64,000 nucleotides of DNA. Origin: Lachnospiraceae bacterium. GTDB lineage: Bacteria > Bacillota > Clostridia > Lachnospirales > Lachnospiraceae. Within the stretch, counting starts at the first letter, position 1; every line of letters begins with the position of its first letter. A model generated the notes under the pieces. That model made no database searches, was not told the DNA's origin, and saw only the letters and a program-made list of their open reading frames with translations. The stretch lies in contig JAAUZI010000008.1 of assembly GCA_014804645.1 (NCBI GenBank), forward strand, positions 62,001 through 126,000, read 5' to 3'. Below are positions 1 through 64,000 of the stretch, in pieces. Made by a program: the position numbers and the translations under genes.

Positions 1-559
1 TGATCAAGCTCACCACCTTATCCAGGTCCATGCCATGAGTGGATACTTCGTCCACCTCATAGATGATATCATTGGGGCGCAACCCCGCCTCCTCCGCCGG
101 CGAGCCGGGTATAGGGCTGTTGATCTTGGGATAATTGCGTTCTATATCCTGAGCCACATAGGCGCCGATTCCATAGTACGCGCCGGTAGTCTGCTCCATG
201 AACGTCTCAAAATCACTTGCGCTAAAATAACTTGTGTAAGGGTCTCCCACTGCATCCATCAGGCCCTGATATATACCATTCTCCAGATCCTCGCGGCTTA
301 TATCGTCCTGATAGTAATAGTGATTGATCATGTACTCCAGTGTGTCAATCTTCTCTGCCACCGCTTCGCTCAGCGTACCACTCTGCCCGGAGTTGTCCGA
401 GCTGACCTGCTGACTGTTCTCCTCTACCTTCCGCTGAATCTGAAATCCCAGATATCCTACGCACACCACCAGAAGAGTAGCGGCAATGCCCACGATCATG
501 CCCGCCGCAAAATACCCTCTGCCGGCCTGACGCCTGTTCTGTTGCTCGTATACTTCCAT
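1..559 (-). CDS. S41 family C-terminal processing peptidase (N-terminal part, truncated by window edge)
   Basis: Minus-strand reading frame MEVYEQQNRRQAGRGYFAAGMIVGIAATLLVV...MINHYYYQDDISREDLENGIYQGLMDAVGDPYTSYFSASDFETFMEQTTGAYYGIGAYV...INSPIPGSPAEEAGLRPNDIIYEVD: TM segment plus CtpA-type PDZ motif. Absent from the ORF track because it runs off the edge. Confidence 0.85.
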   Translation of the reverse strand, partial: MEVYEQQNRRQAGRGYFAAGMIVGIAATLLVVCVGYLGFQIQRKVEENSQQVSSDNSGQSGTLSEAVAEKIDTLEYMINHYYYQDDISREDLENGIYQGLMDAVGDPYTSYFSASDFETFMEQTTGAYYGIGAYVAQDIERNYPKINSPIPGSPAEEAGLRPNDIIYEVDEVSTHGMDLDKVVSLI

Positions 560-596
560 GTCAACTCCCATCTACCCGCTTCGGCGGGCACTCGAA

Positions 597-1823
597 TCAA
601 GGGGAAATATAATTCCAGGGGGACACATATTCCCCGTCCAGACGCACACTGAAATGTAAATGGTTCCCGGTGGACCTCCCGGTGGATCCCACCGCCGCAA
701 TAGTGTTGCCTCTGGCTACCACATCGTCCTTTTTCACATACAACTTCGAGGCATGCATATAAATCGTGTACAGGCCGCCACCATGGTCAATCATAACATA
801 ATTGCCCATGGTGGAGCTGTAGTCCGCCGCAACCACGATTCCATCGTAGGCGGCGTAGATGGCGGTTCCCTTCGGCGACGCGAAATCCACGCCGTTGTGG
901 AACTGCTGTACAAAAAGGGTTGGATGCATGCGCATGCCGTAATCATCCGATACCCTGGTGTAGGAGGCCAGCGGAAACTTAAAGGTACCGCCGTCGTAGG
1001 TCAGCACCTTGCCGCTGCTGGCAAGAATTCTCTTTTTCTCATCCTCCACCGCTTTCTCCAAAGCGGAGATCAATTCATTCTGTGCCTTGAGATCCGCCTC
1101 GTATTCCTCTATGGACTGTTCTCCGCTGCTGATCCTCTGGTCGTAGGCGTTCAACTCCTGCTGTTTTTGTTTCATCAGCTCCTCCAGAGCCGCCTGTTCG
1201 TTCTCCACGCCCTCTTTAGCTTCGTCCAGAAATGCCTTATCCTGCTCCAGCTGAGCCTTGCACAGCTCCACATATTCCCTGGTCTGGATAAAGGACTCCA
1301 GCATCTGATTGTCAAAGTCTGCCACCTGTTCCATATAGTAACTGCGGTTCAGGAAGTCCGCAAAGCTGGTAGATCCCATAAGCATTTCCAGTAGATAGTT
1401 CTCGCCCCGTTCATAACTGAATTTTATGCGGCTGGACATGGTTTCATATTGATTGGCCTCCACCTCCAGTGCATGTTCCAACTGCCTCTGCGCCTCTTCG
1501 ATATCCGCCTCTTTATTGGCGATCTGCATTTTGAAGTCCGCAATTTTTTGCTCGATCAGCGCCATATTCTCATCCAGCTTCGCCACATAGCCTTTCAGGT
1601 CCTTCTTTTCCTGCTCCAGCTGCTGAACCAGCTTTTTGATATCAGAAAGACTGTTCTTCAACTGATCTCTCTCACTCTGCGCATTGTCAATCTGACTCTC
1701 CATTTCCCTGATAGATTCCGAAGTAATCTCGGACATATTGGTTGCGCAGACGCGAGGTTCTCCCGCCGTACACAGCAGCGCCACCGCCAGTATCAGGCAT
1801 CCCGTAATCTTCCATTTTTTCAT
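597..1823 (-). CDS. Murein hydrolase activator / M23 peptidase with N-terminal coiled coil (EnvC-like)
   Basis: Signal peptide, long coiled coil, C-terminal M23 domain (HNGVDFASPKGTAIYAAYDG...HLHFSVRLDG); next to ftsEX. Confidence 0.9.
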   Translation of the reverse strand: MKKWKITGCLILAVALLCTAGEPRVCATNMSEITSESIREMESQIDNAQSERDQLKNSLSDIKKLVQQLEQEKKDLKGYVAKLDENMALIEQKIADFKMQIANKEADIEEAQRQLEHALEVEANQYETMSSRIKFSYERGENYLLEMLMGSTSFADFLNRSYYMEQVADFDNQMLESFIQTREYVELCKAQLEQDKAFLDEAKEGVENEQAALEELMKQKQQELNAYDQRISSGEQSIEEYEADLKAQNELISALEKAVEDEKKRILASSGKVLTYDGGTFKFPLASYTRVSDDYGMRMHPTLFVQQFHNGVDFASPKGTAIYAAYDGIVVAADYSSTMGNYVMIDHGGGLYTIYMHASKLYVKKDDVVARGNTIAAVGSTGRSTGNHLHFSVRLDGEYVSPWNYISP

Positions 1824-1842
1824 GACCTGCCTCCCCCGGCAT

Positions 1843-2751
1843 CTACACGTGCAAATGTTTTCTCACCGTGGAAAAACTGCCCAAAAAGCCAATGCCTACG
1901 CCCACGCCCAGACACACCGGCGTCAGGAACCCGAAGATAGTCTCCGAGGGCAGGAACTGCAGCAGATGGACCAGCGGAGCAAATTTCTCCGCGGTGTAGG
2001 TCAGCACATTGTCATAGCCGTAGCGAATCGCCCACAGCGGTATACCCGCGCCGATCAGACCAATCAGAATACCCTCCAGCACAAAGGGAGCACGGACAAA
2101 AAAGTCTGTAGCGCCAATATATTTCATAATGTTTATCTCTTCCTTGCGCACCGATATACCGATGGTCACCGTATTGCTAATCAGGAACACGGACACCGCC
2201 AGCAGTATCACAATAATACCCAGGGACACATAGCCGATCAACAGATTCACACCGCCCAGAGTGCTGGCTGTGAGCGCCGAATAGTTCACATCTCGCACCC
2301 CTTCAATAGAATACAGATAAGTCACCAGCGCATCCTGCATGGACACGTCGCTGAGATATACCTCGTAATTCATACTGTTGGCCAGCGGATTTCTCGGATA
2401 ACCGGCGATAAACTCCTCCACCCTGTCCCCGAAATAAATCTTCTGATAACCTGCCCACGCTTCTTCTGCGGAGACATAGACCACCTCCGCCACCTCCGCG
2501 CGGCTGCTGATCATGCGCCCAATCTCTTCTATCCTCGCGTCTGTGATACCCTTCTCAAAGAAAACCGTGACGCAGACATTCTCCTCCAGGTTCCGAACTA
2601 TGTTCTGAAAATTCGCTACAATAGAATAAAATACGCCAAACAGGAACAGACAGGCCGAGATTGTGGCAATGGACGCCAGAGAATACCACTTGTTGCGGAA
2701 CAGATTTTTAAATCCCTGTTGTATGGTATAAAAAAATGTACTAATCTTCAT
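1843..2751 (-). CDS. ftsX: Cell division protein FtsX (permease-like)
   Basis: Four-TM FtsX topology with ECD; overlaps the upstream ftsE. Confidence 0.93.
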   Translation of the reverse strand: MKISTFFYTIQQGFKNLFRNKWYSLASIATISACLFLFGVFYSIVANFQNIVRNLEENVCVTVFFEKGITDARIEEIGRMISSRAEVAEVVYVSAEEAWAGYQKIYFGDRVEEFIAGYPRNPLANSMNYEVYLSDVSMQDALVTYLYSIEGVRDVNYSALTASTLGGVNLLIGYVSLGIIVILLAVSVFLISNTVTIGISVRKEEINIMKYIGATDFFVRAPFVLEGILIGLIGAGIPLWAIRYGYDNVLTYTAEKFAPLVHLLQFLPSETIFGFLTPVCLGVGVGIGFLGSFSTVRKHLHV

Positions 2752-3487
2752 CGTCTATATATGCCCCTTCCTCTTCATCGCTGATGATCACGCCCTTTTT
2801 CATGGTAACCACACGCTTTTGCATGGCATTGACGATCTCACGGTTATGGGTGACTACCACCACGGTGGTGCCGGACTCATTGATCTCCTCCAACAGTTTC
2901 ATGATCTCCCAAGAGTTCTTGGGATCCAGATTGCCGGTAGGCTCATCTGCCAGCAGAATGGAAGGATTGTTTATCAGCGCTCTGGCCAGCGCCACTCTCT
3001 GCTGTTCGCCGCCGGAGAGCTGCTTGGTCTTGGCCTTGTACTTTCCGGCCAGACCCACGGTCGCCAGGATAGCCGGAACGTTCCGCCGTATCTCCCGGCC
3101 CGGCACCTCCACGATGCGCTGGGCAAAGGCCACATTCTCATACACGTTTCTGTCGTTCAGCAGGCGGAAATCCTGGAACACCACGCCCAGGTTGCGGCGC
3201 AGCTTGGGGATTTCGCCGCTGCGCAGTTTCGCCATATCCTTCCCCATCACATTGACCTGTCCAGAGCTGGCAACCAGCTCCCGCAGGAGCAGCTTGATCA
3301 ATGTGGATTTACCGGAGCCGCTGTCTCCCACAATAAACACAAATTCTCCCCTGTATATTTTCAGGGAAATCCCGTTCAGCGCCGGAGAACCGGTGGAATA
3401 GGACTTGCTCACATTGTCCAGGCAGATCACGCCATTCTCCTCTATGAATTTTTCCTGCTGCTTTCTCCTTATATCTCTTCTCCGCAT
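2741..3487 (-). CDS. ftsE: Cell division ATP-binding protein FtsE
   Basis: Walker A GDSGSGKST, signature LSGGEQQRVALARAL, Walker B ILLADEPTG. Confidence 0.95.
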   Translation of the reverse strand: MRRRDIRRKQQEKFIEENGVICLDNVSKSYSTGSPALNGISLKIYRGEFVFIVGDSGSGKSTLIKLLLRELVASSGQVNVMGKDMAKLRSGEIPKLRRNLGVVFQDFRLLNDRNVYENVAFAQRIVEVPGREIRRNVPAILATVGLAGKYKAKTKQLSGGEQQRVALARALINNPSILLADEPTGNLDPKNSWEIMKLLEEINESGTTVVVVTHNREIVNAMQKRVVTMKKGVIISDEEEGAYIDDED

Positions 3488-3508
3488 ATCTTCCTCTTTT
3501 CGTTATTT

Positions 3509-3612
3509 TATACTCACTAACGATTAGATTTTCCTTTTTGCACAGTGCATGTTGCCTGATTATGCGACATGTGCTGTGCGGAAATTGGAAAATCTTAACG
3601 TTAGTCAGTATA
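3509..3612 (+). repeat. 104-bp palindromic TIR element, copy 1
   Basis: TATACTCACTAACGATTAGATTTTCC...GGAAAATCTTAACGTTAGTCAGTATA with inner arms GCACAGTGCATGTTGC / GCGACATGTGCTGTGC. Confidence 0.9.
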
Positions 3613-3632
3613 GTTCCGTATATCCCCTACCC

Positions 3633-4718
3633 TTAGAACTCAAAATTCTCCATGTACTTCATATACTTTACCACCATCAGCGCAATCTTGAAGGTGATTG
3701 CGTCCTCAAACACCCGCAGGTCCAGTCCGGTACTCTTCTGCAGCTTATCCAGGCGGTACACCAGAGTGTTGCGATGGATGAACAGCTGTCTGGAGGTCTC
3801 GGACACATTCAGACTGTTCTCAAAGAACTTATATATCGTCGTCAATGTCTCCTCGTCAAACTCATCCGGACTCTTCCCGCCAAAGATCTCCTTGATAAAC
3901 ATTTTGCACAGCGGAATCGGCAGCTGATAGATCAGCCTTCCAATGCCCAGCGCGCTGTAGGCAATGACATCCCTCTCGTCAAAGAAGATCTTGCCCACAT
4001 CCAGAGCCATCTTAGCCTCCTTGTAAGAGCGGCTGACCTCCTTGATCTCCTTAACCACCGTGCCGTATGCGATATGTACTCCTCTCAATCCCTCTTTCTG
4101 CAGAGTAGCACAAAGTCCTCGGGCTGCCTTGTCGATCTCCTTGCTGCTGTCGGACTCCGACAAATCCTTGACAACTATGACATTGTTCTCGTCCACCGCA
4201 GTGATAAAATCCTTGCTGTTGCTGCCAAAATGCGCCCTCGTCAACTCCAGCGCATTGTTGTCCTTGCCATTTTCGGACTCCACAATCATCACCACTCGGC
4301 ACACATCCATCTGGATATGCAGTTTCTTCGCCCGGCTGTAGATATCCACCAACAGCAGATTGTCAAGCAGCAGATTCTTGATAAAGTTATCCTTATCAAA
4401 ACGCTCTTTATACGCCACCATCAGATTCTGTATCTGGAATGCGCTCATCTTTCCAACAGTGTACACATCCTCGCCACTGCCTGCGATAACCAGCACATAC
4501 TCCAACTGCTGCTCGTCATACACCTTGAAGAACTGATATCCCTGAATCTCCTGTGAATCCGCCGGGGATTTGGCAAACTCCACCACCGCCCTGCTGCTGC
4601 TCAGCATGTCAGCAGTATACGCCACCGGCTTGCCGTCCACATCCATCACGCAGATATCGACCCGGGCAATTCCTTTCAGGCCGTCTATAGTACTCTGCAA
4701 TATCTGATTTGATATCAT
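3633..4718 (-). CDS. CdaR/PucR family transcriptional regulator (C-terminal HTH)
   Basis: C-terminal PucR-type HTH (FFENSLNVSETSRQLFIHRNTLVYRLDKLQKSTGLDLRVFEDAITFKIALMV). Confidence 0.85.
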   Translation of the reverse strand: MISNQILQSTIDGLKGIARVDICVMDVDGKPVAYTADMLSSSRAVVEFAKSPADSQEIQGYQFFKVYDEQQLEYVLVIAGSGEDVYTVGKMSAFQIQNLMVAYKERFDKDNFIKNLLLDNLLLVDIYSRAKKLHIQMDVCRVVMIVESENGKDNNALELTRAHFGSNSKDFITAVDENNVIVVKDLSESDSSKEIDKAARGLCATLQKEGLRGVHIAYGTVVKEIKEVSRSYKEAKMALDVGKIFFDERDVIAYSALGIGRLIYQLPIPLCKMFIKEIFGGKSPDEFDEETLTTIYKFFENSLNVSETSRQLFIHRNTLVYRLDKLQKSTGLDLRVFEDAITFKIALMVVKYMKYMENFEF

Positions 4719-4773
4719 ATTTTTTACTCCTTTTCCTGTGTGAGTTCTCTCTCCATCATGTTCAAATGGGCAT

Positions 4774-4877
4774 TATACTGACTAACGTTAATATTTTCCA
4801 ATTTCCGCACAGCACATGCCGCATAATCGGGCAACATGCACTGTGCGAAAAGAAAAATCTAATCGTTAGTGAGTATA
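4774..4877 (-). repeat. 104-bp palindromic TIR element, copy 2 (inverted relative to copy 1)
   Basis: Reverse complement matches copy 1 with about 5 differences over 104 positions (hand alignment). Confidence 0.9.
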
Positions 4878-4971
4878 GTAAAAATGCCGAAAATCCATTT
4901 AATACAAATGTACAAAAAAATCACAAAAAAAGCAATAGGTTTTTGTGAAAAATTAATGGAGAATTAGTCAC

Positions 4972-5010
4972 AAAAAAGGTGGCAGGCCGATTTTTCGTGC
5001 CTCACCACCT
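4972..5010 (-). terminator. Intrinsic terminator of the YjfB-like gene
   Basis: Minus strand AGGTGGTGAGGC...GGCCTGCCACCTTTTTTGT: stem followed by a T run. Confidence 0.65.
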
Positions 5011-5037
5011 CTATAGTCAGAAAAAATTACCAGTACG

Positions 5038-5229
5038 TTACAGCCGAATGTCCACATTGCCGCCCACAGCCGGATTCACACTGCGCTCCATAGCCGCCGC
5101 ATCCATCATCTGTACCATATCCGCTCCAAGGTCCTTGCCCAGATCAATCACCTTGCTCAACATCTTGATACCCACCTGGGACTTCACATCCATCATCGCC
5201 ATATCCATTGACAGTCCAGCAATATCCAT
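5038..5229 (-). CDS. YjfB family protein (putative motility-associated small protein)
   Basis: 63 aa MDIAGLSMDMAMMDVKSQVGIKMLSKVIDLGKDLGADMVQMMDAAAMERSVNPAVGGNVDIRL; family pattern recognised. Confidence 0.75.
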   Translation of the reverse strand: MDIAGLSMDMAMMDVKSQVGIKMLSKVIDLGKDLGADMVQMMDAAAMERSVNPAVGGNVDIRL

Positions 5230-5320
5230 AACTCTTCCTCCCCGGTTCGCTCCAAATCACTGCCCAATTCTCACTGTGTCTTTATCTTAACACACTTACC
5301 CCGTTTTGCCAAGTGTTAAT

Positions 5321-6247
5321 TTACAGAACAATCTCCAGCACGATAAACACCACACAGACCAGTATCCCCAGCGCCAGCGGAACACTCATGAGTCTGCCGC
5401 CCTTCACCTTCCGGCTGCGCCAGAGTTCCCTCAGGTCCTCCTTATGTCCCTCGCGCCCCGCAATCCAGGCCAGCACACAGCCCGCCAGCGGCGTGCTGCA
5501 AGTGGCGATGACCAGATAAACGCTGATAACCAGCAGCAGTTCCTCACCGCTCAGACTGCTCTCCGCCGCCTCCACCAGCTCACCCATGTCGCCGGCAGTT
5601 ATGCCATCCAGCGCATACATCAGCACAGTGGACAGGCCGTTCACACAGAAGTGAGAGATAAACGCCGGGAGCATACTGCCGGTGGCCTCCACCAGCAAAG
5701 CCAGCGCAATGCCCATCACAAACGCATAGCATGCCTGATTCAGATTCATATGCATCAGTCCGAACAGCAGACTGCTCAGCAGCAGTGCCTTCCACCGGTT
5801 TCCCTGCTGTCGGTAGCTCTGGTAAATCACACCCCTGAAGGCAAGCTCCTCCGAGAAGGGACCATATACCGCTATACCCAGCAGCATCCCCCACAGGGGC
5901 AGCTGTGTAATCTGGATACTGAAACCCGCAACCGCATTGTCCACCACCAGCATGGAGACCGCATTCACCACCGTGATCAACGGCTCCAGCAGCAGAGTGA
6001 ACAGCACTGTCATCAACGCCGTGGATATATGAACTTTTTTCAGTCTGCAAAAGCCCTTTGCCTTCGTCCCACCCGCCGCCAGAAACAGCACCGCCGGCAA
6101 CCAGATCGTGATCTCGGACGCAATGATATTCAAAGCCATGTTCTGCACAATGACATTCATCAGCGGAACAAACGACACCAGCAGACTCAACCCCACGTGG
6201 GATACAACAATAGCCAGAAACATCCAGTTCGCTTTTTTCGTATTCAT
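5321..6247 (-). CDS. CPBP family intramembrane glutamic endopeptidase
   Basis: Multi-TM, EELAFRGVIYQ motif and later FGLMHMNLNQ. Confidence 0.88.
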   Translation of the reverse strand: MNTKKANWMFLAIVVSHVGLSLLVSFVPLMNVIVQNMALNIIASEITIWLPAVLFLAAGGTKAKGFCRLKKVHISTALMTVLFTLLLEPLITVVNAVSMLVVDNAVAGFSIQITQLPLWGMLLGIAVYGPFSEELAFRGVIYQSYRQQGNRWKALLLSSLLFGLMHMNLNQACYAFVMGIALALLVEATGSMLPAFISHFCVNGLSTVLMYALDGITAGDMGELVEAAESSLSGEELLLVISVYLVIATCSTPLAGCVLAWIAGREGHKEDLRELWRSRKVKGGRLMSVPLALGILVCVVFIVLEIVL

Positions 6248-7077
6248 GTTCGTCGTATTACCTTTTCTGTTATCTGTATTTTTCCCGCTTTGAGCAGGCT
6301 GCCCACCGCACGTTTAAACTCGTTCTTGCTCATGCCGGTCTCCCGCAGAATAATGGCCGGGGAAACCTTGTCATTGAAGGGCAGCACTCCATCGTAGCCG
6401 TCTATGATGTCCAGCAGCCTCTCTGCGTCCTCCTGTGTCTGCAAGTAGCCCTTTTCCCGGATGCTCAGCACCAGTCTGCCGTCGGGCTGCACCCGGGTCA
6501 CTCTGGCCCGCAGATCCTCGCCCAGCTCCACCTGTCCGTAGAGTTCCTTTTTGGGAATCAGGGCGGAGTACAAATTATCCACGGCCACAAACATCCCGAA
6601 CTCATCGCTGGAGGCATAGGCCCTCCCCACCACCTGGTCATCCACATGATAGGGGCTGTCAGAACGCAGATTGTGATACACATTCATGGTGGCGCACAGA
6701 CGCTCGCTCTTGTCTATATAGAGGGAGACCAACACCCTGTCCCCTTCCTTCACCTTCTTTACCTGCTGGCGAAAGGGCAGCAGCAGATCCTTTTCCAATC
6801 CCCAGTCCAAAAAAGCCCCTATCTTGCCAGTCTGCGCCACCGTGAGCTCCGCCACCTCGCCCATCATCAGTTTCGGCGTGTTAGTGGTGGCAATCCATCT
6901 GTCCTTGGAATCCTTGTATAGAAAGACCTCGATCTGTTCTCCCACAGCCGCCCCCGGAGGCACCTGCTTTAACGGCAACAGCACACGGTTCTCCGTGTCG
7001 TTGTGGCACTCTGCCAGATACACGCCGAAGTCCACTTTTTTCACAATATACAGAGTCTGTTTTTCTCCTAATCTCAT
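6244..7077 (-). CDS. CvfB family S1-like RNA-binding protein
   Basis: Repeated S1-like segments and C-terminal winged helix; start at MRLGEK preceded by GATGGGAGTTAAG. Confidence 0.85.
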   Translation of the reverse strand: MRLGEKQTLYIVKKVDFGVYLAECHNDTENRVLLPLKQVPPGAAVGEQIEVFLYKDSKDRWIATTNTPKLMMGEVAELTVAQTGKIGAFLDWGLEKDLLLPFRQQVKKVKEGDRVLVSLYIDKSERLCATMNVYHNLRSDSPYHVDDQVVGRAYASSDEFGMFVAVDNLYSALIPKKELYGQVELGEDLRARVTRVQPDGRLVLSIREKGYLQTQEDAERLLDIIDGYDGVLPFNDKVSPAIILRETGMSKNEFKRAVGSLLKAGKIQITEKVIRRT

Positions 7078-7098
7078 CTTAACTCCCATCGGTTCGTC

Positions 7099-7809
7099 TC
7101 AGGGTTTCCCCGTAAATTCCACCACGGCATAGGGTTTCCCCTCCGGGCTTTGCAGCGATATAATGCAGCGGTCATCGCTGCTCACCACATAGGGAATCAG
7201 CTCGTCCCCCAAATGCGCCTGCATCTTGTACTCCGCGCGCAGCTGCCAGATGGCAAAATCCGCGGGAAGACTCTCCATCGCCATATCCACAAACTGCACA
7301 TTGTTCACATGATTGTTAGTGTCCAAATGATGCTTTCTCACCAGAAACGGCTCTCTGCGCACGCCTTCCCCCGGCACGGCAATCTTTCTGTCGGCGTATT
7401 CCATGGGCAGCCGCTCATCCAGCACATACGCCTCTTTCATCCTCTCCGGGGGATGCGCCATAGTCTGCTCCTTCAAATTCAGCAGCGTCCACAGCGAGTT
7501 GGCCTGAGCAAGCATCTCCCCCTCCACGGTCTTCATGAAAAAATTGCGGTATCCAAAGCATCCCTTAAATGCATAGGGCAAAGTACCGATCTCCACCTCT
7601 TCGCAAAGTACCGGATATCGGTTCACTACAATCTGCCAGGAAGACAGCACCCACACTAAATTATTTTCCACCATATACAACCCGCCCACTCCCAGCGTTT
7701 CCGCCTGAAAAGTGGAACTGTCCTGAAAATAGTTCATCAGCGCCGCCAAAGTCAGTCTGGCATGGCTGTCACACTCGCTATATCGTATCCGACTGTTAAA
7801 AGTATACAT
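7099..7809 (-). CDS. Acyl-ACP thioesterase
   Basis: Double hotdog pattern; DTNNHVNNVQFVDMAME. Confidence 0.85.
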   Translation of the reverse strand: MYTFNSRIRYSECDSHARLTLAALMNYFQDSSTFQAETLGVGGLYMVENNLVWVLSSWQIVVNRYPVLCEEVEIGTLPYAFKGCFGYRNFFMKTVEGEMLAQANSLWTLLNLKEQTMAHPPERMKEAYVLDERLPMEYADRKIAVPGEGVRREPFLVRKHHLDTNNHVNNVQFVDMAMESLPADFAIWQLRAEYKMQAHLGDELIPYVVSSDDRCIISLQSPEGKPYAVVEFTGKP

Positions 7810-7903
7810 AGCGCCCTCTCTTCCCCAATTTCATATCAAACTGATTATCGCACATCAAAACAGGCTTGTCAATCACACGCCCCAACTCATTACTCACGGG
7901 AAA

Positions 7904-7936
7904 ATAAAAACGCCTGGCAGCACACACTGCCAGGCA
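7904..7936 (-). terminator. Intrinsic terminator
   Basis: Minus strand GCCTGGCAG TGTGTG CTGCCAGGC G TTTTTATTTT. Confidence 0.75.
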
Positions 7937-7972
7937 TCCCATACTTGTCTGGTTATTCTCTATCAAACTCTT

Positions 7973-8101
7973 CTAACCCACAGGCATCATAAAACGCTCT
8001 TTCTCCTCTTGCGTCAAATCAATCGGCGCAACACCTCTTTCTTTTGCATATATTATCAGTCCGCTCATATCCAATTTTACCTTTGGAATCTGACTTGGCA
8101 T
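7973..8101 (-). CDS. Small hypothetical protein (42 aa), part of PIN cassette
   Basis: MPSQIPKVKLDMSGLIIYAKERGVAPIDLTQEEKERFMMPVG*; below the ORF-track length cutoff. Confidence 0.5.
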   Translation of the reverse strand: MPSQIPKVKLDMSGLIIYAKERGVAPIDLTQEEKERFMMPVG

Positions 8102-8132
8102 AATGGGCCCAGGTGTCCTGCTAAGGCTCTAC

Positions 8133-8222
8133 TTATAATTCTTCATCTGTCCATTCATAATCATACACCTCCATCAACTCCTGTGCAGGCTTTTCATCAA
8201 TGAAATTTCTATCTTCTTTCAC
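8133..8222 (-). CDS. Possible 29-aa peptide (GTG start) after the putative antitoxin
   Basis: VKEDRNFIDEKPAQELMEVYDYEWTDEEL*, starts 2 nt downstream of the preceding stop codon. Confidence 0.3.
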   Translation of the reverse strand: MKEDRNFIDEKPAQELMEVYDYEWTDEEL

Positions 8223-8224
8223 TA

Positions 8225-8452
8225 TCAGAGCCTGATTGCATCACCCGTAAATGGGTGTGCTTTTTCAAATTGAGAGGCTTCTTTACTAATGTCTGCTGGC
8301 GTTTTTACATCAAAATAATCCCTTTGCCATTTTGTATAATCAAATTTCTCGCGAATAACGACAGAAATAAAGCGTTCTGCTTCTACAATTCCCATCTGCT
8401 CCACCAGACACTTCATCCCTCTACTCATTATTTCGGCTGTGCTTTCCATCAT
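8225..8452 (-). CDS. Hypothetical protein, possible antitoxin partner of PIN protein
   Basis: MMESTAEIMSRGMKCLVEQMGIVEAERFISVVIREKFDYTKWQRDYFDVKTPADISKEASQFEKAHPFTGDAIRL; directly downstream of the PIN gene. Confidence 0.55.
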   Translation of the reverse strand: MMESTAEIMSRGMKCLVEQMGIVEAERFISVVIREKFDYTKWQRDYFDVKTPADISKEASQFEKAHPFTGDAIRL

Positions 8453-8456
8453 AGAA

Positions 8457-8921
8457 TCAGTCCTCCGTTTCCAAAACAAACTCAATCGGTGTAACCATTT
8501 TTATTTCTTTGCTTTTATATTTCAGTAATCTTGTATCCGTAGATATAAAGTATTCGCACTCTGCATAGATTGCCGAAGCCACATGACATGCATCTTTAAA
8601 TTTGACCCCCGTCTTCATGATTTCAGCAGCTTTCTCTTCAATAACTGTCTGTCGCTCCATCCCTATATATGCATAAGTATTCGTATCAATAAAGTCAGAA
8701 ATCGCATTTCGCCGCATTTCAAATGGATTATTCCCACATTCATATCGCAACATATATGATGTGATCAATTGAAGTTTCCCTTCTTTTATTAACGTCTGGA
8801 TATGCAGCTTGGCCTGAGTTTCCATAGAGATTTTTAACTGGCTCTGATCATCATATGGTCTATTATAACAGCACATATCAAGATATATTCTCACTACCTT
8901 CACCTCATTCATAAAATTCAT
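8457..8921 (-). CDS. PIN domain protein (VapC-like putative toxin)
   Basis: RIYLDMCCYNRPYDD, YECGNNPFE, KFKDACHVASA, ISTDTRLLKY: spaced PIN acidic residues. Confidence 0.8.
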   Translation of the reverse strand: MNFMNEVKVVRIYLDMCCYNRPYDDQSQLKISMETQAKLHIQTLIKEGKLQLITSYMLRYECGNNPFEMRRNAISDFIDTNTYAYIGMERQTVIEEKAAEIMKTGVKFKDACHVASAIYAECEYFISTDTRLLKYKSKEIKMVTPIEFVLETED

Positions 8922-9135
8922 TCTTCTTAAGCCGCTCTGCCCAATTAGTATACCAACCTTTTCCGAAATTATATTTTTTTCAAAAAGCCTGCATATTTTA
9001 TATGAATGACTTCTGTTTCTGCTGCAGTTTTTTATTAAATTATACTCTAAAATCTTTTAAAATACAACAGAAACAAAGAATTGTCGGGGGATTCCATGTC
9101 TCGGGAACGTGCCCCTGCAATGACCGCGCTCACAG

Positions 9136-9172
9136 ACAAAAAGCGCGCCCGGCAGCATACACTGCCGGGCGC
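9136..9172 (-). terminator. Intrinsic terminator downstream of tRNA-Gln
   Basis: GCGCCCGGCAG catac a CTGCCGGGCGC with a T run on the minus strand. Confidence 0.8.
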
Positions 9173-9181
9173 TCCATACAA

Positions 9182-9253
9182 CAGCGCTACAAGGATTCGA
9201 ACCTTGAAATGACGGAGTCAGAGTCCGTTGCCTTACCGTTTGGCGATAGCGCT
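9182..9253 (-). tRNA. tRNA-Gln (anticodon CTG), CCA not encoded
   Basis: AGCGCTATCGCCAAACGGTAAGGCAACGGACTCTGACTCCGTCATTTCAAGGTTCGAATCCTTGTAGCGCTG: acceptor AGCGCTA/TAGCGCT, anticodon loop CTCTGAC, T loop GGTTCGAATCC. Confidence 0.93.
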
Positions 9254-9321
9254 ATTTCCTAACTACTTGATGAATTATACACGAAGTATTTGCATTTTGC
9301 AATAGGAAAATACAAAAAATT

Positions 9322-10947
9322 TTAAAATATATTTTCTCCCTTAGGCACCGCTACACGCCAGTCATAGAATTCCGTTATAAAAAAATCTTCCAAAAAAGGC
9401 TCCACATCCGCAAAATAGATAATATAGATGGTATTCGTATCAATATTCTCATAATCTACACGGGTCTTGATATGCAAACCGTTCTTTTCAAAACTGGCCG
9501 GAGCCGGAAACTGATCATATTCAACATGTGCCAGATATTCTGTTGGCAGAGTCCCCGTAAACAGCAGAATCCGGGGCCATTGGGTAGCCTTTTCAGCAGC
9601 GATGTCCGTGATTCCCAGTTCCTCACTCTTCTCAAGCGCATACTCCACGCTCTCCTGCACTCCAGCCGCAAAATATGCCTCCGTCAATTCCTTATATCTG
9701 GTGTAGTAATCTCTCTGAAATAGCAGAAAACATACGCTGTAGCAACCCGCCACCGCTATCGTGGCACATTGGCCAATCCGTTTCTTTCTTTCAGTGATCC
9801 AGACAGTAATCCTCCATATCCCATAGGCTTCACACAAAACCAAGGGGATAAACAAACTGTTTGCCTGATGAACCCGCACCCTGACATACATACAGTTTAT
9901 CACGCCGCACAGTACGCCCGACGCTACATAGAATTCGTAGGAAAATTCTCTCTTAACCATGTGGACAACCATCCGCAGAAAGAGAAGTATTGTGCCCAGC
10001 GCAATCATTATACGACCTATATCGTAAAAGAGTCCCCAGGGTTTCAGCACATCATACACATTGCCCGTGTTCTGCCACACCAGCATTCTCACGGCCGTCT
10101 TCAAACCGTCCACCATGTTCCACAGACTGAAAGATACCTCTCCGCCCCGAAACCCGCTGGTCTTGGGAATCGTCATAAACGGCAGCACGATCTCAGGCAG
10201 AACATTCATATTTACCAGCAAAAAGAGCAACAGGGGTAACGCCAGCAAAAACAGAACACACACCGACAGAAGAGTCCATTTGCTCAGACGTATTTTTTTG
10301 CCACGCAGTCCGTAGAGCGTCTGCAGGGCAAGCATAATGGGAACCAATGGCCAGATAACGGCATAGCAGTACAGGCTCATTCCGTAAAATAACGCCGACA
10401 GCAGAAAGTAACGTTGATCCTCCAGACCCTTAACAAAAAAGAGCAGTCCAAAAATCAGGAAACCCGGGGCAAGGTTGGCATCCAGCGCCCACCTGGACAT
10501 CATTACATGCCAAGGACACACCGCCAGCAGGAACATCGCCCACAGACCCGCCTGACGTCCAAACATTCGGCGCATCAGGCAATAAACTGCCCATAGCGTA
10601 AACACAGCCACCAGCGCTTGGGGCAAACGACATAGATATATATTCCATCTGCCGCCGGTAAAAAGCATCAGAAGAACCAGCATCGAACTGTACATTGCAC
10701 TCTGGCCATCTCCCCAGCTGGACATATATACCGGCATATACAGTCCTGCGGAATCTCGACCCTCGCAGTAGAGGTCGTACGCATTCAGAGCCACGAACGC
10801 CTCGTCTTGGTGAAATCCCCCTGGCACACTGCCCAGATACACAAGACGTACCACTGCGCCCAGCAAGAATATAACCGCCGGAACGATCCACTGTGGAATG
10901 CCTCTTTGCCCTGCTTTCATATCACCGCTCTCTCCTCTCTTTTGCAA
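9322..10947 (-). CDS. Family 39-type membrane glycosyltransferase (ArnT/PMT-like)
   Basis: N-terminal RLVYLGSVPGGFHQDEAFVALNAYDL followed by multiple TMs. Confidence 0.8.
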   Translation of the reverse strand: MQKRGESGDMKAGQRGIPQWIVPAVIFLLGAVVRLVYLGSVPGGFHQDEAFVALNAYDLYCEGRDSAGLYMPVYMSSWGDGQSAMYSSMLVLLMLFTGGRWNIYLCRLPQALVAVFTLWAVYCLMRRMFGRQAGLWAMFLLAVCPWHVMMSRWALDANLAPGFLIFGLLFFVKGLEDQRYFLLSALFYGMSLYCYAVIWPLVPIMLALQTLYGLRGKKIRLSKWTLLSVCVLFLLALPLLLFLLVNMNVLPEIVLPFMTIPKTSGFRGGEVSFSLWNMVDGLKTAVRMLVWQNTGNVYDVLKPWGLFYDIGRIMIALGTILLFLRMVVHMVKREFSYEFYVASGVLCGVINCMYVRVRVHQANSLFIPLVLCEAYGIWRITVWITERKKRIGQCATIAVAGCYSVCFLLFQRDYYTRYKELTEAYFAAGVQESVEYALEKSEELGITDIAAEKATQWPRILLFTGTLPTEYLAHVEYDQFPAPASFEKNGLHIKTRVDYENIDTNTIYIIYFADVEPFLEDFFITEFYDWRVAVPKGENIF

Positions 10948-11011
10948 TTGTTTTCCTGGAGCAGGTTATCACTTTTGCCAATATTCGCCGGCATATCTAT
11001 GCCGCAGTCCC

Positions 11012-13135
11012 CTACACCTCAAAAATCAGCTCTCCGTAGGAGGGAACGGGCCATACCTTCTTATCCACCAGCATCTCCAGTGCGTCCACGGGAATGCGCA
11101 GCGCATCCATGGCCTCCTTCACCGTATCCTTGTAAAAGAATGCCTGGGCCTTGACACCCTTTATATCCCCGGCCTGAGCCGTGGCCCTCTCCAGCTCCTT
11201 AAGCGCCTTTTTTGCGGCTGTCAGCTGCAGATTCACCTCTCTAAGCAGCTCCGTCTGCACAACGGGGTCCACCCCCGCCCCCCGCACCGCGATCACAGTG
11301 TCCGCCAGGGATTTGGTATAGCTTACCACCGCCGGGATATACTTTTTGTTGGCCATATTGATCATGGTCAACGCCTCGATATTGATCGTCTTGGCATAGG
11401 TCTCGTACAGGATCTCCTCCCGGGACTTCAACTCCACTCTGGTAAAGATACCGAATTTTTCAAACAGCCTGATGGCCTTATCCGTGGTAAGCGTACCCGC
11501 CGCCTCCACCATGGATCTGATATTGGGCAGCCCCCGGCGCTGTGCCTCCCTCACCCACTCTTCGGAATAGCCGTCGCCGTTGAAAATAATCCGCTGATGT
11601 CTGCCCATATATTCCTTGATCAGGTCATGCACCGCCAGCTCAAAATCCTTGCCCTCCGCCACTTCCCGCTCCAGGGTATCCGCCGCCTCGCAGAACGCCT
11701 CCGCCACAATGGCGTTCAGCGTGGTGTTGGGACTGGCGATGGAATCCGCGGAACCCACGGTGCGGAACTCAAACTTATTGCCAGTAAAAGCAAAGGGCGA
11801 GGTTCTGTTGCGGTCCGTGGCGTCCTTCTTAAAATCCGGCAGGGTGGACACACCGGTCTCCAGCTTACCGCCCTCGATCAGATGGGCCGCCTCTCCGGTC
11901 TCCACCAGCTGTTTTACCACATCGTCAAGCTGCTCTCCCAAAAACATAGAGATAATGGCAGGGGGAGCCTCGTTGGCGCCCAGTCTGTGATCATTGCCCA
12001 CATCGGAGGCACTCTGGCGCAGCAGGTCCGCATGGGTGTCCACCGCCTTCATAATACAGGCCAGCACCAGTAAAAACTGAACATTGGCGTTGGGGGTGTC
12101 ACCGGGGTCCAGCAGATTCATGCCGCTGTCCGTACAAAGGGACCAGTTGTCATGCTTGCCGGAGCCGTTTACCCCCGCAAAGGGTTTCTCGTGCAGCAAA
12201 CAGGTCAGCCCGTGACGACCGGCCACCTTTTTCATGGTCTCCATGACCAGCTGGTTGTGATCCACCGCGATATTAGCGCTCTCGTATATGGGAGCCAGCT
12301 CATGCTGAGCCGGCGCCGCCTCATTGTGCTGGGTCTTGGCGGTAACGCCCAGTTTCCACAGCTCGATATTCAGATCCTTCATGTATGCGCCGATGCGCTC
12401 CCGGATGGTACCGAAATAATGATCCTCCAGCTCCTGTCCCTTGGGCGCAGGAGCGCCAAACAGAGTGCGGCCGGCAAAGATCAGGTCCTCCCGCTGCAGG
12501 TATTTCTCCCTGTCCACCAGAAAATATTCCTGCTCCGCTCCCACGCTGGCCACCACTCTGGTCGCCTCGGTGTCGCCGAACAGCCGCACAATGCGCAGGG
12601 CCTGCTGGCTGATGGCCTCCATGGAGCGCAGCAGCGGAGTCTTTTTGTCCAGGGCCTCCCCTGTGTAGGAGCAGAACGCCGTGGGAATACACAGAATCAC
12701 GCCGGTGGCGTCCTCCTTCAGAAATGCGGGGGAGGTCATATCCCAGGCCGTATAGCCTCTGGCCTCAAAGGTTGCCCGCAGACCCCCGGAGGGAAAAGAG
12801 GAGGCGTCCGGCTCGCCCTTGATCAGCTCCTTGCCGGAGAATTCCAGCAGCATCCTGCCCTCGCTGTCCGGGTGGGACACAAACGCGTCATGTTTCTCCG
12901 CCGTGATACCGGTCAACGGCTGAAACCAGTGGGTATAGTGGGTTGCGCCGTTCTCCACGGCCCAATCCTTCATAGCCCTGGCCACCACGTCCGCCGTGGC
13001 CAGGGGCAGCTCTCCTCCCTGTTCCATCACCCGTCTCACCTCAGCAAATACCTGCATGGGCAGTTTCTCTTTCATCTTTCCCAGGGTGAACACTCTGCTG
13101 GCAAAAAGCTCCTCCACATTTATCATTTCGCTCAT
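11012..13135 (-). CDS. glnN: Glutamine synthetase type III (GlnN)
   Basis: About 707 aa; [45 protein letters not shown]. Start at [10 protein letters not shown] rather than the longer ORF. Confidence 0.95.
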
Positions 13136-13216
13136 ATGGCTTACTCCTTTTATTCTATATGTATACAGTCTCGCTCTTAACATACGATACCTTTTTTTCC
13201 GCAAAAAAGCAATACC

Positions 13217-13320
13217 TATACTCACTAACGATTAGATTTTCCTTTCCGCACAGTGCATGTTGCCCGATTATGCGACATGTGCTGTGCAGAAACCTAAAAA
13301 TCTTAACGTTAGTCGGTACA
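13217..13320 (+). repeat. 104-bp palindromic TIR element, copy 3
   Basis: TATACTCACTAACGATTAGATTTTCC...TCTTAACGTTAGTCGGTACA; same orientation as copy 1, about 10 differences by hand. Confidence 0.88.
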
Positions 13321-14559
13321 ATTACGCACCCGCAGCAGATCGTATGGCTCCGGGGTTTGAGACAGACGCAGCCAGATCGTCTCCCTTGCATGGGGACAGC
13401 TATCCACGGGCTGCATGCCGCCGTCATACATGGCCTCCACCGTGACATCCACATTGTCGCCGCCCGGTTTCATGACCTCGATGACGTCTCCCACGCAGAA
13501 TTTGTTGCGCTGCTCAATGCGGGCCAGTTCTCGCCCGGACATAATCTCCTGAATGCATCCCAGATATATATATTCATTCACATAAGTACTATTGTCATAG
13601 ATCTGATTGTTTTCGTCCGGCTTTCCAAAATAAAAGCCTGTGGAAAACCTGCGGTATGTACATTTGGATATCTCCGCCCGATACCATTCGCTGTTTAGTC
13701 TGTATTTTTCCTCACTCTCAAAAAAATCATCTATGGCCTTCCGATAGGTTCTGGCCACCGCCGCCACATACAGGGCGGTCTTCATACGTCCCTCGATCTT
13801 AAAACTGTCAATGCCCGCCGCCGTCAGCTCCGGGATGTAATCAATCATACACAGATCCCGGGAGTTAAAGATAAATGTTCCCCGATCGTTCTCATACACC
13901 GGCAGATATTCCCCCGGCCGAGTCTCCTCCGCCACCGCATACTTCCAGCGGCAAGGATGGGTGCAGGCCCCTTTGTTGGCGTCCCGCCCAGTAAAATAAT
14001 TGCTCAGCAGACAGCGTCCGGAGTAGGAAATGCACATGGCTCCGTGAACAAAGCTCTCGATCTCCATCTCCGCGGGAATATGACGTCTTATCTCCCCAAT
14101 CTCCGCCAGAGACAGTTCCCGGGCGGACACCACTCTCTTTGCCCCCAACTGCCACCAGAACAGATAGGTCTGATAGTTGGTATTGTTGGCTTGGGTAGAA
14201 ATATGTATCTCCGCCTCCGGCCAGACCTTTCTGGCGATAGAAAACATACCCGGATCAGCGATAATCAGGGCGTCCGCACACTGGGGCCGCATGTCCCGCA
14301 GCTCGGCAAAGTACCGCTCCGCCCCCTCCAGATCCCCGTTGTGAGCCAGAATATTGGCCGTCACGTAGACTTTGACTCCGTGGCTATGGGCAAAGGCAAT
14401 CCCCTCCGCCATCTCCTCCATGGAAAAATTTTTGGCCTTGGCCCGCAGACCAAAGGCTTCTCCACCGATATATACCGCATCCGCTCCAAATATCACCGCC
14501 GTCCGCAGCACCTCCAGGCTGGAGGCGGGAACCAGCAATTCCGGTTTTTTACGCTCCAT
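13309..14559 (-). CDS. Peptidase U32 family protein
   Basis: KKPELLVPASSLEVLRTAVIFGADAVYIGGEAFGLRAKAKNF; ESFVHGAMCISYSGRCLLSNYFTGRDANKGACTHPCRW. Confidence 0.92.
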   Translation of the reverse strand: MERKKPELLVPASSLEVLRTAVIFGADAVYIGGEAFGLRAKAKNFSMEEMAEGIAFAHSHGVKVYVTANILAHNGDLEGAERYFAELRDMRPQCADALIIADPGMFSIARKVWPEAEIHISTQANNTNYQTYLFWWQLGAKRVVSARELSLAEIGEIRRHIPAEMEIESFVHGAMCISYSGRCLLSNYFTGRDANKGACTHPCRWKYAVAEETRPGEYLPVYENDRGTFIFNSRDLCMIDYIPELTAAGIDSFKIEGRMKTALYVAAVARTYRKAIDDFFESEEKYRLNSEWYRAEISKCTYRRFSTGFYFGKPDENNQIYDNSTYVNEYIYLGCIQEIMSGRELARIEQRNKFCVGDVIEVMKPGGDNVDVTVEAMYDGGMQPVDSCPHARETIWLRLSQTPEPYDLLRVRNCTD

Positions 14560-14603
14560 ATTGCACTCCCATCACAAATAGCATGTTCCCTGTCTGTCCG
14601 ACT

Positions 14604-15245
14604 CTATCGCTTCACACTCAGCGTGACCCCGTCCCCCACCGGCAGTATACAGGTCTCCAACAGGGGATGGTGCGTCAGCTCATAGAGATATTCCCTCATT
14701 CTGGCGTGTATGGTTCGGTTCCGGCGTGTCACCGCAAACCGGGACTCCACCACATCCCCATCCTGCAGCACATTGTCCGACACCAGCAGTCCGCCCTTCG
14801 TCAGCAGTCGCAGAATGTCAGGTAAAAAGTTGATATACTGCCCCTTGGCCGCATCCATAAAGATCAAATCGTAGACGCCGTCCAGCTCCTTTAAGACCTC
14901 CGCCGCATCCCCCGGTAGCAGCGTGATCTGCCGCTCCCGTCCGGCTCTGGCAAAATTCTCTCTGGCCACGGGAATCCTTTTTTCATATTTTTCAATGGTG
15001 GTGACATGGCAGCCCTCCGGCCCGTACTCACTCATGAGCAGCGCCGAAAAGCCCACTGCGGTCCCCACCTCCAATATCTGCATGGGGCGGCACATCGCCA
15101 GCAGAAATTTCATGAGGCTCTGCGTCTCCCTGCGGATAATAGGCACCTCCGCCGCCAGCGCCTCACTCTCCAATTTGTCCAAAAAAGGCGTGTTGCCTTT
15201 ATCAAACGAGTTAATAAAGGCAACCATTCTCTCATCCGCTATCAT
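14604..15245 (-). CDS. O-methyltransferase (TrmR-like, SAM-dependent)
   Basis: ILEVGTAVGFSALLMSEYGP, YDLIFMDAAKGQYINFLPD, SDNVLQDG. Confidence 0.85.
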   Translation of the reverse strand: MIADERMVAFINSFDKGNTPFLDKLESEALAAEVPIIRRETQSLMKFLLAMCRPMQILEVGTAVGFSALLMSEYGPEGCHVTTIEKYEKRIPVARENFARAGRERQITLLPGDAAEVLKELDGVYDLIFMDAAKGQYINFLPDILRLLTKGGLLVSDNVLQDGDVVESRFAVTRRNRTIHARMREYLYELTHHPLLETCILPVGDGVTLSVKR

Positions 15246-15246
15246 A

Positions 15247-15714
15247 TTATTCAGCTCCTTCAGGAACTGCATCGCCGTCAGGCTCATTATCGGGATCGGT
15301 GACGTCCGAAGGCAGAGCATCCATGTCCTCCGGCGTCGGCTGCTCCACCACCGGCTCCTTGGTCATGGCCTCCATCATCTCCTCCACCGTCATGGCGGTA
15401 CTCAGCTCAAAATCGCCCGTCTTCAGGTTATTTCTGAATTCCGAGCAATAGTACTGCACCACGAACAGTCTGTCGTCCCGAATCAGTCCCTTGCTCAAAA
15501 AAAGCTGTCCCATCTCCTTGGGCGACATATCCTCCGTGATCGTCACACTGACCACCCGGCCTTCCCCGGCTGATATGGCAGGCTCTTCAAAGACTCTGTA
15601 CCCATAGTCATATGCCATAATCGCCCCGCGGTAAATCAACATAATTATAAATACCGCCGCCGCCACCTTCAATATTGTGCCGCATACCGCAGCAATCAGA
15701 CTTTTTATGCTCAT
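15247..15714 (-). CDS. MltG-like protein retaining only TM and LysM-like region
   Basis: One TM plus TITEDMSPKEMGQLFLSKGLIRDDRLFVVQYYCSEFRNNLKTGDFELSTAMTVEEMMEAM; acidic tail, no catalytic YceG domain. Confidence 0.6.
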   Translation of the reverse strand: MSIKSLIAAVCGTILKVAAAVFIIMLIYRGAIMAYDYGYRVFEEPAISAGEGRVVSVTITEDMSPKEMGQLFLSKGLIRDDRLFVVQYYCSEFRNNLKTGDFELSTAMTVEEMMEAMTKEPVVEQPTPEDMDALPSDVTDPDNEPDGDAVPEGAE

Positions 15715-15744
15715 GTCCGTATCACCTACTCTGTCTCCTGAATT

Positions 15745-16074
15745 CTACTCAAAGTTCAACGCTTCCGTGATATTGAAATTGATCTGCTGAATCGTGCGGC
15801 ACAGGGCCAGTTCCGCCGCCAAAAAGTCCGACACCAGCGGATTCTCTCGAAAGTCCAGGTATTCCCGCTCAAACAACTCGATCCTTTCAAATGCCATGTC
15901 TCCGACGCTCTGCATCATATAGTTCTTCCTGCGATACTCATCGATCTGTTCCTTCAGTCCGGGATGCTGTTTTACCGTCTCCAGAGCCGTCAGGTATTTA
16001 CCGTATACCTCCGACTCCCTGAGTGCGGTGCTCAATGCCTCCACAGCCTGATCTAAACGCCCTTCCAGCCTCAT
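15745..16074 (-). CDS. YlbF family regulator
   Basis: 109 aa helical; ALSTALRESEVYGKYLTALETVKQHPGLKEQIDEYRRKNYMMQ. Confidence 0.75.
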   Translation of the reverse strand: MRLEGRLDQAVEALSTALRESEVYGKYLTALETVKQHPGLKEQIDEYRRKNYMMQSVGDMAFERIELFEREYLDFRENPLVSDFLAAELALCRTIQQINFNITEALNFE

Positions 16075-16114
16075 AATCCTAACTCCTCACTGCTTTATCC
16101 AAACGTTTTATCTT

Positions 16115-17797
16115 CTATACTTCCATAATGATGGGCAGGATCATGGGGCGCCTCTTGGTCTTTCTCCAGACATATTCGCCCAGCACATCCTTCGTGGTGC
16201 TCTTCAGCTTGCCCCAGTCCGTGATTCCTCTGTCAATGCAGCCACAGATAGCGCTGTCCACCACCTGGTGGGCCTCCTCCATCAGTTCATCCGATTCCCT
16301 CACATAGACAAAGCCCCTGGATACGATATCCGGCCCTGCCACCAGCTGGCCGCTGTACTTGTCCAGGCTCATGACCACAATCAGAATTCCGTCCTCAGCC
16401 AGGTGCTGTCTGTCGCGAAGCACTACATTGCCCACATCTCCCACTCCCAGACCGTCCACCAGAATGCTGCCCACAGGCACATGGCCGATGACGCTGGCTT
16501 TGTTCTCGTCCATCTCCAGCACATCGCCGGAGGACAGGATAAAGATATGCTCCTTGTCAATGCCCAGATTCTCCGCAATCTTGGCCTGGGCCTTCAGATG
16601 CTTATACTCACCATGGACAGGCACCGCATACTTGGGATGCACCAGCGTATAGATCAGCTTGATCTCCTCCTGGCAGGCATGTCCCGACACATGGGTGTCC
16701 TGGAAAATCACATCCGCACCCTTGCGCAGCAGCTCGTTGATAATCCTGGTCACGGCTTTCTCATTGCCCGGTATGGGGCTTGAAGAGAAAATAACCGTGT
16801 CTCCGTGGCCTATGGTGATTTTCTTGTGCATGTTGCTGGCCATACGGCTCAAAGCCGCCATGCTCTCCCCCTGGCTGCCGGTGGTGATGATCACCTGCTG
16901 CTCATCGGGGTAATTCTTCAGCTGGTCAATCTCAATCAGCGTATTTTCCGGGATACTGATGCAGCCAAGGTTAATGGCCGTCTCAATGACATTCACCATA
17001 CTGCGGCCTTCCACCACCACCTTGCGTCCAAACTTGTAGGCAGAGTTGATGATCTGCTGTACCCGGTCCACGTTAGAGGCGAAAGTTGCAACGAATATAC
17101 GTGTGTTTTTATGCTCCTCAAACAGGGTGTCAAAGGTCTTTCCCACCGTCCGCTCGGAGGGGGTAAAGCCCGGGCGCTCTGCATTGGTGGAGTCGCACAT
17201 CAGCGCCAGCACACCCTTTTTGCCGATCTCAGCAAAGCGGGCCAGATCAATGGCGTCGCCAAACACAGGGGTGTAATCCACCTTGAAATCCCCTGTGTGC
17301 ACCACCGTTCCCGCCGGGGAGTAAATGGCCAGGGCCGCCGCGTCCACGATACTGTGGTTGGTCTTGATATACTCCACCCGGAATTGTCCCAGGTTGATGG
17401 ACTGTCCGAATTTCACCAGCTTGCGCTTAGTCCCCTTCATCAGGTTATGCTCTTTCAGCTTATTCTCAATAATGCCCATAGTAAGCCGGGTGGCGTATAC
17501 AGGCACGTTAATCTCCTTCAATACATAGGGCAACGCGCCAATATGGTCCTCATGTCCATGGGTAATCACAAAACCCTTGACCTTGTCCACGTTGTCCTTC
17601 AGATAGGTGATGTCCGGAATCACCAGGTCAATACCCAGCATATCGTCCGCCGGGAACGCCAGTCCGCAGTCCACCACAATAATACTGTCCTCGTACTCAA
17701 AGGCAGTAATGTTCATTCCGATCTGCTCCAAACCTCCCAAAGGGATAATCCTCAGTTTGGACGCACTTTCACTTATATTTTCTTTTCTCCTATTCAA
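16115..17797 (-). CDS. rnj: Ribonuclease J
   Basis: Metallo-beta-lactamase HGHEDHIG; RIIPLGGLEQIGMN; MSLDKYSGQLVAGPDIVSRGFVYVRESDELMEEA. Confidence 0.95.
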   Translation of the reverse strand: MNRRKENISESASKLRIIPLGGLEQIGMNITAFEYEDSIIVVDCGLAFPADDMLGIDLVIPDITYLKDNVDKVKGFVITHGHEDHIGALPYVLKEINVPVYATRLTMGIIENKLKEHNLMKGTKRKLVKFGQSINLGQFRVEYIKTNHSIVDAAALAIYSPAGTVVHTGDFKVDYTPVFGDAIDLARFAEIGKKGVLALMCDSTNAERPGFTPSERTVGKTFDTLFEEHKNTRIFVATFASNVDRVQQIINSAYKFGRKVVVEGRSMVNVIETAINLGCISIPENTLIEIDQLKNYPDEQQVIITTGSQGESMAALSRMASNMHKKITIGHGDTVIFSSSPIPGNEKAVTRIINELLRKGADVIFQDTHVSGHACQEEIKLIYTLVHPKYAVPVHGEYKHLKAQAKIAENLGIDKEHIFILSSGDVLEMDENKASVIGHVPVGSILVDGLGVGDVGNVVLRDRQHLAEDGILIVVMSLDKYSGQLVAGPDIVSRGFVYVRESDELMEEAHQVVDSAICGCIDRGITDWGKLKSTTKDVLGEYVWRKTKRRPMILPIIMEV

Positions 17798-17874
17798 TGA
17801 TATTCCTCCAATTTAAAGTTACGCTTATTCCCTGCAAATACACAATGCAAGAGCTTGGTAGCGGGCCATATACC

Positions 17875-18159
17875 CTACACGAATTTTACGTCTTCCAGCA
17901 TGTTCTCAAACACGCCCGCAACTGCCTGCAGCTCCTCGTCGTCCGATACGATGACAAACACGCTCTCCTCTTCTCCGTCCTTGGACACGTCCTTGAGAAT
18001 CAGGGCCTCCCCGTCGCCCTCCTCAAAATCCGTCACCAAGATATAGCTCTGGCCGCCGATTCTGGTCTGTTCCAGCACAAAAAAATCCACCGGCGCCTCA
18101 CCATCGGGATTAAAGGTGACTTTTTCCAATTTACTCAATTTATTTCCTCCTGTTGCCAT
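17875..18159 (-). CDS. DUF1292 domain-containing protein (YrzB-like)
   Basis: 94 aa; VDFFVLEQTRIGGQSYILVTDFEEGDGEALILKD. Confidence 0.8.
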   Translation of the reverse strand: MATGGNKLSKLEKVTFNPDGEAPVDFFVLEQTRIGGQSYILVTDFEEGDGEALILKDVSKDGEEESVFVIVSDDEELQAVAGVFENMLEDVKFV

Positions 18160-18168
18160 AGAGCCACG

Positions 18169-18335
18169 CTCCAGGCAGATATTCGTTCCTATTCGGACAC
18201 GTTCTCACTCGATCAAATGCGTAACGGGTGCTAAGCTCGAGCCGAATTACATTCGGCAAACCTCGCAGGGGTTGCTTGCAACCCCCGCACCAACGCATTT
18301 GTACGGTCCGCATAGGAACGAATACCTGTCTGGAG
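18169..18335. repeat. 167-bp nested inverted-repeat element with 30-bp imperfect arms and internal hairpins
   Basis: Arm CTCCAGGCAGATATTCGTTCCTATTCGGAC vs reverse complement of the right arm CTCCAGACAGGTATTCGTTCCTATGCGGAC (3 mismatches). Internal stems GCCGAAT/ATTCGGC and GGGGTTGC/GCAACCCC, plus AAATGCGT/ACGCATTT. Confidence 0.8.
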
Positions 18336-18381
18336 CTGGTTTCCGACTCAAATACAAAATAACTGACCTGCCTAGTGTACT

Positions 18382-18429
18382 GTACCGTTCACTTTCAAAC
18401 AAGTCATTTTGCGAAATGTGAATGGTACA
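18382..18429. repeat. Inverted repeat adjacent to the ruvX stop (possible terminator)
   Basis: GTACCGTTCACTTTC ... GAAATGTGAATGGTAC imperfect stem. Confidence 0.55.
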
Positions 18430-18434
18430 ATATG

Positions 18435-18869
18435 TTAGCGTTCTGTATCCGCTCTGCTGCGGTCCAGATAGCCCTGCAATATCAGGCTTGCGGCAATCAT
18501 GTCCACATAGTCCTTGCGGTGTTCTCTGCGGATACCGGCCTCCATCATGGCCTTGTCCGCCGCCACTGTAGTCAGTCTCTCGTCCCACATTGTCACAGGC
18601 AAGCCTGTCCTGCGCTCCAGCCCCGCCTTAAACTCTCTGGTCAGCTCTGCCCGCTCTCCCTCCGTGGCATTCATGTTCTTTGGCAGTCCCAACACGATCT
18701 GCCCCACCTGATATTCCACAATCAGTTCCTCAATTCTGGCATAGGTCTGACGCAGCTTGTTCTCCTCCTTGCGCCGGATAATCTCCAGTCCCTGTGCTGT
18801 GATACCCAGCGGATCACTGACGGCTACCCCCACCGTCTTTGATCCGAAATCAAGCCCCATGATACGCAT
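18435..18869 (-). CDS. ruvX: Holliday junction resolvase RuvX/YqgF
   Basis: [48 protein letters not shown]. Confidence 0.93.
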
Positions 18870-18944
18870 ACTTTCCCCCTGCGAATTGTGTCGTCTTACC
18901 TTATTCCTGCACATGGCAGGTGAATCCTCGCCGTCCCCCGCGGT

Positions 18945-19211
18945 CTACGCATGCCACTGGTTATGGCGGATATACTCGGTCAGCAGCTCCTCCACGATCT
19001 CATCGCGCTCCACCCTCATAATCAGGCTGCGCGCGCTCTTGTGGCTGGTGATATACGTCGGGTCCCCGCTCATGATATAGCCTACGATCTGATTCACCGG
19101 GTCATAGCCCTTTTCTGTCAGCGCTTCATATACGGTGGAAAGGATTACTTTTACACCGGTCTCTGGTTCTGTCTGTACTTTGAAGTATTGTGTATTTCCT
19201 AAATCCTGCAT
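18945..19211 (-). CDS. IreB family regulatory phosphoprotein
   Basis: 88 aa; VYEALTEKGYDPVNQIVGYIMSGDPTYITSHKSARSLIMRVERDEIVEELLTEYI. Confidence 0.93.
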   Translation of the reverse strand: MQDLGNTQYFKVQTEPETGVKVILSTVYEALTEKGYDPVNQIVGYIMSGDPTYITSHKSARSLIMRVERDEIVEELLTEYIRHNQWHA

Positions 19212-19274
19212 ATGTCCTCCACGAATGTATACTGCTATTTTCTAATCATACCCTATTTGTCAGAAAATTTCAAG

Positions 19275-20630
19275 TCAAAGCTGCACCGCTTCCGCCAGTA
19301 ATACCTCGTCCGTGAGAAAATCCTTGATTCGCACGCGCAGACAGCTGCCCTGCAGCGATTCCTCCCCGGGCAGCGCCACCCGGACATAGTCTCTGGTATA
19401 GCCGACCCGGCAGAGACCTGCCGCCGTATCCCTGGTCTCCTCAAACAGCACCTCAACGTCCTGTCCTATGTATCTGCTGCGGAAAGCTTTGGACTGTGTA
19501 CGCTCCAGCTGCTGCAGCTGGCTGCTGCGGCGTGTTTTCACCGCGTCCGTCAGCTGGTCCGGCATGCGGTCAGCCGCGGTACCCCTGCGGCGGGAGTACT
19601 TAAAAATATGCATCTCGTAAAAACCCACTTGCTCCAAAAAGCGTCGGCATATCTCAAAGTCCTCCTCCGTCTCTCCGGGAAAACCAACGATCACATCGGT
19701 GGTGATGGCGGGCCGGTCAAAGGCGCGGCGCAGCAGTTCCACGCTGTATAAGTATTCCCCGGCAGTATATCGTCTATTCATCCGTTTCAAAGTGGCGTCA
19801 CAGCCGCTCTGCAGAGACAGGTGAAAATGGGGACACAGCTTGTCACAGGCCGCCAGCCGGGACACGAAATCCTCCGTCACGATCCGGGGTTCCAAAGAAC
19901 CGAGCCGTATCCGTTCAAGACCCTCCAGTCCCTGCAGCTCCTCCACCAGCTCCGCCAGACCGTACTCTCCGGTCTGCTCTCCCTCCGTCCGACCGAGGCC
20001 GTAGGAGCTGATATGTATTCCCGTGAGTACCACCTCCCGGTAGCCCGCCGCCACCAGGCCCCGCACCTCCCGCAGTATATCCTCCCTGCGGCGGCTGCGC
20101 ACCCGCCCTCTGGCATAGGGAATGATACAATAACTGCAAAACTGATTGCAACCGTCCTGAATCTTGACATAGGCCCTGGTATGCTCCGCCGTCTCCCTCA
20201 GCTGCATCTCCTCGTACTCACATGCCTGACCGATATCTATAATTGTGCTGCCGCCCAGGGTCTTGTCAGCCCGTGCGCTCTCTTCCTCACTCAGATACTT
20301 CTCCAGAATCTGAACAATGTCTTTTTTCCGATTGTTGCCGATAGCCAGGTCGATACCCTCATCTCTGAGCGCCTCCTCCTGCCCGGTCTGGACATAGCAG
20401 CCCATGGCCACTACCAGCGCCTGAGGATTCAGCGCCCTGGCGCGATGCAGCATCTGCCTGCTCTTGCGGTCCGCAATGTTTGTCACCGTACAGGTATTGA
20501 TGATATAAATATCGGCTTTTTCCTCAAATGGTACAACATTGTAGCCCTTTTCTCGAAAAATTTGTTGCATATAATCCATCTCATAGGAATTGACCTTGCA
20601 GCCCAGATTGTGAAATGCTATATTTTTCAT
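19275..20630 (-). CDS. mtaB: tRNA threonylcarbamoyladenosine methylthiotransferase MtaB
   Basis: HNLGCKVNSYEMDYMQ; radical SAM QDGCNQFCSYCIIPYARGRVRSR; TDVIVGFPGETEEDF. Confidence 0.93.
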   Translation of the reverse strand: MKNIAFHNLGCKVNSYEMDYMQQIFREKGYNVVPFEEKADIYIINTCTVTNIADRKSRQMLHRARALNPQALVVAMGCYVQTGQEEALRDEGIDLAIGNNRKKDIVQILEKYLSEEESARADKTLGGSTIIDIGQACEYEEMQLRETAEHTRAYVKIQDGCNQFCSYCIIPYARGRVRSRRREDILREVRGLVAAGYREVVLTGIHISSYGLGRTEGEQTGEYGLAELVEELQGLEGLERIRLGSLEPRIVTEDFVSRLAACDKLCPHFHLSLQSGCDATLKRMNRRYTAGEYLYSVELLRRAFDRPAITTDVIVGFPGETEEDFEICRRFLEQVGFYEMHIFKYSRRRGTAADRMPDQLTDAVKTRRSSQLQQLERTQSKAFRSRYIGQDVEVLFEETRDTAAGLCRVGYTRDYVRVALPGEESLQGSCLRVRIKDFLTDEVLLAEAVQL

Positions 20631-20725
20631 GGTATTCCCCGCTTTTTTTGTATCCTTTTTTCCTTGACTTTTATTGGTACTGCCATTAATATGTAAGCAA
20701 AGGTTAATATGAAGGAGGTAAAAAA

Positions 20726-20956
20726 ATGAAGACAGTGCAGATTTCTTTAAATTCCATCGACAAGGTTAAGTCTTTCGTAAACGATATCACCAAGTTTGAC
20801 TATGACTTTGATCTGGTGTCCGGCAGATATGTGATCGATGCCAAATCTATCATGGGTATTTTCAGCCTGGACCTGTCCAAGCCCATCGACCTGAATATAC
20901 ATGCCGAGGACAATGTCAATGACGTGTTGGCAGCATTGGCACCCTACACTCTGTAA
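20726..20956 (+). CDS. HPr-like phosphocarrier family protein lacking the active-site His
   Basis: 76 aa; DAKSIMGIFSLDLSKPIDLNI matches the HPr Ser-46 region; strong RBS GAAGGAGGTAAAAAA. Confidence 0.8.
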   Translation: MKTVQISLNSIDKVKSFVNDITKFDYDFDLVSGRYVIDAKSIMGIFSLDLSKPIDLNIHAEDNVNDVLAALAPYTL

Positions 20957-20972
20957 TATCATACATTCAATC

Positions 20973-21007
20973 ATTACGGCCCGGGCGTGTACGCACCGGG
21001 CTGTAAT
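20973..21007. terminator. Bidirectional terminator-like hairpin between convergent genes
   Basis: ATTACGGCCCGG gcgtgtacgca CCGGGCTGTAAT. Confidence 0.65.
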
Positions 21008-22189
21008 TTATTCCGACACTATAATCAGTTCGTCCGTCTCCAGGGCCGTCTTCATCATCTCGCCCAGCTTTTCCTCCATATGCTTTTCATGCTTGCGAAT
21101 GATTTTCACATTGGGCTTGGTCACCGGGTGCTTGGCCACAAAGATGGTACAGCAGTCCTCAAAGGGCTGTATGGAGGTCTCATAGGTGTCGATCTTTTTT
21201 GCCACCTCCACGATCTCCTCCTTATCAAAGCCGATCAGCGGACGGTACACCGGCAGCTCGCACACCTCGTTGGTGGCAATCAGAGAACTCATGGTCTGGG
21301 AGGCCACTTGGCCGATGCTCTCACCGGTGACCAGCCCCAGGCACTGTGTCTCCCCAGCGATCGCCTCCGCAATCCGCATCATATAGCGCCGCATGATGAT
21401 GGTCAGCTCCTCATGAGGGGCGTTCTCGTAGATATACATCTGAATATCCGTGAAATTGATCACATGCAGGTAAATCGGACCCGTATAGCGGGAGACCAGC
21501 CTGGCCAGATCCACCACCTTCTGCTTGGCGCGGTCACTGGTGTAGGGCGGCGCGTGAAAGTAGACGGCGTCGATTTTGACGCCCCGCTTGGCGATCATAT
21601 AACCGGCCACCGGAGAATCTATTCCGCCGGACAGCAGCAGCATGGCCTTTCCGCCGGTGCCCACGGGCATACCGCCGGGGCCGGGAATGATCTCGGAGTA
21701 CACATATATTTTCTCCCGCACCTCAATATTCAGCAGAATATCAGGCCGATGTACATCCACATGCATATTGGGGCACGCATCCAGAATCGCCTCGCCCATG
21801 TCCCGGTTGATCTCCATGGAATCCTTGGGATAATTCTTGCGGCTGCGCCGGGCATTGACCTTAAAGGTTCTGTTCCCGTCCGGGTACATCTCCTTCAAAT
21901 ATGCCACCACTCTCTCGCAGAGCTTTTCCCAGCCCTCGTCCTCCACATAGATTACCGGACAGATGCCCCATATGCCAAACACTTTCCTGAGGCGTTCCAC
22001 GGTCTCGTCAAAATCAAACTCGCCCTGGGCCTCCACAAAAATACGTCCCATGGTCTTGCGTATCTCAAAGTCGCCCTCACATTTTTTCAGAGCGTATTTG
22101 ATCTGCCGGATCAATGCGTCCTCAAACAGATAGCGGTTCTTTCCCTTTATGCCGATCTCAGCATACTTGATTAAAAATGCAGTAAACAT
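21008..22189 (-). CDS. thiI: tRNA 4-thiouridine synthetase ThiI
   Basis: THUMP region, LLLSGGIDSPVAGYMIAKRG PP-loop; single candidate catalytic Cys region ETQCLGLVTGESIGQVASQT. Confidence 0.95.
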   Translation of the reverse strand: MFTAFLIKYAEIGIKGKNRYLFEDALIRQIKYALKKCEGDFEIRKTMGRIFVEAQGEFDFDETVERLRKVFGIWGICPVIYVEDEGWEKLCERVVAYLKEMYPDGNRTFKVNARRSRKNYPKDSMEINRDMGEAILDACPNMHVDVHRPDILLNIEVREKIYVYSEIIPGPGGMPVGTGGKAMLLLSGGIDSPVAGYMIAKRGVKIDAVYFHAPPYTSDRAKQKVVDLARLVSRYTGPIYLHVINFTDIQMYIYENAPHEELTIIMRRYMMRIAEAIAGETQCLGLVTGESIGQVASQTMSSLIATNEVCELPVYRPLIGFDKEEIVEVAKKIDTYETSIQPFEDCCTIFVAKHPVTKPNVKIIRKHEKHMEEKLGEMMKTALETDELIIVSE

Positions 22190-22206
22190 ATTTCTCCTCT
22201 TATTTT

Positions 22207-22520
22207 AGTCCCGCGTCTTCCCTGCAAACACACAGGGCCGGCGATCAATTTCCGGCCGCTTGGGCGTCCGTACATTGATCGGCGCGTTTTTCGGGAAGAC
22301 GCTGTTTTTTAGTCCCGCGTCTTCCCTGCAAACACACAGGGCCGGCGATCAATATCCGGCCGCTTAGGCGTCCGTACATTGATCGGTGCGTTTTTCGGGA
22401 AGACGCTGTTTTTTAGTCCCGCGTCTTTCCTGCAAACACACACAGGTCCGGCGATCAATATCCGGCCGCTTAGGCGTCCGTACATTGATCGGTGCGTTTT
22501 CCGGAAAGATGCTGTTTTTG
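22207..22520. repeat. Three tandem copies of a 104-106 bp structured repeat
   Basis: AGTCCCGCGTCTT...TGTTTTTT units start at 22207, 22311 and 22415. Each contains GCGTCTTCCC/GGGAAGACGC, GGCCGG/CCGGCC and GATCAAT/ATTGATC stems. Confidence 0.92.
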
Positions 22521-22578
22521 AGTTCCGCAGTGGTTTTAATATCCGGGGCCGAGGACCATGGCCCACAGCCCCAGTTTC

Positions 22579-23742
22579 TCATCTGCGCGTGTATTTCCTC
22601 AACATAGGAATCATATCATACATTGTGCTCAATGTATAGTCAATTTCTTCTCTGGTGGTGTAGACGGAAAAACTGAAACGGATGGTATTGTCCCACAGCT
22701 CTCTGGGCAGTTTCATGGCCTTCAGAGTGGCCGAGGTCTGCGGCTTGTTGGAGGCGCAGGCGCTGCCCGCAGAGACATAGATTCCCTTTTCCTCCAGCGC
22801 GTGCAGCATCACCTCGCTGCGGACACCGGCGATGGAAACGCTGACCACATGGGGCGCCGTAGCCCGGCAGCCCTCCTCGGGAATACCGTTGATCCGAATG
22901 CCTTCCAACCGGCTGATCTGCCCTACAAAATATTCCTTCAGTTCGTACAGCCGATGCACGTCCTCGTCCAGATGGGCATATACCAGCTCCGCGGCCTTGG
23001 CCATGCCAGCGACGCCGGGCACATTCTCCGTGCCAGAGCGCATGTTTTTCTGCTGTCCGCCACCGTGAACAATGGGCTGGAGTTTGACACCCTCCCTCAC
23101 ATAGAGAAAGCCCACACCCTTGGGGCCGTGAATCTTGTGGCTGCTGACCGACAACAGATCAATCTGCATCCGCCGGGGCAGTATCTTGAATTTGCCGAAT
23201 CCCTGTACTGCGTCCACATGAAAGAGGATCGCCGGATTCATTTTTTTGATCAGCTCTCCCGCCTCCTGAATGGGCTGCAGTGCGCCCACCTCATTGTTGG
23301 TGTGCATGATGGACACCAGGATCGTCTCAGGCCGGATTGCCGCCTCCAGATCCCGCAGGGAAATCCGTCCCCAGGCGTCCACCGGCAGATAAGTGACCTG
23401 AAATCCCTGCCCTTCCAGATACTGCATGGGCTGCAGCACCGCAGGGTGCTCTACCTGGGTGGTAATCAGGTGGTTGCCCCGTCTGCGGCCGGCCATGGCG
23501 CAGCCGATCAGAGCCATATTGTCCGCTTCTGTACCTCCGGAGGTAAAAAATATCTCCTTTGTCTGCACTTTCAGAATGCCCGCCAGGGTCTCTCTGGCGT
23601 AGCGCAGATACTGCTCCGCCTCCATTCCCTTGCGGTGCAGGCTGGAGGGATTGCCGTACTCTTCACACATGATTTTTGTGACCAGTTCCGCCACCTGGGG
23701 GAGCGCCCTCGTGGTTGCGGAATTATCTAAATACACTTCCAT
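22579..23742 (-). CDS. Cysteine desulfurase (NifS/IscS family)
   Basis: MEVYLDNSATTRALPQV; SVSSHKIHGPKGVGFLYVREG; VSAGSACAS. Confidence 0.95.
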   Translation of the reverse strand: MEVYLDNSATTRALPQVAELVTKIMCEEYGNPSSLHRKGMEAEQYLRYARETLAGILKVQTKEIFFTSGGTEADNMALIGCAMAGRRRGNHLITTQVEHPAVLQPMQYLEGQGFQVTYLPVDAWGRISLRDLEAAIRPETILVSIMHTNNEVGALQPIQEAGELIKKMNPAILFHVDAVQGFGKFKILPRRMQIDLLSVSSHKIHGPKGVGFLYVREGVKLQPIVHGGGQQKNMRSGTENVPGVAGMAKAAELVYAHLDEDVHRLYELKEYFVGQISRLEGIRINGIPEEGCRATAPHVVSVSIAGVRSEVMLHALEEKGIYVSAGSACASNKPQTSATLKAMKLPRELWDNTIRFSFSVYTTREEIDYTLSTMYDMIPMLRKYTRR

Positions 23743-23852
23743 TTATTTCTCCCCTCTCCGCCCCATAAAGGGACGAGCGCACAAAGCTGCTGGTTTCTAT
23801 AAACTATCATATGCACCAGAACTTTGTACTGCGCCTGCGCCGGGCGGTTCTC

Positions 23853-24593
23853 TCACCGCTCCAGCCGGTATATCAGCCAGGACAGCACAGTCATTCCCGC
23901 GGTCTCGGTCCTGAGAATCCGCCGCCCCAGCGTAATGGGAGTCGCTCCCGCCGCCATGGCGGTCTCAATCTCCTCCTCCTCAAAGCCGCCCTCCGGCCCG
24001 ATAAAAACAGCTATATCCCGACCCGGCTCCAGCCCCTCTATCAGTTCCCGGGTTTTGTCCATATCCTCCGCCAGCTCGTAGGGAATCAGTTTCACCGGAA
24101 TATCCCGCACATATTCCAGGGCCTGTTTCCAGTCCATGACCTGCTGCACCTGGGGTATCACTCCCCTCTTGCTCTGCTTTGCCGCCGCCTGGGCGATGGC
24201 CTGCCAGCGGGACACCTTTGCCGCCGCCTTTTTCTCGTCCAGCCTGACCACCGATCTGTGGGTGGCCACCGGTATTACCTGATACGCTCCCAGCTCCACC
24301 GCCTTCTGGACGATCAGTTCCATCTTGTCCGCCTTAGGCAGGCCTTGGAACAGATATATCCGGGAGGGCAGCTCCGCTCCGTCCTCCTTGACAAACCGGA
24401 GTTCACAGCGTATGACATCCTCCTCAAGCGCCACTATCCCGCAGCGGTACTCCCTGCCGTCCACGCCGTTGCTGACAGCCAGCTCCTGGCCCACCCGCAT
24501 GCGCAGCACATTTTTGATATGATTCACGTCTCCACCCCGAATCAGGATCTCCTTGCCCTGAATCTGCTCCGACTCCACAAAAAACTGATACAT
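23853..24593 (-). CDS. rsmE: 16S rRNA (uracil1498-N3)-methyltransferase RsmE
   Basis: HIKNVLRMRVGQ; PKADKMELIVQKAVELG; IGPEGGFEEEEI; LGRRILRTETA. Confidence 0.93.
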   Translation of the reverse strand: MYQFFVESEQIQGKEILIRGGDVNHIKNVLRMRVGQELAVSNGVDGREYRCGIVALEEDVIRCELRFVKEDGAELPSRIYLFQGLPKADKMELIVQKAVELGAYQVIPVATHRSVVRLDEKKAAAKVSRWQAIAQAAAKQSKRGVIPQVQQVMDWKQALEYVRDIPVKLIPYELAEDMDKTRELIEGLEPGRDIAVFIGPEGGFEEEEIETAMAAGATPITLGRRILRTETAGMTVLSWLIYRLER

Positions 24594-24608
24594 TTAGTTT
24601 CTCCTGTC

Positions 24609-25601
24609 TCACTGCTGCGGCTTTTGGGCGGTGACAGATACCCACTCTCCCTGGTAAGTCACCTCCAGCACCTTCATGCCCGCCGCCTCCACTGCCTCAC
24701 GCACGGTCTGTTCCTTATCGTCGATAATGCCGGAGGTGATATAGATGCCGCCGGGTTTTAAGTGGTCCACAATCACCGGTGTCAGCGGCACCAGCACATC
24801 CGCCAGAATGTTGGCCGTCACAATATCATAGCACCCGTAGCCGATCCGCTCCCCCAGCGCTCTGTCGGTGATAATATTGCCGATCAGCAGTTCAAAGTCC
24901 GCCGGGTCTATCCCATTGGCACGGCAGTTGTCGGCCACCGCATCCACGGCACATATGTCAAGGTCTGTGCCCAGAGCATGCTCCGCCCCGAACATCAGCG
25001 ACAGGATTGCCAGAATACCGCTTCCGGTGCCCACATCCAACAGCCGGGTTCCGGAAACCACATGCTTTCTCAGCTGCCGAATACATAGCTGGGTGGTCTC
25101 ATGCATACCGGTTCCAAAGGCAGTGCCCGGATCTATGTGCAGTACCATTTTGGAATCGTCCTCGGGCTGTATGTCCTCCCAGGAGGGAATCACCAGGATG
25201 TCATCGATGTAAAACTGGTGAAAATACTGTTTCCAGTTGTTGATCCAGTCTATATCCTCGGTCTCGTCCACCGTGACAGTCCCCTCGCCGATATCCATGA
25301 AACACCGTATCTCCTCCAGCTCCTGTCCCACTTTTTTCAGAAGAGTCTCCACATCCGTGTTCTCCCCCTGCACCTCCAGGCTGCCGTCATCCTTCTTTTC
25401 CACAAAAAAACTCAGATAGGCGATGCCGTCATCCTCCGGCTCATCCGGCAGAATATCCACAAACATCTGCTCCTTCTCCAGTGCCGTCAGCGGCACCTTG
25501 TCCTCGATCTGTGCGCCCTCCAGACCGATGTCATACAGAGAACTGATAATCATATCCTCAGCTTCCGTCACAGTCTTAATCCTGAACTTCACCCATTTCA
25601 T
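24609..25601 (-). CDS. prmA: Ribosomal protein L11 methyltransferase PrmA
   Basis: MKWVKFRIKTVTEAEDMI; DPGTAFGTGMHETTQLC; LLDVGTGSGILAI. Confidence 0.93.
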   Translation of the reverse strand: MKWVKFRIKTVTEAEDMIISSLYDIGLEGAQIEDKVPLTALEKEQMFVDILPDEPEDDGIAYLSFFVEKKDDGSLEVQGENTDVETLLKKVGQELEEIRCFMDIGEGTVTVDETEDIDWINNWKQYFHQFYIDDILVIPSWEDIQPEDDSKMVLHIDPGTAFGTGMHETTQLCIRQLRKHVVSGTRLLDVGTGSGILAILSLMFGAEHALGTDLDICAVDAVADNCRANGIDPADFELLIGNIITDRALGERIGYGCYDIVTANILADVLVPLTPVIVDHLKPGGIYITSGIIDDKEQTVREAVEAAGMKVLEVTYQGEWVSVTAQKPQQ

Positions 25602-25748
25602 ATAAATCTCCAATCTTATATTATTCCGAAGTTCATTGTACAATCTATTAAAAAACCTGTCAAATACTAATTCATATGGTTGCATTACCCGCCGTTTTGA
25701 TGCATACTTAGAGGTAGAAAATATCCTCGGAAACAGAAAGGAGCCGTC

Positions 25749-27176
25749 ATGAAACTGACCAACGAAGAACAGGAACAGGCTTTTCGGGAGTGGATGCGCA
25801 AGCAGTACAACGATGAGGGAATGCGCCGCTACACGGACAATGCCATTATCGCCTACTCCCACGCGCTGCGGACGGCATGCAGACAAATGGAGCCTTATGT
25901 AGCCGGAAACCTATTTTTCTACAAAAATGGATACGAATTCGACACGGTGTACGAGCAGCTGCAAGGAAAGGCGGAATTCAAAAAGGCCAACGAAACCTAT
26001 GGCAATGGCACACTGTCTGCGGCCATACAGCTCTACCAAGCCTTTCTGCACAACGGGGACGCCGCGCCGGCCCCGGAGGTCTCCGCGCCCTTTTACCTGA
26101 AACAGGAGATTGACAGCGACGGCTACGACGACGACCAGGGACTGGATTTTCGCTATGAGGAGGTGCCCATGACCCCTCTCCAGAAAATCTACTATGGCGC
26201 TCCCGGCACCGGCAAATCCTACCGTGTGAACAAAATGATAGAGCGGGAGTATCCCGTGCCGGAAGAGAGAGACGCCCATTGCAAGCGGCTGATTTTTCAC
26301 CCCACCTACAGCTATCAGGACTTTATCGGCAGCATCAAGCCCCTGATTACGCTGGACCGGCCTCTGGACTATATCTTTGCTGCCGGACCTCTGACCCTTC
26401 TGCTGAAGGAAGCGTTCATGCATCCGGCGGAAAAATATTATCTGGTCATCGAGGAGATCAACCGGGGCAATGCTCCTGCTATCTTCGGAGATCTGTTCCA
26501 GCTGCTGGACCGCCAGAGCTGCGGCAAATCCGAGTACGCAGTAGCCAACAATGACATGACGGCCTTTTTCTCCCGGGACCCGGGGCTGAAAAAACTGTTT
26601 ATGGAGGGAAAGGTCTGGTTTCCTGCCAACTTTAACATACTGGCTACCATGAATACGGCGGACGAGAATATCTTTGTGCTGGACAACGCTTTCAAGCGCC
26701 GTTTTGCGCTGGAGTATGTGCGGATCAGCTTTGATGACCTGCCCCAGGAGTGGAGTCATCCCTATGACACCTTTGCGGGCAGAAAGCCTCTGACCGCCAT
26801 CTTTCAGGACACTCCGCTGGAGGACTACGCAAGTCAGCTGTACTACGAGGGGCGCCTGTCCCGAGACTGGCCCACCTTTGCCCGGCTGGTCAACAGGATT
26901 ATCGACATGGTCAACCGGCAGGAGCTGCAGGAGATGGGCAAGCGCTCCGACGCCGCCCGATACCATCTGTCCCGAATCCCTGAGAACAAAAAACTGGGGC
27001 CCTTTTTCGTGTCCGAGGCCGACCTGTGCCAGCGGGATACATTTATCAATAAGGTGATTTTCTATCTGAAACAAGATGTGTTTCCGGATCATCCCCACTA
27101 CTTAAGCGAGTCCTATGAAGAGCTGTACCTGACTTACCAGGAGGATGAGGCGGATCTGTTTGAACTGCTGCGATAA
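25749..27176 (+). CDS. McrB-like AAA+ ATPase/GTPase (no McrC partner)
   Basis: Walker A YYGAPGTGKSY, HPTYSYQDFIGSIKP, Walker B YLVIEEINRGNAPAIFGDLFQLLDR, MNTADENIFVLDNAFKRRF. Confidence 0.87.
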   Translation: MKLTNEEQEQAFREWMRKQYNDEGMRRYTDNAIIAYSHALRTACRQMEPYVAGNLFFYKNGYEFDTVYEQLQGKAEFKKANETYGNGTLSAAIQLYQAFLHNGDAAPAPEVSAPFYLKQEIDSDGYDDDQGLDFRYEEVPMTPLQKIYYGAPGTGKSYRVNKMIEREYPVPEERDAHCKRLIFHPTYSYQDFIGSIKPLITLDRPLDYIFAAGPLTLLLKEAFMHPAEKYYLVIEEINRGNAPAIFGDLFQLLDRQSCGKSEYAVANNDMTAFFSRDPGLKKLFMEGKVWFPANFNILATMNTADENIFVLDNAFKRRFALEYVRISFDDLPQEWSHPYDTFAGRKPLTAIFQDTPLEDYASQLYYEGRLSRDWPTFARLVNRIIDMVNRQELQEMGKRSDAARYHLSRIPENKKLGPFFVSEADLCQRDTFINKVIFYLKQDVFPDHPHYLSESYEELYLTYQEDEADLFELLR

Positions 27177-27181
27177 AAATT

Positions 27182-27223
27182 TTATGCCGTACTCAGAAAT
27201 TTTCAAATTCTGGTACGGCATAA
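27182..27223. terminator. Bidirectional terminator-like palindrome
   Basis: TTATGCCGTAC ... GTACGGCATAA with extended inner pairing, between convergent genes. Confidence 0.7.
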
Positions 27224-27226
27224 ATG

Positions 27227-28549
27227 CTAATTTCTTTCATTTAGGTACAATTGAACCCTGCTGTCTATGGCATTTGCCACGTCCTCAGCTTGTTTCTCTC
27301 CATAGAAAAAGGGAAACGCCTCCTCTTCAATAATATCCCAGATGTCGTTCTGCCACTGATAGTAAATGGAATGTTCTAACATCTCCCAGAAGATTGACTC
27401 GTCCTCCTGGGTCATAAGATCAGGCTTTAAAAAAATGTCCCCTCTTTCATATCCCGTGTTTTCATCTAATACCTCTTCTTGGGCCTCTTTCCACAAGGTC
27501 TCCAGAAAACTTTGTTTTACTGGAAAATTTCCATTTCCAATCACCAATTTGCGTTGCGTTTCATCAGATAACAGATAAAGCAGAAAATCTTTTGCGCCCT
27601 CTTTGTGGTCGGATGCGGCATTAATATAAATACTTTGGACCCATAATTCATATACTCCTCCTTGAGGACTGGGATATCCCATATAAACGGGAGTTCCTTC
27701 AAACAATTCTCTACAATAACTGAAACTGTTAAAATCATTGATGAACAATGCTGTACAAAACTGTTCTCCTGATGCCAAGCGTCCGGAATCCTGCTTTTCC
27801 GGTTGAGGGTCCGAATACCTCTTTGCAAACTCCAGCATCTCGATGAATTCCGACTGTTCAAAGGAACTGATACGCTGCTCTTCATCCACAAACAGCTGGA
27901 TACCTCCCATTCCCACACCCAACACATTCAGCACATATAACCCGGCTTTTTCTTTTGTCCAGCCATATGGGGCTTTAATAAACAAGGATACCTCTCTGTC
28001 CTGCGCTGTCTGCATGCAATAGTCCTTCGTCCAATTTTCTATATCTGTTGCCATCTGAGGCGAAGTGACCATTGTCCCCAGACTAAAGGAATAGGGCACC
28101 CCATATAATCTTCCGTTTACCCGGTTGGCCTCCGCCACATTGCTGACAATATCCCCCTGCTCGGTTAGGAAATCTGTCACATCCAGAAATACTCCCGCCT
28201 CCGCATAGGGTTTCATATCAATCCGTTGAAGTGCTGTACTAGTTAGAAGGTCTGGCCCACCTCCATTAGTGAGTTCCAACTGTATACGGGTGCGCTGGTC
28301 ATCGGGAGAAGTTTTGTTATCAAATTCCACCAACACGATCTCATAGCGGTCACTCTGGTTATTATAGTCTGCAACGACTTCCTGCATGGTAACACTGAAA
28401 GTACTTGCACACAGTCGCACTTCCTCTCTGCCATTCTCATTGAGTACGGGCTGGAAGTCACTGTCTGATATCATATTCTCGTTGCCGCATCCACCAAGCA
28501 CACAAAACATCAAAACCGCAAACAAAATCTTTGTTCTGCCATCTTTCAT
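27227..28549 (-). CDS. Extracellular solute-binding lipoprotein (ABC type)
   Basis: Lipobox LGGCGNEN; SBP fold motifs; no permease genes adjacent. Confidence 0.82.
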   Translation of the reverse strand: MKDGRTKILFAVLMFCVLGGCGNENMISDSDFQPVLNENGREEVRLCASTFSVTMQEVVADYNNQSDRYEIVLVEFDNKTSPDDQRTRIQLELTNGGGPDLLTSTALQRIDMKPYAEAGVFLDVTDFLTEQGDIVSNVAEANRVNGRLYGVPYSFSLGTMVTSPQMATDIENWTKDYCMQTAQDREVSLFIKAPYGWTKEKAGLYVLNVLGVGMGGIQLFVDEEQRISSFEQSEFIEMLEFAKRYSDPQPEKQDSGRLASGEQFCTALFINDFNSFSYCRELFEGTPVYMGYPSPQGGVYELWVQSIYINAASDHKEGAKDFLLYLLSDETQRKLVIGNGNFPVKQSFLETLWKEAQEEVLDENTGYERGDIFLKPDLMTQEDESIFWEMLEHSIYYQWQNDIWDIIEEEAFPFFYGEKQAEDVANAIDSRVQLYLNERN

Positions 28550-28575
28550 GAGATTTCCTTCCTGTTATATACATT

Positions 28576-28625
28576 TGAGAGCTGTCGCACTAGCTAAAAA
28601 TTTTTAGCTAAGCAACAGCCCTCTT
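28576..28625. terminator. Terminator-like hairpin
   Basis: GAGAGCTGTCGCACTAGCTAAAAATTTTTAGCTAAGCAACAGCCCTCTTTTT. Confidence 0.6.
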
Positions 28626-28685
28626 TTTACCCTGTTTTAAGGCTTGATTATCGTTATAGGCGCTTTTTCTCCCCTAGCGCCGCAT

Positions 28686-29864
28686 TTATTTCCAAAACTT
28701 TTTCTTTTTATCTTTGCCTTCCTTGCCATCCTTTCCGTCGCCGGATTTGTCCTCCTTCTCCAGCTTTTTTGCCGCGTTCAGGCTGTCGCCGCTCTCTGCG
28801 TCAAACTGACGCAGCAGCTCCTTGGCCTCGTGAGAAAGTCTGTCGGGCACCTCCACCACCAATGTCACATAATGGTCGCCCCGCACCTCCTTGTTGCGCA
28901 AGGTCGGCACACCCTTACCCTTGAGGCGCACCTTGGTGTCCGTCTGGGTGCCGGGTTTCACATCGTAAATTACCTTGCCATCCACGGTGTCAATGACAAT
29001 CTCACCACCCAGCGCCGCCACGGCAAAGGAGATGGGCACAGTGGAGAAAATATTGTAATCCTGCCTCTGGAAAATGGGATGACGTCCCACCACCACTTCC
29101 ACCAGCACGTCTCCGCGGGCGCCTCCGTTCGTTCCCGGCTCACCCAGACCGGGCAGACGCTTACACTGTCCGTTGTCGATACCGGCGGGAATATCCACGG
29201 CATAGCGTTTCTTCATGGGCACATAGCCGGTCCCACGACAGTCCACACACTTTTCCTTAATGATCTTACCGGTTCCCTGGCAGTCCGGACATGCCTGCAC
29301 ATTCCGCACGGTTCCGAAAAAGGACTGGGAGGTGAACACAACCTGGCCCTTGCCGCCGCATTTAGAGCAGGTCTCCGGGCTGGTTCCCGGCTTGGCGCCG
29401 CTGCCGTTACAGGTCTTACAGGTCTCCTTTACAGTCAGCTCGATTTCTTTTTCACAGCCGAATACGGCCTCCTCAAAAGTAATCCGAAGGCTGGTACGCA
29501 GATTGGCGCCCTTCATGGGACCATTGTTGGCGCTCCTGCTGCGGCCGCCAAAGAAATCACTGAATATATCACCGAATATGTCGCTGAAATCGGCGCCGCT
29601 GAAGTCAAACCCACCTGCGCCGCCCGCACCGCCCTCAAAGGCCGCATGGCCAAACTGGTCATACTGACGTCTCTTGTCCGGATCACTCAGAATAGCATAT
29701 GCCTCGGATGCTTCCTTGAATTTCGCTTCCGCCTCCGCATTTCCCGGATTCACGTCCGGGTGATATTTCTTGGCCAGGGCGCGGTATGCCTTCTTGATCT
29801 CTGCGTCGTCCGCATTCTTCCCTATGCCCAGGACCTCATAATAATCACGTTTCTGCTCTGCCAT
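28686..29864 (-). CDS. dnaJ: Chaperone DnaJ
   Basis: [33 protein letters not shown]; four CxxCxGxG repeats. Confidence 0.97.
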
Positions 29865-29949
29865 AAGTATGACCTCCTAACAACTCCACACGAAGAATGG
29901 CCCATTATGAGCCATTCTTCGATGCAAGACAAAAATCTGTACTTCCCGC

Positions 29950-31854
<1,905 letters not shown>

Positions 31855-31902
31855 CTATAATGAACTGATATTTTAAATTGCCTGCTCTACCATGTATGGT
31901 AT

Positions 31903-32565
31903 CTATGAAACCACAGAAACCATGCTGTGTCTCACAACAGAATCTCTGTAGGTATAGCCTTTCTGCAGCTCCTGTGCCACGGTGCCGGACTCCAGCTCCT
32001 CGTTCTCCACCTGCATCACCGCATTGTGAAGATTTGGATCAAACTCGCAGCCCACCGCCTCGATGGGTTTCACCCCGATATTATCCAGCTCCGTCATCAT
32101 CTGCCTGTAGATCTTATTCATGCCCTCCACAAAGGCATCGCCCTGCTGGTCCTCCGGGACTGTAGCCAGTCCCCGCTCAAAATTGTCGATCACAGGAAGT
32201 ATTTTCTCTATGACACTCTTGGCCCCCGTCTCAAACATGACCTGTTTTTCCTTCTCGGTCCTGTTACGGAAATTCTCAAACTCTGCCAGCTGGCGTTTCA
32301 CTCTGTCCTCAAGCTCCGCTATCTTCTCCTTGGCGGCGTCCGCCTTTTTATCCTGCTTCGCCTGTTTCTTGGCGGCTCTTTTCTCCGCCCAGCTCTTGGG
32401 GTCCTCGCCCTCGGGCGTCTCTGTATCCTCGCCCTGCTCCTGAGCGTCATCCCCGGCCTTCTCCTCCGGTTGAGACGCCTCGGCTGTGTCCTCGGGCCGC
32501 TCCTCTACAGGCCGCTCCTCTTCCACAATCTCTTCCTCTAAAATCTCCTTCTCCTGATCTGCCAT
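31903..32565 (-). CDS. grpE: Nucleotide exchange factor GrpE
   Basis: Acidic N-terminus; AEFENFRNRTEKEKQ; LPVIDNFERGL; C-terminal YTYRDSVVRHSMVSV. Confidence 0.95.
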   Translation of the reverse strand: MADQEKEILEEEIVEEERPVEERPEDTAEASQPEEKAGDDAQEQGEDTETPEGEDPKSWAEKRAAKKQAKQDKKADAAKEKIAELEDRVKRQLAEFENFRNRTEKEKQVMFETGAKSVIEKILPVIDNFERGLATVPEDQQGDAFVEGMNKIYRQMMTELDNIGVKPIEAVGCEFDPNLHNAVMQVENEELESGTVAQELQKGYTYRDSVVRHSMVSVVS

Positions 32566-32673
32566 GCCATCATCCCTTTCTATATAGAGTACCGCATCTG
32601 CCCTACCAGTACCATAACCGGCAGAGTAATTTCTGACCGCTTGAGCGTCCAGAAATTCTCTGGGCACTGTCCT

Positions 32674-33705
32674 CTATTTCTTATATAATTCATCCAATTG
32701 CTGTTTCAGCGTTTGCAGGGTCCCGATCACCTTGTCGTAGTCCATCCTCTTGGGGCCGATAATACCTATGGTGCCCTTCATGCCCTCCTCCAACTCGTAG
32801 GTGGCAGTCACCACACTGCAGTCCTTCATTCCCCTGATTGGGGTTTCCTCACCGATATATACCTGAATCCCCGTGTTGGTGTCGTCCGCCAAGGTCTCCT
32901 GAACCAGCTCGCTGAGCAGTTCTTTTTCCTCAAAAGTGGTAATAAGCTCACTGGCCTTCTGCTGGTCCGCCAGCTCCGGATATCGGAAAATATTGTTAGC
33001 TCCGCTGGTGTATATCTCCAGGTCCTCGTCGGCCTTGATGGCCTCGGCCACTGCGTCGATAACTTCGCTGACTATATCGCTGTGAATGCCCGCCTGCTGT
33101 TTCATGGCCGCGATCATTCCCAGATTGATCTCCGCCATACACAGGCCATTCAAATGCGTGTTCAGCAGAATGTTCAATTTCAGCAGCGTCTCATCATCCA
33201 GCTCCTGAGTCACATGCAGGACATTGTTCTTGATTACATTGCCCTCTGCCACAATCACTGCCAATATCTGATTGTAATCCATTCTGGACAGCTGAATGAA
33301 CTTTACCTTGCTGCCGTGAGTCTGCGGCGCGCTGATCATGGTGGCGTACTGCGTATTCTGGGCCAGCACCCTTGCCACCTGTTTCAGCAGGTTCTCCATG
33401 CGGTCCTGCCTCTCCAGCAGCATCTCCTTCATCTCCACGACTTCCTGTTCCTTCTGCTCCATCATGCAGTCCACATAAAAACGATAGCCCTGGTCGGAGG
33501 GAATGCGTCCGGCAGAGGTATGGGGCTGAACAATGTATCCAAGCTCCTCCAGGTCAGCCATCTCATTGCGTATGGTTGCGGAACTCAGGTTCAGGTCCGT
33601 GTACTTACTGATGGTCCTGCTGCCCACCGGCTCGCCTGTCTCCAGATAGTTTCGGATGATGGCCTGCAATATTTTTGTCTTTCTCTCATCCAACTGCATT
33701 CCCAT
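32674..33705 (-). CDS. hrcA: Heat-inducible transcriptional repressor HrcA
   Basis: ILQAIIRNYLETGEPVGSRTISKY; TSAGRIPSDQGYRFYVD. Confidence 0.96.
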   Translation of the reverse strand: MGMQLDERKTKILQAIIRNYLETGEPVGSRTISKYTDLNLSSATIRNEMADLEELGYIVQPHTSAGRIPSDQGYRFYVDCMMEQKEQEVVEMKEMLLERQDRMENLLKQVARVLAQNTQYATMISAPQTHGSKVKFIQLSRMDYNQILAVIVAEGNVIKNNVLHVTQELDDETLLKLNILLNTHLNGLCMAEINLGMIAAMKQQAGIHSDIVSEVIDAVAEAIKADEDLEIYTSGANNIFRYPELADQQKASELITTFEEKELLSELVQETLADDTNTGIQVYIGEETPIRGMKDCSVVTATYELEEGMKGTIGIIGPKRMDYDKVIGTLQTLKQQLDELYKK

Positions 33706-33745
33706 CCTCCTGTCTCATATTCCCTATCTGCCTTTTGAATCGTTG

Positions 33746-33772
33746 TTAGCACTCAACCTCATGGAGTGCTAA
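33746..33772 (-). promoter_or_regulatory. CIRCE element (HrcA operator)
   Basis: TTAGCACTC-AACCTCATG-GAGTGCTAA, perfect 9-9-9 inverted repeat upstream of hrcA. Confidence 0.97.
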
Positions 33773-33861
33773 CACTTACTAGAACTAAAATATCACTTAC
33801 CCCACATATTGTCAACTGCTTTCCCAAAAATTATTTCTAAAATAATTCTAAACGGAGCATA

Positions 33862-33909
33862 AAGAAAAAAGAACACAGCCAGGACCTATTCGCGTCCCAA
33901 ACTGTGTTC
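33862..33909 (-). terminator. Intrinsic terminator
   Basis: GAACACAG...CTGTGTTC stem with T-rich tract on the minus strand. Confidence 0.7.
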
Positions 33910-33930
33910 TCTTGAATGACTATGTTTGAC

Positions 33931-34404
33931 TTACAGATAGAAACTGCCGGCAACCTTGTTCATCACATAGTATGCCACATGCTCCTCGGGCTTTACATAC
34001 AGCTCAATGCTGTCTAAGTCCGCCTCTTTCTGATTCAGATCATACTTCCACACGTCCTTGGCGATCTGTACCAGCTCCTCCTGGGTGTAGGACTTGCCAT
34101 CAAACTGTATTGTGATCTCGGCTTTTAACTCCTTCTTGGCCGCAGCCTTCTTGGTTGCAGGTTTCTTCTCAGCAGCTTTAGCTGCGGGCTTTTTGGCGGC
34201 AGGTTTCTTCTCTGCCTTAGGTGCCGCGGCCTTTGTGGCCTCTGCTTTCACTTCTGCGGCCTTAGGCGCCTCTGCCTTTACTTCCTCTTTCTTCGTCTCC
34301 TCAACCTTGACCGCCGCTACACTTGCGGGTGCCTTCTTGACAGTAGCCTTTGCGGGCTTGGTTTCTTCCTTATTTACAGTTACATTTTTCTTTGCAGGTG
34401 CCAT
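33931..34404 (-). CDS. DUF6465-like protein with Ala/Lys/Glu-rich N-terminus
   Basis: Low-complexity K/A/P/E N-terminal half, C-terminal ITIQFDGKSYTQEELVQIAKDVWKYDLNQKEADLDSIELYVKPEEHVAYYVMN. Confidence 0.65.
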   Translation of the reverse strand: MAPAKKNVTVNKEETKPAKATVKKAPASVAAVKVEETKKEEVKAEAPKAAEVKAEATKAAAPKAEKKPAAKKPAAKAAEKKPATKKAAAKKELKAEITIQFDGKSYTQEELVQIAKDVWKYDLNQKEADLDSIELYVKPEEHVAYYVMNKVAGSFYL

Positions 34405-34621
34405 AATGCTTATCTCCCTTCATTCACTTGCTTGATTGCTAATCAACGTTCTATTTGCTCTTTGCAAGGCTCTATATGTGTAAGTTTCCTAGTTGCCATC
34501 CTTGTCACGCTACAGTTTAGCCCTTTTTCCTTAATCTGTCAACTTTTTGTTGAAAATTTGCCATATTGTCCCCCAAACGCTTTATTAACTCAATAATCTT
34601 GGGCAAAATATCCTAAAATCA

Positions 34622-35476
34622 TCATTGCAGAAAAAGGCTGAAAGCCACCAGCACCACGACTCCCAACAGGATACGGTACCAGCCGAACACTTTGAAATCG
34701 TGCCTTTTTATATAGCTTAACAGGAAACGCAGCACGAACACGGACACTATGAAAGCCACCACACAGCCCGCCAACAGCGCGCCCAGCTCCAGGGCCGTAA
34801 AGTGGAATCCGAATTTCACGAGTTTCAGCAAGCTCGCGCCGAACATCACCGGCACCGCCAGGAAAAAGGTGTATTCCGCCGCCACGGTCCGGGACACCCC
34901 TATGAGCAATGCGCCCACAATAGTAGCGCCGGAGCGGGAGGTACCGGGAAAGACCGCCGCAATCACCTGAAATACGCCGATGAGCAGGGCCGTCTGGTAG
35001 GTAATCTCCGCTAAGGTATTGATCTTGGGTTTTCTGCCCTTATTCCAATTTTCAATGACGATAAATGCGACGCCAAAGACGATCAGCGCCAGCGCCACCA
35101 CTTCATAGCGGTAGAACAGGGCGTCCAGCACATCGTCAAACAGCACTCCGATGACTGCCGCGGGCACACAGGATACCAGGATTTTGAACCACATAGTCAT
35201 AATGTCCATCCGCAGCCAGGATATCCTGCCCGGATTCTTGGCTTTGGCTTTAGCCGTAAAAGCAAAGGGCCAGAGCTTGTTCCAGAACAGCACCACCACC
35301 GCCAGAATAGCTCCCAGCTGAATCACCACGTCAAACATGCCAAAAAAGTTCTCGCTCAAACCATCAAATGGCATCAGCTCCTCCAGCAATATCAGATGTC
35401 CCGTGCTGCTGATGGGCAGCCACTCCGTGACGCCCTCCACAATTCCATAGATAATCGCCTTCAATATTTCCAACAT
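34622..35476 (-). CDS. uppP: Undecaprenyl-diphosphate phosphatase
   Basis: GIVEGVTEWLPISSTGHLIL; VFPGTSRSGATIVGALL. Confidence 0.95.
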   Translation of the reverse strand: MLEILKAIIYGIVEGVTEWLPISSTGHLILLEELMPFDGLSENFFGMFDVVIQLGAILAVVVLFWNKLWPFAFTAKAKAKNPGRISWLRMDIMTMWFKILVSCVPAAVIGVLFDDVLDALFYRYEVVALALIVFGVAFIVIENWNKGRKPKINTLAEITYQTALLIGVFQVIAAVFPGTSRSGATIVGALLIGVSRTVAAEYTFFLAVPVMFGASLLKLVKFGFHFTALELGALLAGCVVAFIVSVFVLRFLLSYIKRHDFKVFGWYRILLGVVVLVAFSLFLQ

Positions 35477-35528
35477 CTTCCATAATTCCTTTCCTGAATA
35501 GAGTGTCTATGCAGCAGTCCCACAGTTC

Positions 35529-36722
35529 TCATCTGCTGCCATATTCCGTCTCCACAAACTTTCTCAGCGCCGCCATAGACCTCTCCACCTTTTCCGTGTC
35601 AATGCAGTAGGCCATGCGGAAATACCCCGACACGCCGAAGGTGTCGGAGGGCACCAGCACCAGGTCGTATTTCAGCGCCTTCTGGCAGAATACCTTGGCG
35701 TCCTCCTCCAGGGCCTTGGGGAAAATATAGAAAGTTCCTCCCGGCTTTACCACAGTGAAACCCAGCTCCACCAACGTGTCATAGATTATTTTCATGTTGG
35801 TCTCATAGACGGACAGCTCCGCCGTCTGCTCCAGCACCTGGGCCACCGCCAGCTGAATGATGGAGGGCGGACAGTTATGACCGATGCCTCTGGAAATCTG
35901 CCCGCACATATTCACCAGCGTCTCCGCCTCCGCACACGCCGGATTCACTGCCACATAGCCGATGCGCTCGCCGGGCAGGGACAGGGATTTGGAGAAAGAG
36001 TAGCACATAAGAGTGTTACTATAGTATGCGGACACGCAGGGATTTATCACACCCTCAAACACGATCTCACGGTACGGTTCATCGGAAACGATAAAAATAT
36101 CATGTCCATATTCCGCAGACTTACGCCGCAGCGTGTCCGCCAGCCTCTGTATGGTCTGTGGCGAGTACACAATGCCGGAGGGATTGTTGGGCGTGTTGAT
36201 CAGCACCGCCATGGTCTTTTCATTGACCATCTCCTCAAATGCCCGAAAATTAATCTGGAAATCCTCCACCTGGGCGGGCACCACCTTCAGCACCGCCCCG
36301 GTCAGGTCAATATAGGGGTGATACTCCGGGAAAAAGGGCGCAAATGTAAGAATCTCGTCCCCCGGCTCCGTCACACAGCGCACCGCATGGGCGATGGCTC
36401 CCGCCGCGCCGCAGGTCATGAAAATGTGCTTTCCCTCATAGGGAATGCCGAATCGCTTTGCCAGTGACGCAGCCACCGCCTCCCGGACGGAGGGGATGCC
36501 CAGACTGGGGCTGTAGCCGTGCAGCTCCATGGGGTCTTTGCTCTCCAGCAGCCGTATCATTTGATCCGTGAACGCCTGGGGCACAGGCACAGAAGGGTTG
36601 CCCAGGCTATAGTCAAACACATTCTCATAGCCGATCTCGGCCCCCCTGGCCGTGGCAAACTCCGACAGCTGCCGGATCACGGATTTTCCCGATAACATGT
36701 CTTTGTATTTCTGTACGATCAT
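35529..36722 (-). CDS. Pyridoxal phosphate-dependent aminotransferase (class I/II)
   Basis: INTPNNPSGIVYS; SFSKSLSLPGERIGYVA. Confidence 0.93.
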   Translation of the reverse strand: MIVQKYKDMLSGKSVIRQLSEFATARGAEIGYENVFDYSLGNPSVPVPQAFTDQMIRLLESKDPMELHGYSPSLGIPSVREAVAASLAKRFGIPYEGKHIFMTCGAAGAIAHAVRCVTEPGDEILTFAPFFPEYHPYIDLTGAVLKVVPAQVEDFQINFRAFEEMVNEKTMAVLINTPNNPSGIVYSPQTIQRLADTLRRKSAEYGHDIFIVSDEPYREIVFEGVINPCVSAYYSNTLMCYSFSKSLSLPGERIGYVAVNPACAEAETLVNMCGQISRGIGHNCPPSIIQLAVAQVLEQTAELSVYETNMKIIYDTLVELGFTVVKPGGTFYIFPKALEEDAKVFCQKALKYDLVLVPSDTFGVSGYFRMAYCIDTEKVERSMAALRKFVETEYGSR

Positions 36723-36746
36723 CTTTTTATCCTCTTTTCTATATTT

Positions 36747-37520
36747 TTATATATGCTCCAAAAACGGGTATTTCCCTTTTAGTGCCCCTTCGTATTTCCG
36801 GAATAATTGTTCGGCCTTTTGCAGGTTTTCTTCAATTTCTTTCAGACTTGTCACCTGATAAAACCGCGTCAATTCGCTGACTGCCTCCTCCGGCAGGTGA
36901 CGGGATATATGACACAGGGCATACTCATAATGCCGGGGCGTATACAACAGCCGGGCCATACTCACCAAAGGCTCTGCCACATTTTCCAGATACTTCCCGT
37001 ATGCCTCCAGATATTGGTTTCTTTGAATATATTTCCTCACTCTGCTCATCTGCAATATTCTGTTTTTACTGTCCCCAAATACCCGCCTTATCTCCTCCTC
37101 ATTTATCGCTCCCCTGCAAAAAGAGATAATATTCTTCTTGTCGAACAAAATCAAGGGCTGCTCCGCAATATCATTCTCCACATAACAGGTCACATCTATG
37201 CCCCTGATTTCGTGGGATTGAACGCAGATGTCAAGGGTCAGATATTCGGATGTATCTTCCAAATGTATATTACTCTGGGCGATCTCTCTTCGAATGTTGT
37301 CAACTCTGGAATCGATGCCCGCCAGTTTCTCCAGTTCCGCGATGCATTCATGCAAAAAGGTTTCCTGGCGAGATTGCTCCACATCAAACCAGAAATCAAT
37401 ATCCGAATAGGCGTCCACCTGTCCGATGCCGTCCGCCCCCTCCAGCCACATAGCGTATACATAGGACTTGCCGAAACTGAACTCTTTCAGATACTCTATA
37501 ATTCGCTCTCTGCCTATCAT
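36747..37520 (-). CDS. Nucleotidyltransferase domain protein (aminoglycoside adenylyltransferase-like)
   Basis: MIGRERIIEYLKEFSFGKSYVYAMWLEGADGIGQVDAYSDIDFWFDVEQ: DxD nucleotidyltransferase motif. Confidence 0.65.
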   Translation of the reverse strand: MIGRERIIEYLKEFSFGKSYVYAMWLEGADGIGQVDAYSDIDFWFDVEQSRQETFLHECIAELEKLAGIDSRVDNIRREIAQSNIHLEDTSEYLTLDICVQSHEIRGIDVTCYVENDIAEQPLILFDKKNIISFCRGAINEEEIRRVFGDSKNRILQMSRVRKYIQRNQYLEAYGKYLENVAEPLVSMARLLYTPRHYEYALCHISRHLPEEAVSELTRFYQVTSLKEIEENLQKAEQLFRKYEGALKGKYPFLEHI

Positions 37521-37530
37521 GCCCACGCCT

Positions 37531-39033
37531 TTATGTCTCCTCGTCCTCCGCCCAGGCCAGGGCACACCTAACTGCCCGTTTCCAGCCCTTTTTCAGCTGC
37601 GCGCGCTGCTGCTCGTCCATCTGGGGGATAAATTCTCTCCCCAGCTGCCAGTTCTCCTTGATCTCTTCCAAATCCCTCCAGTAGCCTGTAGCCAGTCCTG
37701 CCAGATAGGCCGCGCCCAAGGCTGTAGTCTCAATGCAGCGGGGCCGCTGTACCTGGCTGTCGATAATATCCGCCTGGAACTGCATCAAAAAATCGTTGGC
37801 GCTGGCACCACCGTCCACCTTGAGACCCTTTAACGTTCTGCCCAGGTCCTGCTCCATAGCTGTCAGCACGTCCGCCGTCTGATAGGCGATAGACTCTAAT
37901 GTGGCCCGGATGAAATGTTCCTGGCTGCAGCCCCTGGTGATACCCACCACTGTTCCTCTTGCAAACTGGTTCCAGTAGGGCGCACCCATACCTGCAAAGG
38001 CCGGAACCACATAGACGCCCGTGGTGTCCTCCACCTTGTCTGCACTCTCCTGAGTGGCGGAGGCGCTGCGCACCAGGCGCATGCCGTCCCGCAGCCACTG
38101 CACCGCCGCACCAGCCACAAACACGCTGCCCTCCAGAGCGTATTCCACCTGGTCGCTGCAGCCCGCCGCAATGGTGGTCAGCAGTCCTGCCTTGGAGGCA
38201 ATGGCCTCACGCCCTGTATTCATCAACAGAAAGCAGCCCGTCCCATATGTATTTTTCACCTCACCCGGCGCAAAGCAGCCCTGACCAAACAGCGCCGCCT
38301 GCTGATCTCCTGCAGCACCGGCAATGGGAATCTCACCGCCTAACAGTGAGCTTGCGGTATGCCCGAATATGTGGCTTGAGGGGTATACCTGGGGCAGCAT
38401 ACATGCCGGTATGCCCAGCCGCTCCAAAATCTGCTCATCCCAGCAGAGCCTGTGAATGTCGTAAAGCATGGTTCGGGAGGCGTTGGTGTAATCCGTTGCA
38501 TGCACCCGGCCCTTGGTGAGATTCCAGATCAGCCAGGTATCCACGGTGCCGAAAAGAATCTCTCCCCGCTGCGCTCTCTCCCGCACCCCCGGCACATGCT
38601 CCAATATCCAGGCGATCTTAGTGGCGCTGAAATAGGCGTCCGGCACCAGTCCCGTCCGTTCTCTGACAAGACTGTCATATCCCTCCGCCTTCAACTGCTC
38701 AATCATATCCGAAGTGCGGCGGCACTGCCAGACAATAGCGTTGTACACCGGCTCCCCGGTAGCTCTGTCCCAGCAGATCGTGGTCTCCCGCTGATTGGTG
38801 ATACCGATGCCGGCGATCTGCTCCGCACCGGCTCCCACCATGGCCATGGCCTCCGTGGCCACCGCCAGCTGAGAGGACCAAATCTCTCTGGGATTGTGTT
38901 CCACCCAGCCGGGCTTAGGGTAAATCTGCGTGAACTCTTTCTGGGCCATAGAACAGATATTGCCCTCTTTATCAAACAGAATGCAGCGGGAACTGGTGGT
39001 TCCCTGATCCAGTGACATGATATATTGTTTCAT
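37531..39033 (-). CDS. glpK: Glycerol kinase
   Basis: [52 protein letters not shown]. Confidence 0.96.
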
Positions 39034-39155
39034 ATTTTCCTCTTTCTGCATAACTGCAGTTGGCAAAGCCAACTACTGCTGCGCCTGTGTTATTGCGTTA
39101 ATACGTATTTGGATGTTTTACTTCCAAAATTTCCTCTTTCTGCATATCATTGCAA

Positions 39156-39956
39156 TTACAACTTCATATACGCTCCGCCAGGCACTTCCACGATGCGCCT
39201 ATCGTCCACCACAAGCCATGCGCTCTGAGCTGACGGATTATATACGGCAGTGCTGTCCGCGGAGAATTTCAGATTCTGCAGCACCTGCATGTAGTCAATA
39301 ATTTCAATATTGGTGGCGTACCAGATATCCTCCCTGCCTCCCACGATGCGGCAGAACTCCTCTATCCGGTCCCAGTTATTGTTTGAATCAAACTCATAGC
39401 TGTGTCCCCACACATACATGAGTTTCAGATACTGTTTTTTCGGGAAATCCGCAAACCAATGCGCCATCTCCAACAGCCTGGGATGGTTGTGGTGACAGGT
39501 GGGATGCCATTCCATGGGGTCCCGGGGCAGTTCAAAATCCTCTGTAGCCTCCACCACCCGGGCATAGGAAATGCCTAACTTTTGAAACAGATCCTTGATC
39601 TCCTCGTTATATGAGCCGTTGGGATAGGCATGCCCCCGCACCAGTCCGCCGGTGATACGCTCCAGCCCCTCCCGGTCCTCCAGAATCTCTCTGGCCACCT
39701 GAGTGAGCGGACACCGGGCAATGGTGGGGTGGGTCATGGTGTGGGTGGCAATCTCATGACCCTGATACAGCTGAGGAATCTGCTCCGGTTTCAGCCGGAT
39801 ATCCATATTCATCAAACCGTAATTCAGGTTAAATGTCCCCTTGATTCCATATCGGTTAAAAATCTCCAGCAGCCTCACGTCCGCCAGCTTGCCGTCGTCG
39901 TAGCTCATGGTCAGCGCCTTGGCCCTGCCGTCGGGAAATGCCTGATATACTTTCAT
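39156..39956 (-). CDS. Polysaccharide deacetylase family protein
   Basis: ALTMSYDDGKLADVRLLEIFNRYGIKGTFNLN; HEIATHTMTHPTI. Confidence 0.88.
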   Translation of the reverse strand: MKVYQAFPDGRAKALTMSYDDGKLADVRLLEIFNRYGIKGTFNLNYGLMNMDIRLKPEQIPQLYQGHEIATHTMTHPTIARCPLTQVAREILEDREGLERITGGLVRGHAYPNGSYNEEIKDLFQKLGISYARVVEATEDFELPRDPMEWHPTCHHNHPRLLEMAHWFADFPKKQYLKLMYVWGHSYEFDSNNNWDRIEEFCRIVGGREDIWYATNIEIIDYMQVLQNLKFSADSTAVYNPSAQSAWLVVDDRRIVEVPGGAYMKL

Positions 39957-40160
39957 TCTTTGCTCCTTTTTGCGGGTATCCGCATTTCTGTTTCGAGTTC
40001 AGTGTAGCATATCCTCTGTTTGGGTGCAATATTCCTTGAAGTAATTTTGCCGCTTTCCGTTATATAAACAAAAGCGGTACTACGCAATAGTATCGCTCTT
40101 GTGTCCGGCAGAATATATGGGGATTGCACCATCCCTCGGTCTCTCTTGACCGTTCAGAGT

Positions 40161-40895
40161 CTACATTACGCTCTTAATATAAGTCGACGCTATTACCGCC
40201 AGAATTCCGCCAATCGATGAACCGACCAGATTGACGATCAGCTGATAACCCCAGTCAACCTTTTCGCCCTTCTTGTTCGGAATCGGCAGAATTGCGAACC
40301 ATATGCTGCTGAATACGGAACGCATGGCATTCATGCTGAAACCCGTACTGTTAAATGTCAACGCAAGAAAGGCAACCGCAGCAAATCCAACCAGTCCAAC
40401 TACTAAAGACTGATTTCCCGCCTTAAGGCTGCTGACTCCAGCGATACCCATAAACACAAGAAACAGGAAAATAAAGGTTGCGATAATTTCCTGCACGAAA
40501 TTCAAGGGAAGTCTTTTTTCAACAGGATATGCCGAGAAAATTCCGCGTTTGGGCATATCTCCGGAGGCCTTAAAGGAATCCCAGAAGAAAATCATGCAAA
40601 CGAGAACTGCAGCGCCTGCCGCCAGGAACTCCATCAGTAAATAAAGTCCTGCCTCACCTATGCTCAGACCGTTATAAATCACATTTCCCAGAACCACACC
40701 GGGATTCAGATAAGCCGGTCCGCCCATAATAGCCGCCACTGCAAGGCCAAAACCTACCGCAAGACTCCACGCAAATACCAATTCAATATAATTCAGAGTG
40801 GATATCAGGGTCTTCTTAAGCGACACATTGCACATATAGGCATAGCCGCCCGCCAAAAAAATAAAGCTTCCAATAAATTCCGATAAATAAGTCAT
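40161..40895 (-). CDS. Aquaporin/MIP-like channel with altered NPA motifs
   Basis: Six-TM MIP pattern; YLNPGVVLGN in place of NPA box 1 and GFSMNAMRSVF in place of box 2. Confidence 0.65.
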   Translation of the reverse strand: MTYLSEFIGSFIFLAGGYAYMCNVSLKKTLISTLNYIELVFAWSLAVGFGLAVAAIMGGPAYLNPGVVLGNVIYNGLSIGEAGLYLLMEFLAAGAAVLVCMIFFWDSFKASGDMPKRGIFSAYPVEKRLPLNFVQEIIATFIFLFLVFMGIAGVSSLKAGNQSLVVGLVGFAAVAFLALTFNSTGFSMNAMRSVFSSIWFAILPIPNKKGEKVDWGYQLIVNLVGSSIGGILAVIASTYIKSVM

Positions 40896-40998
40896 TTGTG
40901 CATTCTCCTTTTCCTTGTGCGTATTTTTTATGTTTCAGAAAATCTTTACCCTATATACGTTTCATTGTATTACCTATTCAGCAAAATGTAAAGGAAAC

Positions 40999-41481
40999 TC
41001 ATTCGATAATCTGTGGCTCGGTGACATCCGCCCCAAACCAAGTCTGCACATCCCGCTCTCCCTCCGCCCCCTCTATCCAGGCGATGCCAAAAACATATCT
41101 CCGGGTTTTCGTAAAAGGCAGTATTACATACTCTACCCCATTATCCAGATACTCGTTTTCATAATCGTACCCCGAGACAGATTTCCTGCCGCCGCATCCC
41201 CTGTCTCCCTCCATGCCTATGGATACCTTGACGGTCCCACTGTAAAATCCCTTGCACTCCAGCCGTTCTCCCGATTCAACGCAGTCACTGTCGTTGGAAA
41301 TATGCCCTTTTATCAGACAGGCAATACTGTGTGAGGCGCCATCCGGCACGAAATCAATATTTATTCTGTACCGGCCGCTCAAATCGGGACAGGTCTCATC
41401 ATACGAAAGCGGATATTCCTCATAAGCAACCGCCCTCCCGTCTATGTATATCTCAATCTCTCCCAGCGGTGTGTTCAGCAT
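40999..41481 (-). CDS. Hypothetical protein
   Basis: 160-aa ORF in the operon-strand direction, no recognised motif. Confidence 0.5.
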   Translation of the reverse strand: MLNTPLGEIEIYIDGRAVAYEEYPLSYDETCPDLSGRYRINIDFVPDGASHSIACLIKGHISNDSDCVESGERLECKGFYSGTVKVSIGMEGDRGCGGRKSVSGYDYENEYLDNGVEYVILPFTKTRRYVFGIAWIEGAEGERDVQTWFGADVTEPQIIE

Positions 41482-41578
41482 AGTATCTCCCTACATCTCT
41501 CTCAATCTAATCCCCATGCATATCGCAGACTATGTCTGCGATATTGCTCAAATAGAAAATTGAAAAATCTTTGATTTT

Positions 41579-42652
41579 TCAATCTATCCGCCTCTCCAAA
41601 AGCACATACTCATAGGCAAAATCAATCAGCTGTCCCACATAGCTCTGGCTGTAGTTACCGCTGCGTATCAAAGCGCCCACGGACGGAACCTGCTGGATTT
41701 TCAGCTCGCTGCGTATCGCCTCCGCAAAGGCGCTTCCCAGCCCCTTGTGCTTGGGGTCCACACCCATATACAGCATGACATAACTGTCAGGTTTCTTCCT
41801 TTTGGCAAGAATTGCTGGCAGCTCCCAGAGATGGATTTTGCCGTAGACCGCATTGCCAAAGTCCGGGACGGAGACAAAGAAACCTACCGCCTCTCCCTGG
41901 TAGTATGCCATCTTCACCATACTGTAGTTGAGAATGGATTTCAGATACTTAAACTGTTTGCGGAATTCCGCCTCCGTGATCCTCTTGTAGGCCGGGAAGG
42001 CGCTGTACAGCTCTATCAGCAGACCATAGACCTCACGCATGGTCTTGCTAAACTCCTTGGGACGGGGACTTTTGATCTCATACCCCTGCTCCAGTTTCTG
42101 AGCCAGCCGCTCCATATATTTCTCACAGCCCTCGTCATTCTCCACCACCATATAATGATTGGAGCCGTACTGCTCCCACACTTGAAAACCGTTCTCCTCC
42201 CAAAGGCTCAGATAGTAATCCTTGTTGTAAGGCTCTCCCGTGTAGGGGCTGCGAAACTGATTGGTCTTTAACCTGTACTTAATCCAGAAAGAGCAGTCCA
42301 CCGGGCCGATTATCCCCTTCAGCCCCATATTCCTGGCCATTTCAAAGGCCGTGTGGAACAGCAGTCCTGCGGCGGCGCTGTTGTTCTCGCTCTCAAAATA
42401 CCCCAGATAGGCCACCTCATCCTCCGGGTACACCGTAAGAATTCCCCTGCTCACAGCTTTTCCATCCACATACACCAGTATGGGAGTCGCCGTAAAATAA
42501 TGGCTCAGAACATGGGTGCCCTTCAGGATCGCCCTCTCCTCCTTCTCATTCTGCATCAGCTCCTCTCTGTCATAGAGCCGCCCCGGCAGATCCAGAAAAT
42601 CTTTGATATGCTCCTTGCTGCGTGCCCCGAAAATAACTGCGTTAAGACTCAT
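41579..42652 (-). CDS. GNAT-like N-acyltransferase family protein
   Basis: C-terminal GNAT pattern VMLYMGVDPKHKGLGSAFAEAIRSEL; 1 nt from upstream gene. Confidence 0.65.
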   Translation of the reverse strand: MSLNAVIFGARSKEHIKDFLDLPGRLYDREELMQNEKEERAILKGTHVLSHYFTATPILVYVDGKAVSRGILTVYPEDEVAYLGYFESENNSAAAGLLFHTAFEMARNMGLKGIIGPVDCSFWIKYRLKTNQFRSPYTGEPYNKDYYLSLWEENGFQVWEQYGSNHYMVVENDEGCEKYMERLAQKLEQGYEIKSPRPKEFSKTMREVYGLLIELYSAFPAYKRITEAEFRKQFKYLKSILNYSMVKMAYYQGEAVGFFVSVPDFGNAVYGKIHLWELPAILAKRKKPDSYVMLYMGVDPKHKGLGSAFAEAIRSELKIQQVPSVGALIRSGNYSQSYVGQLIDFAYEYVLLERRID

Positions 42653-42653
42653 T

Positions 42654-45074
42654 TTATATGTCCTCCCTCTGTCCCTGCTCTAATACATGTTTTTCATCCC
42701 GTGCCCGGGACACCACGTTGATCTGCCCCGTGCCGCCGTCGATCTCCACCAGATCGCCGTTTTGAAGCAGCCGGGTAACTCCCTCCACGCCCACCACGGC
42801 GGGCTTTCTGAGCTCCCGTGAGATAATCGCCGTATGGGAGAGCAGAGAACCTTTCTCCGCCACGATCCCGGCCGCCCCAGCCAGCAGAAATACCCAGCCC
42901 GGATCGGTCATTTTAGCCACGAGAATTTTTCCCACAGTGTCGGTCTGCAGACTGGGATTCTCCACCAGCAGCACCTCGCCCCTGGCCTTTCCGCCGGAGC
43001 AGGGAATTCCCTCCAGACGGTCCGCCGACACTGCCGCCTGCATTCCCCCTACATTTCTCGGGGATTTATCAAACACCCTGTCCGCAAAAATCAGCCTTGT
43101 GTATGCAGGCAATTTCTCAAACCGGCGGTACAATTCTCTGCGCTCCTCCACAAGCTCCCGCAGATCTCCGCCGTCTGTCACTGCCCGCTCCACCTCCTCA
43201 TAGGTGAGATAAAATATATCTTCCCGCCTCTCAAGGCGTCCCACCCCAGCCAGATTTTCGCCCACCTTCAACATCATAGTCCGCATCATTCCGTACAGGC
43301 GGCTGCGGTTCAAACGGGATTTCTCGCGGTTTTTGATGCCCAGAGCCGCTTTTTTTGCAAATATGCGGCACAGCCCTTTGAGCCGGGGAACCTCGGCGTC
43401 CACATGATCGGACACAGCGATCCCCTGCTCTGCGTACTGCACTATTTTCTGGGCCAGCAGCTCGGGATTGGTGCGGAAAGTATGGCTCTCCAGTTTCAAT
43501 TCTTCAGCGTTTCTGTCGCCGTAGCGCTGAATATAGTCCTCCATTTTCTCCGCCAAAATCCCGCCGCCGGAGATATATCTGGCATAGTCCTCACGGCTGT
43601 GGATCTCCCGCAGCTGCGGCAGCGCTCCCTGCCCGGCCGCCATATCCGCCATATCCGTCAGAGCGCTCACAGGTTTCATGCTCTCAATGTCGTTAAGACC
43701 CGTGATACAGCGGTTTGCCAATTCCTCCGCATCCGGGACTTTCCCTGCCCTCAGCCGGGACTTCAGCAGACCCGTATACAGAAACGCATACATGTCATTG
43801 ACCAGTGTCAGGTCCCATTTTTCCGTAACGCTTTCTAACATATTTCTGTAGTGCGCCAGAATCTCCGCATTGCCTGCCCGGCTTAAATCCACCGACTCAA
43901 ATGCCTCTATCATATCTATAAATTCCCCGTCCAGCCTCTCCATAAGCCCGGGGCAGGCCAGCAGCAGCCCCACAAAGGAAAGGGCCACTTTGGCGTGGGT
44001 GACAAAGCCGATTTTTCTGTCCGTATGGGAGGTCACGGCCTTATTTTTCATGCCCAGCATCTCCTGCCATATGGGAATGATTCTGCGGGAAAAGGGCAGT
44101 AGCAGTATCACATCATACCAGTTACTGATTCGATAATACACCCGTCCGTTGGCCGTGTCCACCATATTGTGCAGAATATCCTCCAGCTCCGCCACCGTAC
44201 CCGGCTCGCGAGTGAGCCGCAGCACCACCCGGCGAAAGACATGATAATAGGCCTCCCGGATAAAGCTCTGCGTGAGTGGGAGCGTGATTCCGGGATAGCT
44301 TTCCACAATGTTGCTGTTGTCCAATATAATGGGGCGGTCCGCAGGGCCAAGTGTGGTGATGGGACGGGCCTGGAGAATATAGATTACGTTGTCCTTGACG
44401 GCAAATTCAATATCCCATTCTGTGCCGGTATCCTCTCCCCGCCGAAAAATCTCTTTGATTTTCTCCCCCTGATCCAGCAGCTCCATGAGCAATTTCTCGG
44501 AGAGCTGCGGCGAATCTCCGCTTTGTTCGCTGTAATATAGCCCCTCTTGGCGGCTGCAGTAATAAGCCGTGGTGTCGGTTCTATCCTCCACCACATTCTC
44601 TCCCGTTCCTCTGCCCACCACCGCCACCGACTCATTCAATATCCCCTGGGGGTTGGCCGTGAACAGTACGCCGGAAAGCTCCGCGTCCACCATTTTCTGG
44701 GCGATGGCGCAGATTCGGATCTCACCCGGATCTATACGGTATACCCTGCAGTATTCCAAAAATCCGGCGCTCTCTGGCACGGCGCAAACCCGCCGGGCCG
44801 CCTCGGAAAGCTCCTCTGGGGACAAGTGCAGACAGGTGCAGAACTGCCCTGCAAAGGAGGTGGTTCTGCCGTCCTCCGCAGAGGCGCTGGAGCGCAGAGC
44901 CATCTTCTCAGACGGGTCAAAAAAGTCCGTCGCATACTCCGCCGCCTCCCGGGTATCCTCCCCGAAAAAGCAGAAAAACGGCGGGATATTTACGCCGTTT
45001 TTCTGCATCACAAACAGATTCTCCGCTTTTGCTCCCACATTGAAATTCCTGTAGTTTTCCTCTGTGACAATCAT
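42654..45074 (-). CDS. PEP/pyruvate-binding and PEP-utilizing protein (PPDK/rifampin phosphotransferase-like architecture)
   Basis: N-terminal ALRSSASAEDGRTTSFAGQFCT and ELSGVLFTANPQG; C-terminal swivelling domain GSLLSHTAIISRELRKPAVVG; no TIM barrel. Confidence 0.8.
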   Translation of the reverse strand: MIVTEENYRNFNVGAKAENLFVMQKNGVNIPPFFCFFGEDTREAAEYATDFFDPSEKMALRSSASAEDGRTTSFAGQFCTCLHLSPEELSEAARRVCAVPESAGFLEYCRVYRIDPGEIRICAIAQKMVDAELSGVLFTANPQGILNESVAVVGRGTGENVVEDRTDTTAYYCSRQEGLYYSEQSGDSPQLSEKLLMELLDQGEKIKEIFRRGEDTGTEWDIEFAVKDNVIYILQARPITTLGPADRPIILDNSNIVESYPGITLPLTQSFIREAYYHVFRRVVLRLTREPGTVAELEDILHNMVDTANGRVYYRISNWYDVILLLPFSRRIIPIWQEMLGMKNKAVTSHTDRKIGFVTHAKVALSFVGLLLACPGLMERLDGEFIDMIEAFESVDLSRAGNAEILAHYRNMLESVTEKWDLTLVNDMYAFLYTGLLKSRLRAGKVPDAEELANRCITGLNDIESMKPVSALTDMADMAAGQGALPQLREIHSREDYARYISGGGILAEKMEDYIQRYGDRNAEELKLESHTFRTNPELLAQKIVQYAEQGIAVSDHVDAEVPRLKGLCRIFAKKAALGIKNREKSRLNRSRLYGMMRTMMLKVGENLAGVGRLERREDIFYLTYEEVERAVTDGGDLRELVEERRELYRRFEKLPAYTRLIFADRVFDKSPRNVGGMQAAVSADRLEGIPCSGGKARGEVLLVENPSLQTDTVGKILVAKMTDPGWVFLLAGAAGIVAEKGSLLSHTAIISRELRKPAVVGVEGVTRLLQNGDLVEIDGGTGQINVVSRARDEKHVLEQGQREDI

Positions 45075-45078
45075 TGCG

Positions 45079-45978
45079 CTAGACCTTTCCAAACATAATG
45101 TATGCGGCTATGGTAATCAGCATCATGGATTCCTGAATATAGGTGTACCGCTCCACTTTTTCCACGATTTTAAACCTGGTGGGTTCCTCCATGAACTGCA
45201 CAAACTTCCAGGTCATCCATCCGGTGTTAAGCAGCAGCGCCACCACGGAAATCTTGTTCAGATTCCACACCAGCAGCACATTGGTGAGAATATCCACCCA
45301 GGTGAGGATCAGCACAAACATGGTGGACTTTTTGTAACCGAAGAGTTTGGAGTAAGTGACATACTCCGTCTCATCCTTAGGCGCCCGGATTTTTCTGGAA
45401 ACCTCCCATATCAGCGCTGGGAAATACAACGTCCACGCCGCCAGAAAATTGGTCAAAGTAAATGCGCTCAGCCCGTACTTGATACAGGTAAAGGAAATGA
45501 TATACACATTCATGATCATCTGCACCGGATTGTGCGTGACCAGTGCCAGCGGCAGACTCTTCTGTATCTTTTTCTTATGAAAAAACCACAGTGACATCAA
45601 CGTCCCATAGACATACAGGAACAAAAAGAACCAGAAATTGTTCATAAATACAACATTCAGCCCCACCGTCACTGCGATCAGAATAGTCACGAAGATCGCC
45701 AGATCCTTCTTTTTGACCCGGCCCGAGGGCAGCGGTCTATGGGAAAAAAGCCTGCAGTCCAGCTCATAGTCCTTAAAATCGTCCGCAATCCGCAGCCACA
45801 GCAAAAAACTGAACACCGTAAAACCGCCGATGACCTCCTGGACGCCTATCTGGAACTGTGTCACGCCGTTGTTGAGCAGAACAATAAAATAGATTTCCCC
45901 GAAAACAATGAGTCCCAACAGCAGTCTGGGAATGATCGGATACATCTCCTTAAAATAAATGTGCAGCCTCTTTAACAT
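45079..45978 (-). CDS. UbiA family prenyltransferase
   Basis: LWLRIADDFKDYELDCRLFSHRPLPSGRVKKKDL (aspartate-rich motif), multi-TM. Confidence 0.75.
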   Translation of the reverse strand: MLKRLHIYFKEMYPIIPRLLLGLIVFGEIYFIVLLNNGVTQFQIGVQEVIGGFTVFSFLLWLRIADDFKDYELDCRLFSHRPLPSGRVKKKDLAIFVTILIAVTVGLNVVFMNNFWFFLFLYVYGTLMSLWFFHKKKIQKSLPLALVTHNPVQMIMNVYIISFTCIKYGLSAFTLTNFLAAWTLYFPALIWEVSRKIRAPKDETEYVTYSKLFGYKKSTMFVLILTWVDILTNVLLVWNLNKISVVALLLNTGWMTWKFVQFMEEPTRFKIVEKVERYTYIQESMMLITIAAYIMFGKV

Positions 45979-46022
45979 ACTAACTCCCATCTGCCCGCTT
46001 CAGCGGGCACTCAAATCAGGAT

Positions 46023-46065
46023 AAAAATGCTGTATTGGGACTTGCCACGCAAGTCCAGCATTTTT
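46023..46065 (-). terminator. Terminator/attenuator-like hairpin upstream of ubiA-like gene
   Basis: Minus strand ATGCTGGACTTG cgtgg CAAGTCC CAATA CAGCATTTTTATCC. Confidence 0.6.
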
Positions 46066-46068
46066 AGA

Positions 46069-46134
46069 GTGTGAGACTTAGAACTTCTTTGCGAAACAGC
46101 CTTTGCTGTGAGCAAATAGAAGTTCTTCTCACAC
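46069..46134 (-). repeat. Long imperfect hairpin overlapping the psd stop codon
   Basis: GTGTGAGA..AGAACTTCT ... ACAGCctttGCTGT ... AGAAGTTCT TCTCACAC. Confidence 0.75.
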
Positions 46135-46994
46135 TATTTCCCCTGCCCCTTTGCAATCTTTTCTCCGGCGCTCACCAGCACCTCCACGCCCCGGTCCGAG
46201 TGCTCGCGTATATCCCCGTCCACCGAGATCATGTCCGGCATATATAGCTGAATAATAGTGGAACCGCCATAGCTGAAATACCCCTTTTCATCCATTCTGG
46301 CGAACTCGGTCAAATCATGATTGTTGATTTTTCCGACCTGCAGAGCGCCCACCTCTATCTGTACCACATCTCCGAAATGCTCTGTCCGCATCAGCGTATA
46401 TACTCTGTGGTTCCTGGAAAATACCCTGTACCTCTCCGATATGGGACGCACCGTATGCAGAACTCCCGCTATTTCTCCCGTGCTCAGCACGCGCCCGTCA
46501 TCACAGAAATAGTATCTGTGACAATCCTCCAAGGCCAGCCGATATACCAGGCACACCCCGCCCTCGTACTGCGACAGTTCCAATCGGTTGTCAACCAGCT
46601 CCGGCAGCGTGTATATGTTGCCCTTTATCCTGAGGCTAAGCCCCTTATCAATCCTGTACGCCGCCAGCCTGCCACGGCAGGGGGCAATCAGCTCCTGAGC
46701 CCCGGCGCTGCAGTTCCAGCGACATTTCCGGGTAAAAAAATCGTCGAAACTCTTGAATTCTGTTCTCTCACATGCGGAGAGATCAACGCCATACTCCCGG
46801 ATAAAGGGTTCTATTTTCCTGACAGAAAAAGAACTTCTCATCCATATGCTGACTAGTTTCGAGTAAATCCTGCGGCAAAAGAAAACCTTCAGCAGAATTC
46901 TTCCCATGACCGTGTGATAGAGGAATTCCAGACTTTTTCCACCGTACTGCCTCTCCTCCCGATAAGCCTTTGCCGCCCTGTCATATATTCTCAT
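46134..46994 (-). CDS. psd: Phosphatidylserine decarboxylase
   Basis: FDDFFTRK, DCHRYYFCDDG, C-terminal GYFSYGGSTIIQLYMP (pyruvoyl GST site). Confidence 0.92.
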   Translation of the reverse strand: MRIYDRAAKAYREERQYGGKSLEFLYHTVMGRILLKVFFCRRIYSKLVSIWMRSSFSVRKIEPFIREYGVDLSACERTEFKSFDDFFTRKCRWNCSAGAQELIAPCRGRLAAYRIDKGLSLRIKGNIYTLPELVDNRLELSQYEGGVCLVYRLALEDCHRYYFCDDGRVLSTGEIAGVLHTVRPISERYRVFSRNHRVYTLMRTEHFGDVVQIEVGALQVGKINNHDLTEFARMDEKGYFSYGGSTIIQLYMPDMISVDGDIREHSDRGVEVLVSAGEKIAKGQGK

Positions 46995-47014
46995 GTCAGT
47001 CCCCATACATTTTC

Positions 47015-47626
47015 TCACACCAGAATCAGCACAATCACTCCCACCGCCAGCAGACCCAGCACCACATACCATATCCCGCGGGGTTTCGCCACTTTCACAT
47101 TGAGGATAAACAGAACCGCCGTCACAACATAGCCCACTGCCCAGATCACTGACAGGACCGGGCCGCTCACAGATCCGCCCAGATATTTCATAGCCACCCA
47201 CAGAACCGGAATAATCAGCGCGGCGTAGGTCACGGGGAGTCCGTCATAATGGCTCCTCACCTCCTCCGCCGCCGAGGTGTTAAACCAGGCCAGCCGGATG
47301 ATTCCGCAGAGTATATACCCCAGGAGGACAGGATATCGAAACGGGCCTATCCCTTCTGTCAGGTACAGCCCCAGGACTGCGGGCAGGGCCAGAAAGCCCA
47401 TGACGTCCGCCAGAGAATCGATCTGTACGCCAAACTCCCTGGCAAGCTCATCCCGCTTACAGCGCCGGGCAATCACCCCGTCAAACAGATCACAGATTCC
47501 CGCCAATATAAGGCATATCAAGGCTGCGGAAATCTGCCCCGCCAGGGAGAGGGCAATGCCCGAAAACGCGAAACCCACTCCTATGTATGTCAATATCACA
47601 GATTTGTTGTACTTTCCTATAAACAT
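47015..47626 (-). CDS. pssA: CDP-alcohol phosphatidyltransferase / CDP-diacylglycerol-serine O-phosphatidyltransferase
   Basis: CDLFDGVIARRCKRDELAREFGVQIDSLADVMGF: CDP-OH-P transferase motif. Confidence 0.9.
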   Translation of the reverse strand: MFIGKYNKSVILTYIGVGFAFSGIALSLAGQISAALICLILAGICDLFDGVIARRCKRDELAREFGVQIDSLADVMGFLALPAVLGLYLTEGIGPFRYPVLLGYILCGIIRLAWFNTSAAEEVRSHYDGLPVTYAALIIPVLWVAMKYLGGSVSGPVLSVIWAVGYVVTAVLFILNVKVAKPRGIWYVVLGLLAVGVIVLILV

Positions 47627-47676
47627 TGTTCCTCTTCCCGCGTACCATAGGTTTATCCTGTGATACCGCACCGCCA

Positions 47677-48252
47677 TCACAGATTCCTGCGGATTTTCAG
47701 TTTATAAAGCAGCAAGTTAACTGCTATATGGGTAGCCGCCCCCAGCAGGATATACAGAAAATACTGCCAGAGGGGCATGGGATACAGCACAGCAAACACC
47801 ATCCCAACGCCAAACAGAGAATCCACCTGGTCCACCACAAAGAAAACCACACCTTTGACGCCCTCCACCGTCTTGCCGCAGGGAATGTCCAGACGCCGCT
47901 TGACAAAGCTGTTGGGCAGTTCAAACAGCATATATGCCAGTCCCATTGCCCCACCCGCCAGCAGATTGAACAGTGGCGTGTTCTCAAAGGTATGGTAGAT
48001 ATAGCACATATCCGGTATTCCCAGGCATACCCACCCCCACAGCAGCTGCGTCAGCGCTCCCGCCAGAATCATGCCAAAAAACCCCGCCCAGGTCTTGTTG
48101 TCGCCAAACAGGCGTCTGCCGTCCCGGAGGGTCAGGCCGCCGTCTATGGGGTTTTTGAGCCGTGAGTAAACCGGAGTTTTCACAAACACCATATTGAGTA
48201 TTCCCGCGAAAATCACAGGAGTCATTGTCACATACATTTTTAAAAGCGTCAT
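47677..48252 (-). CDS. CDP-archaeol synthase (CarS)-like CTP transferase
   Basis: NPIDGGLTLRDGRRLFGDNKTWAGFFGM; PNSFVKRRLDIPCGKTVEGVKGVVFFVVDQVDSLFG. Overlaps upstream dgk stop by 4 nt. Confidence 0.8.
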   Translation of the reverse strand: MTLLKMYVTMTPVIFAGILNMVFVKTPVYSRLKNPIDGGLTLRDGRRLFGDNKTWAGFFGMILAGALTQLLWGWVCLGIPDMCYIYHTFENTPLFNLLAGGAMGLAYMLFELPNSFVKRRLDIPCGKTVEGVKGVVFFVVDQVDSLFGVGMVFAVLYPMPLWQYFLYILLGAATHIAVNLLLYKLKIRRNL

Positions 48253-48611
48253 AGCATTCTCAGAATGTTGGATACCAGTACAGCGCCCTCTGCCCCGAAG
48301 AAAGCAAAGCCCATGACCAGAACCGCAGCGGCCGACACATCCTTGGCAAACCTGACATCCCTGTTTTCCTCCGTACAAAAGCTGTCGCATAGCCGCTCGA
48401 CCGCCGTGTTGACGTATTCCGCCGAGAACACGCCGCAGCTGAGCGCCAGCAGGAGTATGTAGTCGTAAAGGCCCGACGAGGTCAAAATATTCAACGCCAG
48501 CACTACTAAAGCTATGCCTGTGTAAATCTTAAAATTGCGCTCCTCGCGAAAGCTGCTGGCAATTCCCCGAAACGCGCACGCCACACTCTGCAAAAAATTT
48601 TTGTTTTTCAT
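48249..48611 (-). CDS. Diacylglycerol kinase family protein (DgkA-like)
   Basis: SVACAFRGIASSFREERNFKIYTGIAL; SAEYVNTAVERLCD. Confidence 0.88.
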   Translation of the reverse strand: MKNKNFLQSVACAFRGIASSFREERNFKIYTGIALVVLALNILTSSGLYDYILLLALSCGVFSAEYVNTAVERLCDSFCTEENRDVRFAKDVSAAAVLVMGFAFFGAEGAVLVSNILRML

Positions 48612-48708
48612 TATTGTATACCCCAGTCAGCGCCCAAAAATCCATTGCAGATATTGTAGCATAAAACGGCGTTGTTATCAAGATATTGCGAATATTGCCC
48701 CGGAAAAG

Positions 48709-48744
48709 CAAAAAAGGTATCTGTGCGCATCCACACAGATACCT
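48709..48744 (-). terminator. Intrinsic terminator
   Basis: AGGTATCTGTGTGGATGCGCACAGATACCTTTTTTGC on the minus strand. Confidence 0.85.
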
Positions 48745-48754
48745 CAAATATTTG

Positions 48755-50083
48755 TCACGCACTTTTTTTCCGGCGCAGCCTCTCCTTCAGGCTCCGGCCG
48801 CGGTTGAACATCTGGTTCCGATAGATTCGCCCGGTACACACCACCAGCACAGCGGTAAATATGACCAGGATTGCCACAAACAACAGCCCTTGGGGCACCG
48901 TCACATTTCCTACCAGAATATCCCCCGGCAGCATATAGGCGCTGGTGAGGGGCACGATCCGCAGGATCGTGTTGAGCCAGTCCTTCTCCTGCAGCGGCAG
49001 CATATAGGAGCCAAGGAACCCGGCAATCATAGCCAGCTGGTAGAAACTCATGACCTGGCCCAGTTCCTCCGCCTTTCCGGCAAAGGAGGCGATAAGCCCC
49101 GCCAGCATACAATAGAACAAAAACGACAGACAGATTGTAAATACTGCCAGTACCATGGCACCGGGGGTGAAAGCCGTGCTGCCCACCTGTCCCCGAATCA
49201 GGACAAATATCTCCAGCAGCACATTGTGGTAATCGGGATAGATCACCGCCCCGGCAATCTCATGCCCCAGGAAAAATCCGCCAACCAGGCAGACAAACCA
49301 CAGCAGTATCTGACCGATGGCCGTCACAGTGATGGCCAGAACCTTGCCAAAAATCAGCCCATATGGCCTGGTCAGCGTCAGCATCATCTCCATCAGCTTG
49401 GAACACTTTTCCACGCTGACGGTATTGCCCACACTCATGCCATACATCAAAGTCATAAAATACATGAAAAATATAATGAGCATAGGGGCGAGCATGGCCA
49501 CCAGCTGCTCCCCGATACTGCGCTCCTCCTCCCCCGCATCCAGCTGGTTAGTCTGCACGCCGCTCATGGCCAGCACCAGTTTCTCCATGGGAATGCCGGA
49601 GGAAAGCAGCTTGCTCTGCTCCATGACAGACGCAAACGCCTCACACAGATCCTCCGCATCTCCCTTGCCGATCTCACTGCCATAGGGCAGTACCACCGTC
49701 AGCAGATATCCTTCCGAGGTTCGGTTGATCTCCAGAATCACGCTCTCCGGCTCCTGCTCTCCCAATGTCACAGCCAGTTCTTCCACTGACTGCTGCGCCT
49801 CCACGAAGGAGACATCCGGGAAAGTCTCTCCATACCTCGCCGCAAAGCCCTCCAGATACAATACCTCAAGCCCACTGTTGTCCACCACTTGAACTTGCCC
49901 AATTGGAGAGCGCTTGCCGTCCTCCCTTTTTTGGATGAAAGCCATAATGGTACTGATGGCCAGCCCGGCCACCAGCATAATTAGGGCCAGTCCCACCGTG
50001 ACATTCCGAAATTTCTTTCCCGTGGCCTGCTTGAGCGTAAAGGAGAACACATCCCTCCAGCCGCTGAACATTCCTTTATTCAT
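48755..50083 (-). CDS. ABC-2 type transporter permease (NatB-like)
   Basis: Multi-TM with large extracytoplasmic domain, next to ABC ATPase. Confidence 0.82.
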   Translation of the reverse strand: MNKGMFSGWRDVFSFTLKQATGKKFRNVTVGLALIMLVAGLAISTIMAFIQKREDGKRSPIGQVQVVDNSGLEVLYLEGFAARYGETFPDVSFVEAQQSVEELAVTLGEQEPESVILEINRTSEGYLLTVVLPYGSEIGKGDAEDLCEAFASVMEQSKLLSSGIPMEKLVLAMSGVQTNQLDAGEEERSIGEQLVAMLAPMLIIFFMYFMTLMYGMSVGNTVSVEKCSKLMEMMLTLTRPYGLIFGKVLAITVTAIGQILLWFVCLVGGFFLGHEIAGAVIYPDYHNVLLEIFVLIRGQVGSTAFTPGAMVLAVFTICLSFLFYCMLAGLIASFAGKAEELGQVMSFYQLAMIAGFLGSYMLPLQEKDWLNTILRIVPLTSAYMLPGDILVGNVTVPQGLLFVAILVIFTAVLVVCTGRIYRNQMFNRGRSLKERLRRKKSA

Positions 50084-51473
50084 GATGTCCGCCCCCCTTT
50101 CCGGTTCTCGCCGCAGTCATCGCCGCCCGGCGGTTTCTGGCAATCTGCAGGATATCTTTTAACTTTAACACATTGCCGTTATAGAAAATCAAGGACTCAT
50201 ACACCTTGGCTGTAAAGGAAAACAGCGCTGCTGTACAGATAACTACCACCGTCAGACTCACCAGGCCCGTGACCACGCTCACCTTGCCCAGCAGCAGATT
50301 GGCTGGCATGACAAAGGGAGCTGACAGGGGCAGGATACAGCAGATATTTACCACCACATCGCTGACATTACCCACCATCTGCATGATACACAGGAAAATA
50401 CCGATATAGGACCCAACTACCAGCAGCAGCTGATAGATCTTGAGGCCCTCCGCCATCTCCTCCATCCTGCTGACCGAGGCTCCCGCCAGTCCTGCCACGA
50501 TGCTGAAAAACAGCACGCCCACGAGGATCATAACTGCCGCCAGCGCCAGAGTGCCCCCATTGACATGAGCAAACAACTCCATGATCCCGACTGCCTCATC
50601 CGCCTCCGCACTGCCGGACAATGTCCCAAAAAGTGCGCTGCTGATTTGCTTTGAGAGCAGATAGCTGACGCCGTAGGCGGCAAACTGAATCACCACCGCA
50701 GTCAGCGCCGCCAAAATCTTGCCCACAATCAGCGCCATAGGCCGCACATTGATCATCAAGTATTCCACCACTTTGGTGCTCTTCTCCGTCACGATGGACA
50801 GAGCGATCTGGCTGCCGCTCATATTGACGATCATCATTACAATGACGATCCCTGCCAGCAGCACATAGTACTCGGTCATGGAGATGCCCTCCCCGCCTTC
50901 CCGGAGAGTGATCTCTCCCTCCTCCGTGGTGTACTCCACCCGGGTTTCCACCGGCTGGTTGATAAAGTCAAGCTGCTCCTGGTCTACATCCACCACCCGT
51001 ATCCGCGCATCCTGAAAAAAGCTCTCAAAATCCTGGGAAAGCTGGTCACAGTCCTTGTCCTTTAAATCCGCCGTGGCTGCCTTCACAAACGTCAGGTTAA
51101 AATATCCCGCCTCCTCGTAGGTCACATGCACAATCATTTCAGTGCTGCCCCGCCATTTCTCCAGAACCTGTACATGGGACGCAAAACCCTCTCCCGGTTC
51201 CTCCGCCACATGCATATTCGCATAGCGCTCCCCCTCCAGGGCATGACTGTAATCAATTCCCAGCCCCGTCTCGTCATAAATGGTAAAGCGGCTTACCTCC
51301 GTTACTTTTGTCTGTTCCTGATCCCTTTGCTGCAGCCATGCGCTCACCGGCGCGGCCGCCAGGATCACCACACACATCAGGATCAGAAGGCCTCTGAAAG
51401 ACTTCTGCTTCAACTCCTGTCTGAGCGAAAAGAGAAACACCTCCTTCCAGCCCGCATACTCATTTCTCTTCAT
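50076..51473 (-). CDS. ABC-2 type transporter permease (second, NatB-like)
   Basis: Similar topology, overlaps adjacent permease gene by 8 nt. Confidence 0.82.
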   Translation of the reverse strand: MKRNEYAGWKEVFLFSLRQELKQKSFRGLLILMCVVILAAAPVSAWLQQRDQEQTKVTEVSRFTIYDETGLGIDYSHALEGERYANMHVAEEPGEGFASHVQVLEKWRGSTEMIVHVTYEEAGYFNLTFVKAATADLKDKDCDQLSQDFESFFQDARIRVVDVDQEQLDFINQPVETRVEYTTEEGEITLREGGEGISMTEYYVLLAGIVIVMMIVNMSGSQIALSIVTEKSTKVVEYLMINVRPMALIVGKILAALTAVVIQFAAYGVSYLLSKQISSALFGTLSGSAEADEAVGIMELFAHVNGGTLALAAVMILVGVLFFSIVAGLAGASVSRMEEMAEGLKIYQLLLVVGSYIGIFLCIMQMVGNVSDVVVNICCILPLSAPFVMPANLLLGKVSVVTGLVSLTVVVICTAALFSFTAKVYESLIFYNGNVLKLKDILQIARNRRAAMTAARTGKGGGHHE

Positions 51474-52455
51474 GGATGCCTCCGTTCTCCGCCATCCGCC
51501 GGTCTGCGGCGTCGGACTCCTCTTCCTGGGCAGTTCCCGCTTTCTCAATGAAAATCTCATGCAGAGAAGGCTCCCTCAACTCGAATTTCACCACCTGACG
51601 CTGTTCCTTTAACAGATCCTGCAAAAAGTTCAGTGCCTGCGTCTCCCCGGTCACCTTCAGCTGTTTTCCGTCAGGAGTGTCATTTATAATGGGCAGAGCA
51701 TGCCTTTCAATAATATCCTCAAAGGGCTGGTCACATTTGACAAACATATTCACCCGTCCATAACTGCGCTTGATCTCGTTCAGATTCCCCTGCAGCACCG
51801 TCTTGCCCCGGTTCAGGATCGTGATGTCCTCGCAGAATTCCTCGATGGTGGCCATCTGGTGGGAGGACATAATCAGGTATTTTCCCTTTTCCATCTCCTC
51901 CCTGATAATCCCCTTGAACAGATCCGTGTTCACCGGGTCCAGACCGCTCAGAGGTTCATCCAGAATCAACAGCTCCGGCTCTGACAGCAGCGCCGCCATC
52001 AACTGGATCTTCTGCTGGTTGCCCTTGGAGAGCTGGTCCGCCATTTTGGGTTTCTCTGTCTTTTTTCCCTTGGTTTTTGGAGGATACAGATATTCTTCGA
52101 CCTCCAGGCGCCCCGCCCAATAAGCGATTCTCTCCTTGGCGGTCTCTTTGGGCACGCCCTTCAGCTTGGCAAAATACAGCAGCTGATCCATTAGCTCATA
52201 CTTGGGATACAGCCCTCTCTCCTCTGCCAGATAACCCACATTCATGTGCATGGCGTCCATGGGTTTTCCCTGCCACAGCACCTGACCGCCATCGCATGCC
52301 AGCATTCCCAGAATCATGCGAATGGATGTAGTTTTTCCTGCGCCGTTTGTCCCCAAAAGAGCGTAGACGCCGGGAGTTTCCAACGCAAAGGACAGACCGT
52401 CCACCACCGTTTTCTCACCGTACTTTTTGGTTAAATTCTTTACTTCCAATGACAT
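51460..52455 (-). CDS. ABC transporter ATP-binding protein (NatA-like)
   Basis: LGTNGAGKTTSIRMILGML; LSKGNQQKIQLMAALL; LLILDEPLSGLDPVN. Confidence 0.93.
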   Translation of the reverse strand: MSLEVKNLTKKYGEKTVVDGLSFALETPGVYALLGTNGAGKTTSIRMILGMLACDGGQVLWQGKPMDAMHMNVGYLAEERGLYPKYELMDQLLYFAKLKGVPKETAKERIAYWAGRLEVEEYLYPPKTKGKKTEKPKMADQLSKGNQQKIQLMAALLSEPELLILDEPLSGLDPVNTDLFKGIIREEMEKGKYLIMSSHQMATIEEFCEDITILNRGKTVLQGNLNEIKRSYGRVNMFVKCDQPFEDIIERHALPIINDTPDGKQLKVTGETQALNFLQDLLKEQRQVVKFELREPSLHEIFIEKAGTAQEEESDAADRRMAENGGIHEEK

Positions 52456-52795
52456 GTTTTCTCCTTTCCCGCATATCGCAAACCAGGGCTGTGATATTGC
52501 ACCAATCTGTATTGGAACTAATTCTCATGTTCAGCCCCATTATAAAACCCTGTTTCCCTCATGTAAACCGTAAATGCCGCACTAAATATTGTCTTTTCGT
52601 GCAGTCTTTTTTTCATCATGTATGTTTTCTTCCCGTATTCTGTGCATTTCCGATACCTCTCCTACCCTGTTTCAACTCATCAGATAAATATATTATGTGG
52701 CAAATAAGCGGCATTTTCTCCCTGCTTATATCCTCTGTCATATCATCCGAACTATGATTTTTCCGGCAAATTTGCCATACGGCATCGCATCGGTT

Positions 52796-53338
52796 CTATT
52801 TCAGACTGTGCTTCATCCGAAAGAACTTGACGCCCACATGAAGAAACAGACGCAAATACAAAAGCAGCAGTACAAAGAACATCCAAAAAAAAATATCCAT
52901 TGGAGCCCTGTCGGTAATGCTTTGATATATCTGAGGCAGAATGCAGCCGAAAAAAATCACAAATAGTGGCATCATCCGCCACTTCCATATCCGGCCAAGC
53001 AAATCGATCCGTGAGGCATTGTCGCTGAAGATTTCTTCCTTTCCCACCATTTGAGAGATCGGTTTTCGAAAATAGTGAAAGCTCATACAGCTGGACACGT
53101 ATTCCCAACCGCAATCTCGGAACATCTGTCGGTATTCCGCACTATCTCCATCCCTCCTGTTACGAAAATCCAACTGGTAGACCACCTCCTCCGGCTCACA
53201 TCTCTCAAAGTAAAAAAAACAGGGGGGCGTCATGCTGATCAATTTCCAGCCCGACCGGTGCATCTCTGTAAGCCACTCTCCTTCTTCCCTAAAATCCGCT
53301 ATGGTAAATATCCGTGTTTTTTTTAATATATCACCCAT
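52796..53338 (-). CDS. DUF2812 domain-containing membrane protein
   Basis: EEGEWLTEMHRSGWKLISM...; C-terminal TMs; next to PadR gene. Confidence 0.75.
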   Translation of the reverse strand: MGDILKKTRIFTIADFREEGEWLTEMHRSGWKLISMTPPCFFYFERCEPEEVVYQLDFRNRRDGDSAEYRQMFRDCGWEYVSSCMSFHYFRKPISQMVGKEEIFSDNASRIDLLGRIWKWRMMPLFVIFFGCILPQIYQSITDRAPMDIFFWMFFVLLLLYLRLFLHVGVKFFRMKHSLK

Positions 53339-53360
53339 GATCCCTTTTACCTTTCCTAAA

Positions 53361-53732
53361 TTAATGTTCCACCGCCAAAGCAGCCGTTTTCACATTTTCA
53401 GGCTCCATGACCTCCTGCAGACCGCTGCCCTCCACTGTCCGGTACAGCCGTTGGATGCGCCGCATCTCCAAATCCAGCACTTGTCTGCCCAGATCTGTGA
53501 TCTGATATATCTTACGTTTCTCCTCTTCCCGCACGAAACGGATCACACCATCCCTCTCCATCTTGGACAGACTCCCGTACATAGTGCCGGGACTGATCCG
53601 TATCTCTCCGTCTGTCAGTTTCAATACCTGCTGTACAATATTATAGCCATGCATGGGTTCCTGCAGGCAGTACAAGATGTAAAAGCCTGTCTCTGTCATC
53701 GGGACATATACTTTCTTTATATGTTCTTCCAT
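53361..53732 (-). CDS. PadR family transcriptional regulator
   Basis: ETGFYILYCLQEPMHGYNIVQQVLKLTDGEIRISPGTMYGSLSKMERDGVI. Confidence 0.92.
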   Translation of the reverse strand: MEEHIKKVYVPMTETGFYILYCLQEPMHGYNIVQQVLKLTDGEIRISPGTMYGSLSKMERDGVIRFVREEEKRKIYQITDLGRQVLDLEMRRIQRLYRTVEGSGLQEVMEPENVKTAALAVEH

Positions 53733-53787
53733 GCCCTAATCCTTTCTTATCAATTTTCTTTACCACGCCATACATATATCTCACTTC

Positions 53788-53835
53788 AATACATCGCACC
53801 TCGATATATTTAATAGTATCGCAGTGCGATATATT
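53788..53835 (-). promoter_or_regulatory. Two tandem operator-like sites upstream of padR
   Basis: Minus strand AATATATCGCACTGCGATACT and AATATATCGAGGTGCGATGTATT, about 27 nt apart. Confidence 0.6.
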
Positions 53836-54001
53836 TGTCAATATCTTTTTCACATCTGCCCACAATATATATCAATTCGCAAAAAATAAACAAAAAATGA
53901 CATTTCATGCTTGTATGCGATTTCAAATTATGCTATTATAAAGAACATAGTTTTACTAAATATCAAAACAGTCTGTAAAATTGAGGAAGGAGGGGGCTCA
54001 A

Positions 54002-54259
54002 ATGGGCGTAGCTGCATTGGTATTGGGCATTATCGCTATTATTATTGGTATTTTTAGTGCCGGCTCATTAGGATGGGCGGGGGCGCTTATGGGAATTATA
54101 GGAATTATTCTTGGAGCGCTCGGCAAAAAAAATGCGCCGGAGGGGCAAACCGGTCTGGCTACCGCAGGCTTGGTGTGTTCCATCATTGGCACGATTTTGT
54201 GCCTGTTGCTTTACATCGCATGCATAGCATGTGTAGGTGGATTGGCTGCACTGGCTTAA
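54002..54259 (+). CDS. Small glycine/isoleucine-rich membrane protein (DUF4190-like)
   Basis: MGVAALVLGIIAIIIGIFSAGSLGWAGALMGIIGIILGALGKKNA...LATAGLVCSIIGTILCLLLYIACIACVGG; RBS GGAAGGAGG. Confidence 0.65.
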   Translation: MGVAALVLGIIAIIIGIFSAGSLGWAGALMGIIGIILGALGKKNAPEGQTGLATAGLVCSIIGTILCLLLYIACIACVGGLAALA

Positions 54260-54301
54260 ACCCAATCGGGTGGAAACGTGCGCCGCAAGACGCATCACCA
54301 G

Positions 54302-54336
54302 AAAAAGGACAGCAGATTTATTGCTGTCCTTTTTTA
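54302..54336 (+). terminator. Intrinsic terminator
   Basis: AAAAAGGACAGCA gattta TTGCTGTCCTTTTTT. Confidence 0.85.
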
Positions 54337-54352
54337 GGAGGATTTATTTTAC

Positions 54353-55111
54353 ATGGGAACTTTAGGTTTTTATTTTTTCAATCACTTTATTGCTTATTAT
54401 GGCTTAATGATTGTCATAGGCATTGCTGTTGCGGCATTTATAGCGCATTTCCAGATCAAAAAATTTCATTTAAGTTGGAATGATTTTCTGATTATTTGTG
54501 CGACATCCGGATTGTTTTGTATCATCGGGGCAAAAATTCTTTATCTTCTCCTCTCCATCCATACGCTTGAACTGAATAGACTAAAGGATTTATCATACAT
54601 CAACACACTTATGAGCGGAGGCTTTGTTTTTTTTGGAGGCTTGATCGGAATATTCCCGGCGCTGTATTTATGTCAAAAAAAACTTGGGATTCCTGTTTCG
54701 GAATATCTGCAATATTGTACATGCTGTATCCCGATCGCGCATGGTTTTGGGAGAATAGGATGTTATCTGGTCGGATGCTGTCATGGGATTCCGTATGATG
54801 GCCGTTTTTCTGTGATTTATAGCCATTCTTTATATGCGCCAAACGGAGTTCGACTTTTCCCGGTTCAATTACTTGAGGCGTTTGGTGAATTCATAATTGG
54901 ATTATTTCTGTTGTATTCCTGCCGAAAGCAAAAGAAAGTTTCTCCAATTATTATATATGTAATTTCATATTGCGTACTGCGATTTTTCCTGGAATATTTA
55001 CGAGGGGATTCTATACGCGGCAGTTTATATGGATTTTCGACATCGCAATTAATCAGTATTCCAATTATTATTGGATTAAGCATAATCCTGCATAAAAAGC
55101 GAAGGATTTGA
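54353..55111 (+). CDS. Prolipoprotein diacylglyceryl transferase (Lgt)-family protein
   Basis: IAHGFGRIGCYLVGCCHGIPYDG; multi-TM; C-terminal FPVQLLEAFGEF and RFFLEYLRGD. Confidence 0.82.
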   Translation: MGTLGFYFFNHFIAYYGLMIVIGIAVAAFIAHFQIKKFHLSWNDFLIICATSGLFCIIGAKILYLLLSIHTLELNRLKDLSYINTLMSGGFVFFGGLIGIFPALYLCQKKLGIPVSEYLQYCTCCIPIAHGFGRIGCYLVGCCHGIPYDGRFSVIYSHSLYAPNGVRLFPVQLLEAFGEFIIGLFLLYSCRKQKKVSPIIIYVISYCVLRFFLEYLRGDSIRGSLYGFSTSQLISIPIIIGLSIILHKKRRI

Positions 55112-55132
55112 ATGTGTTTGAGAAAATGTTCA

Positions 55133-55900
55133 TTACTGTATCTTAGGATACAGCCGCAGGGCATTCTCTGTGGTAATTCGCTCCACCTCTTCCTCCGTAG
55201 TTCCCTTGATCTGGGCTATCTGGGATACCACATAGGTGAGGTTGCGGGAATCGTTGCGTTTGCCCCGGTTGGGCACGGGACTCAAATAGGGGCAGTCCGT
55301 CTCCAGAAGAATCCGGTCCATGGGAAGATATTCCACAGTCTCCTTGAGTCTTCTGCCGTTTTTGAATGTGACCACTCCGCCCACGCCAATATAAAAGCCC
55401 ATGTCCAGAAAGCTGCGGGCCAGCTCCCGGCTGTAGGAATAACAGTGAATTACCCCACCGCTCTTCTCCGCATGCTCCTCCCGCATCAGTTCCACCGTGT
55501 CCTGGGCCGCCTCCCTGGAGTGAATCACCACCGGCAGTCCCACCTCCTGGGCAAGCCGCAGCTGGCGCGCAAACCATTTCTTCTGCCATTCCCGGTCTGG
55601 CTCATCCCAATAGTAATCCAATCCGATCTCACCGATGGCAACACATTTCTCCAGGCGGCTCTGCTGTGCCAGCCAGTCCATGTCCTCCTCTGTCAGTTCC
55701 GCCGTGTCACAGGGATGGATTCCCAGGGAGCCATAGACAAAGGGATATTTTTCCATCAGCTCTATAGTGCGCCGACAGGATTCCAGGCTGGAACCGCTGT
55801 TGACGACCCGGCAGACGCCGTGGGCCGCCAGGTCGGCCAGCAGCTCCTCCCTGTCCTCGTCAAATGCTTTGTCGTCATAGTGCGCGTGGGTGTCTATCAT
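55133..55900 (-). CDS. TatD family DNase
   Basis: MIDTHAHYDDKAFDEDR; GEIGLDYYWD; LPVVIHSREA; LLETDCPYLSP. Confidence 0.95.
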   Translation of the reverse strand: MIDTHAHYDDKAFDEDREELLADLAAHGVCRVVNSGSSLESCRRTIELMEKYPFVYGSLGIHPCDTAELTEEDMDWLAQQSRLEKCVAIGEIGLDYYWDEPDREWQKKWFARQLRLAQEVGLPVVIHSREAAQDTVELMREEHAEKSGGVIHCYSYSRELARSFLDMGFYIGVGGVVTFKNGRRLKETVEYLPMDRILLETDCPYLSPVPNRGKRNDSRNLTYVVSQIAQIKGTTEEEVERITTENALRLYPKIQ

Positions 55901-56006
55901 CTCAGTCTCGCTTTCATTATCGATATTTCAGGGTACTTGCTCAAGACAATTATAGCACCCTGCCCGGCTGTTGACTACAATATTTTTGCGCCTCCAACAT
56001 GCATCC

Positions 56007-58181
56007 TTACTGTTCATTCAAGTACATCTGCACCCTGTTCTGAATCTTGTCGATCGTCTCGTCCAACGTGGCGTCCCCGGCAAAATACATCTCCGCTTCT
56101 TCCCGCAAAATCGTCCGGACGGGACTCTCGTAGGCAGTGTTCGTGGAGTCTCTGAATACCGCATTGTCTATCAGTCCACGAAATGTGGCAACATCTTCCG
56201 GCGCCATTAGAGGGGTTGAGGAAATATAATAGGAAAATTCTTTTTTAACCCCCCCTGTCCAGCTGGCAGTCATGGACAGATATTTTTCAAAGCTGTCTAT
56301 CCTCACCGGGAACTGCCAGTCGATACGATCCTGCATCTCATCGGACAACAGGAACTCTAAAAAATCCCATGCTCCCTGTTTATTTTTTGATGCGCTGTTT
56401 ATCACAAACGCATCGGAGAAATGGAATATGTTTTCCGCTCCGTTCCAACCCGGCCTTCCCAGATAGAATCCGTTATACTGTTCCTTATTTATCATAAAGC
56501 TATCTGAATTAAAAAGCAGTATAAAGAAAAATTTCTTTTCGCCTGTCCCCTCCTGTTGTTCCCATTTATTGCATTCCCTAAGAATATTTTTAAAATCTTC
56601 ACTGTCAAAGTAACATTCCTTTTTATCATAATCTATAAAATACTCTTGCGGCCTGGCTCCCAAGCAGTATTCAAACGCCGCCATTTGAGACATCGGCATA
56701 TCATAGAGCGCTCCATACTGCGTCAGCTCCAGGAATCGCAGAGGAGTCCAGTCTTCCGCATCTACCTCCTCTCTGGTCACCATCGTCTCCATGATAAATG
56801 AGGGAGTTACCATAACCTCTTTCCCGCCAACCTTACCGGCCTCTCTGACAGCCTCAAAAATATCTCCCTCCTTTACCCGATCACTTGCCTCATAGTATTT
56901 GCCCAGCTCCTCGAAAACGCCCTTATTGGCCAAACTATCTACATTCATCCCCTGTACATTGATCAAATCGGGGCCTTCCCCTCGAAGGAGCTGCAATTGC
57001 AACGCCCCTATAAAAGCATTTATAGAGCTGCCTTCTTCCGGTGGGAGTACCACTACCCGGTACTCTCTGTTCTGCCTGTTATACTGCCGTATCATAACCT
57101 CCATATAACTTCCCGGATCTCTAAAGAGTGCCCTGCTAATCGTCACCTCTTGCCGGACCGGATAGTCGCGCCGTTCTTTGTGGGCAACGGATACAAAAGT
57201 CAAAATCTCCCCCGTCCCCCACATATGTGTGTAGTGCTCCATACACAGCAGTCGGACATCCTCTTTTCCCCGAAAAATATGGTTTATATGGTCGCCGTCT
57301 ATCTGTACATACTCGTCATCCCATGCCCACATCTGCTCTGTTTCCCCGGATGCCGGCTCGTATTTCCACATCTCTTTCCCAGTACACAGGTAGATTCCGT
57401 CTTCCCGTCCTCCAAATACCTGCAGCGGCACGATGGGGCATTCATACTGTTCGCACGTATCCCCCAGCTCTACAAAGACAGGAATATCGCCCGTCACACA
57501 GTAGCCATAGACCTGCCCATCCCTGCCCTCTGCAATTCCCTCCAAGGTCTCCACATCAGGTGTATAGATCTTCTGTAATTCTCCGTCTGACCCAAACGCA
57601 ACAATTTTGCCTCCCTTACCATAGGTATGCAGGAACACTCTGCCGTCCGCCGTGACGATTCCCTCACCGATACTATCGCCAAGGCCCTGCAGCTCAGATG
57701 CAGTGTATCCTGTATGCCACTGCATTGCTCCGTCTGCATCATATTTTTCCAGAGAAAATTCCCCATTGTCGTCCTGGCAGAACATAAAAAAGTTGCTTTC
57801 CCGATCCGCAAGGAGAATCATAGGCAATCCTCCTTCCCGCTCGAAATAGACCTCGGGATCAAAAGTGTCATATATTCCATTTCTATACACGACCCAGACA
57901 TTGCGGCGTATCATTTCCTGTATCGTCTCCGGACCGTCCGTCTTGCGGGCGGTACAGTACAGCCATTCCTCACTAAAGGTATATCTCCAAAAATAGTCCA
58001 ATGCACCTGGCAGCCTCATATCGTGAAACTCCGCAACAGGCACGAGCACCCCTTCGTCCTCGGCAACCAAAACGGACTCCGGATTTTCCCGGAGTCCACA
58101 GGAGATCAATGTCAAAAGCGTAGCCAATAAAACGATACTGGTTAACATACATTTCCAATGATGTTTCATTTTTTTCTCCAT
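56007..58181 (-). CDS. Large extracellular solute-binding lipoprotein with N-terminal extra domain
   Basis: Lipobox LISCGLRE; N-terminal repeat/propeller-like region, C-terminal SBP domain (GPDLINVQGMNVDSLANKGVFEELGKYYEASDRV). Confidence 0.75.
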   Translation of the reverse strand: MEKKMKHHWKCMLTSIVLLATLLTLISCGLRENPESVLVAEDEGVLVPVAEFHDMRLPGALDYFWRYTFSEEWLYCTARKTDGPETIQEMIRRNVWVVYRNGIYDTFDPEVYFEREGGLPMILLADRESNFFMFCQDDNGEFSLEKYDADGAMQWHTGYTASELQGLGDSIGEGIVTADGRVFLHTYGKGGKIVAFGSDGELQKIYTPDVETLEGIAEGRDGQVYGYCVTGDIPVFVELGDTCEQYECPIVPLQVFGGREDGIYLCTGKEMWKYEPASGETEQMWAWDDEYVQIDGDHINHIFRGKEDVRLLCMEHYTHMWGTGEILTFVSVAHKERRDYPVRQEVTISRALFRDPGSYMEVMIRQYNRQNREYRVVVLPPEEGSSINAFIGALQLQLLRGEGPDLINVQGMNVDSLANKGVFEELGKYYEASDRVKEGDIFEAVREAGKVGGKEVMVTPSFIMETMVTREEVDAEDWTPLRFLELTQYGALYDMPMSQMAAFEYCLGARPQEYFIDYDKKECYFDSEDFKNILRECNKWEQQEGTGEKKFFFILLFNSDSFMINKEQYNGFYLGRPGWNGAENIFHFSDAFVINSASKNKQGAWDFLEFLLSDEMQDRIDWQFPVRIDSFEKYLSMTASWTGGVKKEFSYYISSTPLMAPEDVATFRGLIDNAVFRDSTNTAYESPVRTILREEAEMYFAGDATLDETIDKIQNRVQMYLNEQ

Positions 58182-58191
58182 AAATCTATCT

Positions 58192-58515
58192 TTACTTTCC
58201 AGAACCACGGTCATGTACCACTATCACGTAGTATTCGTGCTCTGACTCATGATAGATCGGACAGCCCGCTGTATGACACTCAACAACATTATACTTATTA
58301 TAGAGATTGTTATAAAGAGTGCAGTTGCTATGCTCGCTACATAATCCAGCTTTATCTGATTGCACAAGATTTGTCAAGGTATATCGTTCCACTTTGGTGC
58401 CGCAGAAAGGACATGCCTCATAATTCACCGCTGCCTGTACAGAACCCAGACTCTGTAAACCAATGAACAAGCACAGGCCTGCTGCCACTACTACTCTTTT
58501 CATCATCTTCCACAT
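58192..58515 (-). CDS. Secreted cysteine-rich hypothetical protein
   Basis: Signal peptide; YEACPFCGTKVERYTLTN...GLCSEHSNC...ECHTAGCPIYHESEHEYYVI. Confidence 0.6.
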   Translation of the reverse strand: MWKMMKRVVVAAGLCLFIGLQSLGSVQAAVNYEACPFCGTKVERYTLTNLVQSDKAGLCSEHSNCTLYNNLYNKYNVVECHTAGCPIYHESEHEYYVIVVHDRGSGK

Positions 58516-58666
58516 TTTCTTATCTCCTCCTTTTATTGTATATTAATATATAAAATTGCATCTGGCATTTATATATTATCAAGATTTATATACGTTGTCA
58601 ATGATTTTTCTATTTCTATCCTGCCGCTCATCTGATTAATCTCCATTTTTAGAGTCCGCGAAACCA

Positions 58667-58897
58667 TCAAAAAATTTTCCCGGCATCCTGCATCTGGTAA
58701 TCCAGAGCCTCGATGGACTCGGCGCAGGCTTTCAGCTGTGCCACAATCTCCTCCGCATCTTCCATGTCTTTCTTGTATTTCAGCTTGTGTTCCAGGCTGG
58801 CCCAAAAGTCCATGGCGATGGTGCGGAACTGCAGTTCCATCTTCATATACTTTTTCCCTTTGGACAGAAAAATAGCAAATTTGTATGGGTGTGTCAA
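58667..58897 (-). pseudogene. C-terminal fragment of RelQ-type small alarmone synthetase / GTP pyrophosphokinase
   Basis: KKYMKMELQFRTIAMDFWASLEHKLKYKKDMEDAEEIVAQLKACAESIEALDYQMQ without the N-terminal synthetase domain. Confidence 0.75.
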
Positions 58898-58910
58898 TTT
58901 TACTGCTGGT

Positions 58911-59957
58911 TCAGTCCTCTGTATGCGTCTCCTGCTCCGCGCTATTATATATCTGATTGTATTGCGCCAAATCTATCCGCTGAGCCATCTCCGGAATAGA
59001 GCTTACCACCCCTGGAAAGCCCAGTCGGATGCGGTAGAAATCCTCCTCCATCCTCTCTGTCTCCATACTCCAGCTGTCGGAGATATGACCGAAACTCAGC
59101 TGGCAGCAATAGACATCCTTCTGTGCCCAGCCCGCAATCCAGACATCGGAAGGGGAAGAGCTGATTCCCATGAACCTTATCCACCTAACATCCTGGAAAT
59201 ATTCCGAGAGGACAGGCGATTCCTTATCGGAATTATAAAGGGATATTTCGGCTGCATTGATGCTCTGGGATTTTGAACCCTTGTATATATCCACATTCCC
59301 ATTCCAGTATTCGTAGTTCGAAACCAGCTCAGAGTCGGTTATTAAGTCAGAGGACTCCGCATGATAATTCTCGCACAATATCCACCACCACTCCCAAGCG
59401 TTCCCATCCATCCAGTCCTGCAGGGGAATCGTCTCCTTCTCTTCGCTCTCCGCATAATAGACCGTCCCATCCAAACCATCTATCAGCAACTCCACACGAC
59501 CGCCGTCTCCTCTCTCCAGGTGAATGTCATTGGCCACCAGCAAAATCTGTCCGTCAGACTCCCGTATCAGAACATACTGGGTGCAGCTTTTCACGACCAT
59601 ATCATCTCCCCATTTTTCTCCATAGGGGGATACATACCCGCTCCCCAGCAGCGCCCGCATCAGAATGCTTTGCTCCGTCTGCACCACATTCTCCCACAGA
59701 GCCTCGTTGCCGGCATCGACCTCCTTGGAACTGCATATCACATTCCCCTGAGCGTTCGCCGCAAAATAGGCGCTCATTCGCTCATGGATATCGTTCTCAT
59801 AACTGCGGTCCAGCTGCGCCACCATCAGGGGAGCCAGCGCCTCTCCCTGCATGCGGCTTTGCGAGGCGGCATCCCGCAATGCGAACCACCAGCCCGGTAA
59901 AAACAGCGCTGTCATTATCAGAAGTATGGACAAACCTATTCCCAGATATCGCCTCAT
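58911..59957 (-). CDS. Membrane-anchored hypothetical protein linked to two-component system
   Basis: One N-terminal TM then extracytoplasmic domain; same strand and spacing as HK/RR. Confidence 0.6.
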   Translation of the reverse strand: MRRYLGIGLSILLIMTALFLPGWWFALRDAASQSRMQGEALAPLMVAQLDRSYENDIHERMSAYFAANAQGNVICSSKEVDAGNEALWENVVQTEQSILMRALLGSGYVSPYGEKWGDDMVVKSCTQYVLIRESDGQILLVANDIHLERGDGGRVELLIDGLDGTVYYAESEEKETIPLQDWMDGNAWEWWWILCENYHAESSDLITDSELVSNYEYWNGNVDIYKGSKSQSINAAEISLYNSDKESPVLSEYFQDVRWIRFMGISSSPSDVWIAGWAQKDVYCCQLSFGHISDSWSMETERMEEDFYRIRLGFPGVVSSIPEMAQRIDLAQYNQIYNSAEQETHTED

Positions 59958-60051
59958 ATTCCGGCCTCCTATTATTAGAGGTTCATTGGAACCTCTGGGT
60001 TCCTTGGAACCTCCATTCCGCATGTTCCCTACAAACACACAGTTTTTACTA

Positions 60052-61587
60052 CTATTTGGGAGCTGTCAGGGGCAGGCGGATCAGGATCTCCGTGCCCTCT
60101 CCCAGGGTGCTTTTCACCTTCCAGCTGCCTCCGTGGAGCTGCAGAATACGCTGGCACAGAGACATGCCCAGACCTGCTCCGCCCTCCTTGCGGGAGCGGG
60201 ATTTGTCCACCATGTAAAAAGGCTCCGTGATCCGGTCGATCTCCTCCTGCGGTATTCCCCGTCCATTGTCCCGGATACGGATACCGTACCATTTTCCCCC
60301 TTTAGGTTTCCTCACATTCTCAGGTTCATCCTCCGGCTCGCTGACGCCCCACTCCGAGTCGTCAAAATCTGCCTGATAGGTCTTGGAGCGTTTGTCGCGG
60401 ACATGACGTCCCTCCAGGCTGATCTGCCCCTTCTCCCCCACCGCCTTGGTGGCATTGTCCAGCAGATTGTACAGCAGAGACAACAGCAGATCGCTGTCCC
60501 CCCACAGCGTGGCCTGTTCCATGCGGATACTGCCCTGAATCTGGCGCGTATCCCAGATGGGGCGCATGGTGCTCCACAGATTTTCCCCCAACGTCATGGC
60601 CTTGATTGGCTTGCCCGCAAAGTCCTGTTTCTCCATACTCACCAGCTCCAACAGCTTGTGGGAGAGCTGTTCCAGCCGCTTTCCCTGCGTGTAGATATAA
60701 TGGCTGGCAGTGCGGTGTTCTTCCGGCTCCAGCTCCATGGTGTCCAGCATCTGGGCGTAGCCGATAATGGATGTCAGCGGCGTCTTCAGCTCGTGGGCGA
60801 AGGCCGCCGTGAAATCTTCCTGGCGTTTGGCCTCCAGTTCCTTTTCCCTCATCTGCTCCACCAGCCGGTCAGCCATGAGATTAAAGCTCTCCGCCAGCTC
60901 CCCCACTTCATCCGGCTGATGGTAGTCCGAGCGCCGGGTCAAGTCCCCGGCTGCGATCCTTTTGGTCACCCAACCCAGTTTGCGGATCGGGCGGGTCAGG
61001 TAGCGCGCCAGCACCCAGGCACAGACTGCCGCCACCGTCAGCAGCACCAGCAGCATCACTCTATACTGCCGTATCGTGTCCGTTCGGGTGTCATAAATTC
61101 CCTGTATGTTGCGGCTGACCAACAGATAATAGGTCTTGTCTCCCAGTCGGCTGTCGCTCATGCTGACAAGCTCATAACCCCTGGAATCCATACATATCTG
61201 CCAGATGTAGCTGTTCTCCCCGGCCTCGTTGCGACGGACGATCATCTCGTCCACATCCACGATGCCGGACAGCCTAGTCAGCTCCTGCTGCCCGCTGTAA
61301 CAGTTTCCCTCTCCGTCCAATACAATGCAGTTGCTCCCAGTCCGGTCCACATTGATCGTCATACTTTCCAAGGCTCTCTGCAGGGCATAAACCTCCCCAT
61401 ATTCCTCGCCGGACCGATACCCCACCTCCAGAAAGTACTGAAACATCCGAATCTCCTGACTGGCCTGCTGCCGCTCCTGCTCCAGCATCCGGCTGAAACT
61501 GGAGTCCAGCATCCACATGCCAAAGGCAATAAATGCCGCCGTGACCAGTACCATGATCCACAAAAAAAGTTTCCCCGTAAATTTCAT
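60052..61587 (-). CDS. Sensor histidine kinase (HAMP)
   Basis: FAHELKTPLTSIIGYAQM H-box; IRDNGRGIPQEEIDRITEPFYMVDKSRSRKEGGAGLGMSLC. Confidence 0.94.
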   Translation of the reverse strand: MKFTGKLFLWIMVLVTAAFIAFGMWMLDSSFSRMLEQERQQASQEIRMFQYFLEVGYRSGEEYGEVYALQRALESMTINVDRTGSNCIVLDGEGNCYSGQQELTRLSGIVDVDEMIVRRNEAGENSYIWQICMDSRGYELVSMSDSRLGDKTYYLLVSRNIQGIYDTRTDTIRQYRVMLLVLLTVAAVCAWVLARYLTRPIRKLGWVTKRIAAGDLTRRSDYHQPDEVGELAESFNLMADRLVEQMREKELEAKRQEDFTAAFAHELKTPLTSIIGYAQMLDTMELEPEEHRTASHYIYTQGKRLEQLSHKLLELVSMEKQDFAGKPIKAMTLGENLWSTMRPIWDTRQIQGSIRMEQATLWGDSDLLLSLLYNLLDNATKAVGEKGQISLEGRHVRDKRSKTYQADFDDSEWGVSEPEDEPENVRKPKGGKWYGIRIRDNGRGIPQEEIDRITEPFYMVDKSRSRKEGGAGLGMSLCQRILQLHGGSWKVKSTLGEGTEILIRLPLTAPK

Positions 61588-61617
61588 GCGTTCTTCCCCA
61601 TCAGTTTCGCCTCAGAT

Positions 61618-62274
61618 CTATTCGCCCTCCAGACGATAGCCCACCTTGTAGACAGCAGAGATCTCCTCATTCCAGCCCAATTTTTTCTTGAGACGCTGAA
61701 CATGCAGATCAATGGTCCGACTCTGTCCCTCATACTCGCCGCCCCACACGGACTCGTAGATGGTTTCCCGGTACAGGGCTATGTTCCGATTGCGGGCCAG
61801 CAGCAGGAGCAGATCAAACTCCTTCATTGTCAGCGCTATCTGCCGTCCCTCCTGCAGCACCAGACGGGAGGCGGTGTCGATGGTAATGTCAAAAACCTTC
61901 AAAATCCCCTCCGCTTTGTGATAACGGCGCAGCACAGTCTCCACCCGGGCCAGCAATTCGGGGATGGCAAAAGGCTTTGCCAGATAGTCGTCCGCTCCCA
62001 TTTTCAGCCCTTTTACTTTATTCTCCGTAGTCCCCAGGGCGGTGAGAAAAATCACGGGCAGTCCCATGGACTGTGCATATTGGAGCAGCTCGTAGCCGTT
62101 GCAGCCCGGCAGCATGATATCCAGCAGCGCCAGATCAAAGGGCCGCTGCTGCATAAGGTCCGCCGCCTCCATCCCGTCCGACGCCCAAGTGCAGCTGTAG
62201 CCCGCACGGGTCAAATTCATGCGAATCAGGTTCGCTATGGGTTCTTCATCTTCAGCAATCAGTATCTTAATCAT
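61618..62274 (-). CDS. OmpR-family response regulator
   Basis: MIKILIAEDEEPIANLIRMNL; LALLDIMLPGCNGYELL; winged helix C-terminus. Confidence 0.95.
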   Translation of the reverse strand: MIKILIAEDEEPIANLIRMNLTRAGYSCTWASDGMEAADLMQQRPFDLALLDIMLPGCNGYELLQYAQSMGLPVIFLTALGTTENKVKGLKMGADDYLAKPFAIPELLARVETVLRRYHKAEGILKVFDITIDTASRLVLQEGRQIALTMKEFDLLLLLARNRNIALYRETIYESVWGGEYEGQSRTIDLHVQRLKKKLGWNEEISAVYKVGYRLEGE

Positions 62275-62589
62275 CGCGCTCTCCTCTCCGGTTCAAATGT
62301 TACTGCGTTATTATGAATCCTTTTTGTATATAGATTGTATCATAATTTCGTCTGTTTGAGTATCCTGCCGAAACACATTACCCAGGGCAACAAACGCCTC
62401 TCTGCATTGCGCAAAACAAAGGAATATTTATAATAACTGTGCTTTCTGCACTATATTTTTTGGATGAGCAGTGCATTGACTACAAAAATTCTAAAGAATA
62501 TAATTAAAAATAGGTGATAACTCACAAATAACTCGCGATATCACAATGTCAAATGCGCAAAATGCGCAACAAAGAGAGAGGGGGACGCC

Positions 62590-62700
62590 GTGAAAAGCGC
62601 AAACAAGAAAAACGCTGTAAAAGGTTTTTTCAAAAAGGCATATAAGTATCGGGCATTTCTGCTGATGCTTGCGCCGACAGTCATCTACACGCTGATTACT
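62590..62700 (+). pseudogene. N-terminal remnant of LplB/YtcP-like sugar ABC permease
   Basis: VKSANKKNAVKGFFKKAYKYRAFLLMLAPTVIYTLI then abrupt change of homology. Confidence 0.6.
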
Positions 62701-63043
62701 GGGAGTGTCAAAAAGCACGGTGTCCAGAGCGCTTTCAGACAAGGGCCGAATCGGCGAGACATCTACCTTTCTGGACTACGACGTCCTGATTACGACCGGA
62801 ACTGCCAATGACGTATCCGGTATCCGGGCGCTGGTAGAAAAAAAGAAAGTGGACGGTATTATTCTGACCAGAAGCCTGGACTGTTTCTCGCCGTCCGTCA
62901 CGGCGGTAAACGTATCTGCCAGACAGGTGGGAAACATGATATGCAAACAGATGATAAACTTTCTGACCGGAAGAGAGTACCAGACAAAGACTATTATGGA
63001 TTATGAAATATTGATTCGCAAATCCACAGGAGGACAACAATGA
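62696..63043 (+). pseudogene. Internally deleted LacI-family regulator remnant
   Basis: LLGVSKSTVSRALSDKGRIGE (HTH) joined to YDVLITTGTANDVSGIRALVEKKKVDGIILTRS joined to VTAVNVSARQVGNMICKQMINFLTGREY...YEILIRKST. Confidence 0.7.
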
Positions 63044-64000
63044 GTGAAAAGTATACCTACAACAGCCAGTGTCTCTTGCGTGACGAAAAACCCTGGTTTC
63101 CCGTGATGGGCGAGATGCATTACTCCAGATACCGCGAAGATTTGTGGGAGGAATCCCTGCGCAAGATGAAAGCGGGCGGCGTGACCATCGTGTCCACCTA
63201 TGTGATATGGATTCACCACGAGGAGCAGCAGGGCGTCTTTGATTTCACGGGTTGCAGAAATCTTAGGAAGTTTGTGGTGCTGTGCCAAAAGGTCGGTCTG
63301 AAAATGTTTTTGCGGATAGGACCCTGGGTTCACGGGGAAGTGCGAAACGGCGGTTTCCCTGACTGGGTGGTGGAGCTGGGAAAATCGGGCGTGGACCTTC
63401 GCAGCAACGACCACGCATATATGTCTTATGTTCGACACTACTGGAAAAAAATATATGAGCAGGTGCAGGGACTGTTTCTGGAGGACGCAGGCCCCATCAT
63501 CGGCCTTCAACTGGAAAATGAGTACGGTCACGTGGGAGGCTACGGAGGCGACAAGGGAGAGTCACACATGCGGACATTGATGGCTCTTGCAAAAGAGCTG
63601 GGCTTTCAGGTTCCCCTGTACACTGCCACTGGGTGGGGAGGAGCCTGTATCGGGGATGCGCTGCCCGTCATGGGGGGCTACTGCGAAGCACCCTGGGATC
63701 AGAGTGTCAGCGAGCTTTCCGCCAATACCAACTATATTATAAGCCACGAGCGCAATGACGCGCTGATTGCCTGCGATCACCATGTGGAGGGGGCGGTGAC
63801 CTTTGATGAGTCCAGGTTCCCCTACCTTACGGCGGAGCTGGGCGGCGGTCTGCAGGTTACCAGCCATCGGCGGCCTGTGGCTACCGGGCCTGATATCGGA
63901 GCCATGTCGCTCACAAAGCTGGCCAGCGGAGTGGCGCTTCTGGGCTACTATATGTACCACGGCGGCAGCAATCCGACCGGAAAACTGTCTACCCTCCAAG
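63040..64000 (+). CDS. Glycoside hydrolase family 35-type beta-galactosidase (truncated by window edge)
   Basis: Read from sequence, not in ORF track: MSEKYTYNSQCLLRDEKPWFPVMGEMHYSRYREDLWEESLRKMKAGGVTIVSTYVIWIHHEEQQGVFDFTG...RIGPWVHGEVRNGGFPDWV...GPIIGLQLENEYGH. Confidence 0.88.
   Translation, partial: MSEKYTYNSQCLLRDEKPWFPVMGEMHYSRYREDLWEESLRKMKAGGVTIVSTYVIWIHHEEQQGVFDFTGCRNLRKFVVLCQKVGLKMFLRIGPWVHGEVRNGGFPDWVVELGKSGVDLRSNDHAYMSYVRHYWKKIYEQVQGLFLEDAGPIIGLQLENEYGHVGGYGGDKGESHMRTLMALAKELGFQVPLYTATGWGGACIGDALPVMGGYCEAPWDQSVSELSANTNYIISHERNDALIACDHHVEGAVTFDESRFPYLTAELGGGLQVTSHRRPVATGPDIGAMSLTKLASGVALLGYYMYHGGSNPTGKLSTLQ

Follow-up and report, generated by a model that had tools for sequence, protein, structure and literature searches.

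Seven adjacent minus-strand genes at positions 41579–48611 of the window (the whole 64,000-nucleotide stretch of Lachnospiraceae DNA analysed here) encode, in order, DgkA, CarS, PssA, Psd, a UbiA-like protein, a dikinase-like protein and a GNAT protein. With this gene set a gut bacterium probably produces an unusual membrane lipid alongside its ordinary phospholipids. Direct observations on which this reading builds are gene content, intact motifs, conserved linkage, mutually exclusive kinases and exchange of the head-group arm between lineages. The original prediction, which had read the genes as one compact operon with a modified or prenylated phospholipid as a plausible product, is partly supported. 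If the reading holds, common gut and rumen bacteria, cultured and uncultured, possess a second CDP-lipid pathway for a lipid class that lacks a gene assignment, in which archaeal-like enzymes are central and head-group chemistry is swappable. No published description of the cluster was found in the open-access PMC literature.

Gene layout and transcription signals

Pfam and NCBIfam matches together with start-site inspection confirmed the seven genes, their order and their tight spacing as first described. The inferred carS start at 48252 forms a 4-nt ATGA overlap with dgkA, and the gaps are 4 nt from the UbiA-like gene to the dikinase gene and 1 nt from there to the GNAT gene. A promoter-like site (TTGATA-17-TACAAT with an extended −10 TG; 48653–48681, minus strand), which is a consensus match only, lies ~40 nt upstream of dgkA and follows a terminator-like hairpin (48714–48745, minus strand) at the end of an upstream ABC-transporter operon, so the transcription unit plausibly begins at DgkA. 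The psd–ubiA spacer (45979–46133, minus strand; ~155 nt) holds three strong hairpins, including the long near-perfect palindromes GTGTGAGAAGAACTTCT...AGAAGTTCTAAGTCTCACAC and AAAAATGCTGGACTTGC...CAGCATTTTT, with a minimum free energy of −72.5 kcal/mol for 165 nt folded. With these hairpins between psd and ubiA, a single seven-gene transcript is plausible rather than assured. The short spacer motifs tested for membership of a repeat family give scattered single matches only, within the window.

Directly after the GNAT gene lies a 160-aa open reading frame (40999–41481) without a family match or a counterpart in relatives. A glycerol kinase and a MIP-family channel, possibly a glycerol uptake pair, follow on the same strand (37531–40895), and their adjacency to the cluster is not conserved in relatives. 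The 160-aa frame, the channel, a deacetylase and the glycerol kinase (GlpK) were rejected as members of the unit because they are absent beside relatives' clusters, bar one deacetylase match.

Predicted enzymes of the arm and the core

Catalytic motifs of all four head-group arm proteins are intact on sequence inspection, as are those of the dikinase and motif 1 of the UbiA-like protein; all features below lie on the minus strand. DgkA (48249–48611; 120 aa; Pfam DAGK_prokar 4.2e-23) carries the E..NTA.E motif of DgkA/UdpK kinases within its DAGK_prokar domain and is a lipid kinase with DAG, undecaprenol or another lipid as candidate substrate. CarS (47677–48252; Pfam CarS-like 1.2e-16) conserves GDNKTW, FVKRR and DQVD and matches CDP-archaeol synthase (PDB 5guf) at 3.7e-7, which places it in the CTP transferase family of the archaeal-type ether-lipid pathway. 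The original prediction proposed that this enzyme could supply a CDP-lipid separately from the usual CdsA, and CdsA and a separate PgsA-like enzyme are indeed encoded elsewhere in the genome. Unsaturated isoprenoid lipids are strongly favoured over phosphatidate as substrates of archaeal CarS (PMC9385802), a preference that bacterial CarS-like enzymes need not have. PssA (47015–47626; Pfam CDP-OH_P_transf 9e-14) has an intact DxxDGxxAR...GxxxDxxxD motif, and its best NCBIfam scores, all under cut-off, are to archaetidylserine/phosphatidylserine synthases. Psd (46134–47006; Pfam PS_Dcarbxylase 1.7e-33) has a GGST processing motif; both signatures of bacterial phosphatidylethanolamine (PE) synthesis, the CDP-alcohol motif and the pyruvoyl LGST/GGST motif, are thus present. 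A genome search (estimated contamination of the assembly 6%) found the cluster DgkA, CarS, PssA and Psd to be sole copies. Since PssA and Psd are single-copy, the cluster may also be the only source of ordinary PE in this organism.

The UbiA-like protein (45079–45978) belongs to the UbiA superfamily, as predicted, by its match to NCBIfam PRK13592 (NF010118; 451 bits, above cut-off; the Pfam UbiA match of 1.5e-7 is under the Pfam cut-off), but the usual second Asp motif of that superfamily is missing. Asp motif 1 is intact (DDFKDYELD), and the second (motif 3) is altered to RKIRAPKDE; the altered form, RK[IL][RK]APx[DE]E, is almost invariant among 92 UbiA homologues and has close variants in distant ones. 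The nearest solved structures are chlorophyll synthase and archaeal DGGGP synthase (6m31), at E values of 0.003–0.004. DGGGP synthases have two Asp-rich motifs, D-x3-D and D-x3-D-x2-D (PMC9385802 for the second), of which the UbiA-like protein retains motif 1 only. By sequence it forms a subfamily of its own, and it would be unsafe to presume a particular donor substrate. Given the altered motif, prenyl transfer should not be taken for granted and may be absent.

The next protein (42654–45074; Pfam PPDK_N 2e-30 and PEP-utilizers 9e-23) had been labelled PEP-utilizing. It consists of an ATP-grasp domain, a central helical domain and a His swivel (SHTAII), with the catalytic His invariant in a 20-sequence alignment, and ends after the His domain; the C-terminal PEP/pyruvate-binding domain (PEP-utilizers_C) has no Pfam match in it, which rules out a PEP synthase or other PEP-utilizing enzyme. 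Its structure model (pLDDT 84) has rifampin phosphotransferase (Rph; 5hv1) as best Foldseek match, at E 2e-30 over the whole length, and profile comparison also ranks rifampin phosphotransferase first. With the Rph architecture of ATP-grasp, substrate-binding and His-swivel domains, catalytic His included, and the PEP/pyruvate domain missing, it should be named an Rph-type dikinase. Enzymes of this type convert ATP and a substrate hydroxyl to AMP, Pi and the phosphorylated substrate, a reaction that is putative for the cluster dikinase. In Rph the swivelling phosphohistidine carries the ATP phosphoryl group to small hydrophobic compounds, at one of their hydroxyls (PMC4844700), and HpeHI is a dikinase related to Rph (PMC12167813). 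The cluster enzyme shares the three-domain architecture, the His swivel and full-length Foldseek matches (5hv1/5fbs) with Rph and the small-molecule dikinases HpeHI and PigC/RedH, but differs in its ~20% identity, its diverged central (substrate) domain and its lipid-operon setting, and in that a second such enzyme takes the place of DgkA in some clusters.

The last protein of the unit (41579–42652) has no Pfam match, and a PDB sequence search with its alignment gave no useful match. Its AlphaFold model (pLDDT 91.5) matches the tandem GNATs 2wpw, 7q3a and 5kf1 and mycothiol synthase in Foldseek, and its C-terminal half has a CoA-loop-like motif, HKGLG; model and motif together indicate a tandem GNAT-fold, acyltransferase-like protein with a CoA-binding loop. 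An AMP-dependent acyl ligase of ~485 aa occurs in 32 of the best 80 related loci (of 281), between the dikinase and GNAT genes or just after GNAT; the window does not have that gene. In distant cluster types, GNAT and the acyl ligase match weakly (34% over 61 aa and 25% over ~265 aa, respectively), so that equivalence of their roles is uncertain.

Conservation and exchange of parts

A UbiA profile search of GTDB genomes returned 281 related stretches, of which the best 80 loci were read; these were chosen by UbiA similarity, and many come from metagenome-assembled genomes and are not independent. They belong to Lachnospiraceae, Oscillospiraceae/Ruminococcus, Pseudobacteroides and Butyrivibrio. 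UbiA and the dikinase occur together in all 80, GNAT in 74 (several of the remainder are cut by contig ends), CarS in 66, DgkA in 52, Psd in 41 and PssA in 39. The neighbours are thus conserved rather than freely varying, and chance neighbourhood is ruled out; the original prediction, which free variation of the neighbours would have counted against, withstands that half of its refuting condition. The cluster was found in 21 of 392 genomes in a sample of the order, in five others among 36 same-genus genomes and, in a phylum-wide sample of 399 genomes, in its own genome only; distribution was therefore drawn from the order sample and the UbiA profile search. Presence is patchy, and UbiAs 87–91% identical to that of the window occur in bins of different families, which suggests horizontal spread of the cassette. 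A plasmid- or phage-borne cassette was rejected, since the UbiA has no match in either the plasmid or the phage collection.

The kinase beside CarS is exchanged between two unrelated families. Among 75 CarS loci, 54 have DgkA alone and 20 have a second Rph-type dikinase alone, of ~840 aa and adjoining CarS; none has both, and the one with neither lies at a contig edge. The UbiA tree requires at least three switches between the two. Of five dikinase-type genomes checked, four (G803, G751, G830 and G078) lack DgkA altogether, and the fifth (G076) has one away from the cluster. Genomes of the DgkA type carry the cluster copy, with a second DgkA in one (G071). De novo PE synthesis starts from phosphatidate and CdsA and requires no lipid kinase, whereas here 74 of the 75 CarS loci have a kinase next to CarS, and CdsA lies elsewhere. 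Retention of a kinase of either family beside CarS suggests that CarS is supplied from a non-phosphorylated lipid alcohol. Mutual exclusivity also gives a sharp prediction, that the Rph-fold enzyme is a lipid kinase; we know of no earlier lipid kinase with the Rph-type dikinase fold.

The arm itself can be replaced or absent. At two distant loci, L020 and L155, and more loosely at L156, UbiA and the dikinase accompany BtaA (DUF3419, 7.5e-62) and a kinase-like membrane protein, with GNAT and the acyl ligase in two of the three; none of DgkA, CarS, PssA and Psd lies within these clusters. The membrane protein (440–450 aa; L020:5234–6556, L155:3895–5217, L156:284–1633) has RKxxH and ADxxAAxVG...KSxxGS in its N-terminal half and by eye resembles phytol/dolichol kinases; it has no Pfam or NCBIfam match. 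At L156 (complete genome G476), UbiA and the dikinase are separated by a HAD-like fragment and a condensation-domain protein (PF00668; L156:7780–8988), and the latter is possibly a substitute acyltransferase where GNAT and the acyl ligase are missing. Betaine/homoserine-lipid synthesis likewise uses BtaA, but in the distant cluster form BtaA is linked to UbiA, dikinase and GNAT, and it is absent from the window. The core (UbiA, dikinase, ligase, GNAT) stands alone in ten loci, mostly of mouse-gut Lachnospiraceae; eight such genomes checked have neither CarS nor DgkA, and five of these also have no Psd. Presence of the core alone in some genomes makes arm and core separable. A prenylated product, and PE as the end point, are possibilities only: the mouse-gut clade has no PE arm, and in the distant relatives BtaA takes its place.

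Clusters of the R. flavefaciens type have neither PssA nor Psd, and most of these genomes have Psd elsewhere; Pseudobacteroides has a cluster Psd and a second one elsewhere. In the Psd tree, copies from outside the cluster group together (10 rows, SH-aLRT 92) and are separate from the cluster copies; four rows labelled 'elsewhere' are in fact cluster copies.

A proposed lipid cassette and its alternatives

BtaA, too, takes a lipid whose hydroxyl is free. The two arms would thus share a type of starting compound, most simply read as a lipid alcohol that the core makes or finishes. In the pathway proposed here, for which we infer all enzyme functions and substrates from sequence, structure models and neighbourhood, the UbiA-superfamily transferase, Rph-type dikinase, tandem GNAT and often the acyl-AMP ligase would build or finish this alcohol. 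In the window version, DgkA would phosphorylate it, CarS would form the CDP-lipid, PssA would add serine and Psd would decarboxylate the product to a phosphoethanolamine lipid. In other lineages the Rph-type dikinase would serve as kinase instead of DgkA, or a BtaA-type 3-amino-3-carboxypropyl transferase would attach homoserine as head group straight to the hydroxyl of the lipid. A modular, horizontally spread cassette of this kind beside the CdsA pathway, with a core that builds the alcohol and lineage-specific arms that add the head group, seems to us about evenly poised between right and wrong. In its favour are the conserved linkage, the exchange of kinases beside CarS, the separate CdsA, the BtaA-bearing clusters, the second Psd of Pseudobacteroides with the split of the Psd tree, and the genomes with the core alone. 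That plain PE is a sufficient arm product in this organism, where PssA and Psd are sole copies, counts against it, as do the altered UbiA motif and the weak matches of GNAT and acyl ligase in the distant type. The archaeal CarS preference (PMC9385802) and the DGGGP synthase-like UbiA make an isoprenoid chain possible by analogy. The fuller statement, that gut and rumen Clostridia share a mobile cassette for an undescribed glycerolipid-like membrane lipid whose chain may be isoprenoid, that the head-group arms are exchangeable and that an Rph-type dikinase has repeatedly replaced DgkA, is more tentative and in our judgement leans towards being wrong in some part.

Three alternatives assign the genes differently. 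The arm could make an ordinary amine lipid (PE or diacylglyceryl-homoserine) that the ligase and GNAT N-acylate and to which UbiA and the dikinase add a further group. GNATs typically acylate amines, the end product of either arm bears a primary amine and the acyl ligase adjoins GNAT in the 32 loci noted above, but tailoring gives no account of a constant lipid kinase and CarS when CdsA already makes CDP-DAG, and the core also occurs in genomes without Psd and CarS; we consider it unlikely. Quite unlikely, too, is that DgkA, CarS, PssA and Psd supply ordinary PE while UbiA, dikinase and GNAT form an unrelated pathway on a shared transcript. Against it, the two halves stay linked across UbiAs of 56–90% identity and several bacterial families, DgkA–CarS stays beside UbiA even where PssA and Psd lie elsewhere, and kinase and CarS are superfluous for ordinary PE; in its favour stand the normal catalytic motifs, the single copies of PssA and Psd, the solitary UbiA–dikinase–ACS–GNAT sets of some genomes and the hairpin-rich spacer that divides the halves here.

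Salvage of isoprenoid alcohols, in which the kinases and dikinase phosphorylate a prenol (e.g., dietary phytol) to a prenyl phosphate with which UbiA prenylates an acceptor to give a prenylated small molecule, would fit the many herbivore-gut hosts, the structures nearest to UbiA, the single FPP-synthase-like polyprenyl synthase of this genome (beside xse genes) and the phytol/dolichol-kinase-looking protein of BtaA-type clusters. That last likeness is by eye with no Pfam match, the second Asp motif of UbiA is altered, and CarS, PssA, Psd and BtaA are left unexplained, which makes salvage improbable.

Among the closest known systems are two phospholipid pathways. Bacterial PE synthesis (CdsA–PssA–Psd) shares PssA and Psd with intact motifs, but the cluster has CarS and a lipid kinase in place of CdsA and links them to UbiA, dikinase and GNAT. 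Archaeal phospholipid synthesis, which uses GGGPS, DGGGPS (a UbiA), CarS, archaetidylserine synthase and Asd, shares the CarS family, a UbiA nearest to DGGGP synthase and chlorophyll synthase, a serine-then-ethanolamine head group and a PssA for which models of archaetidylserine synthase give slightly higher scores; the cluster differs in its loss of UbiA motif 3 and in its additional lipid kinase, Rph-type dikinase, GNAT and, in relatives, acyl ligase. A full archaeal ether-lipid pathway is ruled out because GGGP synthase (PcrB/GGGPS), which forms the first ether bond, is missing from the genome, which has zero PF01884 matches. The opposite pattern to that of this genome is known from FCB-group bacteria for which archaeal lipids have been proposed: GGGPS and DGGGPS are present and CarS is lacking (PMC7852524). 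Cultured carriers of the cluster include Pseudobacteroides cellulosolvens ATCC 35603, Ruminococcus flavefaciens YRD2003, Butyrivibrio sp. INlla14 and Anaerotruncus sp. MC2020, which opens the way to a direct search for the product in isolates.
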